64,000 bases of DNA, from positions 119,667,849 to 119,731,848 of the forward strand of contig NC_039359.1 in the NCBI RefSeq assembly GCF_003573695.1, written 5' to 3'. Below, in pieces: positions 1 through 64,000 of this stretch. A model generated the notes under the pieces. It did not search any database and had not been told where the DNA came from. It was given only the letters and a program-made list of their open reading frames with translations. Source of the DNA: Papaver somniferum (taxonomy: Eukaryota > Streptophyta > Magnoliopsida > Ranunculales > Papaveraceae). Numbering within the stretch: the first letter of the stretch is position 1; every line of letters starts with the position of its first letter. The translations under genes were made by a program, and so were the position numbers.

Positions 1-256
1 GGAAAAAAGTCAAGTCAGTATTACTAACCTCAAATGGAAGGATGATGTCTTCGTTATAGTCGTTACTTATTCCCATACTTCAGGACTTCAGAGTAATACT
101 TGTAAGTCTCAACATTCCTGGACTTTCTAGTCTAACCTAAACGAAGTTGACTCTAGTATTTAGTCAAGCGACTCTAGATGAGTTTTGATACTAAGAAATG
201 ACAACTAAACTTGACATACCAACGTTTGGTGAGTTCAAACGAGCTATGTTCTAACA
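1..256 (-). mobile_element. Sirevirus-like LTR fragment, cut by window edge
   Basis: Read on the minus strand, the segment begins TGTTAGAACATAGCTC at position 256 and follows the first 250 or so bases of the LTR at 60722-63586 almost block by block: the motifs GTTGGTATGTCAAG, ACTTCGT-TAGGTTAGACTAGAAAG, CAAGTATTAC and CATCATCCTTCC occur in the same order. This is therefore the 5' part of an LTR of the same family, in minus orientation, with the rest outside the window. No coding sequence is present. Confidence 0.8.
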
Positions 257-599
257 GTTAAGAAAATAATAATTTATCATTTACCCTAATTTAAATTATA
301 ACTAACCTTATAACCACCTAAACATACATATCTAATGTAAATAAATCATTAACCAAAATCAAAAACAAAAAGGTGAGTGAGAGGAGAGGAAGCAAAAAAT
401 TTAGTTTGGGAAAAAAAAATCTTCTCTTCTTCTTCCCTCTTTCCGTGATGTTCCTCGTTCATTGAAAACCCATCACTTTTAATTTGTTTTTCATTGAAAA
501 GATTGAGTAGAATTCATCAAAATAGAGTATAAATGGAAGTTACAGTAGCATGTTCAGTTAGGAGTAGTTAAAAAAAATCCTAGTTTGCTAAACGAATAT
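257..599. other. AT-rich flank of hairpin-array element
   Basis: No gene is visible. The block is AT-rich, then a CT-rich stretch (about 418-442). The order (AT-rich tract, TC-rich tract, hairpin array) resembles the left end of the 15941-21999 element, so this may be the left subterminal region of an old element reaching to about 5170. I found no convincing terminal repeat or target duplication, so the boundary is inference. Confidence 0.35.
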
Positions 600-849
600 T
601 TTGAAACTAGGAACACGACTATTACGATTTTTTTCTCGTAACCGAACTATTGTATGAACAACAAATGCTGAGTTCGGTCGGTTCGCAAAAAAGGAAAAAA
701 AAATCTAACCGAACTCCTATCTGAAAACCAATATGTTGTGTTCGGTTGTTTAGGTTAGTTGGAAAATTTTGTCCCCTAACCGAACTCTTGTATATAACAA
801 TAAATGCTGAGTTCGGTTGGTTAGCAAACTAAATTTTTCTAACCGAACC
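600..849. repeat. Hairpin array, ACCGAACTC type (left half)
   Basis: Consecutive modules read CTAACCGAACTC, about 25 AT-rich bases, then GAGTTCGGTTGGTTAG. Each can fold into a hairpin of roughly 45-50 nt, with spacers of about 25-30 bases. Two to three modules are seen here. A further module is cut in two by the LTR element at 850-3899 and continues from 3900. Confidence 0.8.
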
Positions 850-2057
850 TGTGACGGACCGGAAAATTACGCCTGGCGTGCAGGCCATAACTTCCACGAT
901 GCGCCTATTATCCTGCTTACCGGGCCTTAACACTATGCAAATGCACGTCCATTTTTCCTTACAAGCATGCTCTTGGAGCATGATGCCGCTAACTTAGCTT
1001 CCACACCGTTCAAATTTACCATAGGACAAGGGTATAAATCCTTGCCTCAACGTAGGAAATTCATCATTGAATTTCCTATCTAGTTGAATAACTACCATAC
1101 CGCCTCATCAAGTTCGGCCACAATAATCACTTTCATCGAGCTACCAAGCCATATTGATATGAGAGGCCAGTATGCCGCAATGATCTAGAAATTAGATGAT
1201 ATGAACGACAAAGTATTGGACCAGGAATGCTGCAACTCATTGCGGCTGCCTACGTACCCTTCCCTACTCTAAAGGGATCAAGCATAGACCGTAGTTCATC
1301 CTCGAAGGGACAAACAACTTAGGAAAACTTATTTGCAAGGTCGTGGCCTAGCAATAATAGTAATGACTTAGTCCGTATAGGACGTTCCGTCAAAATGCAC
1401 AAAGGTTGCGCATTATCAGGTCCACGACATGGCATAGTGATGCCTAAGCATAAAATGCTTTATTTGCAAGGTTATGTAGCTATAAATGAGGCTTACGCAT
1501 TATTTATACACTTTCGGCTAAGCTATGAAGTTTACTTGGTGCATAGTTCACATATGCACCTTCAACCAACTACCCCTCCATATATATGTTAACTTAGCAT
1601 TTCTACACTTTAGAAAAGAGAGCGGATTGACATGCCTGCTTCACTATTCATGTCCATTTCCATGTATTCCTGAATGGCCGTCAATGATTGTAGGGTTTAC
1701 TTCAGTGTTGCACAATCACTCCTGTGTACTACATAATGATTGTGCAATATTCACTTGGACAGCCTGCTCTGGCCTGATGCACAATGATTGTGCAATATTG
1801 GCCCTAGGCCAATCGTCCGCATAATGCGTGATGTTTGCGCTGCATCGTCCAAGGCCATATACCCAACTAGCCTAATGCATCATGATGATGCAACATTGGC
1901 CCCTGGCCAAGTGCCAAACATAATGCGCCATTTTGGCACGATATTGGCCTTAAGCCAATCTACCTCTTACCAAGTAACAAAAGATTTGGATGAAGCTTCA
2001 TCTCAGGCCATGGCGCATCCTTTAGCATGCACCATGCTAAAAACACGGGGTATTACA
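850..2057 (-). repeat. LTR (3' LTR of minus-strand element)
   Basis: Runs from TGTGACGGACCGG to CGGGGTATTACA (plus strand), 1208 bp, matching 2753-3899 along its length. It contains a local cluster of related short segments around CACAATGATTGTGCAATATT at 1720-1900. Confidence 0.88.
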
Positions 2058-2738
2058 TTGTTCAACCCTTTAAAGGATTTCGTCCCCGAAATTCAAAACA
2101 AAAACTATTGTGGACAAGCTCTTCGGTTTGGATTCTTGAGAAAAAATCTCATACCAGGTGCTCAGAAATCGCGCAAGGTTTCTTCAGTTCGTTATGGAAC
2201 ATCAATTAAGACTTGAGCAAACATCCCATACCTCATACTCATGAATCCAAAAAGAGTCCACAAAGTTACTAAGAATCTCAATTGGCCAGTTGCCAAAATG
2301 ATATCTCAAGCAGGTATCCTAAGGGGTATCCCATACCACCAATCAGGAATCCCTAAAGTTCACAAGTTGAAAGATGTTATCCAAATGACCAGCAACATCT
2401 TAACGCAACACTTTAAGGACCCAACTCTAACGCCAGAGCAGTGAGATGCAAGCCACCATCCCAAACGGATTTCCATTCACCCATCGTCCCGGACGGGTGG
2501 GGGATGATCAATTCCTATGCCAGTGGTAGTAGGATACCAACCAACTGTCCTAAACGAATTTCCTGGAAAACTCACAACGGTTAAACAATCTCAACTTGAT
2601 TCACAAAGTAACTCGCATAACACCTACAAACTCTTTCCGCGCAAAAGTTGGCTTACTCTCCAACTTTATTTCCTTTTGAAAGAAAATTATTTATTGACGT
2701 GTCTACTATGTACAGTCCCTAGAGTTATCTCGGAACTT

Positions 2739-2750
2739 GCTCTGATACCA
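2739..2750 (-). other. Primer-binding site (initiator tRNA-Met)
   Basis: On the minus strand the 12 bases read TGGTATCAGAGC, the usual plant retrotransposon primer site, separated from the LTR by two bases. It fixes the orientation of the 850-3899 element. Confidence 0.9.
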
Positions 2751-2752
2751 AC

Positions 2753-3899
2753 TGTGATAGACCGGAAAATTACGTCTGGCACGCAGGCCATAACTTCCCC
2801 GATGAGCCATTATATGCTGCTTACCGGGCCTTAACATTAGGCAAATGAACGGTTATTTTCCCTTGCAAGCATGCTCGTGGAGCATGATGCAGCTAACTTA
2901 GCTTCCACATCGTTCCAGTAACAAGGGTATAAAGCCTTGCCTCAACTGATCCTACCTAGCTGAGTAGCCATCATACCACGTCATCAAGTTCGGTCACAAT
3001 CATATCTTGCATCGAGCTACCGAGCTAGATGATATGAGAGGCCAGTATGCCGCAATCATCTCACAATTAGATGACATGAGTGACAAAGTGCTGGACCGGC
3101 AATGTTGCAACTCATTGCGGCTGCCTACGTACCCTTTCCTACTCTAAAGGGATCAAGCATAGACCGTAGTTCATCCTCGAAGGGGAAAGAAAGTTAGGAA
3201 AACTCATTTTCAAGGCCGTGGCCTAGCAATAATAGTAATGGCCTAGTCCGTATAGGCCGTTCCGTCAAAATGTACAAAGGTTACGCATTGTCGGGTCCAC
3301 GACATGGCATAGTGATGCCTAAGCATAAAATGCTTTATTTGCGAGGCTACGCAACTATAAATGAGGCATACACATCATTTATACTCTTTCGGCTACGCTA
3401 TGAAGCTTACTTGGTACATAGTCCGCATATGCACCTTCAACCAACTACCTCTCCCTATATATGTTAACTTAGCATTTTTACACTTTAGAAAAAGGGAATG
3501 TATTGACATGCCTGCTTCACTATTCATGGTCGTTGCCATGTATTCCCGAATGACCGACAATGACTGTAGGGTTTACTTCATTTTGCAACATTCCCTCTGG
3601 CGTTCTACACAATTATTGCGCAACACTCGTTCTACCTATTGCAAAATGGTTGCGCAACATTTACTCCGGCGTATTGTACAATATTCACTTGGACAACTCA
3701 GCTACCCAACTGGCCTACTGCATCATGAAGATGCGAAATTGGCCCTTGACCAAATGCCAAACATAATGCGTCATTTTGGCGCGATATTGGTCTTAAGCCA
3801 ATCTACCTCTTACCAAGAAACAAAAGCTTTGGATGAAGCTTCATCTAAGTCCATGACGCATCATTTAGCATGCACCATGCTAAAACACGGGGTGTTACA
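2753..3899 (-). repeat. LTR (5' LTR of minus-strand element)
   Basis: Runs from TGTGATAGACCGG to CGGGGTGTTACA (plus strand), 1147 bp. It aligns with 850-2057 but is about 60 bp shorter because of internal deletions. Confidence 0.88.
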
Positions 3900-4285
3900 G
3901 AACCTTTCTCTGAAAATCAATATGTTGAGTTTGGTTGGTTAGGTTAGTTGGAAAATTTCCCCCCTTAACCGAACTCTACTTTGCAAACACATATGTTGAG
4001 TTCGGTTTATTCGAGATTTTTTTCTCCTAACCAAACTTCACTTTGAGAATTCTTGTGTGGAGCTTGGTTTGGTCGAAAATTTATGTTGGAAACCGAACAC
4101 CACTTAGTATAATCTAAAATAAAAGTTCGGCTATTTGTCTCGAAATCCGATAGCCGAGCAAAGCAAAAACTCCATTAAAGCAATATTTTGCTACATGCGT
4201 CTTCGGAAACGTTAGTGGAACTGCATTTCCAGATAAGTTCGGCTACATGTTTTTCAAATATTGTAGCCGAACTTGTTTGACTAAG
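3900..4285. repeat. Hairpin array, ACCGAACTC type (right half)
   Basis: Continuation of the array at 600-849 after the LTR insertion: AACCGAACTC / GAGTTCGGTT modules, then variants GTTCGGCTA / TAGCCGAAC with about 18-20 base loops (around 4120-4155 and 4235-4272). The variants have drifted toward the GGCTA/TAGCC core seen in the second array family. Confidence 0.75.
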
Positions 4286-4294
4286 CCGAAATCT

Positions 4295-4863
4295 GGGTTG
4301 CACAGACGCGGACGCGTAGTCGCGGACACGACACGACGCGGACGCGGACATGTATATACATATTTTATTTATATATACAATTATGTATTTATACAGCAAA
4401 GTCAAAGTGTTTTGATCCTAAAAATTAGAAAATAATGCTACATGTGTATAAATTTCAAAAGAAAAGGAGAGATCGTTTGTTTATACACGCCGAAGGTCAA
4501 GCAATCAATCACTATTAAACACATGGCACAATCAAAATGCATTCTTAGAACAACACATGCCCAACCAAGGGTATATGGGATATCATTTCCAATTAGAAAA
4601 CCCTAATAAAGACTTAAATTATTGATCTAAATGTTTGTCTTTGTTTATTTAGTTAATAATAGTAAAAATAAAGGAAGAAGTTTAAATGAAAATGAAAAAA
4701 AAACTTTAAACCCGAGTCATCGCTGCCTCCAAACAAGACGCGCATGGGACGCACATATTGGTGCGTCGGACACGCGTCGTGTCAGCGTCAAACGCGCGTC
4801 CTGTGTCCGACGTGAGTCGGACGCGGACACGACTCAAAAAACGAAGCGTCCGTGCAACCCAGT
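4295..4863. mobile_element. MITE with GGGTTGCAC terminal inverted repeats
   Basis: The left end reads GGGTTGCACAGACGCGGACG and the right end, reverse-complemented, reads CTGGGTTGCACGGACGC. A perfect 9-bp direct repeat, CCGAAATCT, lies at 4286-4294 and 4864-4872. Both ends have GC-rich subterminal blocks built from GGACACG/CGTGTCC words, in contrast to the AT-rich interior. Size (569 bp), TIRs and a 9-bp duplication fit a non-autonomous Mutator-like MITE; an 8-bp reading (hAT) is possible if the TIR starts two bases earlier. Short ORFs inside are not genes. Confidence 0.8.
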
Positions 4864-4872
4864 CCGAAATCT

Positions 4873-5458
4873 ACTTAATTTCTTTTCAAATTTAGGAAAG
4901 TTTTGGCCAATCCAACCAATATTAAAGAATACTCTAGGTTTAGGAGAGATGAAGGTTCTGATTCAGAGGAGTTATCATCACTCGAAGTCTCGAATCACTC
5001 AACTCATTTTTACCCATCTCAGAAAAAAAGTCTTTTTTCCATCTTCTCATTCTTCTTATAAAAAACCAATTTATTAATTTAACCTCCCTAATCACTAATT
5101 AATTTAACTTAATCATTCAACTAATTATTATACAAAATTAATCAAAAAGGGTACGTAAATATTTGGATAAAGAGTGATTAAAATTTAAATCATAATGTCT
5201 TATCTAAAGTCGTGTGGAAGCTCAGCTTGTTGTTAGGATTCTGACCAATTTCTTACCAAAAAATCAAAAACAGTCTTTCCAAGTTGTAAACTTTTTAGTT
5301 AAAAATAAATAAAATAAAAATGTCAGCAGTTTTATGCAGGAAAAAAAAAATCCCAAAAAAAGCGTTCTTTTAAAAGATGGCACCCATAAAGACATGTAGT
5401 CCCGTTTAATGTGCAATAAGACGGTGAAGTGTTACATCAGCTAACTTTGCTGTCCAGT
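4873..5458. other. Intergenic; right flank of old element and CRCK upstream region
   Basis: 4873-5170 is AT-rich with AATTAATTTAACTTAATC-like and AAAAAGGGTACG words, similar in style to the right end of the 15941-21999 element. From about 5200 the sequence is ordinary AT-rich upstream DNA of the kinase gene. No coding potential and no confident promoter element were identified. Confidence 0.4.
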
Positions 5459-5798
5459 GAGTCTCTCTTTTTCTCTCTCCTGCCTTGTTTGAAGGTTCAT
5501 CTCTGTTTCAATGACTTTTCAATCTTTTACTTTCCTCCTCAACTATGCTCCACCTGGTCAGCCGCCACTAACCGGGAAGAAATTTGCTATTCCCCTTCTT
5601 CTCATTAGGGTTCCATTTTTTTTTCTGTCTAATGGATTTTAGCCCCGAATTTTACACTGAGAAATGATTTGGTTCTGCTGTATGTGTGATTTATTGGGAT
5701 AGAATAGAATTTAGTCAAGTTTGAGATGGAAATGGCCGGCTACTGTATTTCTTGTAATGATTGAAGCAGATAAACCTTAAAATTGGGATTTTTTTCAG
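5459..5798 (+). promoter_or_regulatory. Probable 5' UTR of kinase gene with leader intron
   Basis: A TC-rich leader (about 5460-5500) precedes the start codon by about 300 bases, and the ATG at 5799 follows directly on a splice acceptor-like TTTTTTTCAG. A leader intron ending at 5798 is therefore likely. Its donor cannot be fixed by eye. Confidence 0.4.
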
Positions 5799-8700
5799 AT
5801 GGGTGTAGTTGTATTGGTCTTTCTCTGTGTTTTAGTTATTCAGTTATTATTGAATCCTTTTGTAAATGGGTGGACAAAAGATTGCATTGCTAGTAAATTT
5901 ACATATTCGAGGTCTTCAGACCAAGAAGACGTGTTTTACATTAATGGGAACAAAGTAGGAAAGGAGTCTTTCTGCAAAGCTCTTGAATACTGCTATCAAA
6001 CTGTGATTTTATTTGATAGCATCTCCGGGGAAGAACCGGGAGGAGGAGGAGCTGGAAGGAAGCATTGTGACTTCAAAATTCCATCAGGTATATATTTCTA
6101 TTGGTTTTTTTGAGTATTTGAGTGTGATTGTTCTAAGGTTGCTATGAATATGAAGTACAATATTTTAGTGTTTTGTAATGTGTATTAGATGACTAGTTGA
6201 GTTAGAATTACAGTGTCGATTTCATTAATTCATTGTTTTGGATTTTATAGTTGCATCATTTTTTGAGGTGGTAATCTGGTTGATCATATAGTGAATGTAT
6301 CTTTGTGTCTGTGTTGGCAGGAGGTCTGCCTCAAAAGGGTAGGAGAAAGTTCTTGTTGGAATCAACAAGAGACATAGCCGCAGCTAATCAGGCCGATCAA
6401 AAGAAAACATCAGCCGAAGAAAAGCATAGTGGAAATACTTTGTTGACCACCAAAACAGTAGGGATGGCAGTAGCTGGGATGTTCCTTCTGTGTTGCAGTT
6501 TTATTTGTCCATGCTTTCGCTCAAGAAAGAAGGACATATCTGAAGTCGGCCTAACCAAAGACCATAGTACCAGTGAGTCGAAATTGCTAATTTTCCCCCT
6601 TTACAGTATTGCTTTTGTGTTGTATGCAGTATTGGTTTTACTGTCCGATAGAACATAGGGAGTACGTAAGTTGTTATATAATACTGTTTGACTCTGGAGC
6701 TGATTCACCTTATAGTAGGACATTGTATAGGCACATTACTTTCATCAGGAAATGAGCTTTCTACCAGGATATGATAACAAAAATTAATGTCAGTAGTCTT
6801 ATTTCTTATTTCTGTATTAGCCAAGAACGCATCTGATATTTTACTGGAGTGGCTTCTGAAGCTAATGGATATATTTTTAGTGTAAACACTGATGGCAAAA
6901 CTTTCAGTGTTTGGGTTGGTTTTGTTTAGAAATTAATTGTGAAAATGTTTTTTTTGGAGTTTTTCTTTTGACTGTTTAAAAGACGTAAATCTATTTGGAA
7001 CAAATCTCATTTTTGTGTCTCCCTCTTTATTATTGTCAGCTACACTCTCTGCATAAATCTCAGATGTTTTCATGTTCGAAATTCCATTGCATCTTTTTAT
7101 ATGATCTTTAACCACTACTAGGTTACACTTCTTTTGCATATTTTGGTTGGTTTCATGCGATTCAACTCAACTTACACCAATTCAGATTCTTCTGTTCTCT
7201 AATGTAATTCTTCTTTTTTATCTGATGTGGCACTAGATTCAACATCCTCACTGGAAGGAAGTACTTCTTCTGAAAAACTACCAGGAAGCCCAGTTCGCAT
7301 GCCAGCCAGCCCATTTAAAGTGCCACCTAGTCCTTCTCGATTCTCAATGTCACCCAAATCGAGTGAAATTGGATCTGTACACCTAAGCATGAGTCAGATA
7401 ATAAAAGCTACACAAAACTTTTCCCCATCTCTACTGGTAGGTGAAGGAGGATTTGGAACTGTCTATAGGGCTCAGTTACAAGATGGTCCAGTTGTTGCTG
7501 TTAAACGTGCAAAGAAGGTATTTACCTGTTACATGATAAGTGCTTGTTGTCTTCCTCTTTATTGCTAGATTTTGGTATTCTTAAGTTTTCTGTATCTAGT
7601 GGAAACCGCTGCTAGTTTAACATAAGATAATGTTTGATATGCTAGACCTTCAAATCTCCAACCGTTTTAAGAGTAGGTTTAACAAAATCAATATATGGAT
7701 TGAAAGTTCTTTAAACCAGCAGTGCAGTCAATACACACATGTCAACTTGAAATGTGACATTTTTCATAACCATCTTTTCTGATGCCGAAAATGTTAAGAA
7801 ACAATCACACTTCTTATTAATCCCCCTTGCATTAAAACTGGTAAAAGCTAAAAAGGCATCGTTAAGGATATCAAGGAAGAAGTACTACACGTAGTAGGAG
7901 GTTGGGACATGTGAAAAAATTTCGAAATATTGTGTGCTAGAGTAAGTTGGTAGAAGAGCTGTCATAGTTTTAATCCTTTTCCTTTTTTACTGGAAATAGA
8001 GATAGGATTCTTAGATGGTCAAGATTTGCCAAAACCTGGAGCAGGTGCCAGTTCCCCCCCTTTTTTTTTGGTAAATCCAAATTGCATTAAAAGATAACTA
8101 TAGAAAACTTTCTCCCTCTTTCTAGTTTACGCTTCGGTTTTCTAGCTGGAAAATTTCTAGGGTGCAACTGCACTCGTAGTATAAAGGATGGAAGCGCCGA
8201 CATTACGATGTATCTTAAGAATGCTTACCATGTTCCCTTATTAGCTTGAATTCATGTTATAGTATTGCATATCAGACTCCATACTTAGTGGCGTAGAGTA
8301 AAGGACACCTCCTTGAATTTGAATGCATCCTCAATAAATCACAGTACAGGATGGGTGCTGTGGCAGTGGTCAGTTTTTCTGTAAAACAGGAACGAAATTT
8401 CCTTTGGCATTTTCTTCTCTGATTGTTCAGAGATATTCTACTACAGGACTATAGAATCTAAGCAACTTCGGCTTGGTGACTGTCACACATTCAGCAAGCC
8501 ACAAGTCTGGCCTTGTATTCTGTTGTACTTGCAGGTTATCAATTGACCTTATTATTCCCTTCTGATCCTACTGCATTAGTAAATAGCTGAAAGGATCTAA
8601 GTGATGAAAGTCCTGGTACCATTTTGGACAAGATTTTATGTTAACATTTGTTTATTAAGAAATCCTCAATACTTTAGCAACCAAAACATATTATTTCTTA

Positions 8701-11700
8701 TTTCACAGTCATGATAGCATGGAAGGATTTGTTGTTTGGAATGGAGATGTGTCCTTGTAGAGAGGGCAAAATTGATAAATTTGAAGTGCCAGATGTAGGC
8801 GACTTACTCATTTGAGCTTCAGGGGTATTGATGGAGAAGTAGTATGATGCATCTTTCTCCTATTTATCTATGTTGAAGAAATTAATAATACCAAAATGAG
8901 GTCTTTTTTGCTAGATCAGAAAGACAATTTTAGTGGTAGGAACGTGGACCATAGTGGTAATTGGTACTTAGTGATGTCAGTAGTGGGCAGAAGAACAGAC
9001 AGCCTAGTAGATGGATCATCTAAGAAAAAGGCCCGACTGTTCTCTGTTTATATCAGCTCCACTGTTGTAAATTTTTGAAGGAACCACTTGTTTCGATTTA
9101 AGTAGAGAATTTGTCCAAAGAATCAGGTTCCTTCTTAAATAGTAATACCTATATAATTGTGAACTGGAACTTACTGTAGGAAGAGTTAAATGTGAAGTTA
9201 AGCAGCTCATTCTTTCCTATACTTCGTAAAGTCAATGTATTTATATGCAACCATAGTGTGCTGAAGAATCATGGTTCTAATGTTCTCTTCTAAGTTAAGG
9301 GCTGAAATAGTATCTTATTGTTTTTTGACCTGATCTTTCTCAGAACTTCGATTTCAAGTTTCAACTAATATTATATGACCTGATTCATGTTGAAACAGGA
9401 AAACCTTAACAGTTTACAAGCTGAATTCAGCAGTGAAGTTGAATTGCTATCGAAAATTGAACATCGAAATTTAGTTAGGTTACTTGGCTACATAGACAAA
9501 GGGAATGAGCGCATTATAATTACTGAGTTTGTCCCTAACGGTACTCTTAGGGAGCATCTGGATGGTGAGTTCTGTTCATCTGTAGGAATAAATACATTTT
9601 GAATTTTGATAGTCATGATTCAACATAGTTTACCATCTATGCTTTGCAGGTCAGCGTGGGAAAATACTAGATTTTTATCAGCGCCTAGAAATATCCATAG
9701 ATATTGCTCATGCACTGGCCTATCTTCATCTTTATGCAGGTAATTTTGTTATCATATCTAATGAAAATATCATGGTAATAATGAGTCCTGTTTCCGAAAA
9801 CAGTCAACTCAAAAAGGTGTCAAATATGGTCTATAGGAACTCATGTAGAGAGACTCTAGAGGAATTATTTGATAGATGTTGAAAGTCACTGATTCTTATG
9901 ATAATCTTTGATGGTGAACTCTACACTAAAACTTCTGATATGATCTATTGGGGATATAAATAGTTATATCTCTAAGTGAAAGTAGTTCATGTCGTGTCCA
10001 TTATGTTCTTTCAATTACTATTGCTTTGATGGGAAGAGCAATGTTACGCCAGAAGGTCAAACTTCTTATTGTAAAATTTGTTGAATTTTTAATGGGTTAG
10101 CAGTAATGCACAGTTAAGTTAAGGTAAACAGCACTAATAAGAGTCCTAGCTTAAGTTTGATTGAAGTTTTAGGTCATGTATCATAAGTGGCTTATGCTAC
10201 AGCAAGCCCAAATTAGCTTAAGAATACCATGAAAGGGCATAATAAGTCTAGTGCAGGGTGTCTGTCCAACTTCTGTTTGTAAGATTGAAGGACACAAATC
10301 TAGTGAAGCATGACTCAAATCTCTTCTAGCCTTTTTCTTAAATTTTTGTTCGTCTACCAATCAAGTTTGAGGACATAGAATTAGAAGTTTTAAGGTCACG
10401 CATATTGATAGAATTATCTTTCTATATCTATACACAATTATATCTATCTGTATGATCTAATTTGTACCATTATGCATGAAGTTTAAAGTGAAGTTGTAAT
10501 ACATGTTAGTTCAGTTTCTTATATAGTTCAACAAGATCACCATTTTGCACAATAAAACCATAATCATGTTGAAGTCTAAGGGAATCATGATAAATAGCTG
10601 AACTGCGTACAAGATTGACCTCCTTCAAGTAGATAAATTTGGGGTATTTCTTTTAATTTTATATTATTTTGATGGAATTTTTAATTTTAATATTAGGGAG
10701 CATTATCTAATTTTTTTTGCATAACTTTCTCTACAAAAAAATAAAAAGTAGATATCATTTTAACTGTTTAAGTATTTTTTATGTCGATGTTCTTCTCATT
10801 CAGCTCAGTTTTATTTTGTAAAAACTTAACATTGTACCTTATTGTGCTATCTCAACAGAAAAGGAAATAATCCATCGAGACGTGAAGTCATCCAACATCT
10901 TGCTGACAGAAAACTTGAAGGCTAAGGTGGCTGATTTTGGCTTTGCAAGAGCTGGGCCACAAGAGGTTGAGAAAACACATATATCAACAAAAGTGAAAGG
11001 GACAGCAGGCTACCTCGACCCTGAGTACCTGAGGACCTATCAACTCACCACCAAGAGCGATGTATTTTCATTTGGAGTTTTGCTCATAGAAATTCTTACT
11101 GGACGTAGACCAGTTGAGATGAGAAGGGCTGCTGATGAAAGGATCACAATTAGATGGGTAAGCATTTTCTTCCTTATGTTGCCTAAGTAAACTTTTGTAA
11201 AATGTTATGCTTCCCTTTGTCCTAGATAAGGGGATATCTGAAATCATCGACACAGTTAGGGGAGAGAATATGACTGTGGATTGGCGTATGTACTGCGTAC
11301 AGTTCAGATGATATCTTTGCCTCTCCATAGAGCTAACTTGAAGATGATCACTGGCAGAAATTTCATGAGGAATATCATACTCAATTTGTTCGTTGAAGTT
11401 CACTAGAAGTTAGCTCATTCTAAAATTAAATTTGTAACCTTGTCGTCTAATGATTAGATGTGAAAGAACTCATTGATTCAAAGGATGGAGGGTTGGGTCT
11501 TTTAGGATGAATTATCTTTTTGGGGATCATCTACACTATGAGTAGAACATTTCCAAACAAAAATTAGCTCTTATTGCGGTTCCTAGAGGTCCAACGTCCT
11601 AAAACAACAACTCAGATATTCAGCCCTTATTGCGTATCTAGTCAAAGGTCAGATAGGTAAATGAAATCTAGCCAGATGATGATCATGAATAAGTTTCCAA

Positions 11701-12185
11701 TGCACAAGTGTTTAGCTTGCTGGACCTTGTACCCTATCTTGCATTGTGTTCTCTGATTGCATGAACCTTCTCTATGCATGGTTACATCAGTGAATAATTT
11801 ATACCCATACAAATTTAGTTGGAACTGCTCGTCTCCTGAAAGTACTAGTGTACTACCGACATAGCTGAGATGGTTCCATTTGTATTTTTATTTTTTAAAA
11901 TGTGTATCCATACATAATGAAGTAGGTAGGTTATAGTCCAGTGATTGATGCCAAAGTGGCTAATATGTGCAGGCTTTCAAAAACTACAAAGCTGGAAAAC
12001 TGGTGGAGATGTTGGATCCCTCAATGACTGAAGCTGTACACGTTGAGATTTTGTCGAAAATGTTTTCTCTGGCTTTCCAGTGTGCAGCACCTACACGGAG
12101 AGACCGGCCTAATATGAAAGAAGCTGGAGAGCAATTATGGGAAATCAGGATGAACTACCTGAAGAGTGGTAAGAGAGGAGGGTGA
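5799..12185 (+). CDS. CRCK3: Calmodulin-binding receptor-like kinase (CRCK3 type), 7 exons
   Basis: Seven exons join in frame to 1590 nt (529 aa): 5799-6087, 6321-6572, 7237-7517, 9399-9564, 9650-9739, 10859-11157, 11973-12185, all with GT-AG borders. The N-terminus is a hydrophobic signal-like segment (about 3-24). A Cys-containing extracellular part, a membrane segment (about 142-160) and a Ser/Pro-rich juxtamembrane stretch (180-225, several SP sites) follow. The kinase domain has the glycine loop GEGGFG (249-254), ATP lysine K270, HRD (365-367) and DFG (385-387). The region after K270 matches where CRCK proteins bind calmodulin. All catalytic residues are present, so an active Ser/Thr kinase at the plasma membrane is expected. 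In Arabidopsis CRCK3 is a target of the MEKK1-MKK1/2-MPK4 cascade guarded by SUMM2; the same role here is inference. The family call is firm, the exact paralogue less so. Confidence 0.9.
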
Positions 12186-12850
12186 TTTTGTACTTAAGGT
12201 GGTCAATTTGTCAGCTTGACCATTTTCAGTTCTACAACGGCTGAAACAAAATTATAGAAACCAACTAAAAAAGAAAGCAGAATTTTTGTTTAAACTTTGA
12301 TTGTTTGTACCATGGTCATCTAACCTCTCTGGATGAGCTACATTGTAATATAGTACACCTTCACACCTCCTTTCTATGGGTCATGGCTTATAGGTGTTTT
12401 TTTTTTCTTTTCATTTTTTAACCCAACTGACTCGTCTAAATGCATTTGATTCAAAAATATCTAATAGTAAAGTTACGGAAAACTTTTGAATCCAGTTAGA
12501 TATATGCCCAACTGGAATCCGCATGAGAATTTACTGTGCGAAAGATTGGCTGAAGTATTCAGTGGTCATTGTTAGAGGTTTACCACTCACGCACTAAGCA
12601 GCTGGTACAGCAAAATTAGCAGGGAAATGCAAAGGTGCCAAAACGTCTGCAGAACATATATTATACGAGTGACTCCCATAGTTGACACAACCCATAACTT
12701 GAAGATTGTTATAGGGCCTTGGATTTATGCCTATGCGGCCCATCTATATGTAACTAGGGATTACTTCCAAGCCTATAAATAGAGATTTAAATTTATGTGT
12801 GTTTTCTCTTTGCTAGGAAAAATAATCCAATGAAGGAATAGAAAATGGGG
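12186..12850 (+). other. Kinase 3' UTR and short spacer
   Basis: About 200-250 bases after the stop are AT-rich and probably form the 3' UTR (no single poly(A) signal stands out). The rest to 12850 shows no gene or recognised repeat. Confidence 0.4.
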
Positions 12851-12974
12851 AAATTAGGGGGAGACCCCCACAAAAAAAATAATTTATTGTCAGGTCCACA
12901 ATTAATTTTGGATACCATGACACCCATAAATATTTCTGTGACACCCATAATTATCCGAAATTATTCAAACCTGT

Positions 12975-13672
12975 CTGCATGACGGTTTATGCATCCACAT
13001 GACGTGTTATGCATACTGTTTTTTCAGGGATAACTCGTTATGCATCCTAAATTTTCAGGGGTATAATTGGCAACGCAACTTGGATATAACATATCTAAAA
13101 ATCCGCGCCTTGGAATTTTACAAATTTTATATCGTTGAAAATCTTTTAAAGAGAGCTACGCAACGAGTACAAACAACAATATCAAATTTTTGTTTTTCAC
13201 GAAAAAATCGGAGGTGGTCATCGTTTTAGTGAAAATTTTCGAAAACTGACTGCATATTCATTATGCAGCCTCCAAAAAGATGCATAACGAATTATGCAAC
13301 CATTTTTTCGACTGCATAACAAGTTATGTATCTGCATAACAAAGCTATGCATTTATAACAAGTTATGTAGCCATTGTTTTGGTTGATTTTAGTTCGTATA
13401 GAAAAAATTGATGCATAATGCGTTATGCATCCATATTTAAATGATGCATATCAGGTTATGCATCCATTTTCTCGATGCATAAAAGATTATGCAACAATTT
13501 TCTCGATGCATAATGCATTATGCAGTCATATTTCCGGATGCATAACAGGTTATGCATCCACTTTCATGACTGTATAACATGTTATGCAGATATTATTATA
13601 GGTGCATAACAAGTTATGCAACCTTGTTTTTTTTGTTGGTTTCAATACTAAGAAAAAGTTATCTGCATAACG
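12975..13672. repeat. Palindrome array TGCATAAC-NN-GTTATGCA
   Basis: More than ten near-palindromic 18-mers of the form TGCATAAC, two variable bases, GTTATGCA (with sequence drift) occur every 30-45 bases, separated by T-rich spacers such as CCATTTTCTCGA. Dyad symmetry is kept even where single bases have changed. The short ORFs crossing this block are repeat artefacts. Confidence 0.88.
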
Positions 13673-13799
13673 TAGATATTATTTCCTTCATCAAACCACT
13701 CATCTCTACTCATTTAATAGTTTGTAAACATTCATCCTTAAAAGTGCGTGGCAACCATTTACAGTCCGTGCAAAATTTAACACCAAATTCAATAAACAA

Positions 13800-14270
13800 G
13801 TACTACACTGTAAAAAAAAGGGTCTCCTGCTGCTTACGTTTGATGATGAAATCGCGTTGCATATAGCGATAGATAATGAACGGTGGAGTTTTGCACAAGA
13901 GCTTGTGAAACTCATGACCCCTGAAACCCAGGAAATGAAGGATAACGCAAATTGTACAGAACTTCATGGAGCTGCCTTATATGGAAATGTCAAAACTGCC
14001 GAGGCAATAGTAAGAAAGAATCCAAAACTTATCCAGATGGGCGATGATAAAGACCTAATACCACTCCAAACTGCTATTATATATATTTCAACTGGACAAA
14101 AAGAGACGTTAAGTATCTTTAATATGTGACTAAGCCTGAACACCCAAGTCCATTATCTGATACATATGGTGTTGAGATGTTGTGAAAGTGCAATCGAATA
14201 CGGATTCTACGGTGTGTTGGAAAAACTAATAGTCAAAAAAACCTGCAGACCAACAATCTCTCACTGCATC
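13800..14270 (+). pseudogene. Captured fragment of an ankyrin-repeat (ACD6/ITN1-like) gene
   Basis: From about 13806 the frame reads LLLLTFDDEIALHIAIDNERW, then ELHGAALYGNVKTAEAIV and MGDDKDLIPLQTAI, which are ankyrin-repeat consensus motifs (ALHIA..., LHGAALYGN...) typical of plant ankyrin-transmembrane proteins. The open frame ends with a TGA near 14127. Further ankyrin-family sequence (HPSPLSDTYGVEML, then AIEYGFYGVLEKLIVKK) continues to about 14265 in shifted frames with a stop, so the copy is broken by at least two frameshifts. No promoter, start or C-terminal membrane part is present. It lies inside the TGCATAAC element between the array and the G-poor block, as expected for a transduplicated host gene piece. 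Function is unlikely. Confidence 0.8.
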
Positions 14271-14950
14271 CATAACTAGCAGACTCCATTTGAGCACCAC
14301 AATCAGTTCATTCTTCCCCTAACTCCAACAACATCTCAGCACAAACACTACCAAATCTACAATTTAAAATCAAAGAAAACCCATCTATTCATTTCTCAAT
14401 TACCTGCAACAAAAACCCCATTCCTTGTTCAATTTCAGATTCTCCAAAACCTCCATCAATCTCTCGAATCTTCTCATATAACGTCGAATCAGAACTAAGC
14501 CATCTTTGTAACATATCCAATGATCTTTACAAGCTACAATTTGAACTCGTAGAGAAACCCACTCTTTCTGCAATATCAAATCCTCTTTCTTCCATCTCAA
14601 ATTCAGTAGCAGCACCAGTTTCGTTATTCACTCATCATCAACAACTGATAATCATCTTCCTGTTCTTCTCGGAAAATTGCAAATCCAACCACTGATTTCT
14701 CGAATTGAACCATAACCCAACTTCCTGGATCTCTCTAGCCTCACAATAATCCTCTTAACCTCTTCCATCTTCTCCTTCATGGCATCAGATTACTCTCTCA
14801 ATCGAGTTGAATCTTGTCCGATAAATTTAGACCTAGCTTTCAGAAATGGAGTACAAATATCGTCTAGGTTAAATTTCTTCCTAATCTTCTCTGATTTCAC
14901 TCAATAATCCATGAAACGGACTCCATATTTGATCAACAAAAACCTTTCCT
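14271..14950. other. G-poor block of TGCATAAC element copy 1
   Basis: The plus strand is strongly depleted in G (mostly C, A and T), ending in a purine-rich run at 14940-15020. Copy 2 has the same kind of block at 35990-37540. ORFs here are unlike known proteins. Confidence 0.5.
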
Positions 14951-15142
14951 TGATTAAAAGAGAAGACGAAGGAGAGGAAGCCACGGGAAAAAAGAAAAAA
15001 AAAGAAGAAGGGGAGAAATAGTTTTCAAAAATATATGGTGTGAGAAAAAGTTAACCCCTGAAAATGGGTGCGCGCCTGAAGAATTCCTCCTATGGGTTTC
15101 ACAGTGTCCAAAATCTGAAAATGGGTGTGGTAGTAGTTTTCA

Positions 15143-15940
15143 CGTATAAAATTACATTCAAACATTAAGAAGGCTTGGTGGTACATTTAGCCATTCACCT
15201 AAGTTTTTAACAATTCTAATGTATTTAGCTGCAACATGAGATACAATAGTAAAATTCCTTTTAAGAAATTCAACCTTAGCTTAACTGAATCCATTAAATA
15301 AATGATGACATTCATCTAAAATGGTACCATTAAACCAACAAAGCTAGTTATTATTAAAGTTTAAATAATCTACTAGTGGCTTTGCATCACTGATGAGACA
15401 GACTCTATGTTTGTTCAGAGATTGCGCCCATTTTCCAGCTTCAAGTAAAGCATGACTCTTGGCCTCCTCAGCGTTCCTCGCTATTCCATGAATGAGTTTG
15501 CACCCAATAAAGGTACCTGAAAAGTCATACATCACAAGTCCAACACCAGACGGATTACGAAAATGTTGTACATCTCCTACTTCCTTCCCCCACTATTTTC
15601 CCCGCCTATGTGTCAAACATTTGTTGGTTAAATACAATAATAATGAGACCCCTTTCTAACCTCAATCCAGGGATCAAGGGTTAAGAATGAGGACATCTAA
15701 TGGGGGAAGGGAGCGGGGGAAATGTAGCACTTCCGGAAAGATTAGTATCTTTGTCATGGGAAGCCATCACAATCGACTAAGACACATTTAGTAGGTAGTA
15801 GATCCCTTAAAATATCATTGAAGTTCCTATTCACAAGTTGATTATTCACATTATTAATAGATGAGATTATAGGATTAAGAAATTCAGCGGAGTTTACAAC
15901 TAGCTTAAAAGCATTTTCTCCGTGCTAAGATATTTAAAGG
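15143..15940 (-). pseudogene. LINE fragment: RNase H-like C-terminal domain
   Basis: On the minus strand the frame (15535 down to 15344) begins MMYDFSGTFIGCKLIHGIAR and continues through AEEAKSHALLEAGKW and DAKPLVDYL, the RNase H-like domain that ends plant L1-type LINE polyproteins. Upstream (15770-15940) the frame reads LRDLLPTKCVLVDCDGFP, the start of the same domain (expected pattern VNCDGSF), then is cut by a small MITE. The piece joins in order to the zinc-finger part at 22000-22830 once the transposon at 15941-21999 is removed. It has stops and frameshifts and is dead. Confidence 0.8.
15561..15757. mobile_element. Small MITE-like insertion in LINE
   Basis: The left end (TACATCTCCTACTTCCTTCCCCC) and the reverse complement of the right end (TACATTTCCCCCGCTCCCTTCCCCC) are imperfect inverted repeats about 30 bp long. 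The block splits the LINE RNase H frame between DCDGF and SGVGLVMYDF. A target duplication is not clear, so exact edges are uncertain. Confidence 0.5.
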
Positions 15941-16174
15941 ACTCTATTGTTGGGACTTTAGGGGAGAGAGAATTTGGGGGCTTAAAATACTAAGTGAAAC
16001 CCAAATGTTATAGGGGGAGATCAGATGTATGTAAAAGTTTAAAAATACCCTCTATAATTTTAATTTATCCCCATTCTACCCTCTCATTAACTTCCTAATC
16101 TAATTAAAAAAAAAAAACTGAAAAACGGAAAAATCATTAAAAGAAAAAACCGTAGCCCCCATTCCTTCTTATTC

Positions 16175-16260
16175 TCCCCCTCCTCCTTCTTCTTCTTCTT
16201 CTTCTCATATTCTTTTTTCATTTTTCTTCTTTTCTTCTTCCATTCTTCGTTTTCCAACGA
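16175..16260. repeat. CTT/TTC-rich microsatellite
   Basis: A TTC-rich simple-sequence tract upstream of the plant-mobile-domain reading frame. In this position it may be part of the leader of that gene. Confidence 0.7.
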
Positions 16261-16314
16261 TTAATCGTCGATTCAAAAAAAATTCTTCGTCGATTAAACT
16301 CATTCTATAAAACC

Positions 16315-19300
16315 ATGAAACCTAAGGAACATTTAGTCCAATCTTCGTCGAATCAACCACCCACTGAAGCAGAGAAACCAACTTCATCAAATGAAGTAGA
16401 AACTGAAGATCAAGAAGAAATGAATGAAGGAGATGCAGCAGCCGCCGCGAGTCCTGATATGACAGCAATAAGGTATGAATTTCAAAACCCACTCTTTATC
16501 TAAGCGTTTGACTGATTATTCTGTTGGTTTTGAGAATTTTAGGTCTGAAAAAAAAAGTTTCTGAAACTGATTACGGCTAGGAGCTCTTTTATTCCCATCC
16601 ATTTATATGTTACACGGTTGGGATATGGTTAAACACCCAACCGTTTGTCTGATTTACGGTTGGGATATCTTTGAACTCCCAGCCGTAATACATGCGTTGC
16701 ATACGAGATTCAGAAATCCTATCCGCAATAAGTTTTATACGGCTAGGTTATTCCTAGCCATATATTCTCATGTGTTCGAATTTTTTTAGCGGTAATAGTT
16801 ACGTCTAGCTCCTTCTGTTCGAAACTGTGGTTCCTGACCGTCATATTAAGTTTCCCAGCCGTTTATAAATTACGACTTGGAATTTCCTAGCCGTATATAG
16901 TCATATGCTGAATATCAAACCAGTTGTATATACACGTATAGGTGTTCCCATCCGTTATTTGTATTTCGGATGGATCGCTAATTTAGTTTCTCAGCCGTTT
17001 TCGCTTTACGGATTAGAGTTTCCTAGACGTTTGTTTTACGGATAAATCGATTACTAATTTTCCCATTTGTTATGTTTGTTGCGTCTTGGTTTATCCAATT
17101 ATCCTAGCCGTTTTAGTTGTTACGGTTTGGTTGTGTTAAAATATCCCAGCCGTTTTTGCTTATATACTTTGGGTTTTTGGCTTTGAATAGAGGAAAAGAA
17201 AAGAAGAAGAAAAGATCACAAGAAGTAACACCTCGTAGTGACCCGACTCCGCAACCTCGTCATGCAAAATCATTGGGTGCAAACGCAAGGAATGTAAGTG
17301 CAATTGTGGCTGCTGGAGATGGAGATGGTGGAGATGCAAGTGGATTTGTGGATGTTGGAGATGGAGATGGAGGTGTTGGAGATGGAGGTGTTGGAGATGA
17401 AAGTGTAATTGTGGATGTAGGTGGTGGAGATGCAAGTGTAGTTGTGGCTGCTGGAGATGGAAGTGAAGTTGGCAGTTCTAGTGGTGCTGCTCTTGATAAA
17501 GGTAAAGCAGTGGCTAAGAATGACAAGAAGGATGGAAAGAAGAAGTATCCACCAAAGGATAATGCAAGAGACATCATTGATGCCATGGAGTTTTTACCTA
17601 AAAAGAAGAATGGGAGACCTTGGGGTTCGCCAAGAGATCGTTCCGTCTTGATTGGTTAGGAGTCATCATAGGCTACTAGAGTCTGTGCCGCAAAGGTAAT
17701 AAATCAAATTTAATATATGTTGTTTTCAGTTTATTGTGGATATTCAATCGTAACAACCAAAATTTTATATTATTTGTAGTTTCCTGATAAAGCGGTTCCT
17801 AAACTAAAGCACCAACAACCAAGGTTTTGGCCGTTGGAGGGTGAGCATCCAGAGCATCCAGATGTGGTAGCTTTGGTAAAAGCTTTGGGGTTATGGTCCG
17901 GAATCGAGGCGCTGTAGAAGTCGTATGATTTTGTGACAGTTTGTACTTTTAGAGAAAGATTCTGGCTCGAAACCATGAGTTTCCAACTCCTATTCGGAGA
18001 GATGACTATGACTCCAGATGATGTGAAGGAAATCAACGGTCTTTCTTTTGAAGTAAAGGTTGTGTATGAGGGTTTCAACAGTACTCTACCTTATGAAGAG
18101 CTTTATGTTTTGGCTAATCAATGTCTTGGATGGAGCAAAGATCAAGCGGAAGAAGAGTTTGGGATTGGTTATGGAGCCCCTCCCAGAGCTAAAAGGGAAA
18201 TTAGAGAAGCGGGCGAAGATTATGAAACAATTAATAAGTCAAGGAAGATTAACCTGGTTCGTCTGAGGGAGCAGTTTGAAGATTCTGACCGTAAGACCAG
18301 GAATGGACAGATCGTGATGGACGAAGAAAGAGCTAGACATACGGCTATAGCTTACTTGTTGCACGCTCTTGGGACCGTCTTTTTTCCAGATTTCTCAGGA
18401 AATAAGGTCAATGCTTGTTCTTTGCAGTGGTTGAAGACTCTCAGTCGCGATCCGGAAAAAAAAGAGGTTCCTAGGTACTCGTGGGGCACCGCCCTCCTTT
18501 CTAGTGTGATGGATAATCTTTGCAAAGCTTCTAGGTGGAACATAACACAAATTACGGGTTGTGTTGCTCTTATCCAGGCATATTTTTGTGTTAATATAAC
18601 AAATGTTGGTTTATTTTACTTTTATTTTACTTTTCTGTTAATTGATTAATTTTTGTTCCGTAGTCATGGGTTTACGACCATTTCAAATTCTTGAGGCCTA
18701 CTCAGGATAAAAAATGGCCTCTAGAAAAACCTACAGGAGGAAGATACCCCTTTAACGGGACCCAACACAAGGATAAGGAGAACGAAATGGTCGAAATGAG
18801 GATAAAATTGGATGCTTTGACAACTGATGATGTGAACTTTGATCCATATTTGAAACTTGATGCGGATGGAGATGAGGAATTTGGTGATAGAGTATTTTCT
18901 AATGTGGCGACCTATACGGGACCTTTGTTTAATTCAATCGGGTTCGTCATTTTGGATCCTCGTAGAACGCTCCGCCAATTAGGTTTTGCCCAGAAAATTT
19001 TACCTTAAGAATCTCGTTTTCCACTGAGCGTAGCCAACTCCATATTTAAAGACAAAGATGTTAGATTGAAGTATGCAACTGCAATAGCTCTGTCGGTCGA
19101 AGATTGGAATGCTCGTTCCCAACCAGCAAACCAAATGAGTAGAAGAGCTCTTGAAGCTGCTCATGGGACATCCGAAGTGGATGCCAATTAAATGAAATGA
19201 TATCAAGAATGGGCTCATCCTTATGTGGAAAATTTGGATCCCGAGGCGCAGAGATATTTGAAGAAAGCGGCGAAAGAGAGTTCAAAATCAGCGTACGAGA

Positions 19301-19902
19301 TAAATGAACAAAATGAATGGGAGAAGATGGTGGTACGTATACTACTAATTATGTTTATAAATGTTTTTTTTTTGTTGATTACCTATGAATAAGTTTATTT
19401 GATATAAAAAATAGGTTGAACGAGTTAATTGGGTGTCCAAGGACATCACCTGTATGATTGATTCGAGTGAGTAGTTAACCGTCCCTGAACTGAGATTACG
19501 TCGAATCGAGTCCAAGGCATAATACTCCATGAGAAATGAGGTTTATATCCTCAAGAAGATGATCGATCAAGGATAAATAAGAGGTCTAGTTATCCTTCTT
19601 CTAGCGACGACTCGGATACTCCCTCCCGTGAGAAAGCTCCATCAAAGCAAGGAAAAGGCGGCAAAAAAGGAGGCCGTGCTGGAACAAGTGCTCAAGCTGG
19701 ATCAAGTGCTCGAGGTGGAAAAAAAGAAGGCCGTGGTGGAACAAGTGCTGCTCGAGGTGGACGTGGTGGAGGTAAAAAGGCTCCCAATCAAGCTGGTAAG
19801 GGAAAAGGAGGTAAAAAGGCTAGAGTTGTAGAACCAGTTGTTGAACATGACGATTTGGATGACTTTTTACAAGAGTCTTCTGGGGAGGAATCAAGTGAAT
19901 GA
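16315..19902 (+). pseudogene. Transposon-borne plant-mobile-domain (MAIN-like) protein gene
   Basis: Exon 1 is 16315-16472, exon 2 17191-17695, exon 3 from 17780 to about 18580, followed by further exons to TGA 19902. The protein starts MKPKEHLVQSSSNQPPTEAE, has a Lys-rich patch, a Gly/Asp/Val repeat (GDGDGG words, 17300-17460) and then the plant mobile domain: RERFWLETMSFQLLFGEMTM followed by TPDDVKEINGLSFE (from about 17945), with the usual W-x-Y-x-HF motif after the next intron (about 18665). It ends in a Gly/Lys/Arg-rich basic tail (about 19640-19840) and an acidic end (DDLDDFLQESSGEESSE). Stops at about 17656, 17668, 17914, 19006 and 19188, and a frameshift near 19575, kill it. Such domains occur in host MAIN/MAIL proteins and in plant transposons; here the surroundings favour the transposon form. 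The biochemical role is unknown. Confidence 0.75.
16560..17155. repeat. Hairpin array ACGGTTGGGA/TCCCAGCCGT inside intron 1
   Basis: Modules such as ACGGTTGGGATA, about 9-12 bases, CCCAACCGT repeat through the first intron of the plant-mobile-domain gene, separated by 10-50 bases. Cores vary (GGCTAGG/CCTAGCC, GGCTGGG/CCCAGCC), but the two arms of a module tend to match. Confidence 0.85.
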
Positions 19903-20040
19903 CAATCTACTCGCTTTTTTCATGAATATTTTGTTATCTAAGCCTTTGACATTTTACTGTTTTCGTTCTTTGGTTAAGGATTGAGATGGATGGATTTTTA
20001 TAACTTCGCATTTACGAATTAATGTTAGTCTTTCAACATC
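19903..20040. other. 3' region of plant-mobile-domain gene
   Basis: AT-rich sequence after the stop at 19902 and before the second hairpin array, probably the 3' UTR. Nothing else is seen. Confidence 0.3.
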
Positions 20041-20054
20041 ATTGTGTTTAATAT

Positions 20055-20655
20055 TGTTTTTTTCAGGCATTTTCGGCTAGGTCGTAACTTCACAAAACCT
20101 AGCCGAAAATTCCTATAAATGTTGAAAAATAAGCTTTCATAGCCGTAAAACTGAAAACGGTTAGAAACTGCCAGCCGTAAGTTCCCTTATGGTCAGGAAA
20201 CCTATCCGCATGCTGTTTACGGTTGGGAAAAACATAGCCGTTTTTTGGTCTATATTACCTGAACTACAATGACTCATGTTTTCGGATAGGTGTCCAAGCC
20301 GTGCCATAATGACGGTTAGGTTCTATATCCGTGAATGTGTTTACGTCTTGGTCGACCTAGACAGTTCCTAGCCGTTACACAGGTTACGGTTCGGAAACCC
20401 ATCTGTAGCCGCTAACGGTTAGGACTTTCCCAGCTGTATAGTATTCTGGTAAACCACAAAAAAAGGCTCTTAGAAACGGCTACATATCCATGCCGTAATT
20501 CCCTCCACGGACAAGAATCCCATCCGTTTATCTGACTAAAGCAAAAAATCAGGTTTACGGCCAGGAACCCCAACCGTAACTCTGGCAGACCACCAACTCT
20601 GCAGGTCATATGGTATTACGGCTGGGTATGCCTTGAATTTCCCAGCCGTAAGTAT
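20055..20655. repeat. Hairpin array ACGGCTGGGA/TCCCAGCCGT, second block
   Basis: About a dozen inverted modules of the family seen at 16560-17155 (for example GGCTAGGTCG...CCTAGCCG and ACGGCTGGGTAT...CCCAGCCGTA). It separates the two genes of the element. Confidence 0.85.
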
Positions 20656-20828
20656 CTAAAATTTCACTTGTACCACTTCAAATTGGCTAGTTTTTTGAAT
20701 TTTGAAAAATATATCCGTTGGAAGACTGATCTATAGAAGGTACAAACTCATTTAAACTTGAAATAATTCAACTACCTCTATATAACCACCCATTCCAAAT
20801 CAAAATCACACCTTCTACATCAATATTC

Positions 20829-21255
20829 TCTACCAGAACTCCAACAAACTCAATACAATGTACTCCCAACTTCACATTGGAAGAAGACTTATCTCTTTGC
20901 AAAAATTTTATATTATGCTATCCAAAGAAGGGAGATGAACGAAAGAAACGTGGTTTACCAAGTCAATCGTATTGGAGTAATATTTTCGAGAATTTTTGTA
21001 GTGAAACAGGTAACACTAACAATCGCGATGGGGTTGAATTGTATCTTCGATTTTCAGACATACACAAAAAAAGTGGAAGAATATATGGCTCTACGTCGTA
21101 TGTGCAACCAACTTCGACTTAGAGGTGAGACTGAGAGAGAAGTCGCAGCTCAAGCTAAGAAATAATGGAGAAAATGGAAAGGTTATGATTTCAATTTGGA
21201 AGCTCAATTCGCCATCATCAAAGACTTCTTAATACATCGAAAGGGATGTTATTAA
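20829..21255 (+). pseudogene. SANT/trihelix-like protein with NAM-associated-type end
   Basis: The frame from about 20829 reads NFTLEEDLSLCKNF, SYWSNIFENFC, then RDGVELYLRFSDIHKK. After a +1 frameshift near 21060 it continues as KKVEEYMALRRMCNQLRL and EREVAAQAKK, a stop, and WRKWKGYDFNLEAQFAIIKDF to TAA at 21253. The pattern (acidic start, Leu-Cys segment, W-x-x-IFENF, then K-G-x-x-F-N-x-E-x-x-x-x-I-x-K) is that of SANT/Myb-like DNA-binding proteins with the NAM-associated C-terminal domain found in many plant DNA transposons. No ATG is evident in frame at the start, and at least one frameshift and one nonsense mutation are present. A DNA-binding role, perhaps on the hairpin arrays on either side, is inference. 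Confidence 0.6.
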
Positions 21256-21384
21256 AACCATCTTTGTAATAGGGATATATCAAGCATTTAATGAGTCTTA
21301 TTATGATATAGTTAGTGAATATATTAGTAATTTTCAGTCGTATTAAGAATTCATGTTGAATCACAAAAATCCTCAACTTTCAAA

Positions 21385-21610
21385 TCTAATTACGGCCGGG
21401 AATGTTTTGTAAACCCATCCGTTTTGCAGACTCAGGTTATTCAGGGAAGAATAACGGCCAGAAGTTCATAAATTCCTGTCCGTTTTATGTAATTGCGGCT
21501 GGGAGTTCCTTATTTCCCAACCGTTTTCTGCTGTTATGTCTGGGAATTTATAATATCCCAACCGTTGTGTTTATTATCGGCCAGGTCGACAAGTTTATCC
21601 AGCCGTTATG
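21385..21610. repeat. Hairpin array ACGGCCGGGA/TCCCAACCGT, third block
   Basis: Modules TACGGCCGGGAATG...CCCATCCGT, ACGGCCAGAAG...CTGTCCGT, GCGGCTGGGAG...CCCAACCGT and CGGCCAGG...CCAGCCGT lie between the SANT-like gene and the right AT-rich end, mirroring the left block. Confidence 0.82.
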
Positions 21611-21999
21611 GCAAAAAATACCAGATTTTTTTCCAAATTTTCGACGGATTTGAACTGATAAAATTGATGTGGGGAGTTGATTATAAGGTTATCTTGAGTT
21701 TTGTGATAAAGGATTTCGTTATTTGTCTTCAAAATTTGTCAAAAATTTTGTCAAATTTTTTCACCAAAATCACCATTTTCCCTTCTTTAAAACTTAAAAA
21801 TATCATGTTTTGATTTGTATAGATTAATGTTTTCATTAGCCTAATCGATTCACTAAGAATGATTGTTAGCTTAATCAATTTAATTAAGGGTAGATTAGAC
21901 ATTAGAGAAAAATATAGATAAGGGGTCATATAGGTTGTTATTTCATGACCCCAAAAAACCCCTAAAAACCCACCCTTTTAAGCCTGAACAATAGGATTC

Positions 22000-22830
22000 T
22001 ATTTAAAAGCTTTATTTTGAAAGATGTGAAAACATCTTTCTCTCCATATAGACGATTGTGAATACTGCCAGGGCCTTGTCCTTTAGATGAGTAACATATA
22101 GTCATTGGATAATCCAATCTCTAATATTGAGATTCCTGTTGCAGTCTTGTGTAATAAGATTACTATAAGGTGTTGCAGACCATACACATCTCGCAAAAGC
22201 ACAATGCATAATAATATATTCAGCACACCAACCCCTAAATTACACATATAACAAGTAGAATCATGATTATTTTATCTACATTTTATCTATTAAGGAGCAA
22301 CCTAGACGGCTGAGTATTTTCATGACACTTTCGTAAAAAAATTTAAACTTTAAGAAGAATATTTAACCTCCACAAATCTTTATAGATAAAAGTGTTAGGG
22401 TTAGCACTATGCATGAATGCAGCATAACCAGAAATGACCTTATAAGACGATTTAAACAAAAGCAAACCATTTTTACCATATGACCAAATAAGTCTATCAT
22501 GACAAACATAGGAGGTTCTCAAACTAAGAATTTTCCGAGCATTATGACCATCTCAACTTTCCAGGTATTAGTGTCTTTGTCTATAAAATTAGAAACAAAG
22601 TAGTTTGGATTAGGTTCAGCTACATGAAGAGGTCGAGTGGCATTAGGAAACCAATTGTCTTGAAAGGCTAATATGTTATCACTATTTCTAAAGCTCCAAA
22701 CCTCCTAGTGAGAGTTATTCCTAATAAAATATAGACATCTAGCTATACTTTTCCAAACATAAGAACCATCTTTTTTAGAAAAAAATAATTTTTTTGACAC
22801 GATAAGCAGTGATTAAAGGGCTCCTAACCC
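22000..22830 (-). pseudogene. LINE fragment: zinc-finger region after reverse transcriptase
   Basis: On the minus strand the frame includes CYMCNLG and, one frame over, HCAFARCVWSATPYSNLI followed by RNLNIRDWII, the C-x2-C...H...FAR-x-VW zinc-binding motif (zf-RVT) that sits between reverse transcriptase and RNase H in plant LINEs. Further upstream (22830 side) comes GSYVWKSI, which normally precedes it. The order with 15143-15940 is correct for one LINE split by the 15941-21999 transposon. Several stops and frameshifts are present. Confidence 0.75.
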
Positions 22831-22872
22831 AAAAAAAAAAAAATAAAGAAAGAAAGAAAGAAAAAAATAAAA
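22826..22872. repeat. A-rich / GAAA microsatellite
   Basis: A run of A followed by several GAAA units lies at the junction between two minus-strand LINE pieces. On the minus strand it would read TTTC, so it is not a LINE poly(A) tail. Confidence 0.75.
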
Positions 22873-23270
22873 CAGCATGTTATTGAGCACTAGATTATAA
22901 CCAATTACAACCGATAGTATATCTTCCCACTAATGTCATCAAGCAAGATCTGATTAAACTCCTCACCCAGACTCCTCCAATCAAGTTTCTCAAAAGTATA
23001 TGGTGGGTAAAAACCAGCCAGCCAATCTGCAGCCCGATTAGTCTCTCTATAGATTTCAAACTTTATCCACTCAAATTGCTTCTTCAAATTGCAAATATGG
23101 CTATTAAGTAACATAATTGCAGCCATAAAATCCCTCCCCAAATGATCTCTCCTACATCCGATAGAAACAGCAGCCATTGAACCAATTTCAACCCACTGAA
23201 GTTCATGCCCCAACACAGAAATGGCCATACCAGACACTGAAATAGCCATCAGACAAACACCAGGCCTATC
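22873..23270 (-). pseudogene. Second LINE RNase H fragment
   Basis: The minus-strand frame 23249-22905 reads MAISVSGMAISVLGHELQWV, then GRDFMAAIMLLNSHI and FEIYRETNRAADWLAGFYPP, and ends LLDDISGKIYYRL before the stop. The E-x-N-R-A-A-D-W-L-A motif is the conserved end of the RNase H-like domain of plant LINEs. It duplicates the domain already present at 15143-15940, so it belongs to another LINE copy. The N-terminal half is missing. Confidence 0.7.
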
Positions 23271-23559
23271 TACAATACAACTTCATTGAATTAATCCACG
23301 ATAAATTAATAATTTCGCTAAAATAATATTTTTTGCCAATCCCAACTTGGTCTAGTGTGCTAAATTAATAACACCACTAAATTTATAAGGTAATAAAATT
23401 TTATGTTTCCAATAGGGTCCAGCTAATATATAAATTAATAATCAGAATAATAATGCTACACTATGGTGTCTCATTTGAATATGAATTCAAAGTTGTTTGT
23501 TTCCTGTTCACAATTGTATAACATTGGCAAACATAAAATGACATGAGACTATAGGGAAG
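23271..23559. other. AT-rich spacer
   Basis: AT-rich DNA with repeated TAAATTAATAA words. No coding potential and no recognisable element end were seen. Confidence 0.3.
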
Positions 23560-25124
23560 GATGGTGGGTTGGCTCTTTTGTAGAAAGATGGATTAGGTGT
23601 CAAAATTTTGCATACATCCAGTGATATGATGCATTTAACCATTTGTTCTCAATTACAAGAAAAAAGATGGATGCTTTCTTGCTTGTATGGTTATCATCAC
23701 AAAAAAGAAAGGGAAGAGCAATGGAAATTCATTCAGAAACTTGGAGAAAATCTTTCAACCCCTTGGGTCATTTTGAGAAATCTCAACATTACCCTACACA
23801 CTTTTCAAAATCAAAGTTTCAGCACCAATTTCTTCTCCTTCTTATAGAATTTTTCATGACACCATAGATCACCATAGTCTAAGAGGTATTCCTTTCATTG
23901 TCTCTCCATTCACCTAGTCAAATCAAAGAAATTAAAGAAGAATGTCAGAACCAGAATTGACATAGCCCTGGCAAATAATAACTGGATCATTACCTATCCC
24001 AATTCAGTTATAAATATCCTCCCCTCACATGAATATGACCATGCCCCTATACTTCTACACACTCAATCAACACCCAAGCAAAACCAAAGAGTTCAAAGAT
24101 TATATTAAGTCTGGATCTCACATTCCACCTGCAAAGAAGTGATTGAAGAAACTTGGAATAGTAATGAGAACAACAACATGAATGTTACAGAAAAACTATA
24201 TGCAACAACAAAAGCTCTGGGAAATTGGAGTCACCATGTTTTTGGTCATGTCAACACAGAAATTAAAAAGATTCAGAACAAATTCAAGATAAAAATAAAG
24301 TAACCAAGATATTGATACAATCAAAGTTCTGGAAACAGAGTTAAATTCTTTGTATGATAAGAAAAGCAGCAATTCAATATCAACAAGAAAGAGAAAATCT
24401 AATAAAGAAAGAAGACAAAAATAATAAGTTCTTTCACTCTAAAGAAAATTACAGAAGGAAAAGGAATCATATAGATATTTTGATGAATGAAGATGGGAAA
24501 TAGATGTCAACCAAGGAGGAAATTACTTCTTTGCTACAGAACACTTCAGCAATATCTATACTTCTTCAATTCACAATATAGATTTAGAGATCATTCAGCT
24601 CATAAGTCCTTGTGTAACTGAAGAAGAAAATCACAAGCTAACTCAAGTTCCAACTGAAGAAAAAGTCAAAGAAGCAATGTTCAGTATCAATGCTTGGGCT
24701 ACACCAGGACCAGATGGATATCAAGCAGGATCTTATTGACACACTTGGAGCATAATGGGATTGGAGGTAACAAACATGATACAAGATTTTTCACTCATGG
24801 TCATTTTCCTAGCAAGATAAATGAAACCTTCCAAATTCTTATTCAAATAAAAAGAAAAAATTGTGATCAAACCAAATGAGCAGAGACCTATAAGCTTTTA
24901 TGCAATATTACTTATAATATCATCACAAAGATTCTAGCAGTCAGACTAAAACCCATACTGCACAAGATCATATCCTCATGACAGGCAGCTTGCGTTCCAG
25001 GTAGAAATATATATGATAATGTTATTATTGCTCATAAGATGATGCACTATATGAAGACTACTAAGGCATATCAGGGAGTTGTGGGCATCCAGCTGGACAT
25101 GGCCAAAGCTTTTGACTGAATAGA

Positions 25125-25514
25125 TTGGGATTTCTTGCAAGAAATTATGAGTCATTTGGTTTCTCACAAAAGTGGTGTCATATAATTCATCATTGTATAA
25201 GCATAACTAGAATCTTTATTCTTGTTAATGGTTCACCGATGAAATTATTTTATCCATCAAGAGGGCTCATGCAAGGTGATTCAATATCTCCATATTTGTT
25301 TATTCTTTGGATGGAAGGATTCAGTAGATTGTTTACAAATACTGCTAATGAAAAAATTATTGAACAAGTCATTCCAGCAAAAATGGGACCAACAATATCT
25401 CAGTTGTTGTTTGCAGATGACTGTATTCTGTTCACTAAATCCACTGGAAGATCCATCAACAACTTAAAGGATATAATTCAAATATTACTTCTTCTTCTTC
25501 TGGCCAGATGGTGA
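25125..25514 (+). pseudogene. LINE reverse-transcriptase core fragment
   Basis: The longest open piece of the RT domain (129 codons). It contains the template-handling motif GLMQGDSISPYLF and the polymerase box FADD (second Asp pair of the active site). The first catalytic Asp lies upstream in the frame QLDMAKAFD, which ends in a stop codon (TGA) just after it. Confidence 0.85.
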
Positions 25515-27004
25515 ATCTGGAAAAATCCGGTGTTTTCTTCAGCAAAAATCTAAGTAAAGAGGCTTGTGAGGAAATCATTGAAATACTTCAAATGAAAAAA
25601 ATGGATGAAAAATAAAAGCACCTGGGAACTATTATGCAAGATCCTAGAAGTGAAGACAAGTTTTTTGATTCTGCGGTGGACAAAATGGGAAACAAATTAC
25701 ATACATGGAAAGGTAAACTTACTTCTCAAGCTGGCAGAACTACACAAATTCAATCCTCTCTCATCTCCACTGCAAACTATCAAATGAGACTATTTGAAGT
25801 TCCAGATAAACTATCACAAGAATGGAAAGAATACAAAGAAACTACTTTTGGAGTAAAAAAATGCAAAGGGAGGAAACATTATTTCTTGTAAGAAAGTTAA
25901 CAGACCAAAAAGATATGGAGGAATGGGCATCAAGAACTTAAAAAGTGGTTAACCTCACTCTTTTAGCTAAACTGGCATAGAGACAGTTGCATGAACAACA
26001 TGCTATGGTACAAAATTTTGGAGGCTAGATACTTCAAGGGAAACGGTTTATTGGTTGATGATACTTCTAAGAAAAGAGGCTCATGGATCTGGCAAAACAT
26101 TAAAATATGTGGATATACATATGAGATTAGATATGATTCATCGGTTATTGCTCACAAACACAGGAGGTTTACAAAAGAAAAAGATACAAGATCGTCTCAT
26201 ATTCCTCAAGTCAATATAAATAAAAGTTTCAGAGCTCATTGAAGAGGACACAAAAAGTTGGAATATAAACAAGCTGCAAGAACAATTCACAAATGATCAG
26301 ATGCAAAAAAAAAAAAAAACATCAGAATTCCTAACAATGAAAGAGATAAGTTACGATGACCATTAACTAATTGTGTAAAATTCACATCAAATTCTCTTTA
26401 TAGAGAAATAATGAAGACTCATAATCAAAATCAACATCAACAAAATAATCCTCTGCAAGAATCTCAATGGCTAAAGTTGTGGCATCTGGAAGTTCCTTAT
26501 AAATTCAACAATTCTTATGGAAATAATGTCATGATATTCTTCTAGTTAATATGAATGTTAGTAGATACAAGAAATAAGTGAATAACCTTTGTTTTTTTTG
26601 CGATGAAGAAGAAGAAACAAACACTCATCTCCTATGCAGATGCAACTTCTCACATACAATGTGATTTGGCATATCAACAACTCTTCATCATTCTAAGAAC
26701 ATGCAAACTTCTACCAAGGATTGGATTATTTCCTGGTTTGCTGACAACAACTCCCTAGAAGCTACTAACATCAATCTTGCTTATCTAGCAGCTTGCACTT
26801 TATGAAATTTATGAAAAGCTAGACGTGAAAAAGTGCATGAAAACAAGTCATACCATCCTAGGAACATAGTGCATAAAATAATTTCTTATATAAATAGCAT
26901 GAACATAAACAATTCAGATGATCAAAATAGAAGCTAGGATGGAATCTGCATTAATCATCAAGAGGGATGAAAAACGCCCCTTGAAAATTGTATAAAAATA
27001 AGCA

Positions 27005-27409
27005 TTGATGCTTCTTTCATATATAGATATATTTTGCTTCAACGATGCTTCTTTCATATCTCATAACACTAATGCTGGTTTTGCTCTAATTGCTCGTGAT
27101 TCTACAGGGAGTTTCATGGCAGCAATGACCTACTCAACAAGAGCCAGATATGTGAACCAAGCAGGAGCTTTGGTGCTGCTTAGAGCTATCCACTGTATCA
27201 AAGAAATGCAGTTCCAGAAAGTCATCATAAAAGGGGATAATATGTCAGTTATTAGTAGTTGCAATGATAGCGTTGAAGGTTTTAAGTGGGAAGATCATAA
27301 TATTATATTAGAATGTCAAGAAATCCTTCAAAATTTAGAGTTTGCTCAAGTCACTTTTCAAAAAAGGTTTTGTTATAATGCAGTCGATAAAGCTTGCAAA
27401 GCTGGCTAA
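27005..27409 (+). pseudogene. LINE RNase H-like domain fragment
   Basis: 134 codons ending at a TAA near 27409. The middle part (GFALIARDSTGSFMAAMTYS) and the later VDKACKAG region match the RNase H-like end of plant LINEs (usual ending A-D-x-L-A/K). The expected NxDGAW start is altered to FNDASF. Confidence 0.75.
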
Positions 27410-27480
27410 GACTAGTAGTAGGTCTCAGATTTGGTTAAAAGACCCTCCAAATGTAATTGCTAGTATCCTAGTTTCAGAAA

Positions 27481-28440
27481 GCAAGAATTAGGTTTGTTTT
27501 CTAGTCTCTACCTTTATTAAGTTGAGTGTTCGTGCTTTGTAGTTTCTTATTTCAACAGAACATCCTCCTTCTTTGCTCAGAAATATATATGTACTTTTAG
27601 GGAAAGATATTGATATAAGTGTTACATAATAATAGACATAACTACTTGGACATTTTCAATTCACACAACAATCGAATGTACATGATAAAATAACAAGATA
27701 ATCAAAAGATTAAGTAAAATAAACTTAGTCAAATCTAGAGATTTCAAAAAAAAAGTACTACAAGATAATCAAAATAAAGTAAAGTAAACTCAGCCAAATT
27801 AACGTATCTCGCAAAAATTTGAATTCCATTGGTAACATAAACTTCAAATGTGTCTTTTAAGATTTCAATAAAAATATCTAAACTCAAAATAAAAATTCAA
27901 TTACTAGATTATTCCCAATTTTACGCTTATACATGATTTTTTTTTTTTCGATCAAAAACGGGAGAAAAACTTTAGAAACACTAAAAACGGGAGAAAAACT
28001 GAAACAAAAATGGATTGGATAAATACAAGACATGATGTCGCTTCCCGGGACTTCACCAAAAAATACATCTTTTATTTGATCATTTCCGATGGGAAAGGGG
28101 GCCACAACTAGTCCCACCCGTTTGTTCCGCATCTAGCCGGAACCGTAAAACCTACCCACGAACTTCCTAAAAACACAAGTCAACAAGAAACAAAATTTAA
28201 AATTTTGAGAAGAAGCGGAAAGTGAACTTCTTTTCCACTGGAATCCATTTCCCTACCCAGAAAGTAGTTCCCTTCCCATATCCATTCCCGGCCAAATTAT
28301 AATTTTTCTACCGGGCATATAACTTTACGATCGGGACACTTCCGTAGGAAACTCTCCTAATTGCTCCCCACTCCTGTGTCATTTTAGAAAGTCAATGTAT
28401 CGGCCAATTGAGCTGGTCCACGATTCAATTGACTTACGAG
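27481..28440. other. Intergenic spacer upstream of synaptotagmin gene
   Basis: AT-rich sequence with a pair of AACGGGAGAAAAACT repeats (about 27956-27999) and a poly(T) run at about 27939-27950. No credible ORF. The last 200 bases become less AT-rich and are likely promoter/leader of the next gene. Confidence 0.35.
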
Positions 28441-28620
28441 TAGTCAATGATTGAGACCTCTTTCCTCTCCCATTTTGACGACACTTCCAAGTTCCAAGTA
28501 TTCTATGTTTTTCCTTCTGTCTTCACCCTGAAATCCGGCGATGGACACTTCGTTAGATTCCATAGCTCTTTATTAGTCTTAAGAACAAGAAGAAAAAGAT
28601 CTGCAGCTAAATCACTGGAA

Positions 28621-31600
28621 ATGCCTTCTTCTTTGGTCTGATAGTCGGGATTTCCGCGGGTATTGGTCTCATTGCAGCTTTTGTTCGTTATGAGAAATCC
28701 CGATCCAAGCATCGCTCTCATTTGGTAAAATCACGTATTATCTTCTATTTTTTGTTTGAATCCGTTCCGTTTTTATAGTAATCAAGGTTCTAAATAATCA
28801 TCTCTTTTGTTGTGTTTATAAGCTACGATTGTGGCGTCTTTTGCAAGATTGACAGTAAATGATGCAAAGAAGATTCTTCCTGATGACTTTTATCCTTCAT
28901 GGGTTGTCTTCTCACACAGGCAGAAGTTGAGTTCTTATTCCTTATTTTATATTTTTTTAACACTTAAGATTTCAAATGTCAACTTGATCAGATATGGTGT
29001 TTTTCTATATTCCATTCTGTAGAGATTTGGCACAAGACTGAGCCAAAACATAAAGTACCTGAGTTACCTTTTATGAAAAATGTATGAAAATTTGAGTTCT
29101 GAGGTTTTTTTTTTCCATATTGTGCAGTTGAATTGGCTTAACCTTCACCTTACAAAGATTTGGCCGTATGTTAATGAGGTAATTGAGGATTGTTTTCTTG
29201 AATGATATGTTTGAATGGATAGGAATTGTGACAAGAAGTAATTTTTGCTATTCTCTTTATGTTACAGGCCGCGTCCGAGCTCATAAGAAATAACGTTGAG
29301 CCGGTTCTCGAACAATATAGACCTGTCATCTTGTCCTCTCTGAAATTTTCCAGGTTTACTCTTGGTACTGTTGCTCCTCAGCTTACAGGTTTGTTTGACT
29401 TCTTCATATCTATCACACAACTAGTAAATATTTGCAGCTTTTCAGGAACTTTGAAGTTTATTTTCTGATTGGTTTCACTTAAAGAATTCCAATGCTCATT
29501 TATTTTTTGTGCAATGATTGAATCATAATTCAGTTTGCTTATCCAATTTTAACTTTTTTCTGGTCTAGTATGCACTAGTTGTGTTAAAAACAAACAAAGA
29601 AAAACATTTTTGCCTTTTCAGCATAGGGTATCTGTCTTTTGTTCCACCCGCAACTTATAAGGTCTCACTACTCCAATGGATTCACTACCATATCCATGTC
29701 ACCACCACAGAGCCATTTTGTGGCAATTATTTTATAATTCTTGTTTAATGTGTATTACCACTAGTGCAATGCTGAAAATAGGTGATTGAATCTGATGGTT
29801 TTGTATCAGAATCAACCAAGCCCAGCCGATTTTTTCTTTTTTAGTGTCAATGCTACCAAAGCAGCTGACAGGGATTATATGTAACCTGTTGTGAAGATAC
29901 CAAATTAGTTATCTTCATGAACCAGCAATGAGCTCAATAGCTTCTGTCAGTCCTTTTGGGATTTTGGCATCATCTGTATATGTGACAGGAACCCAGAATT
30001 GGCTCTCTTGGCAACTCTTTTGACAACTATGCAAGCAAATTGCTATATATTGCCAGTTAATCCTATTTAGTGCAGTCAATCAATGGCCACTGTGCCACCG
30101 GCCTTGATGTACCAAGCTGTCAGCTAACCCTGTAGAGGTGCATCTGCTGGTCACGGAATTGTAATACAAATTTAATTCGGTATACCTAGATTTCTTGAGG
30201 CCTAATGTACGGTTATAAGCATTATGTCACATTTCTTCGAGTGGCTATTGAATTTTAATTAGAAGTCTGATAACTTAAGTTAAAACCATATAACTGAGGT
30301 TATGAGCAGTAAGTTATCACTTGCATGATGCCTTCTGTACATATTTGTAAATGCCATACTGCTTAATAATCGAAGCATATCTCACTTTTTGTTCTTTTCT
30401 GATTCTAATTCAGATGGCCCACGTGTTCTTTTCAACAAAAAAAACATGTTGAGAATTGAGATAGTTGATGATTAATTTCCCTGGGTTAGTTTGGATCAAG
30501 CTTGGTTCTGAATCCAACCCTCTTGACATAGTTAATCTGGGTACTTGTAAACCACTAGTGTCAGTTTTACATAATTGCAAAAGTGGTTGCCAGGCCAGAT
30601 AATGAGAATGAGATTGTTCCTAACTTCTTGTTGCGATCTTGTTACAATATTACTAATGGGAAACACTGTACTAGCTGATTTGAGGATTAATGTAGTTAGA
30701 CCTCCAGCTCTTGGTATAGTTCTTGAGCTTGTCGTATAGCTCTGCTAGTTTTGCTTTGATTAGCTCCCTTTCTACCTTTTAGCTCTCAGCTGAACCTTCA
30801 CTACTTCAGCTCTTCCAAGTGGATGGTGAGCTATTCCGCTCGTGACCTCCTGGTCGATATTTTGGTACCTACGACTATAATACTACGCGTTTATTCATGT
30901 AATTTCAAGGCTAATGTGACAATTCACCCCCCCCCCCCCCCCCCCCCCCCATGATGTGTTTGCAGTAAACCAGTTCGTCTGCCACTTATTCTGTAAACTT
31001 ACTGCTACTGGTTTGATTTTTTTATTTGGTGAAATTGATCAAGAAACTGATGTGAGTTCATCATCGTTGTTAGGAGTTTCTATCGTTGAAGATGGATCAG
31101 AAAGCATCACTATGGATTTGGAGTTGCAGTGGGATGGAAATCCGAGCATCATTCTTGATATTAAGACTAAACTTGGTATTGCTCTGCCTGTGCAGGTAAT
31201 ATTTGGTAATCCATTTAGGTTATTTAGTATATTTTCAATCTTATAAACTGCATGTTCTTTTGTGAAATGAACAAGAGCACCTGCATGTATTACAAGTGCA
31301 TATTGCCACTGAAGTAGTTCTGCTCACTTTCAGGATTGGTGAGTATCAACAGTGGCAATAAGTAAAAGGAAAACAATGGCCTGCTTAATCATTCTTGGTT
31401 GCTGTTTTCAATAACATTATATATCAACAATTTTTGCCCCAACAGAAATATATAGAGAAGTTGGAAGTTACCACACAGACCTCTCAAAGTCATGTTGTTA
31501 GGCAGAAATTGGAAAAACCGAAAAAGAAATTCAAAAACATCTGAATTTTCTTACTTCCTTTTTTCTTTTTGTTTCTAAGTGAACTTCTTGGTGTTATTGT

Positions 31601-34600
31601 TCAATCTAGGTCAAAGATATTGGTTTTACTGGGGTTTTTAGGTTGATGTTTAAGCCTCTAGTCGAGGAATTTCCCTGTTTTGGAGCTGTTTCTTATTCTT
31701 TAAGAGAAAAGGTGTGGTATTGTTCTCCATGAGCTACTACTTCAATTGAGATTCATTCTAAAGCTTTTGAACCTATTAAAAGCGGTAGTTCACAAACATC
31801 CCACATGATATGACTATATCCAGATTTTAATTGGCAGCAAAAGCTGGATTTTACACTTAAAGTTGTTGGAGGTGATATTATCAATTCCTGGAGTTTCTGA
31901 TGCAATTGAGGTTTGTGCTTTCTTTTATTGCTTTTTCTTATTTATCTGGAAGTGTTCTTAATAATAAATCGTTCTTTGTATAGTAAATGCCTAAATATAC
32001 ATTTGTCCCTTTCTACTCCAGCACTCCTATTTCATCCCTAGTATAACTTTGATCAAAGTTATTAATTGAAAATGACATTTACTATACAAAGAAGCATGTT
32101 TATTGTGTAGAGCAAGGGAACCCTGGGTATCATACAGTAGAGGTGTGATGTGCTTTTCTATAACTCATGTCTATGCATGCTTAATCAGTGTTGTGGGAGG
32201 TTACAAATCATGAATTTGCATATTTTTGTAGGAAACAATTCGCGATGCCATCGAAGATTCTTTAACATGGCCAGTTAGAAAAGTTGTTCCAATTATACCT
32301 GGGGATTACAGGTGCGTTTTTTATAAGTACAAGAAGGCAAATGCAGATTCTCATTTGCTAGAACAAAAGATAGTTTTCATTCCACATGCAGATACAATTT
32401 ACCGATATAAGACTTGGATTGTGGTCTAAAATCTTGTAATTCATCACATATCCAGCTTTTTGAAGTACCAGTAGGATACATTGACAACTATTTTATTGAA
32501 TTCAGAAAAGTTGGATGGTTTCTGCTTGTAAAGCAGTTCAATCTGATGTATTCGGATATTTTGAAGTGTTTCGAACCTCGGTCTAACTACCTCTCCTGAG
32601 TTGTGATCAGATTACATAGACTTTGACATTTTTGAGTGGGACCACATTGCATATTGGAAGCTAGCGAAATAGGTCATATGCACATACGTTAGGCTTGTAA
32701 GAAGTTGTGTAGGCTTGCCAACTAGCTGTGTGGAGGTTACTATTTTAAAAACTCGAAAGCGTCATGTCTTCTGTTTGTCATGCCAGCTTCCCTTAACTGC
32801 AGTTGTGTTGTTCATTAGTGACCTTGAGTTGCAACCAGTTGGAACTTTAGAAGTGAAACTTATACAAGCCAAGGAACTCACAAATAAGGATGTCATTGGA
32901 AAATCTGATCCATTTGCTGTGTTATACATACGTCCATTACGTAACAGAATGAAAACAAGCAAAACAATTGTAGGTGAACATTTTCTTTTCTTTCTAGACT
33001 CTACTCATTCTTTCTACCGACTACTATTAATTTAGTATTTTTTCTTTCAGAAAAACCAGTTAAATCCTGTATGGAATGAACATTATGAGTTTATAGTTGA
33101 AGATGAAACTACTCAGAACTTAGTAGTAAAGGTTTTTGATGATGACGGAATTCGGGCAGCTGAGCTTATAGGATGCGTTTGCTTGAAGCTGAAGGACCTT
33201 GAGCCAGATAAAGTGAAGGATATATGGTTGAAATTGGTGAAGGATTTGGATGTCCAGAGAGATAAGAAGAATCGGGGTCAGGTAAGAACATAACCTGTAC
33301 TGCAGTCATTTAATTGCGATTTTGTATTGAAAAGTATTTGCCGAGAAAACGTATTCGCTACCTCTGAGACCTCACACTCATCCTATAAGAGAATGTGTGT
33401 CCTCTCTTTTCTAAAAACATAAGTTAGAAGACAGTAACAGAGTCCATGAATACGAAGTTTCATTTTTGGTCAATTGATAAGCACTGCATCCCCTTATCTA
33501 AAAACACATGAGCAGGCACTTTATTGACCGTCTGACATCAAATTGCATCTTACAGCTAAATTTTTATGTCTATATTGATGTTTGTTGGACTACCCTCATT
33601 CTATTTTTTAAATCTTTATTGTAACTTATGCAAGGTCTTAGAATATAGTTTTGTTTGTAGTCTTCACTTATTATCACAAGTATGTTGCACTGGCAATATT
33701 CAGTACAGGAGTTCGCTTTTACAGAAACCCTTAGGGACAATTTACCCTGATGTCATTTGTTTAGGGTAGGCAACTTCCGAGGTCACCTGGTAAGTTTCCA
33801 GTAATCAGTGGAAAGAGAAAAGCCATCGGTTTTTAAAATTGGATATAGAGTCAATCTATATAATAACAATAACCTAACTAAACTTCTTGCACTAGGTGCA
33901 CCTAGAGCTTCTGTACTGTTCGTTTGGCACAGGAAAAGAGTCTGTTAACCCTTTTGCCTCCAAATATTCCATGACCTCCTTGGAGAGGGCTCTCAGTAGT
34001 AGAGTGGATGGTAGGATGGATCTTGATACTGGGAAAACCGGAATAAAAAGAAGGGAAGTCATTGTTAGAGGAGTGTTATCTGTGACAGTGATATCTGCTG
34101 TTGATTTGCCGATTGCTGATTTAATGGGATTGGCTGACCCCTACGTTGTGCTACAAATGAAAAAATGTCAAACGAGAAGCAAAACGCGGGTAAGTTCTAT
34201 TTTGTTATTTTGTTATTTTCTTCTTTACCTTTTCCTTCTCTTTCAGAATAGGACATCATGTATCTCATATTTGCAGTACTATCTCATGTTGCTACCTTAT
34301 TTAGAGATCCTCTGGGACATTGTATTACCGTTCTAACTTCAAAACTGTGTGCATTCCCAGGTCATAAATAACTGCCTAAATCCAGTTTGGAATCAGACTT
34401 TCGACTTTGTCGTGGAGGATGGTTTGCATGATATGTTACAGATGGACATTTATGATCATGATTTATTTGGGAAGGTAAACATTTATTACGATTTTTTTTT
34501 TTTTTTTTGTTTCTCTATAGGTACATCAGGTATTACTAGTCATGTCCTCGGTTTAACCAGAAGTGAGATATCCTGAACCTGATTTACAGTTTTAGTAATG

Positions 34601-35024
34601 TGTCTGATTAATGGGAAATAATTCAATAAGATAAATGACAAACTCCCTTTAACATGTTAAAACACCATGACAGCAAAATGTTGGAATCTGCTATAAAGAA
34701 TTGTACAATTATTAACTTTGAACACTCTTACCAAATCTTCAGACTTAATGATGTAGGAGTTCTCTAAGCCTTGGTTTTCTGGGTTCACAAACTAGCAGCT
34801 TTCTGAGATTATACCTCCTGTGGTGACAGTCTTCTTTGAATCTCTTCAGGATTATATGGGCAGATGCATCTTGACTCTCACCAGAGTCACCAGAGTCATC
34901 TTTTCATGTAGAAGGAACAAAATGTGGAAAGTTGAATTTGCATCTTAAGTGGACTGCACAACCTGTATACCGAAAAGCGCCATCATGCCCAACTCTATAC
35001 AATATCAAAAGCAAGCCCAAATAG
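28621..35024 (+). pseudogene. SYT5: Extended synaptotagmin (SYT5/SYT4 type), 13 exons, with lesions
   Basis: Exons: 28621-28724, 28823-28926, 29128-29178, 29268-29388, 31074-31195, 31610-31711, 31838-31910, 32232-32311, 32819-32969, 33051-33281, 33896-34189, 34361-34474, 34850-35024. The product has an N-terminal membrane anchor (FFFGLIVGISAGIGLIAAF), an SMP lipid-transfer domain (exons 2-8), C2A (exons 9-10, GKSDPFAVLYIRPL) and C2B (exons 11-13, GLADPYVVLQMKK), as in plant ER-plasma-membrane contact-site tethers. Lesions: one base is missing between the ATG (28621) and the anchor frame; one base at the exon 2 acceptor; the exon 2 donor is non-canonical unless a G is restored; exon 7 is out of frame within GGDI-SIPGVSDAIE; the last exon lacks about ten residues and shifts frame before GKLNLHLKWTAQPVYR. 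It is either a young pseudogene or a real gene with assembly indels. Confidence 0.82.
30927..30950. repeat. Poly(C) tract in intron 4
   Basis: 24 consecutive C residues in the long fourth intron of the synaptotagmin gene. True length is hard to sequence. Confidence 0.9.
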
Positions 35025-35179
35025 CAAAAAGGAATGAGAAAATTAGGGGAGACCCCCCCCCCCCCCACCCCCCCAAAAAAAAAAAAAAGTTCTCATCGTC
35101 AGCCCCCAATTAATTAGGTAACACCCATAATTATTTCCGTGACACTCATAATTATATGAAATTATTAAAAATGTATGCA

Positions 35180-35970
35180 TGACGGATTATGCATCCGCAT
35201 GACAGGTTATGCATCATGGGTATAATTGTCAATACAACTTGGATATAACATATCTAAAAATCCGCGCCTTGGAATTTTACAAATTTTATATCGTTTGGAA
35301 AAAATTTTAAGAGAGTTACGCAACTAGTAGAAACAAGAATATCAAATTTTTGTTTTTTTACGAAAAAAATCAGAGGTGATCATCATTTTAGGAAAAATTT
35401 TCGAAAACTTGATGCATAACCATTATGCAGCCACCAAAAAAGATGCATAACACATTCTGCAGACGCATAACCAATTATGCAACCATTTTCTCCACTGCAT
35501 AACAAATTATCCATTTGGATAACAAAGTTATGCATCTATAACAAGTTATGTAACCATTGTTTTGGTTGATTTTAGTGCGTACATAAAAAAAAATGATGCA
35601 TGATGCAGTATGCATCCATATTTACGGGCATATCAGGTTATGCATCTATTTTCTCGATGCATAATGCATTATGTAGCCATATTTTCGGACGCATAATAGG
35701 TTATGCATCCATTTTCACGACTGCATAACATGTTATGCAAATATTATTGTAGGTGCATGACAAGTTATGCAGTCTTTGTTTTTGTTGGTTTCAATAGTAA
35801 CAAAAAAATTACTGCATAACGTGTTATGCAACCGTTTTCTGGACTACATAACAAGTTATGCAACGAATTTTGTAGACGCATAACAGGTTATGCATCCATT
35901 TTCACGACTACATAACATGTCATGCAGACATTTTATCGACTGCATGACATGTTATGCAATCATAACCACA
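35180..35970. repeat. Palindrome array TGCATAAC-NN-GTTATGCA, copy 2
   Basis: Same module and spacing as 12975-13672, with well over ten modules (for example GCATGACAGGTTATGCATC and TGCATAACATGTTATGCAAA). The spacer motif CCATTTTCTCGA recurs. Confidence 0.88.
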
Positions 35971-35989
35971 TCATCGTCTTCTTTCATGT

Positions 35990-37540
35990 TTCAATAACTC
36001 CAACGCAAACCATTATCCTCCATCCGTAGCTCCCAATCCACCACTACCAGCTCCCAGCTACTTGCAGTTCCAATACCACTTCACTGCAACACTTCTTTAT
36101 CACTTCCCTGTAGATCCATCTCTTCATTCTGCGACATTTCTTCTTGCAATCATCTCAGACCCATTCAATTACAGCAGCTCATTCCCTGTGACATCTCAAT
36201 TCACTACATCCTGCCACTCCAAGCACTGCACCTGCATTTGAGTCATCACATATTCACCATTGCATTCTCAGTACCACCTCAGTTGCATCTCTAACTGCAC
36301 TGAACTCTTAGATGTAACACAGTTTCTTCATTTCTACTCAAGCTTCTGTGTTGACGAATCCTGACTGCAACACACTGTCTATCAGCTGCAATTCATCTTC
36401 ACCACCAACAAAGTGACCCTAGATTACAGTCCCTCACTGGTTCAACAGCGGCACAACATCATCTCCATTCTTGCTTCTGAAACATCATCAATTCAAACTC
36501 CAACTGCAGCTTCAAACTTAACTGCCACTCATGGCTCAACCTCAGCAGCAACCATTTCAAGCCAGGTGCATAAACCTCAGCAAACCTCTTTCCCTGACTG
36601 CAATCTCAGCCACAATCCACCAGAACTACAGCTGAAACTGCAGCTACATTGCCAGCTCCATAAGCCATACTTCCCAGTTGTAACCACCATAAACAACACC
36701 AACATCTCTCAATGATTCAGCTGCTCAGCTGCAACTCATTTCTGCAATTTCAGTTCTCCAATACAGCAGCAACACGCAATCTGCTTCATTACAAACCATC
36801 TCAGTACCTTGCTTTCTCTATAGATACCACCTTCTATTTCAGACCCAATACCTCCTGCAATTTCAGCTCAGCTACACAACAAGACCCATCTCTTAACTTC
36901 AAACACCAGATTCATTTGCAACACACTGCCATTCTCAAATACCAGCAGCTTCAATTCCAGAAAAACCCTAACTTCAGCTTCAAATCCTCAACCACAATAA
37001 AACCCTAATTTCTCTCAAAACCTACTATGTGATTTCATTACATAACTTCAATTTGTCTTCAAATGCACCATCTTAGCTCGAATGTTGTTGTATTGGTTCT
37101 CAGTTGAAAACTTTCGTTTAAACCCAATCTCGGATTCCAATTAAACCACTCAGTCTCAACTGTTGTTGCTGGATTGAAAAGATTAGAAATCCATTCAACC
37201 CCCTGTGTTCACAGCCGAGAATCAATGGATTTACCTAATTTTACTCAAAGAACAACGAATTTCAGTTTGCACCAGAAATCCCAAATTCATACCATATTGT
37301 TGCTATCAAATTCCATCTGCAACTGAGTTTCAATCTTGAAACTTCGCCCAATTCCTCATGATTCGCTCTTCCATAACTACCGAAACAGCCTCCATGAACA
37401 CCTCAGCAATCACCTAGCGAAGAATTCAACCCTGCCTTCACACGAATACCTAGAGATAATTTCAATTGATTCGATAAGAAATCGAACTCTCAGCTCATCC
37501 GACCGAGAAAATCAAATGATTGTGATCGAAAACTAAAAAA
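35990..37540. other. G-poor, C/A-rich block
   Basis: 1.5 kb with very few G residues on the plus strand and recurrent CTGCAACT, CAGCTGCAA and CACCACC words. Open stretches such as 36413-36715 and 36712-37008 translate to Ser/Thr/Gln/His-rich sequence without recognisable domains and are probably by-products of base skew. Confidence 0.55.
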
Positions 37541-37627
37541 AGCAACAACCACAAATCTAAAAACGAAAGCGTAATTTTAGAAAATATGGGCCTGCGCCTA
37601 ATTTTTCTTCCAGAAAAGGGTGCGAGC

Positions 37628-38962
37628 TAGGAGTGTGCAACGGACGGACGGTTGCGGATTAGGGGTCACCCGCAACCAAATCGTCAAAGTTGGGAATTTC
37701 AAAAATTGAACCGTGACTGGCTCAATCACCCTCGAATTTAACATCCGCGGATCAGCGCGTGATACGGACCGGATACGGATTAACCGTGGGTGATATGCTC
37801 AGAAGAATTAGGTTTATCTCCTCCTCGTTTTCCTGACATAATCAATACCTAAACGTTGGTGTCCCTGGTTCGACCCTTGATTTCTTCAAAGAAGGTGGTG
37901 ATAATCTCAATGATGCATCACTGTTATTCAACTGACCGTTAACCAAATCTAGACGAGAAGATGAGGGACCATTAGTGGTTGCCGGATTTATTGCAGAAAA
38001 GGATGACTGGCTTGCAAGCATGAGTGCTTCTCCCACTTTCTTCTGTTCCTCCAACAACTTTTGCAGCTGCCGTGCATTCTCTTTAGCTCGTTGCTGCAAC
38101 TCCCTTTGAAACTGCTCAAATGGACGCAAGACAGATGGCAAGTTTCATCATTACACATACATCTTTAGGTTAAAAATAAAATAAAAATGAAAACACTACG
38201 GATAATGGAGGCAGGCATATGAGGAGGGAGTAATACGCCTCAAGTTGCTCGTGAAGGCTTTTTTGAAGCGGAAAATGGGTCATTTGTCCAAATATTTTTA
38301 AATCACGGTTTAAATGGACGAGTAAAAAATAGTTTGGGTGAAATGGCCAAAAAAGAAAACATCCTAGCTTAAATTTAAAAAATAGCAAGGATGAAACTGG
38401 ATACATCTTGTGTAAATTAAAAATAAGAAAAAATATTTGAAAATGGGCACGATGAAACTGGTTACATCCTGCCTAATTTTACATTTTTGTCCATTTAAAC
38501 AGTATCAAAATCTAACTGTCCATTTCACCTAGGAATTGTTGATTTTGGTCTTTTTAACTAATTTTGTGTTCTCGAAGCTCCCACTGCACTCTAAGTGCTT
38601 CTAATTCAGGTGCGGACCTTTAAACAGAGAGTATTAACATTAATTACACTTGTAAACATATACAGATTATGTAGAGTAAGATGGCGCCAAGAGCAGAAGC
38701 TTTAGAGTTGTCAGTTTGACATACGACTTTACCTCTTCAGAGAAACACCATAATAATTTCATGATAGTGTGTGAGAGAGAGGGGTGCAGATGCGGGTAAA
38801 TTCGCGGATTGCAAAGTCCAACCGCAACCAAATCGTGTAAACGTGCGGATTTGAGAATCCTACCCATGTCTGGCCCGTAGCTCTTGCGGATTTGGTGTTA
38901 TCCGCAATTTTACGGACGGATACGGATGAAATCCGCGGTTCCATTTTTTTTGCACAGCCTTA
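37628..38962. mobile_element. hAT-type non-autonomous element
   Basis: The left end TAGGAGTGTGCAACGGACGG and the right end (reverse complement) TAAGGCTGTGCAAAAA match the TAGGGGTGTGCA-type termini of plant hAT elements. The 8-bp flanks GTGCGAGC (37620-37627) and GTGAGAGC (38963-38970) agree at 7 of 8 positions. Both subterminal regions are rich in CGGATACGG/CCGCGGAT words in inverted orientation, likely transposase-binding repeats. There is no transposase; the interior holds a minus-strand ORF fragment. Confidence 0.82.
37842..38141 (-). pseudogene. Coiled-coil ORF fragment carried by the hAT element
   Basis: A 99-codon frame starts MPSVLRPFEQFQRELQQRAK and continues ENARQLQKLLEEQKKVGEAL, an obvious amphipathic coiled coil, followed by a Ser/Asn-rich tail ending GTPTFRY. 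Further along the minus strand (about 38250) comes LQKSLHEQLEAYY, reminiscent of the LHEQLE motif of MYB-CC coiled coils, though this is weak. It looks like one or two exons of a host gene captured by the element. I do not recognise the family with confidence. Confidence 0.45.
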
Positions 38963-39039
38963 GTGAGAGCGTGAAGTTTTTTAGACGCGGGTTTGACAGT
39001 GAAAAAAACTGAGGAATGGGTTTCACAGTAGCTTTCACA

Positions 39040-39172
39040 AAAAGAATACCAGCTTGAAGGCCAATGATTATGGGCTAATATTAAACAACATCAGCAAGCC
39101 CAATATAATGAGCAAATGATTGTGCGTCTTTCATAGTGTGTAGTTTGTCTTCTCGATTCAATTAATTCATGT
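39040..39172. other. Short spacer
   Basis: No gene or repeat recognised between the end of the TGCATAAC element and the Copia-type LTR. Confidence 0.3.
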
Positions 39173-39433
39173 TGTTAAGAAGTAGAAAATTAAGAATTCA
39201 ATCACCGTCTTACTGTAAAGTAAATTTGGTAAATATTATTCATTCTTTGACGAAATAAAGAAGATACAAAAGTATGGAGAAAGAAGAACATAGAACTTTA
39301 TTTACGTGTGTGTAATTACATAGTTTTAAGCTTTCCTATTTATATGTATATATATGACTTAGTACCCCATGTATATGGATACCCTAATCTTAGACGCGAC
39401 GACATCTAAGTTAATAAATTTATGTTTATAACG
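39173..39433 (-). repeat. Copia-type LTR (3' LTR, minus strand)
   Basis: A 261-bp block bounded by TGTTAAGAAG on the left. On the minus strand it is preceded immediately by the purine tract CAGGGGGAG (plus strand CTCCCCCTGATG, 39434-39445). The next 170 bases contain CTCGTTAAACCCAAGGAAAACAC and GGGAAAAACCTTGCCAAAG, the reverse complement of a segment common near the 3' end of plant Copia elements. Confidence 0.65.
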
Positions 39434-40335
39434 CTCCCCCTGATGACCACTGTGTCTAAACCATTATGATATAGCAGGAAAATTCAAAAGAGAAAAACTT
39501 GAAATTACGTAAGCATGTAAAGACTTAAAATAGTTTTGGATACGAAAATGTTGTCTCGTTAAACCCAAGGAAAACACATTGGGAAAAACCTTGCCAAAGA
39601 AAAAAAAAGTACAACACGGTAAGTCCAGTAAGTGCACATTTGATGATGGTGCTTTCCCTAATGAGTATTTTAATTAAATCTTGGCTAGCAAATCTTTGAG
39701 TTGAGACTTTTTAATTTTGATGAACAAATTTCTTGAGTGTCGGAGATAGTAATGCTTTAGGGAAAAAGTCTGCTAGTTGATGTAGTCTTCTTTAGTGTTT
39801 CACAAGAGATATTTTCTTCGAATAATAGTGTTCTCGAGTCTTCGTGCTTCTTTAAAGACATTGAGAAACTATGTCATGGATTCCTAACTTCTCAGAGATA
39901 ATTCGTCGAAGTAGTTGATGAAGTTTCTTTAACAAAGTGGCAAGATACGTATACATTACTATATGTGAATAAAAAACATATTTTTTTAATAAAATCTTGT
40001 GTGTTGTGTGATTTATTTTACTTCCACATTATATTGTTTATTTTTAATTAAAGTAAATACACTTGTTTGTTAATCCACTTGGTAAGATTCCATAGTTAGC
40101 TCGGTCACGAACGTAGAATATATATCAAGTTGCATCTCATCGAAGTAACTCTTTGGCCATTATTGTTTGGGTAGAATTACACAAGGTGTGTACGTATAGG
40201 TTGATACGAAAAGATTATAGTGTACTTGGTACCCTCGTCATTTCAGTATTTTTTTGTCATTAGGTCATGTATACCATTAAGAAAAAAGTTAAGTCAAACT
40301 AGGAAATATAAATAAAATAATAGATGTTCAACAAA

Positions 40336-40743
40336 GAGGGGGGGTCCGTGGACACTCTTATATGTACACTATCATATATGATTTCCGTTATTTTTTCCAC
40401 AAACTCAAACGACAATGAATTTACATCTAATATTTTTATGGTATGTTCCTTTTATAAGATTCTACATTCTTACAAAAAATGAGCACGTTCCAAGATACCA
40501 AACCTCACCATCTACCGATCTTAATTTCAAATGTTAACTTTTAACGGCTAGCTTTCAAATGGGTAGATGGTAGTATTATAAGTCTCAAATTACGCTCATT
40601 TTTGGTAGGAGTATAGAGTTTTTTAAGAGGAATGTGTCATTAAAATATATATTTATATTTATTGTCGTTTAAGTTTTGTGGAGAAAATGGTGGAAATCAT
40701 GTACGATAATATGCATATAAGAGTATCCACGAATCATGCCCTC
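40336..40743. mobile_element. Fold-back MITE, 408 bp
   Basis: The two halves are imperfect inverted repeats over about 150 bp each: GTGGACACTCTTATATG...CCACAAACTCAAACGACAAT on the left matches the reverse complement of the right half (GTGGATACTCTTATATG...CCACAAAACTTAAACGACAAT). Ends are GAGGG/CCCTC. The target duplication is not clear. Confidence 0.75.
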
Positions 40744-41059
40744 AAAAACTTATAATTGTTTAGATGATTTTTAAACGAGCTATTATTCACATCTTAGTAT
40801 TAACCAATCGGATATAATTTTGAAACGTGCAACATGAACAAAAACCTTCTTTAGCCAATAAGGATAATATATTATCAATATGGTAAATGTTGTCAAATTT
40901 TTTTTTTATGAACGATACACTGATGTAAAGATGTAGAAGTGATTATATCAACACGTAAGAAAAGGATCGTTGTGATTATAATGAATCAAGATACGATAGA
41001 AAAGTCATAAGAATTGTTTTCATATACATCATATGATACGATTTATTAGACAAACTAAA

Positions 41060-41462
41060 ACTTAGATTTAAATTTCGATGTAAAGAAGAAAAAAAGCTAA
41101 ACCTATATCAAAAGAAAAGGATTTGGTTTTTACAAAAACAAATAAAAAGATTGAATATATTCTAAATATAATAAAAGAAATAGATAAATCGACCGTAAGC
41201 TTAGTTATTGGATATCACTAATTGACGATCAATATAGATCACAAAAGAGAAACGATAATTACTTAGATTTAAATTTCGATGTAAAGAAGAAAAAAAATCT
41301 AAACCTATATCAAAAGAAAAGGATTTGGTTTTTACAAAAACAAATAAAAAGATTGATCATATTCTAAATATAATAAAAGAAATAGATAAGTCGACCGTAA
41401 TCTTAGTTATTGGATATCACTAATTGACGATCAATATAAACCACACAAGAGAGACGATAATT
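41060..41462. repeat. Tandem duplication, period 201 bp
   Basis: ACTTAGATTTAAATTTCGATG starts at 41060 and again at 41261. The two units are nearly identical, with a few base changes and small homopolymer differences, so the duplication is recent. Confidence 0.9.
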
Positions 41463-41829
41463 ACTTAGAAATACCACTACGATGATTACTTAAAAAGATA
41501 CCACTTATTGACGACAAGATCACATAAGAGAAGTAACCTTACCTGAGATGGCGGCAGACAAGCTTCACAAAACTAGGGGAGGGAGACAATATTACGAGTC
41601 TCACTTCACTTCTTAAATACTAATGCCTCGGAAAAAATGATAGTTTCACTTAGGGTTTCTGTACTAACTGTTGGATTTTGTGACGGTTTATTAATAAATA
41701 ACAAGCGTTTATTTCGGCCTCATCTAGGATGGTGCTCGGGCGCATTCTCCATATATGGGCCCCCTTGTATCCAAATTACATGTATCCTTAATAACTGTGT
41801 TTCCATTTATAAACTAAAATAAGAGACAA

Positions 41830-41993
41830 AAGTAGAGAGAAAAAGGAAGAGAAAATTATATTCTTGTGTGTGTAATAATTACTACATAGTTTAAACCTCT
41901 GTATGGGTAGAAGACTTAATACCCAAGTATATGAAAACCTTAATGTTAGATACAAGGGCATCTTAGTCACTAAAATTAGATCTATGACACATT
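41830..41993 (-). repeat. LTR-like block related to 39173-39433
   Basis: Shares the order GTGTGTGTAAT, TACATAGTTT, GACTTAATACCC, TATATG-A-ACCTTA and CATCT with the LTR at 39173-39433, but is clearly diverged. It could be the other LTR of the same element or a relative. Confidence 0.45.
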
Positions 41994-42724
41994 TTCTTAT
42001 TTAGTTTTCTAATTTTTCTATTTTTTTCCGATTGCTTTGTGTCATATTAGAAACTTCACACATAAATGATTTTCAAAAATTGATTGATGAGTTTGCTAAC
42101 AAGAATTTAGGAGACCGCAATTTAAATAATGATGTTAGTGCTTCCTACACAATCACTTTTGAAAGTTCTTTTTCAGTATCAGAAGTCATATCTTAGCAAG
42201 TTGATAACCTCAATTTTTACGTAGGGATACAAGTAGCTTTATAATTTCTAAAGAGGCAAACTATATAATTGATATCTCTTCTTATTTTAGTATTATAAAT
42301 AAACATTATCAAGAAAACATATAGTGTATCTGTGTAGGCAAAAAATTATGTCAAAAAGGCGTTCTAAACATTCTTCGCCCACGATCATCTAAATGTCAGA
42401 GATGACCTTGATAAAAAATCCTCAAGTTAGCAATATCACAAATTAATACTCATTTGTTTATTCATGTACATTTCAATGAAATTTAAAGGTTTGGCTCATC
42501 TGATTTGGCAGGGGATCTACAACTGGAATAAGATAATAGTTAAGGTGGCTAATTAGATAGTGGTGGTTATGATGTAATAGTTTCTTAGTCCCGTTGTTTG
42601 AGCCCAACCATCTGTAATTGAATCCAATGAATCTTTTAACTGTTTAGCTGGTTCGGAGGGCCAGTGCATGTTACATCACTTGGTTTCTATGATTTTATGG
42701 GAAGTTGTTTTTTTCATGAGGTGC
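41994..42724. other. No recognisable feature
   Basis: AT-rich DNA; I see no gene, repeat end or RNA gene. Confidence 0.3.
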
Positions 42725-42856
42725 TCCTCTAGGATTCTAGTATCTAAATGTGACTAAGGGGTATCCTAATATATGATCAGTATCTAAGTTTCCTCTAGGA
42801 TTCTAGTATCTAAATGTGACTAAGGGGTATCCTAATATATGATCAGTATCTAAGTT
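42725..42856. repeat. Perfect tandem duplication, period 66 bp
   Basis: Two identical 66-bp units (each starting TCCTCTAGGATTCTAG) stand side by side. Absence of any difference indicates very recent origin or an assembly artefact. Confidence 0.92.
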
Positions 42857-43099
42857 TCCCATGAATAATCTGTATTATCTTATGTTAAAATGAAAAAGCC
42901 TATGTTATCACTTTTCCATAAAAGAAAATATGTTTTATATATTTTATTACTTTTAACTCTTTTAATTTATTTTTGTTTATCTATTTTTTTATTTTTTAAG
43001 CTTGTATTGTTTTTTGTTTTATTTTGTCTATTTGAACGTTCAAATTGGTCTAACACTAGATCATATTTGAATTTAAAATCGTAAATATCTCTACAGCTA

Positions 43100-43640
43100 G
43101 AAAATTGTGAACTTCTAGGCGTAATTCTATTTTTAAAATATAACTTTTCTTACAAAAACATAATTGTAAAAGTTTTTATTGTCAAGAATCTGTATCGTCA
43201 AACTGTCTGTAAGTAGCTCTGCAATCTAGGAAAAATTGTAAATATTTTTAGGACTACGTCTTAATATCCAAAATCTAGTCGTAGGGGTGTTATTTTTTAA
43301 CTTACATCTAGGATTTTTGTGATAAAATATTGGATTTTGGAAATGTAATTATGGTTAGGAGTTCATCTTTCCTAACCACGAAGATTAAAAAATACTAACC
43401 TATAGTTACAAATTCACCATTTTTTGCCCGTAGAGGTAGTCACGGCTAGGAAATTTAAAACACATCCTACCCGCATTTGGGTACAAAAGGAAAAAAAAAA
43501 CAATAAGAAGAAAAAAAAGAACTATCACTAACATTTAATTAGAGTTAATTAAGTTCATCAATACAAATTAATCGAGAATAGTCCAGCCATTATCAAAAAT
43601 ATATAGATAAGGGGTTTCACTTTACTACTCAATGATCCTA
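43100..43640. repeat. Diverged ACGGCTAGGA-type array and element end
   Basis: Contains modules like ATGGTTAGGAG...TTCCTAACCA and CACGGCTAGGAA...ATCCTACCCG, then AATTAAGTTCATC...ATATATAGATAAGGGGT, which resembles the right end (ATATAGATAAGGGGT) of the 15941-21999 transposon. Probably the right end of a related, older element. Confidence 0.55.
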
Positions 43641-44599
43641 TTTGGTCATCTTGTCCCATTCATTTTTCAAAGCTATGGTATGAATATCGAAGAAAATTCT
43701 TGTTGCCACTCAGAAATTTGTCTTCCTTAATTTGTAACTTCAAAATAGTCATGTTCAAGAGGAATTCAAATGGTACCTCATTGTACAGTTCATTCCTGCT
43801 AGAAACTCATTTGCCTTGTTGGACGCCTTGGAAGTTGTTTCAGTACTGGTGGGCTAGTACAGTAATTTTGAAACACAAAAAAAATACCATTTCAGTCATT
43901 TCAATATCTCCAGATTCTCTGCATGGCAGAACCCCCCTCCCCCTCCCCCACTCCCACCCCCTCGGCAAAAAATGCAGCAGTCTCCACTCCTCAACTTTCC
44001 GTTATAAGTAGTGTTCCATTTTTGATGCCGCACAAATAAAATCTAAGATATTTGCAAAGCAAAAGAAACCCTTAAACAAATAACGACTTTTGAGATTCAA
44101 AGGAAACTGTAAGTGATAACTGATCATCTCTTTTGGCATAATCATTTCTTTTATTATAGTTTTATCATTCGTATTTTGATTTTGATTGTATTCTTTTTTC
44201 TTTGTTTGTTCAGTCCATCCAGATCCGGATTCTTAGCTCTCTAAGTTGAAAGTTTTGGTGCAATATGGGGGTTATGGGTATGAATGATCTTCCATCAAAA
44301 AATTTTGCCGAATATATTCTTTTGTTTACATGCTGATTTAGTTTTACCATGGAGAAATGTCATTAGGTATCTCATTAAGGCCCTTCATAAAAAATCTCAA
44401 ACCCCTGAAATAGCTTTCCTTTTAAATCTAAAAGGAAAAAAGATTTTATTGATTTCGGTGGGTAAAAAAATCTAACAAAAAATTCAAATGAGGTTGGAAA
44501 GATTTCATTAAATTTTATTGGATTGTCTCCTAGAAAATATTCTCTGCTATGTATAAACGAATTTTACAATGTTATTTTTGTTTCTATTTTATCTGCTGG

Positions 44600-44950
44600 G
44601 CACCTTTATTTACTATCAGAAAATTAGAAATCGGTGAATGTTCTTATTAACCATTAAACATCCTGAAGCAATACTTTATTTTAGCTACTCGAGATCAACT
44701 CATCCACTCGGCAACGTACTGGATATACATGGGGAGGAAAAAATGATATATTTTATGGGAACCCCTATCACTGATACGGGGTTTTTCAAAAAAGATGTGA
44801 AAAATTCAATGCCTTCAAAAGGTTATTGTTGTCGTAGGCGCATGATCTGCAGATTTCAATGATGAAGTTTTACGTTTGATGGAAGTCGATGAGGTCAAAG
44901 ATCAGATAAAAATTAAACATGGATGAAGTTTAACGCAAATTAAATAGCTA
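44600..44950 (+). other. Left-arm-specific segment with unrecognised ORF
   Basis: A 74-codon frame (44638-44862) includes HPEAILYFSYSRSTHPLGN and VLDIHGEEKMIYFMGTPIT. This block is absent from the right arm of the inverted repeat, so it was inserted or captured later. I do not recognise the protein, and it may be chance. Confidence 0.25.
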
Positions 44951-45624
44951 ATATGGTATATCTCTTTGATTTGCGCTATACTCTCCCTCTCGTTACTCTC
45001 GTAATAATATTTTAATGTCATGTTTTAAAAACCTTTAAACAGTGTAAAAGACTTTTTTTACTCCAATGTTCAGACTTATGTTGCTCTCTTCCAAAGTCTA
45101 CTTTTGATTGCTTAAAAAAACATTCCTAAGATAATAAAGTTTTCTTTACTCAACCAGTTGGTGGGTTCTGACAATGGGCTCATGGGTACACGAGTTAGAA
45201 ATATGTGAGTAAGAAAGATAAAAAAAAAAACGTGATACTTTGATAGAATTATGCAGGTGTTCTACGTCATAATGAAAATAAAATACCAAAAATAACTTTG
45301 TCCATAACAGAGTAAGTACGGAAGTTTCTGACAACATACGTAAAAGCTAACACAAATCTAGGGCATCTATCTCTATAAAGCATTTCTTTGCAAATTATGG
45401 GATATCTCACTTCTGTTTGTTTTATTATCTTTTTTCTTTTTCTTAAATGGTAAGGTTGTTTGATTTATTATCGATCAAATAAAATGAAACAAACATAAGT
45501 GGAATACCCTATAATTTGAAAGAAAAACTTCATATAGATAGATACTCTATATTTCCGATGGATTTGATGTATGTGGTTAGAAAACTATCTTACCTTACTA
45601 ATATAAATAAAAGAGGTCTTTTTA

Positions 45625-45850
45625 GTAGGAGACCCCCCAAATTACTATGTTTTCCTCATTTTTTTACATATTTACATAAATGTCATTATTTTAAAAATTG
45701 ATCAAAATTTTTAAAAACTTAATATCTTTCAAAATATACATCGGATTTTTGTAAAATTTATACATTTGAAAAGCTCTTTCAGTTATCTATGTAACGAGTA
45801 CAAATAAGAATAGTAAATTTTTGTTTTACACAAAAAAAATTCATTGCTTT
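45625..45850 (+). mobile_element. Left-end fragment of TGCATAAC-family element
   Basis: GGAGACCCCCCAAATTA, then a segment with TAACGAGTACAAATAAGAATAG and AAATTTTTGTTTTACAC, parallels the left 300 bases of the elements at 12851 and 35038. The palindrome array itself is missing. Confidence 0.6.
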
Positions 45851-46499
45851 CAAATTTAATATTGTTGGATTAGCAAAATTCAAGCATGTGCATCACACAT
45901 GTGTTCTTACTAGTATGTATAAAGTTATTTTGGTGTTTTGTTTTAATAATGAGATAGAACACCTACATAATTCTATCAAAGTCTCACGTTATTGATTTTT
46001 TTTTTCATGCTCACATATACCTAACTCGTTTATCGGCGAAGTATTGTCAGAACCCCATCAAGTGGTCGAATAAAACAAACTTCATTCCTTGGGTAAGTTT
46101 TCTCAAGCAATCAAAAGTAGACTCTAAAGAGAGAGCAACAAAGTTTGAACGCTGAGATAAAAACAAGTCCTTTACACTGTTAAAGGTTTTTAAAACATAA
46201 AATTAAAATTATTATGAGAGTAGTGGGAAGAGGGTCCATCTACCGCAAATCAAATGGATAATACAAGGGTGCTCAACGAATTAATTAAGAGACAATAATG
46301 ATGTTATAAAATAAAAAATCATATAAAAAGAATATGTTTTTGGAAGACAACTCAATAAAGTTTAATGAAATCTTTCTTAAGCTCATGTCAGTTTTTGATT
46401 GCGTTTTTTTACTGAACTAAATCCAGGAATTCTTTTTTTAGATTTTCACAAAATCGTGTAATCACATCTACAAGCTTTTAACTATAGCTTAGTGTTTTT

Positions 46500-46800
46500 C
46501 GATCTTTAAGGTATAGGATTTCCAAAATCTAACATCTCGTCACAAAACTCCCGGTCGTAAATGGTTATTCCTAGCCGTAAGTTAACAAATAACACCTTTA
46601 CGACTAGGTTTTGAATATTCAGACTTAGCCGTAAAGATATTCCAATTGTTTTAAAACTACAGTTAGGTTGATGATACAGATTCCTAACCATAAACACTTA
46701 TATAGCTAAGAATAACTACCTATGGCTATATGCCTAGGTTTTTTGTGAGTTAAATTAAATTTTGAAAATCGAATTACGGCTAGAAGTTTATCATTTCCTT
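46500..46800. repeat. ACGGCTAGGA-type hairpin array in right arm
   Basis: Modules such as GGTCGTAAATGG...CCTAGCCGTAAG and ACGACTAGGTTTTG...CTTAGCCGTAAA, diverged relatives of the arrays at 16560 and 20055. Short ORFs over it are artefacts. Confidence 0.65.
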
Positions 46801-47339
46801 TCTAATCATATGCAATCATAATGATATAAATAAATATATGATCATGGATGATTATGCACCTCGAAGTTAATGACAGATGAACAACTCCAGCGGTTTTTTT
46901 TTCTCATGGGAACATAATCGTGTTATTGCTAAAGTCCCAGTATAAGGACTTTTTCTATTTTTTTCTTTTCCAGTGTATGATTTTCATTTCCAGAGCACTT
47001 TATTATCTAAGTTTTCTTCTGTACCATATAAAATTTTGGATTCACAATCGCTATAATATTTCATGATTTCTCTCACTTAATTAGTAGATTTTAGAATCGA
47101 ATTCTATTATACCCTGAGAGATCCACGCGATAATACAGGCATTCATAAACTGAATGAAATGAAATTTAATTAACTCTTTGAAGTTAACTCTCGCCAAATA
47201 ACGCACGAAATAATCTTATTATACTGCATAAAATCGTCTATGTTGAGTGATCATTCTTATAATTGATGGTAACACTCATTCAAATTAACTCACTATACAG
47301 TTTAAGGATTATCTTATATTGCATGAACATCCATAAATT
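46801..47339. other. No recognisable feature
   Basis: AT-rich spacer between the fold-back region and the LINE; nothing supported. Confidence 0.3.
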
Positions 47340-48853
47340 TACTCAATGGAAACCAAGTTTATCACCTCAAGGACAAATCTTAGCCGATAATATATGAGAT
47401 ATAATTCGAAGAAGGAGACTGTTGATGATGCTCTAATCATGTCTTTATGGTGTAATTCTAATTGCAACTACATTTATCTTCCCTCTATTGGAGCATCAGG
47501 CGGAATTATTTTAATTTGGAAAAGAGGTGTTGTTATAATGGAAGACCATCTTCTTGGAACTTTTTATGTTACAATCAAGTTCAGAAATACACTGGATGGT
47601 TTTGTATAGTTATTTACTTCTGTCTATGGTGCATCTGACTCTGGATACTACTCTCAATTTTGGAAGGAGCTACATTATATCCATGCTATCTTTGATGAGA
47701 TAGCCATGGATTATAGGCGGAGATTTCAATGTTATCTTTGCTCAAGAGGAGAGAAATTCACCTGGAGGTTGATTAGCTAGTAGAAGGTTTTTTAGGAGAT
47801 TCATTAATCGAAATTCTCTTATTGATCTTCCCATGGCTGGAGGTAAGGTCACTTGGAAAAACTCTCAACAGCTACCTTTGTTAATCCGACTAGATAGATT
47901 TGTTGTCACTAGTGATTGGAAAGCTCAATGCCCTGCTTTATTACATTCTAGACTAAAAATACCAACATCTGATCATGCTTCTGTTACGATAGTTTGGAAT
48001 TGTGGTCTAAAATACAAAGCTCCTTTTAGGATTGATAACTACTTACTACAACATCCATCTTTTATTAATAACTTTAAGATTTGGTGGGCAAATTTATCTT
48101 TCAATGGGAAGCCTAGTTTTGTTTTCTCCAAGAAGCTTCAAGGATTAAAATTCTTTATAAAAGCTTGGAAAAAGTTGCTTGGTAACATTCAGAATCAGAT
48201 TGATAATTTAGGAAATTCTATTGATGTAATTTATAGTATGGAAGAATTTTGTTTTCACTACAGATGACATCGTTGATAGAGAGGAAGCCAAAGTTAAACA
48301 TGTTGTTTTGTCTTCGGATTTGGCAAGAAAATGGGGGAAAGGGGTATAGACATATGGATAAAAGATGGTGAAATGAATTTCAGGTATTTGCATCAGATTG
48401 CTTCTTACAAGTATAAATCGTTTAAATATTGATGGCTCTATTACTTATGATAAGGAGAAAATTTGCAAGTCTGCTAAAGAATTTTATTCTAATTTGTTCG
48501 CTGAGCAAATTCCTATCAGACCATCTTTTAAATATTTGGAATTACCTTCTATTTCGGTTTCTGATGCGATTGCTTTGGAAATGCCATTTCCGAAATACGG
48601 AGTCAGGAATGTGGTGATGCATTTTGGAACTAATAAGTCCCCGGGGAATGATGGGTTTACCATGGAATTTTTCAAGGTATCTTGAGAAGTAATCAAGAAT
48701 GATTTAATGTTATCCAAAAAAGAATTTGAATGTTTTTCTTCTCTGGAATAGAGACTGAATTGTACCAACCTAAAATTGATTCTAAAATGCAACGGAGTTG
48801 TTTCTCTCAATAAATTTTGACCAATAAGCTTAATTGGCGGGTTTATAAAATTA
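47340..48853 (+). mobile_element. LINE, 5' part (endonuclease and start of RT)
   Basis: Plus-strand frames read ASGGIILIWKRGV, then a frame with GGDFNVIFAQEERNSPGG (the endonuclease GDFN motif), PMAGGKVTWKNSQ, LDRFVVTSDW and SDHASVTIVWNC (the SDH active-site motif). They are followed by the linker and the RT start FGTNKSPGNDGFTMEFF and PISLIGGFIK. Stops and frameshifts separate them. The sequence breaks at 48853 where an LTR element entered and resumes at 63587. Confidence 0.85.
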
Positions 48854-48955
48854 TGTTAGAGCATATCTCGGTTGACTCATAGTTTTGATCACTAACATTG
48901 ACAAACATGCTTGATATGGCAACGCATGCGAGGTTGACCGAGCTATGCTCTAACA

Positions 48956-50771
48956 ATCTCCCCCTTTGTCAATTTTAGTGACAAAACTATTAATACATAT
49001 GGAATACAAAAAAGATAAACTTTAGTGGCTCCTATTCCATAGTCTAATCTTCAACGTTCCTTGAAATCTTCGTCCTTCCAAGTACTCCAATGATCCCAAA
49101 GGTTGTAAGTTTAGCACCATCGTTGTCGAAGATCCATAGCTACAAAAATGAGAGAGCTCGAGATTCTCAATCATTATTATACAGTGGCATAGTATTATTA
49201 TGAACATCAAAGTCCAATTGCATCACGACTTCAACAATAATACTACGGTGATATGTATCACTCCCCCTTAGTTAATACTCCATCTCGATCATGGAAACCA
49301 CTCCCCCTCACACAATGATCCGAAAACCATATGTATTTGTAGTGTGAACTACAATATTTCTCCCCCTTTTTGTCAATAAAATTAGTAAAGGTACAAGAAC
49401 GGGTTCATAATGAAATTTCCACAAGAGACATTTCATAAACTAAAAGAGAAAAATACATACCAACTTAATTTAGATGCAATCATAAAGCCGAAGCTAAATG
49501 CATTCATCAAGGAGTTTTAAAATACAAGATAACCCCTTTAAAATTCCACAACCGCATACCTCGCAAAATATTACCATTAAGCACAAGTTCAAAAGAAATC
49601 TCTCCCATTTGATGTCATTCCCAAAGGAACAACAAGAGCGACCTTAATTTCGAAAGAAAAGAAGGATTTTTAATTGGACACCAAAAACCATGAGAATGAT
49701 TTTCTATATCCAAAACTCAACCAAATTAATCACAAGTAAACCCATGATTAATTCAATTGGAATACGCAACTAAATCAAAACCACAAAAGTGATCAATTTA
49801 ATTGAAAGTGATCAACATAAGTAAACCTACGGAGCTACGACTAAGTTAATCATATGGAGGTGACTAACTTAACCGTTCAAATACTCAACATAAGGAAAAC
49901 CTTACGGAATATATATGACTACATTAACCAATAGAACATGATTAGTATAGCCGTTCATATACTCAACACAAGAACTTGTGGAATATATGAAAACTCAACT
50001 AGATTAATTACAAGAGAACCTATAATTAATCTAATTGGAATACAAACAACCAAACTAATCACCGAAGTAATCAATTTAATTGTCAAAGGATTTGCTCAAC
50101 AAAAGAAGACTTTCGGAGCAAATAACTAAATAACCAAACAAGATGATTAATTTAGTTCATAATGCTCAACATATAGCATCTCATGGAACAACCAACCAAA
50201 TCAATAAGAATAATCGACTTAGTCGTATCGTGCTCAACATAAGACATACAATGGAGCCATCACGGTAATACATAATAAACTGGATCAATGAAGATCTATA
50301 CCGTGGATAACATACAAGGATCTATTCTATTTTCCATCATTATATGCATAACAACATAATAGACTTTATCCTTGTCTTAGAAAAGATTTAATCCTATTTT
50401 CCATCAAATAAATGACTGCATAGGCATAACTTTTGTATTTGTCAAAAGTCCATTCGTTCTTTCATCAATACGACTACCAATTCATGAACGACTTTACTTT
50501 TGACAACCATATGGGACCTTCAAGTTCACAGACGCAAACAATACATATCCCATAAAAATATTGCAATATAACAAACCACAAAATTAAATATTGCAAACCA
50601 TCATCCTCCAAATATTTTTAGAATTTAAACGAGTAAACCTAAAAAATAACAATAAGAAGATGAAATAATAGCTATGTGCAGTCACAATCATTGCTATTCA
50701 AAGCACTAGTTATTCTTCCAACTAATCCAAAAAGAAGACATCCTAGGCGACTAAACCTCTTGAAAATCATC
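48956..50771 (-). other. 3' noncoding region of inner element
   Basis: No coding potential. CTCCCCCT tracts occur at about 48959, 49262, 49302 and 49362; on the minus strand these are AGGGGGAG polypurine tracts, multiplied as in Sireviruses. Further down, short related segments (CTCAACATA, ACTTAATCAT, GGAATACAA words) recur loosely between 49700 and 50250. Confidence 0.55.
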
Positions 50772-51053
50772 TCACTTACCTTGAATATTCTTCTCATATT
50801 CTCTATATTCTTCAAGCTCATCTTCGATTAGATAAATCCTTGATTCAAGACTATCTATTTTCTCTTCAAGTCTTTCGGAAGAAACTTCGAGTTCATTTTT
50901 CAGAGCACGAACTTGTTCCAAGACGAGATTCATGGTTAAAGAGAGCTTATCAAACTGAGAGACAGTAGGATTCTCATCAGAAGAAGATACAGGTTTATCA
51001 TAGCACATCTCATTGTCAGAAGAATCGAATTGAATCTTCTTTGAAGGAAACAT
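50772..51053 (-). CDS. Coiled-coil ORF downstream of gag (unknown function)
   Basis: 93 codons starting MFPSKKIQFDSSDNEMCYDK. The second half (LEQVRALKNELEVSSERLEE, then KIDSLESRIYLIEDELEEY) has clear heptad spacing of Leu/Ile/Val and many Glu/Lys, so a long coiled coil. The frame upstream is open for a further 20 or so codons, with Ser-rich sequence, before a stop. It lies between the gag region and the 3' noncoding tail, where Sireviruses may carry an extra or envelope-like ORF; whether this is that ORF, a gag relic or a captured gene is undecided. It has no membrane segment. Confidence 0.45.
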   Translation of the reverse strand: MFPSKKIQFDSSDNEMCYDKPVSSSDENPTVSQFDKLSLTMNLVLEQVRALKNELEVSSERLEEKIDSLESRIYLIEDELEEYREYEKNIQGK

Positions 51054-51342
51054 AACCGTCTATACATCACTTTCTTTACTTGAAAGACTAGAGGAGGACA
51101 TGGTAGAGAAGATGAAATGAGACTGCTGAAGAGGTAGAACATTAAAAAGGAATAAAGATGTAGAAATCCCAGAAACACCTTTTTACCAACCCTAACATAA
51201 GTTAGTTATGAAAAAGCTGGATCCGTTCACGAACAAGACCTGGTAAAAGCACAAACAGAAAATAACAAGATTATATCATAGTCCTCTTGTATATCATGAT
51301 TCTTGTATAAGAGGAAAACACAAGAACCATTTTACAACAAGA

Positions 51343-51798
51343 TTACTGAGCACAAGGCCTCCAATCCAAGGTTGGGCTGGGATAATCTTTGCAAAGAGAG
51401 AAACCACCCATAGTATTAGGTTTCTGCTTATTTACACGGATATCTTTCCTATCCATTGTAATCACAGTTTTAACGAATTTGACTGATGATCTTTGCAAAT
51501 TCTGCACCGTTTTTGAAAACACCTTTTGACGAAAGGTAGACTTCCTTTTTGTTTTCAGCATACTACAGTTAGCCAGGAAGAACTGTTTTTGATTTGACGT
51601 GTTAAGATGATCATGAGATGAACCCAACTGAACAAGGCTATTTGGTAGAATCTTTTCTGAGGGACTCCTGGAGTTCAACACAAAATCATGAGAGGTTTTC
51701 TGACCCAACTTATGATACACATACGAACATGTCATGAAGGAATCATGAGAATGGTTTTCAACAAAAAGACTGAGAGAGCAATCATAAAAATAAAACAA
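51343..51798 (-). pseudogene. Degenerate continuation of gag region
   Basis: A 151-codon frame overlaps in a shifted frame the end of gag (NTLVGK...FDREYMARDD in the frame just upstream). It has Lys/Arg/Ser-rich sequence (TKRKSTFRQKVFSK) and ends GGFSLCKDYPSPTLDWRP. No CCHC knuckle or protease motif was found. Treated as decayed gag/early pol. Confidence 0.4.
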
Positions 51799-51839
51799 TT
51801 CTCACTTTTCTCTTTCGTCAAATTTGGATGACAAGGTTT

Positions 51840-52541
51840 ATGTTCAGGAGACGTGATACGGTGGCCAAGCAAATAATGATCGTCTCTTGCCATATATTCC
51901 CGATCAAAAATTCTAATTTTTCCGACAAGTGTGTTTCGCGAAAGAGTATTGAGGTTGTTTCCTTCAACGATGGCATGTCTTTTAGATTCGTATCTGGATG
52001 GCAGCGATCAGAGGATTTTCATCACAATTTCCTTTTCAGGGATGGTCCTACCCAATGCACATGATGCGTTAACAATTTCAGACAGTTTGTGATAAAAATC
52101 ATCGAACGAATCTTCTTCTGCCATATAAAGGTCTTCCCATTCGGAATTAAGGTTTTGAATCCTAGCTTCCTTTTCACTGGGGTTACCTTCGAATACGCTT
52201 TCTAAAGTATCCCAAGATTCTTTAGACGTAGTGCATGAGGCCACATGATGTCTAAGGTTTGGGGTAATAGCATGCAGAATGGCGTTTAGCCCGTCGGAGT
52301 TTTTCCTTGCAGCAACTAACTCGACAGTATTGTACATACACAAATCTTTTGGTACAACAACATATCTTTCCATAACAACGGGAGTCTCATAGCCATTCAC
52401 AACACATATCCATGATTGGAAGTCACGCGACTGAAGAAATGTGCGCATAACAACTTTCCACCATAGATAGTTTGAGCCATCGAGGTCTGGTAGTACGTTT
52501 ACAGAGATAACACTTCTGTCCATAGAGTCAGATCGCCACAA
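51840..52541 (-). pseudogene. Copia-type gag (retrotransposon capsid) with premature stop
   Basis: The frame begins MWRSDSMDRSVISVNVLPDL, followed by DGSNYLWWKVVMRTFLQSRD, the start of the gag/UBN2-type domain (L-D-G-x-N-Y-x-x-W), then LRHHVASCTTSKESWDTLES and MAEEDSFDDFYHKLSEIVN. A TGA at 52008-52010 interrupts it after EIVMKIL; the same frame continues after the stop with SLPSRYESKRHAIVE (normally preceded by Arg, so CGA to TGA is likely) and runs into DREYMARDDHY. The capsid protein would package the element's RNA. It starts just after the primer site, as expected for gag. Confidence 0.8.
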
Positions 52542-52575
52542 ACACAGACTGATGAGGTCTTAAACGTGTTTGCCT

Positions 52576-52587
52576 GCTCTGATACCA
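52576..52587 (-). other. Primer-binding site of inner element
   Basis: Minus-strand TGGTATCAGAGC, two bases inside the LTR end (TTTTTTCA at 52590). It sets the orientation of the inner Sirevirus-like element. Confidence 0.9.
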
Positions 52588-52589
52588 AT

Positions 52590-54973
52590 TGAAAAAACGG
52601 GGGTCTGACAACACCACCCAATATTTCTCTCAACAATCTGTATGGAATAACTCCGAAATACTTTGCTAGAGAATCAACTAGACAATCAGACTCAATCTAG
52701 ATAAAAAGTATGTCAAGGAGTTATTATCTCAATCTCTCGATTTGATCTTTACTCAAGCAAATAGAAATCTGCGAGTATTTATCAAAGAGAGATAACTTGG
52801 ACGGTACCAAAGACCAATGTCCAAGGATCAATCAATATCAATCAACAACCAAAGGTTGGATTTCCAATTGATGATCTTAACACACAACCTGTATTATTTA
52901 TATTATATAAAAAATATAATGCGGAAAAGAAATAACACAGACACCAGAAGTTTTGTTAACGAGGAAACCGCAAATGCAGAAAAACCCTGGGACCTAGTCC
53001 AGATTGAATACACACTGTATTAAGCCGCTACAGACACTAGCCTACTACAAGCTAACTTCAGACTGGACTATAGTTGAACCCCAATCAGTCTCCCACCGAT
53101 CCAAGGTACAGTTGTACTCATACGCCTCTGATCCCAGCAGGACACTGCGTACTTGATTCCCTTAGCTGATCTCAGCCACAACTAAGAGTTGCTGCAACCC
53201 AAAATCACATACTTGACAATAAACAAATATGTATCACACAGAAAAGTCTATCAAGGATAAATCTGTCTCCCACAGATAAACCCTAGGTTTTGTTCCGTCT
53301 TTTGATAGAAATCAAGGTGAACAGGAACCAATTGATAATCCGGTCTTATATTCCCGTAGAACAACCTAGATTAATCAATCACTTCTCAACAATCCTTCCT
53401 GACTACACAGGCGGTTTGTCAAGGAATCACAAACAGTGAGACGAAGATGTTTGTGACTTCTTTATCTTGCCTATCGGATATCTCTCACGATCTTAAGCCA
53501 ATTATGCGATTGTACTCGTACGATAGAAGATGCAAGATCAGATCACACAACTACGATAAAAGTAGTATCGTCTGGCTTCACAATCTCAATGAAGTCTTTC
53601 AGTCGTTAACCTGATTTTAGAGAAGAAAATCAAAGGTTAATGGAGATCGACTCTAGCGAGCGTACTAGTATCACACAAGACGTGTGGGGATTAGTTTTGC
53701 TCAAAGCTAGAAGTCTCCTATATATAGTCTTCAAATCATGGTTTTGCCTTAGTTATACAACAATCCATATTCACCGTTATATGAAAACCTGATTTAGATT
53801 CAAGCTAATATTTCTCAACCGTTAGATCAAAAACTTAGCTTGTCACACACACTTGGGTATACGTTTACTGGGTTCGTGAAAACCATGCCCAAACATGTAC
53901 GTGTATGTTGGTTCAACATAGTAACCCAAAAGGTTAACCATATGAGCATTTCATGTTAACCTTGTTCTTCTTCACCATAACTAGTTCAATTGACTCAAAT
54001 GAACTAGTTAGAGAGTTGTTCAATTGCTATGAGATCTTATGTAGTACACAAGACACAATTGAAACAAAGATCATTCGATTCGATTGAATCGGCTCATGAA
54101 CATTATAGCCACGGTTTGCATAAAGCATTCTTTAGTAATTTAATATTTCATGTTGAGAGCACATGTTTAGATCATAACCACTTAAGCTCACAAACACGTC
54201 GCGGACTTAAGTCAACCAGTTCAGTTTTCCAAACTCAGCAGAAATTCTCGGAAAGAGAACTTCCGCCAGTTCGCGGACTTAGCACACAAATGAGTTTTGG
54301 AAAAACCAGCAAAAATTCTCGGTCGAGAACTTGCGACAGTTCGCGGACTGACTACGTTCGCGGACTTGGCAAGCCAATTCCACAATTCTTCCGATTTCTC
54401 TCGATCAACAAAGTTCGAAAATTTCGGTTCAAGGAATACATGGTTATGTAATCTAAAATCATTGAGACATTCTCAGAGGACGCTATGTAGCCGTTATTCA
54501 CAGACCGATTCATGTTAAAGCAATTCTCAAAGTAATTGAAACGTTTCATGACTTTCTTCACTAGGTGAAGATAAACTTGATCAAAGCGAAACGCTTACCA
54601 ACACACGATTTCGAGAAAAAGATAACTATTGAATACTCAGCTCGAAATATCAAATGTGTATGATCCAGTCTATATAGCATATGACTTTTGTCTCATAAGA
54701 AGTAGGAGATAGAATAGATAGACTTTTGAGTGATAGATAAGTTCAAGTCTCCACATACCTTTTTGTTGATGAAGTCCCACGGTTCCTTGTGTAGATCTTC
54801 GTCGTTGTATGATGAATCTCCATGAAGTCCTTGAGCTTACTACATTTTCCTATCCTAGTCCGAGACTTAGCTATAATAAGCTAGAAATCAAGACTCATAG
54901 TTTTGATCACTAACATTGACAAACATGCTTGATATAGCAACGCATGCGAGGTTGACCAAGCTATGCTCTAACA
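52590..54973 (-). repeat. 5' LTR of inner Sirevirus-like element
   Basis: Bounded on the plus strand by TGAAAAAACGG and GCTATGCTCTAACA. It shares with the outer LTR the conserved segment (here 52960-53030, reverse complement) CTAGGTCCCAGGGTTTTTCTG and CGGTTTCCTCGTTAAC, but is otherwise a different family member. ORFs inside are chance. Confidence 0.82.
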
Positions 54974-57702
54974 GTTTGATTGTCATATTTTAGTGAATCA
55001 AAACTCGATTAAAGAGTCGCTTGATTATGTAACTAGAGACAACTTCGTACAGGTTAGAATAGAAAGATTAGGATTATGAGACATACAAGTATTACTCAAA
55101 GACTTGAAGAATGTGAAGAAGTAACAAGCTACAACGAAGACATCATCCTTCCTCTTGAGGTTAGTAATATTTTGACTTGAACTGTTTCATTCCTAACGTA
55201 TCTTTCAAGTCATATTATATTGAAAACATAACTGTGAAGATGTGAATAATTATACTATAGTAGTGAGACATGATCATAGTGTTAAGGAATTAGAATACGA
55301 AGTATAACGCTTATCTTTTGAACTTCGTATATAAGATATCGACATAATCGTATGAATGCTATTGTGATTATGTGTATGGGTAAAGGTGAAGATTTCATCC
55401 TAGGAAACAATGTTTATATTTGTTTAAGGAAAGTACATTAATGAACTTGTTTTATGAATCGAAAGAAAAATCTCTAGGCTTATTGGTATTGTTATTCATT
55501 GCATATCTTTGGATTACCAACATGTGTGAGTTAGTAGAACCGATCATAACTTGTTATGTATCTTGGTAAAATTAGTCACGGTGTCTGATTCATGTATTGG
55601 TACGACTTTTATTAGTGTAACCGATCCTAAGTAATCACCTAAGATGGTATGATCGGTATTTATAATTGGTGTAACCGATCCTAGTAATTGGTATGACCAA
55701 TCACAAAAGATTTGTGTAATCGATCCTTGTAATTGGCGTAACTGGCCCTGGTAATTGGTGTAACCGATCCTAGTGACTTGTGTAACCGGTTACAAGTAAT
55801 ACCATGAGAATATGGTAACCGGTCCTGGTAATTGACGTAACTGATCCTGGTAACTGATGTAACTGGTCCCATAAAACATATAAGGTAGAACCGATTCTTG
55901 TGTTTGGTAGAACCGTAAACCCATGATTAGTGATTTGATATTTTATCAATCACAGAGTTGTTCTTGAAATACAGATGAACCAATCCTAAACTTGTTTGGA
56001 TGTGTGGTATAATCGATTCCAAGATTGTAAATATGAAAGAGGATTACAAAGAAAAATATGTCGACATACTTTGAACATGTTCAGTAACTCTTATCTTTTA
56101 TTGTTCATTCCTTAGTTACTCAAGAAGATCCCAGACCGAAATAAATTAAGATTTTTTTAATTAAGGTTGTTAGTTTTATACGCTTTTAATTACCAGCAAT
56201 TAAATGCATATTTCTGGAAAATAAAATTGGTAATGTACATTTACTAATTGGAGATTTTCTAATGATATTTCAAAAATATTGGACAAAGCATTTCCAGTAA
56301 TTATAAAAACCGATTTGGGCATTTATTGCATATTTTAAGAATAATTTGGTTTTGTAAAATCCATGGTGTCCAAACATCCTTGGTCTATAAATACCAAGTT
56401 TGCATTTCTAGCAAACTATCCTAAGAACCAGGCAAACTTCATCTTTTTGTTGTTTCTGGTGGAGCTGTCTATTAGGAGAGAAAAGTACCCTAATTAGGCG
56501 AAATCTATTACGACCTCTCGTTTAAAGACTTTTGTGGGATCAAGAAGCGTCTACGAGTACCGTTGGTGGGAAACTGGATGATTACAGTTTATTTTAGTTT
56601 TCGATTGATTTGATTGACTAACGGTTGTTGAACTTTGATTGCTCCTAGTTTGCTTATTCTTGAGAATATTCTCTTTTGATATAAGATTCACTTAGACTAG
56701 ATCGAAGTTTCGACGTGATCGTTAGAACTGTTTGTAGATCTAAAGACGTCTTGTGATAATCCATTATTTACAGACTTCGTTCTGCGCGTGATTGATCACA
56801 AGAGATTTAAGTGGTGTTGTGCAGGTGTTTATTGAAGCTTAAAGAAGATTTGAAGACAAAGAAGATTTCTGATTTGGTTTTTATATCTTTGGGTGTGCAA
56901 AAATCTTGATCGGATGGGATCCAACTAGCATCGAATTTATTCGATTGATTAGTTGTGTAAAGATCGGCATCACCTTATAGTTTTTTGTTTGATTCTATAT
57001 TGATTGATTGCAAATCTAAACTCTGCTACTTCGGTAGTTGTTGGATAGATTGATCTAACCAGGAAAAGGAGTTTATTGGTTACACAGAAGAGACTTTTGC
57101 TTATGGATTGAGATATCTTCATCTGAAAGAATAAAGAGAGTTGTTACCAAACAGATTTGTTGTTTCATTACTGTTTGGAATAAGATCCAAAGGAATTGTT
57201 CCAGTGCGTGCACTTATTGAATGTCGGAAGCGTAGGGATGCTGAAGAAACTAGGTGAAATATAGGTTTAGTTGCTTGGTCTCAACTATACGAAGTTTGTT
57301 ACATTTTGTATAGCGGCTTAATTCTGAGAGTATTCAACTCTGGACTAGGTCCCAGGGTTTTCTGCATTTTCGATTTCCTCGTTAACAAAATCTTAATGTG
57401 TCATTTACTTTTATTTTCCATAATTATAATTGTTTCTATTATAATTCAAAGTAAATTATACAAACGTTAACTCCGTATTAATTGATAGTGACCCTATGGA
57501 GTTTGGTTAAGTCCAAACCTATTATCAAGTAATCACACTTTGATTGTTGTATTGTCTCGATCTCGTATCCATAGACGATCACACAAAGTGTGAATATCGA
57601 TTTGTAGTATTGTATCGACTTTGTCCATAGACAATCACTTTCGGTAAGAGGACTTATAGGTGTATAATTTAAACATTGCATTTGGGTACCCTCGTCTTTT
57701 CA
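54974..57702 (+). repeat. 5' LTR of outer element (main part)
   Basis: Aligns with 60746-63586 to the common end CTCGTCTTTTCA. Compared with the 3' LTR it lacks about 150 bp at the position matching 62425-62570 and has about 30 bp extra near 57620-57660. It contains an AACCGATCC repeat cluster at 55610-55880. Confidence 0.85.
55610..55880. repeat. Degenerate GTAACCGATCC tandem repeats in LTR
   Basis: Units of about 20-26 bases (GTAATTGGTGTAACCGATCCTA and variants with ACCGGTCC or CCAATCAC) recur some ten times. The same cluster is in the 3' LTR at 61415-61680. Confidence 0.8.
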
Positions 57703-57704
57703 AT

Positions 57705-57716
57705 TGGTATCAGAGC
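57705..57716 (+). other. Primer-binding site of outer element
   Basis: TGGTATCAGAGC follows the LTR end after two bases; the usual plant initiator-Met primer site. Confidence 0.92.
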
Positions 57717-57738
57717 AGCCAAACACGAAAAGATCTAA

Positions 57739-57995
57739 CAATCTGTGTTTGGTGCGACACATCTACTGATGATCAAGAGAAATATTTTCCAAAGAAATCT
57801 TTGAACCGATTTCATGAAAGAGATCTTAAGGAATTCCATTTTCAGTCACTTGACAAGAAAATTATACTTCTTCAAAATACAGTGTTAAAAGTATTAAAAG
57901 AAGTTTCTTGTCATAAAAAACTGAAAGATCATTCCTCAGTAGAAATACAGTATATACCCAAATCCGATAACATCAACTCAAAAAATCAGGAGTAA
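57739..57995 (+). pseudogene. Unrecognised ORF at gag position of outer element
   Basis: About 85 codons (CVWCDTSTDDQEKYFPKKSL, then LQNTVLKVLKEVSCHKK) ending at a TAA near 57995. It sits where gag should start but shows no gag motif. The next 2.7 kb to 60721 hold no convincing coding sequence. Confidence 0.3.
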
Positions 57996-60721
57996 GAGTT
58001 GATAATCGGTTCTGGAAAAAGGTTCATCCTCGCGCATGTCGAAGTAGTCCTCGCTCACATGAAGAACGATTCCAAAAAAAAAAGAGAAATTCTCTGCCAA
58101 AAGAAACAATCACGAATTTCTGATAGTTGTTTCAAATAATCATACTGATGTACATCATAAGGAAATCATTAGAATAAGAAAATCTTATGAAAATCTCATC
58201 GTCAGAATTAAGAGAGAGTTATCTATATCTTAAAATTCTCACATCAGTACTATTTCTCCAAATGATCATACCAAAGGATCAAGGAAAGATCATCTTCTTG
58301 GGAGAAAATACTTTGGTCTGAAATTTCCAAAGAGGAACATGAACTATGTTTCTGGTACTCACTGTAAGCAAGAAAAGGCTTACTCCGATGCAACCTTGTT
58401 GTTTGGAGATTGTGCATTCTCATCCTAGTTCGTGCTCATAACTTTTGGGATGAGAAGCACATAAAACAAGAGCACAATTTATTTATTTTTTAATTTGTGT
58501 TTGTATCAGAAAATTATGTGACAATCTCTGGATAACTGCGAATCCATTTTTGTCTAAAAAATTGTTCATGTTTACCATGATCTTCCAAAAATAGGTTTTA
58601 TTTGAAATTTTAGAATTTTAATAAACCTTCCAGCATGAGAAGTTCGGACAAAGGAAACAAAATATATTTTGTATATATTTTCGAAATTTCCCAAGTATTT
58701 TCGGTCCGAAAATTGTCTCTTCTTAAGAGAAACAATCTCTTGATTGTATTAAGAAACCCTGATCGATCCTTATTTAAATACCTATCATGCCTCCAATAAC
58801 TCGTAGTATTACAAAAGTCAATAAGGAGGAAGCTCAAAGGTTAAGGATTGTCAAGGAATCAATACAAAAAGGAAGAAGAAAATCATATTAAGTTATATGC
58901 TGTAATACTTAATCCAACAAAATAGACATCAGTTTTTGAATATTACAATTATTGTATAAGATCTATTGCTGAATAAAACTATTTATTTATGAATAAAATT
59001 ATTATTTTATAATTTTTCTTGTGATAGTTTTTCCCATTACATAGCCTGTGCTTAAATGCTTTATATTGTTGCTATGTGTTTATGTGATGTTTGATTTCGG
59101 TTCTCTTAAACTTAATATTTAATCTCATATGATGTAAACCCTTATGGTTTGTGTGGCTTTTTGATTTAGCGGGATTAAGTTCTATCCCATGTTGGTAGAA
59201 TTTATCAAAGGATCATAAGGTGTTCCGATTGAGACTCATATGTAAAAAGTCACAATATGTATTGAATCAGTTTGTGTTACATGAGTTGTGTTTAGCAAAA
59301 ACATATGTGTTTCGGGTTTTCAACTTTTTCTATTGGCATGCATTAGTTAAAACCGATTCAACCTTTCTCTGGAAAAGGTTTTTCTTTGTTGTTGTTCTTT
59401 TGTTCTTGCGATAGGATGGAAACACAATGAGGGAGAGTTCTAACTTGAACTTGCGCTTAATGCTATATCTTTCTGGGGAGAAGAGGATGCGGAATCCGAG
59501 GTAATGAATTTTTTAGTTAATCGTTTTCCTGTTTAAGAATAGCCTGATTTTATTGCACATATTTTGCTTAACAAAATTCGGTACAATTGATGTTTATTCC
59601 ATTATGTGTGTATGGACGTGTGTGTGTGATTAAATCATTTCCGGTTAATAAAAACTGGTTTGATATCTTTCTTTATTGTTTGGTATCAAATTTTTTTTTG
59701 GCTTAACGAAGTTTCGGTGCAATGGTTTTGCTTTAATGTCTATGTTTGTTTCAATTGCTTCCGGTTAAGAGAAATAATTGTGCAAGTCAATTTATTTGGT
59801 TTGTATGTATTTTTTATGGCTTAACAAAATACATGATCATTTTTTTAGTTCAATTCGATTCTGGATAAGAGAAACTAAGTTAATTCTGATCTTAGTTAGA
59901 CTTATAAAAGTAAAGGATTTGGTTATTCAAGTCTAATCGAATGCCTTGACAAGAAATACTAGTTAACTAACTTATTACTTGTCTTGTCTAAAGTGTAAGG
60001 TCTAAGTTATTGTCTGAATAATTAGAGCATGATAAGAAAAATAAATTTATTTCTGATATTTATTTTGGTCTTATCGAAATAAGCTATTGTATTTGTGCAA
60101 TCGGTTTAGAAAGGGAACTAAGTTTCTTAGTCAATATGTTAAAATATTAAGTAAAATTTCTTCGGGCAATTGTTTCCTCGATAACATATTAAAACCAAAT
60201 TACTTGTAGTTTAGGTTTAGATATTGGTTATCTAAAATAGTATGTGAAACCTTCGTGCTTAACTCTTATAGGTTGTACAATTCTTTTAGATTTGTAAGAT
60301 CCTTTCGGTTTGACCTTTATTTGCTCGAACCTTTGTTATTTTGTGACAAAAAGGGGTGACATATATGGAGTAAACAAGTGATTTGTAATCACTAAGGAAA
60401 AGACAATTGTGCTTAAACATTATATCTAACGAAAGAGTAAAGCATTGACTAAGGGGGAGCAACATATCATATTGCTATTATAGTTATCTTGAATACAAAA
60501 GGGGAATAACAAAGACGTTCGGATTGAAAATCTACCAATTTTTCCTTTAGGGGGGATATTAGCTTTGTTATTCAAATGTCAACAACGACATTTATGGATT
60601 GAATATATGTAGAGTATTGTGTTGTTGAACTTAGAATCAAGCGTATGTGTAATGAATTCTTGTAATTTGTTTATCCATATGTATTACGAGTTTTGTCACT
60701 GATATTGACAAATGGGGAGAT
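57996..60721 (+). other. Noncoding interior of outer element
   Basis: AT-rich with no pol. Purine tracts AAGGGGTGACAT (about 60350), AAGGGGGAGCAAC (about 60450) and AATGGGGAGAT before the 3' LTR recall the multiple polypurine tracts of Sireviruses. Short ORFs (59220-59414 and others) are not supported. Confidence 0.55.
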
Positions 60722-61414
60722 TGTTAGAGCATAGATGGGTTGAACCCACCAAGTGTTGGTATGTCAAGTTTGGTTGTCATATTTTAGTGAATCAAAACTC
60801 AATTAAAGAGTCGATTGATTATGTAACTAGAGACAACTTCGTATAGGTTAGACTAGAAAGATTAGGATTATGAGTCATACAAGTATTACCCGAATACTTG
60901 AAGAATGTGAAGAAGTAACAAGCTACAATGACGACATCATCCTTCCTCTTGAAGTTAGTAATATTTTGACTTGAACTGTTTCATTCCTAACGTGTCTTTC
61001 AAGTCGTGCTATATTGAAAACATAACTGCGAAGCTGTGAATGATTATACTCTAGTAGTGAGACATGATCACATGACCATAGAGTTAAGGAATTAGAATAC
61101 GAAGTATAACACTTATCTTTTGAAATTCGTATATAAGACATCGACATAATCGTATGAACGGTATTGTGATTATGTGTATGGGTAAAGGTGAAGATTTCAT
61201 CCTAGGAAACAATATTTACATTTGTATAAAGGAATTACATTCATGAACTTGTTTTATGAATCGAAAGGAAAATTGCTAGGCTTATTGGTATTGTTATTCA
61301 TTGCATATATTTGGATTACCAATATGTGTGAGTTAGTATAACCGATCATAGCTTGTTATGTATCTTGGTAAAACTAGTCACAGTGCCTGACTTGTGTATT
61401 GGTATGAATTTTAT

Positions 61415-61680
61415 TAGTGTAACCGATCCTAAGTAATCACCTAAGATGGTATGATCGATATTTGTAACTAGTGTAACCGATCCTAGTAGTTGGTATGACC
61501 AATCACAAAAGAGTTGTGTAATCGATCCTTGTAATTGGCGTAACCGGTCCTGGTAGTTGGTGTAACCAATCCTAGTGACTTGTGTAACCGATCACAAGTA
61601 ATACCATGAGAATATGGTAACCGGTCCTGGTAATTGATGTAACCGTCCTGGTAACTGATGTAACCGGTCCCAATAACCAT
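61415..61680. repeat. GTAACCGATCC tandem repeats, 3' LTR copy
   Basis: Counterpart of 55610-55880, with a slightly different number of units. Confidence 0.8.
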
Positions 61681-62424
61681 ATAAAGGAAAACCGTAAACC
61701 CATGATTAGTGATTTGATATTTGATCAATCACATAGTTGTTCTTGGAATACAGATGAACCAATTCTAAACTTGTTTGGAAGTGTGGTATAATCGATCCCA
61801 AGATTGTAAATATGAAAGAGAATTTACAAAGAAAAAGATGTCGACATACTTTGAACATGTTTAGTAACTCTTATCTTTTATTTTTCAAAGATATTCCTTA
61901 ATTACTCAAGGAGATCCCGGACCGAAATAAATCAAGAATCTTTTTATTAAGGTTGTTAGTTTTATATGCTTTTAATTACTAGCAATTAAATGCATATCTC
62001 TGGAAAATAAAAATTGGTAATGTGCATTTACTAATTGGAAATTTTCTAGTGAGATTTCAGAAATATTGGACAAAGCATTTCCAGGAATTATGAAAACGAT
62101 TTGGGAATTTATTGCATATCTTAAGAATAATTCGGTTTTGGAAATTCCTTGGTGTCCAAACATCCTTGGTCTATAAATTCCGAAGTTTACATTTGAGCAA
62201 ACTATCCTAAGAGCCAGGCAAACTTCATCTATTTTTTGTTTCTGGTGGAGCCACCTATTCGGAGAGGAAAGTATCATAATTAGGCGAAATCTCTTACGAC
62301 TGCTCGTTTAAACACTTTTGTGGGATCAAGAAGCGTCTACGAGTACCGTTGGTAAGAAACTGGATAATTGAACTTTATTTAGTTTTCGGTTGATTTGATT
62401 GGCTAACGGTTGTTGAACTTTGTA

Positions 62425-62570
62425 TTTTAGATTTTTCTAAATCTGTAATGTTTTTATTTTAGTCTTTTCTTTTGGCTTTGTTCTTTTGTAACTCTTTTCA
62501 GTTGTTTTTTATTGTTGGTTGTTGGTTTTAGTTTAAACCAGACCAAAGAGAACAAAAAAAAGTTTGTTTA
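62425..62570. other. Segment specific to the 3' LTR
   Basis: About 150 T-rich bases between GAACTTTG and TTTGTTTATTCTTGAG that the 5' LTR lacks (there only about 15 bases). It ends in an A-rich run (AAAGAGAACAAAAAAAAG). Either a small insertion in this LTR or a deletion in the other. Confidence 0.55.
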
Positions 62571-63586
62571 TTCTTGAGAATCTTCTGATATAATATTCAC
62601 TCAAACTAGATCGAAGTGTCGACGGGATCTTTAGAACTGTTTGTAGATATAAAGACGTCTTGTGAAAATCCATTGTTAATAGACTCTGTTATGTGCGTGA
62701 TTGATCACAAGAGATTCAAGTTGTGTTGTGCAGGTGTTTATTGAAGATTAAAGAATATTTGAAGACAAAGAAGATTTCTGATTTGGTTTTTATATTTTTC
62801 GGTGTGCACAAACCTTGATCGGTTGGGATCCAACTAAAATCGGATTTATTCGATTGATTAGTTGTGTAAGATCGGCATCACCTTATAATTTCTTGTTTGA
62901 CTCTATATTGATTGATTGCAAATCTAAAATCTGCTACTTCGGTAGTTGTTGGATAGATTGATCTAACCAGGAAAATGAGTTTATTGGTTACACAGAAGAT
63001 ACTTTGCTTATGAATTGAGATATCTTCATCTGAAAGAATCAAGAGAGTTTTTACCAAACAGATTTGTTGTTCCTTTACTGTTTGGAATAAGATCCAAAGG
63101 AATTGTTCCAGTGTGTGCACTCATTGAATGTCGAAAGCGCAGGGATACTGAAGAAACTAGGTGAATTATATGTTTAGTTGCTTGGTCTCAACTATATGAA
63201 GCTTGTTAGATTTTGTATAGCGGCTTAATTATGAGAGTATTCAATTCCGGACTAGGTCCCGAGGTTTTTCTGCATTTGCGGTTTCCTCGTTAACAAAATC
63301 TTGCTGTGTCATTTACTTTTATTTTCCGCAATTACAATTGTTGTTATTATAATTTAAAGTAAATTACACAAACGTTAACTCTGTATTACTTGATAGTGAT
63401 CCTATAGAGTTTGGTTAAGTCTGAACCTATTATCAAGTAATCACACTTTGATTGTTGTATTGTCTCGATCTCGTATCTATAGACGATCACACAAAGTGTG
63501 AATATCGATTTGTAGTATTGTCTCGACTTTGTCCATAGGTGGATAATTTAAAGATTGTGGTGTATTTGGGTACCCTCGTCTTTTCA

Positions 63587-64000
63587 AATTATTTCTAAAC
63601 TCCTAGCTGAAAGGTTAAAGTTAGTTCTTCCCTCTATTATTTCTAATTTCCAGGGTACATTTGTACATGAGATGCAGATGAATGATGGCATTCTAATTTC
63701 TTCAATGTTAATTGACTCTAGGAAAAGAGAATAGAAATATGGCATTGTGTGCAAGGTTGAATTTGAGAAGGCTTTTGACAACATAAACTAGAACTGCGTT
63801 GATTTGGTGCCTGAAAGGTTTGGTTTTGGCAATGTTTGGAGAAGTTGGATGCGGTGGTGTATTTCATATGCAAGATTCTAATAAATGGTGAGGCCACTGA
63901 CATGTTCAGAAGTCAAAAGCAATCCAACAGGGTGACCCTATTTCTCCAATTATGTTTATCACATGATTGCTGAAATTCTCTCATTATGATTAAAAGAGTT
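63587..64000 (+). mobile_element. LINE, continuation of reverse transcriptase
   Basis: The plus-strand frame reads IISKLLAERLKLVLPSIISN, then DGILISSMLIDSRK, VEFEKAFDNIN (RT motif with catalytic Asp) and QQGDPISPIMFI, the RT domain following PISLIGGFIK at 48830. Stops interrupt it. It continues past the window end. Confidence 0.85.

What the first reader, a model, noticed from the sequence alone, without database searches (positions are those of the whole stretch)
15941..21999. Transposon carrying a plant-mobile-domain gene plus a SANT-like gene, framed by hairpin arrays
Seen: terminal repeats sharing CTATTGTT, a 9-of-10 bp target duplication, two plus-strand genes and three blocks of ACGG...CCGT hairpins, all inserted in a LINE whose frame closes across it. 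Known: plant mobile domains occur in host MAIN/MAIL proteins and in transposons, and NAM-associated/SANT proteins accompany some plant DNA elements. Inference: this may be a two-gene transposon family in which the SANT-like protein binds the arrays and the plant-mobile-domain protein acts in mobilisation or silencing escape. I saw no DDE transposase.
Basis: partly seen in the sequence, partly recalled or inferred. Interest (0 to 1): 0.82.

Follow-up and report, generated by a model that had tools for sequence, protein, structure and literature searches.

The report
Two-gene satellite of a poppy MULE
A decayed jumping gene in what is evidently the opium poppy genome carries two regulator-like genes and arrays of sites that look protein-binding, but no transposase; another element with the same ends carries the transposase, so it looks like a two-gene dependant that moves with borrowed machinery.

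Summary
The element is real: 15939-21999 (6,061 bp), a decayed copy of a multi-copy two-gene family, evidently in Papaver somniferum. Of 20 other copies fetched, 20 have plant-mobile-domain (PMD) sequence; the 14 with both ends also have the SANT-like gene. This copy has no Pfam transposase. But a 5,087-bp element with the same terminal repeat encodes a MULE transposase (PF10551, E 2e-27), without PMD or SANT. The 'hairpins' are about 50 copies of one motif, TCCCAGCCGTWA, mostly alternating in strand, spaced mainly in steps near 10.5 bp, nearly all in noncoding DNA; paired arms are no more alike than other sites, which favours protein sites over hairpins. The same arrays sit in the transposase element and in short gene-less ones. 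Best reading: a non-autonomous MULE family, moved in trans, whose two proteins probably regulate array-bearing elements (VANC-like anti-silencing is the leading guess). New variant of a known kind.

The parts
15931..15938 (.). left target-site duplication TATTTAAA (8 bp)
   Evidence: exact match to 22000-22007; same layout exact in 9 other copies
15939..15955 (+). left terminal repeat (decayed copy of GAAYCCTATTATTGGGG)
   Evidence: comparison with the fetched copies; 501 exact places of the 17-mer genome-wide, reversed control 0
16315..16472 (+). PMD gene exon 1 (start codon at 16315)
   Evidence: P0002 residues 1-53 align at 74%
16570..17156 (.). array block 1, inside intron 1, 21 motif sites at score 8 or more
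17191..17695 (+). PMD gene exon 2 (stops at 17657 and 17669)
   Evidence: splice phase and P0002 residues 53-92
17780..18577 (+). PMD gene exon 3, core of the plant mobile domain (stop at 17915)
   Evidence: PF10536 E 4.8e-15; 72% to P0002
18664..19332 (+). PMD gene exon 4 (stops at 19006, 19189, 19198)
   Evidence: PF10536 E 8.1e-8, 32.2 bits, just under its cut-off of 34.9; 67% to P0001
19415..19902 (+). PMD gene exon 5, stops and a frameshift near 19570, then a basic Gly/Lys/Arg-rich tail
   Evidence: no relative covers this exon, so its limits are inferred
20070..20652 (.). array block 2, between the genes, 23 motif sites at score 8 or more
20860..21255 (+). SANT/Myb-like gene (frameshift near 21075, stop at 21163)
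   Evidence: 51% to P0003 over 99% of the query; start codon agrees with other copies
21389..21609 (.). array block 3, downstream of the SANT-like gene, 9 motif sites at score 8 or more
21983..21999 (-). right terminal repeat (decayed)
22000..22007 (.). right target-site duplication TATTTAAA
43099..46799 (.). separate inverted-repeat element with the same motif in both outer arms (3 and 6 sites at score 10 or more; 0.06 and 0.05 in shuffles)
   Evidence: no Pfam match in six frames; ends not defined

Best explanation
This is a dead copy of a transposase-less (non-autonomous) MULE family in opium poppy that carries two accessory genes, PMD and SANT-like. Shown: one 17-bp terminal repeat and 8-bp duplications unite three classes of element: two-gene, transposase-bearing and short gene-less ones; all three classes bear arrays of one mostly alternating, roughly helically phased motif. 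Inferred: the FAR1-type MULE transposase made by the second class acts in trans on the shared ends. Inferred and less sure: a DNA-binding protein, most likely the SANT-like one, binds the arrays as duplex sites, and with the PMD protein keeps array-bearing elements expressible or accessible, in the manner of VANC on VANDAL elements. Because the arrays are shared, such an effect would also benefit the transposase element and the gene-less ones.
Confidence: 0.55

Rival explanations
1. The arrays are subterminal binding sites of the MULE transposase itself (through its FAR1-type domain); the PMD and SANT-like proteins have some other role.
For: The transposase element has 27 sites, 14 before and 13 after its gene; 4 of 5 short elements keep arrays; 17 of 20 sampled ends have them.
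Against: In the two-gene copy the arrays lie 0.4-1.9 kb from the nearer end, around each gene, one inside an intron; 3 of 20 ends have no site within 1.2 kb; a 0.77-kb element has the repeat but no site (it also lacks a matching duplication).
Confidence: 0.25
2. Passenger genes: PMD and SANT-like are host fragments captured once (Pack-MULE style) and carried along without function.
For: Codon positions are nearly flat between copies in the PMD exons; omega for exon 4 and SANT not significantly below 1. MULEs often capture genes (PMC6446971, section 3 read).
Against: Spliced genes with no majority stop in the 553 codons tested, and omega 0.33-0.41 in the PMD core between subfamilies; intact SANT-like relatives; both genes kept together in 14 of 14 copies with both ends.
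Confidence: 0.13
3. PMD plus SANT-like protein are themselves a new transposition machinery, and the MULE transposase elements merely share or borrow the ends.
For: Two-gene elements are numerous (40 matches scored out of 272 and 373 first-look candidates for the two ends) and no transposase was found inside the copies tested. The layout recalls PIF/Harbinger (transposase plus Myb-like protein; recalled).
Against: A standard MULE transposase with the same ends exists. PMD is a known accessory of MULEs and Gypsy elements that have their own enzymes (PMC6446971, PMC5418596; passages). No usable PMD model.
Confidence: 0.05
4. The arrays act as RNA or DNA hairpins (small-RNA source or cruciforms), not as protein sites.
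For: Blocks 1 (as RNA) and 2 (as DNA) fold better than shuffles (z -5.4 and -5.8).
Against: Block 3 (as DNA) does not (z -1.2). Neighbouring arms are no more alike than other sites of the block (7.54 versus 7.70 of 11, p 0.85), so no sign of compensation; spacing follows steps near 10.5 bp.
Confidence: 0.07

Closest known systems
VANDAL elements of Arabidopsis (VANA, VANB, VANC)
   Same: A MULE group with accessory genes; short repeated motifs in noncoding parts; targets shared with other elements (VANC6 motifs occur in AT9TSD1, said to be unrelated; PMC5735166, passages).
   Different: Full-length VANDAL21 carries transposase and accessories on one element (PMC10398659, passages); here they are on separate elements. 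No DUF1985 or DUF287 match. Motif differs; the array is mostly strand-alternating; duplication 8 bp, terminal repeat 17 bp.
MULEs with a PMD accessory gene (groups MUDR, MDR, MUDRAVI2, MULE-Solanaceae_1)
   Same: PMD beside a MULE transposase is common; MULE-Solanaceae_1 is listed with an unknown reading frame and an antisense PMD (PMC6446971, table passage).
   Different: There PMD sits with the transposase; here with a SANT-like gene and no transposase.
Pack-MULEs
   Same: Transposase-less, gene-carrying.
   Different: Two accessory genes, one with a constrained core, repeated in many copies, not fragments of many host genes.
PIF/Harbinger transposons
   Same: Two genes, one Myb/SANT-like (recalled).
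   Different: No DDE gene inside; 8-bp, not 3-bp, duplication.

Membership tests
MULE superfamily (as a non-autonomous member) | target duplication of 8-11 bp (PMC6446971) | tested here: met
   8 bp, exact in 10 of 15, at least 7 of 8 in 12 of 15; controls 1 and 10 of 240
MULE superfamily (as a non-autonomous member) | ends shared with an element that encodes a MULE transposase | tested here: met
   17-bp repeat on L046+L059, PF10551 E 2.2e-27
MULE superfamily (as an autonomous member) | MULE transposase inside the element | tested here: not met
   six-frame Pfam of this copy: PMD only above cut-off; tblastn with the partner's transposase over the 20 fetched stretches hits L010 alone, beyond its right end. 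Other kinds of transposase were not sought in the 20
VANDAL | VANA transposase on the element, VANC with DUF1985/DUF287 | tested here: not met
   no such Pfam match
PIF/Harbinger | 3-bp duplication and DDE gene (recalled) | tested here: not met
   8-bp duplication; no DDE match
hAT | 8-bp duplication; YARNG-type ends and hAT transposase (recalled) | tested here: not met
   duplication fits, but ends are GAAYC and the partner transposase is MULE
Plant mobile domain PF10536 | profile score above the curated cut-off | tested here: met
   102 bits, cut-off 34.9
Myb/SANT DNA-binding fold | sequence profile or fold match | tested here: inconclusive

The most novel reading that the evidence does not exclude
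A split MULE system: the transposase is carried by one element and a PMD-SANT regulator pair (its PMD core under constraint) by another, numerous, transposase-less element; both, and a swarm of gene-less relatives, are tied together by one terminal repeat and one phased operator-like array. The PMD-SANT pair is a sequence-specific anti-silencing device that arose independently of VANC, and gives the transposon-side PMD a testable target.
Probability: 0.3. Interest if true: 0.78.

Novelty: new variant of a known kind. Interest (0 to 1): 0.6.

Why it matters
What PMD proteins do for transposons is open; Ikeda et al. (PMC5418596, passages seen) call an anti-silencing use tempting to speculate on. 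This family offers a concrete target: a short motif in about 50 phased copies per element, a small candidate DNA-binding partner of about 135 residues, and gene-less elements that could serve as reporters. It would also show accessory functions and transposase carried on different elements that share cis sites, unlike full-length VANDAL21.

Tried and rejected
PMD as nuclease: model pLDDT 36, so no fold search was run with it. PDB sequence searches: P0002 none; P0003 only insignificant matches. Viral contigs: no relative of P0003 or P0002. Plasmid records: no match. Rfam: none in the window. Foldseek against viral models: none at E below 0.001. A 16.3-kb pair of ends (L054, L055) taken for a large autonomous copy: sites only in the first 2 kb, no PMD, SANT or partner-transposase match in either half, six-frame Pfam of L054 empty; L055 was not scanned by Pfam. 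My own early LINE frame fell with it. Genome searches with P0003, P0001 and PF10551 did not complete. Palindrome 43099-46799: no clear similarity of its ends to this element's ends. High CpG in the array blocks as a sign of hypomethylation: the SANT-like gene is as high, so dropped. Paper searches on PMD with SANT, MULE, foldback or Papaver: the rows listed name no such two-gene element in title or abstract start; one search found no paper with both Papaver and plant mobile domain. Only papers under open licences are held.

Rows dropped: of 39 other left-end matches I fetched the best 20. For the end sample I took 20 of the first 26 listed places on C1; the six left out were five in close pairs or clusters and one already known as a right end. 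Of the 17 sampled ends that were not two-gene, only 5 were read beyond 1.2 kb (L036, L037, L045, L046, L050); the transposase turned up in L036 and L046, not in the other three. I extended L036 and L046 because of their reading frames, so 2 of 20 is not a rate. Codon tests used 17, 15 and 15 sequences that covered at least 60% of the region. The 240 mismatched pairs include one copy (L013) whose right end is doubtful.
Full report
Where it lies. The window is G000:C2:119667849-119731848 of a 2.7-Gb assembly. It is evidently Papaver somniferum: the PMD relatives P0001 and P0002 carry that name, a fetched copy, L017, encodes the core of P0002 at 100% identity, and contig C6 has the same length, 180,516,484 bases, as the contig given for the P. 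somniferum protein P0006.

Anatomy of this copy. The element runs from 15939 to 21999. The PMD gene is read as five exons on the plus strand; the poppy protein P0002 aligns to exons 1, 2, 3 and the start of 4 and confirms the exon 1 to exon 2 splice around the intron that holds array block 1; P0001 covers the rest of exon 4. The gene is dead, with stops in exons 2, 3, 4 and 5 and a frameshift. The second gene, about 130 codons from 20860, has a frameshift and a stop; P0003 is 51% identical to it, and P0004 and P0005 are 53% and 49% identical to P0003; all three are uninterrupted proteins of 144-155 residues. P0006 is a poppy lipid phosphate phosphatase gene model with part of this protein at its start. 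Pfam finds PMD and nothing else above cut-off in six frames.

Ends and target duplication. Twenty further copies, the best-ranked of 39 left-end matches other than the window itself, were fetched at 10 kb each. PMD sequence is present in 20 of 20; the right end in 14 of 20; the SANT-like gene in those 14 and in none of the other 6. Counting the window, 10 of 15 copies with both ends have an exact 8-bp match, 2 have 7 of 8, and 3 do not match (L011, L015, L020); pairing left and right flanks of different copies gives 1 exact in 240 and 10 with at least 7 of 8. Exact matches to the 17-mer number 501 in the genome against 0 for the reversed pattern.

Arrays. A weight matrix trained on the element finds 52 sites at score 9 or more in the three blocks; first-order shuffles give 0.73 on average, 3 at most. 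The matrix was trained on these sites, so the excess is inflated, but it was then used unchanged elsewhere. Neighbouring sites alternate in strand at 41 of 50 steps (25.6 expected; none of 10,000 shuffles reached it), and same-strand distances cluster near 30-32, 40-43, 60-63, 72-74 and 80-84 bp, close to whole turns of DNA, with a few exceptions such as 35 and 50 (random spacings never gave such clustering in 20,000 trials). Tandem duplication of a unit could itself make such spacing. Neighbouring arms are no more alike than other sites in the block (7.54 against 7.70 of 11 bases, p 0.85), as expected for duplex protein sites and not for hairpins under selection to pair. CpG observed/expected is 0.96-1.4 in the blocks against 0.68-0.72 in PMD exons and other noncoding parts and 0.22-0.50 in the flanks, but it is 1.02 in the SANT-like gene too, and the motif contains CpG, so this carries little weight.

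The wider family. Pairs of exact ends led to five short elements of 0.77-2.1 kb: 3 of 5 have exact 8-bp duplications, 1 has 7 of 8, 1 none; 4 of 5 carry 10-19 sites, L030 none. They have no PMD, SANT or partner-transposase match, and their longest frames are 49-95 codons stop to stop; they were not scanned by Pfam. An end sample (20 of the first 26 places listed on C1; 1.2 kb inward) has 5-22 sites in 17 of 20, and none in L037, L045 and L050; three are two-gene elements (L035, L049, L051). L046 with its continuation L059 is a 5,087-bp element with both repeats (the right one with one mismatch), a MULE transposase domain (PF10551, E 2.2e-27), a FAR1-like domain (E 9.6e-4, under the cut-off), 14 sites before and 13 after the gene, no PMD or SANT match, and a 7-of-8 duplication (ATATTTTG/ACATTTTG). 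Its transposase is read in three adjoining frames parted by stops, so this copy is damaged too. L036 with L060 carries 91% identical transposase sequence and 32 sites in 4.2 kb; its other end was not found. Tblastn with the partner's transposase over the 20 two-gene stretches hits L010 alone, beyond its right end. The remaining ends were not read far enough to class them, so rates of each class are not known.

Selection. Between individual copies the three codon positions differ almost equally in PMD exons (0.133, 0.126, 0.152 and 0.124, 0.122, 0.126), much as in noncoding controls; SANT shows a mild third-position excess (0.087, 0.066, 0.103). Median pairwise omega is 0.60 for exon 3, 0.85 for exon 4 and 0.66 for SANT. 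Fixed differences between subfamilies, which should reflect the active lineages, give omega 0.33-0.41 for PMD exon 3 (Fisher p 0.0001-0.0009), 0.73-0.74 for exon 4 (p 0.30) and 0.58-0.63 for SANT (p 0.20-0.39); the third-position share is raised for exon 3 (p 0.04) and SANT (p 0.02) but not clearly for exon 4 (p 0.09); no majority stop in 553 codons. The groups were chosen after seeing the trees. So constraint is shown for the PMD core and only hinted at for the rest. Gene trees of the PMD and SANT parts group copies differently, which may mean exchange between elements.

Literature. PMD is a known MULE accessory (PMC6446971: section 3 and passages seen), was captured by MULEs twice according to PMC5418596 (passages), whose authors speculate about anti-silencing. 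VANC proteins bind short tandem motifs in noncoding parts of VANDALs, and VANC6 motifs also occur in an unrelated element (PMC5735166: passages; also PMC10398659 and PMC13317346: passages). The transposase-less two-gene layout and the alternating phased array were not found in the search listings named in Tried and rejected.

Mechanism. Most likely the MULE transposase of the partner acts on the common repeat. The arrays, almost wholly noncoding and present in all three classes, are best read as operator-like sites. The SANT-like protein is the natural candidate to bind them and PMD the effector, but the transposase is a real competitor for the same sites. Movement in trans I hold at about 0.85, SANT binding at about 0.5, anti-silencing at about 0.35; the combined statement is scored 0.55 because its weaker steps are marked as inference.

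Noticed in passing
window 43099-46799: Large inverted-repeat element (outer arms about 0.3 kb plus nested inner arms) with the same motif in both outer arms, probably an old relative without genes; ends and duplication not found.
   Followed up: partly
window 15580-15721: Short inverted repeat of about 140 bp in the left flank (16-19 bp arms, 79-88% alike), MITE-like.
   Followed up: no
P0006 (P. somniferum, lipid phosphate phosphatase epsilon-like model): An annotated gene model begins with part of the SANT-like protein: exonised transposon or annotation error.
   Followed up: no
L059 3427-3756 (-) and L036: Both transposase elements carry a further reading frame beginning MAAR..SGRLNPDSES at the end opposite the transposase; the L059 one has no Pfam match, nor have two other frames of L060.
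   Followed up: partly
L010 6325-7542: Between a two-gene copy (ends at about 5175) and the next one (left end near 8372) lies a MULE transposase 40-58% identical to the partner's.
   Followed up: no
window 13728-14129: Ankyrin-repeat frame, Ank_2 E 5.9e-7.
   Followed up: no
window 25116-25514: Reverse transcriptase fragment, RVT_1 E 1.1e-11.
   Followed up: no
L009-L028: PMD and SANT gene trees disagree on which copies group together, hinting at exchange between elements.
   Followed up: partly
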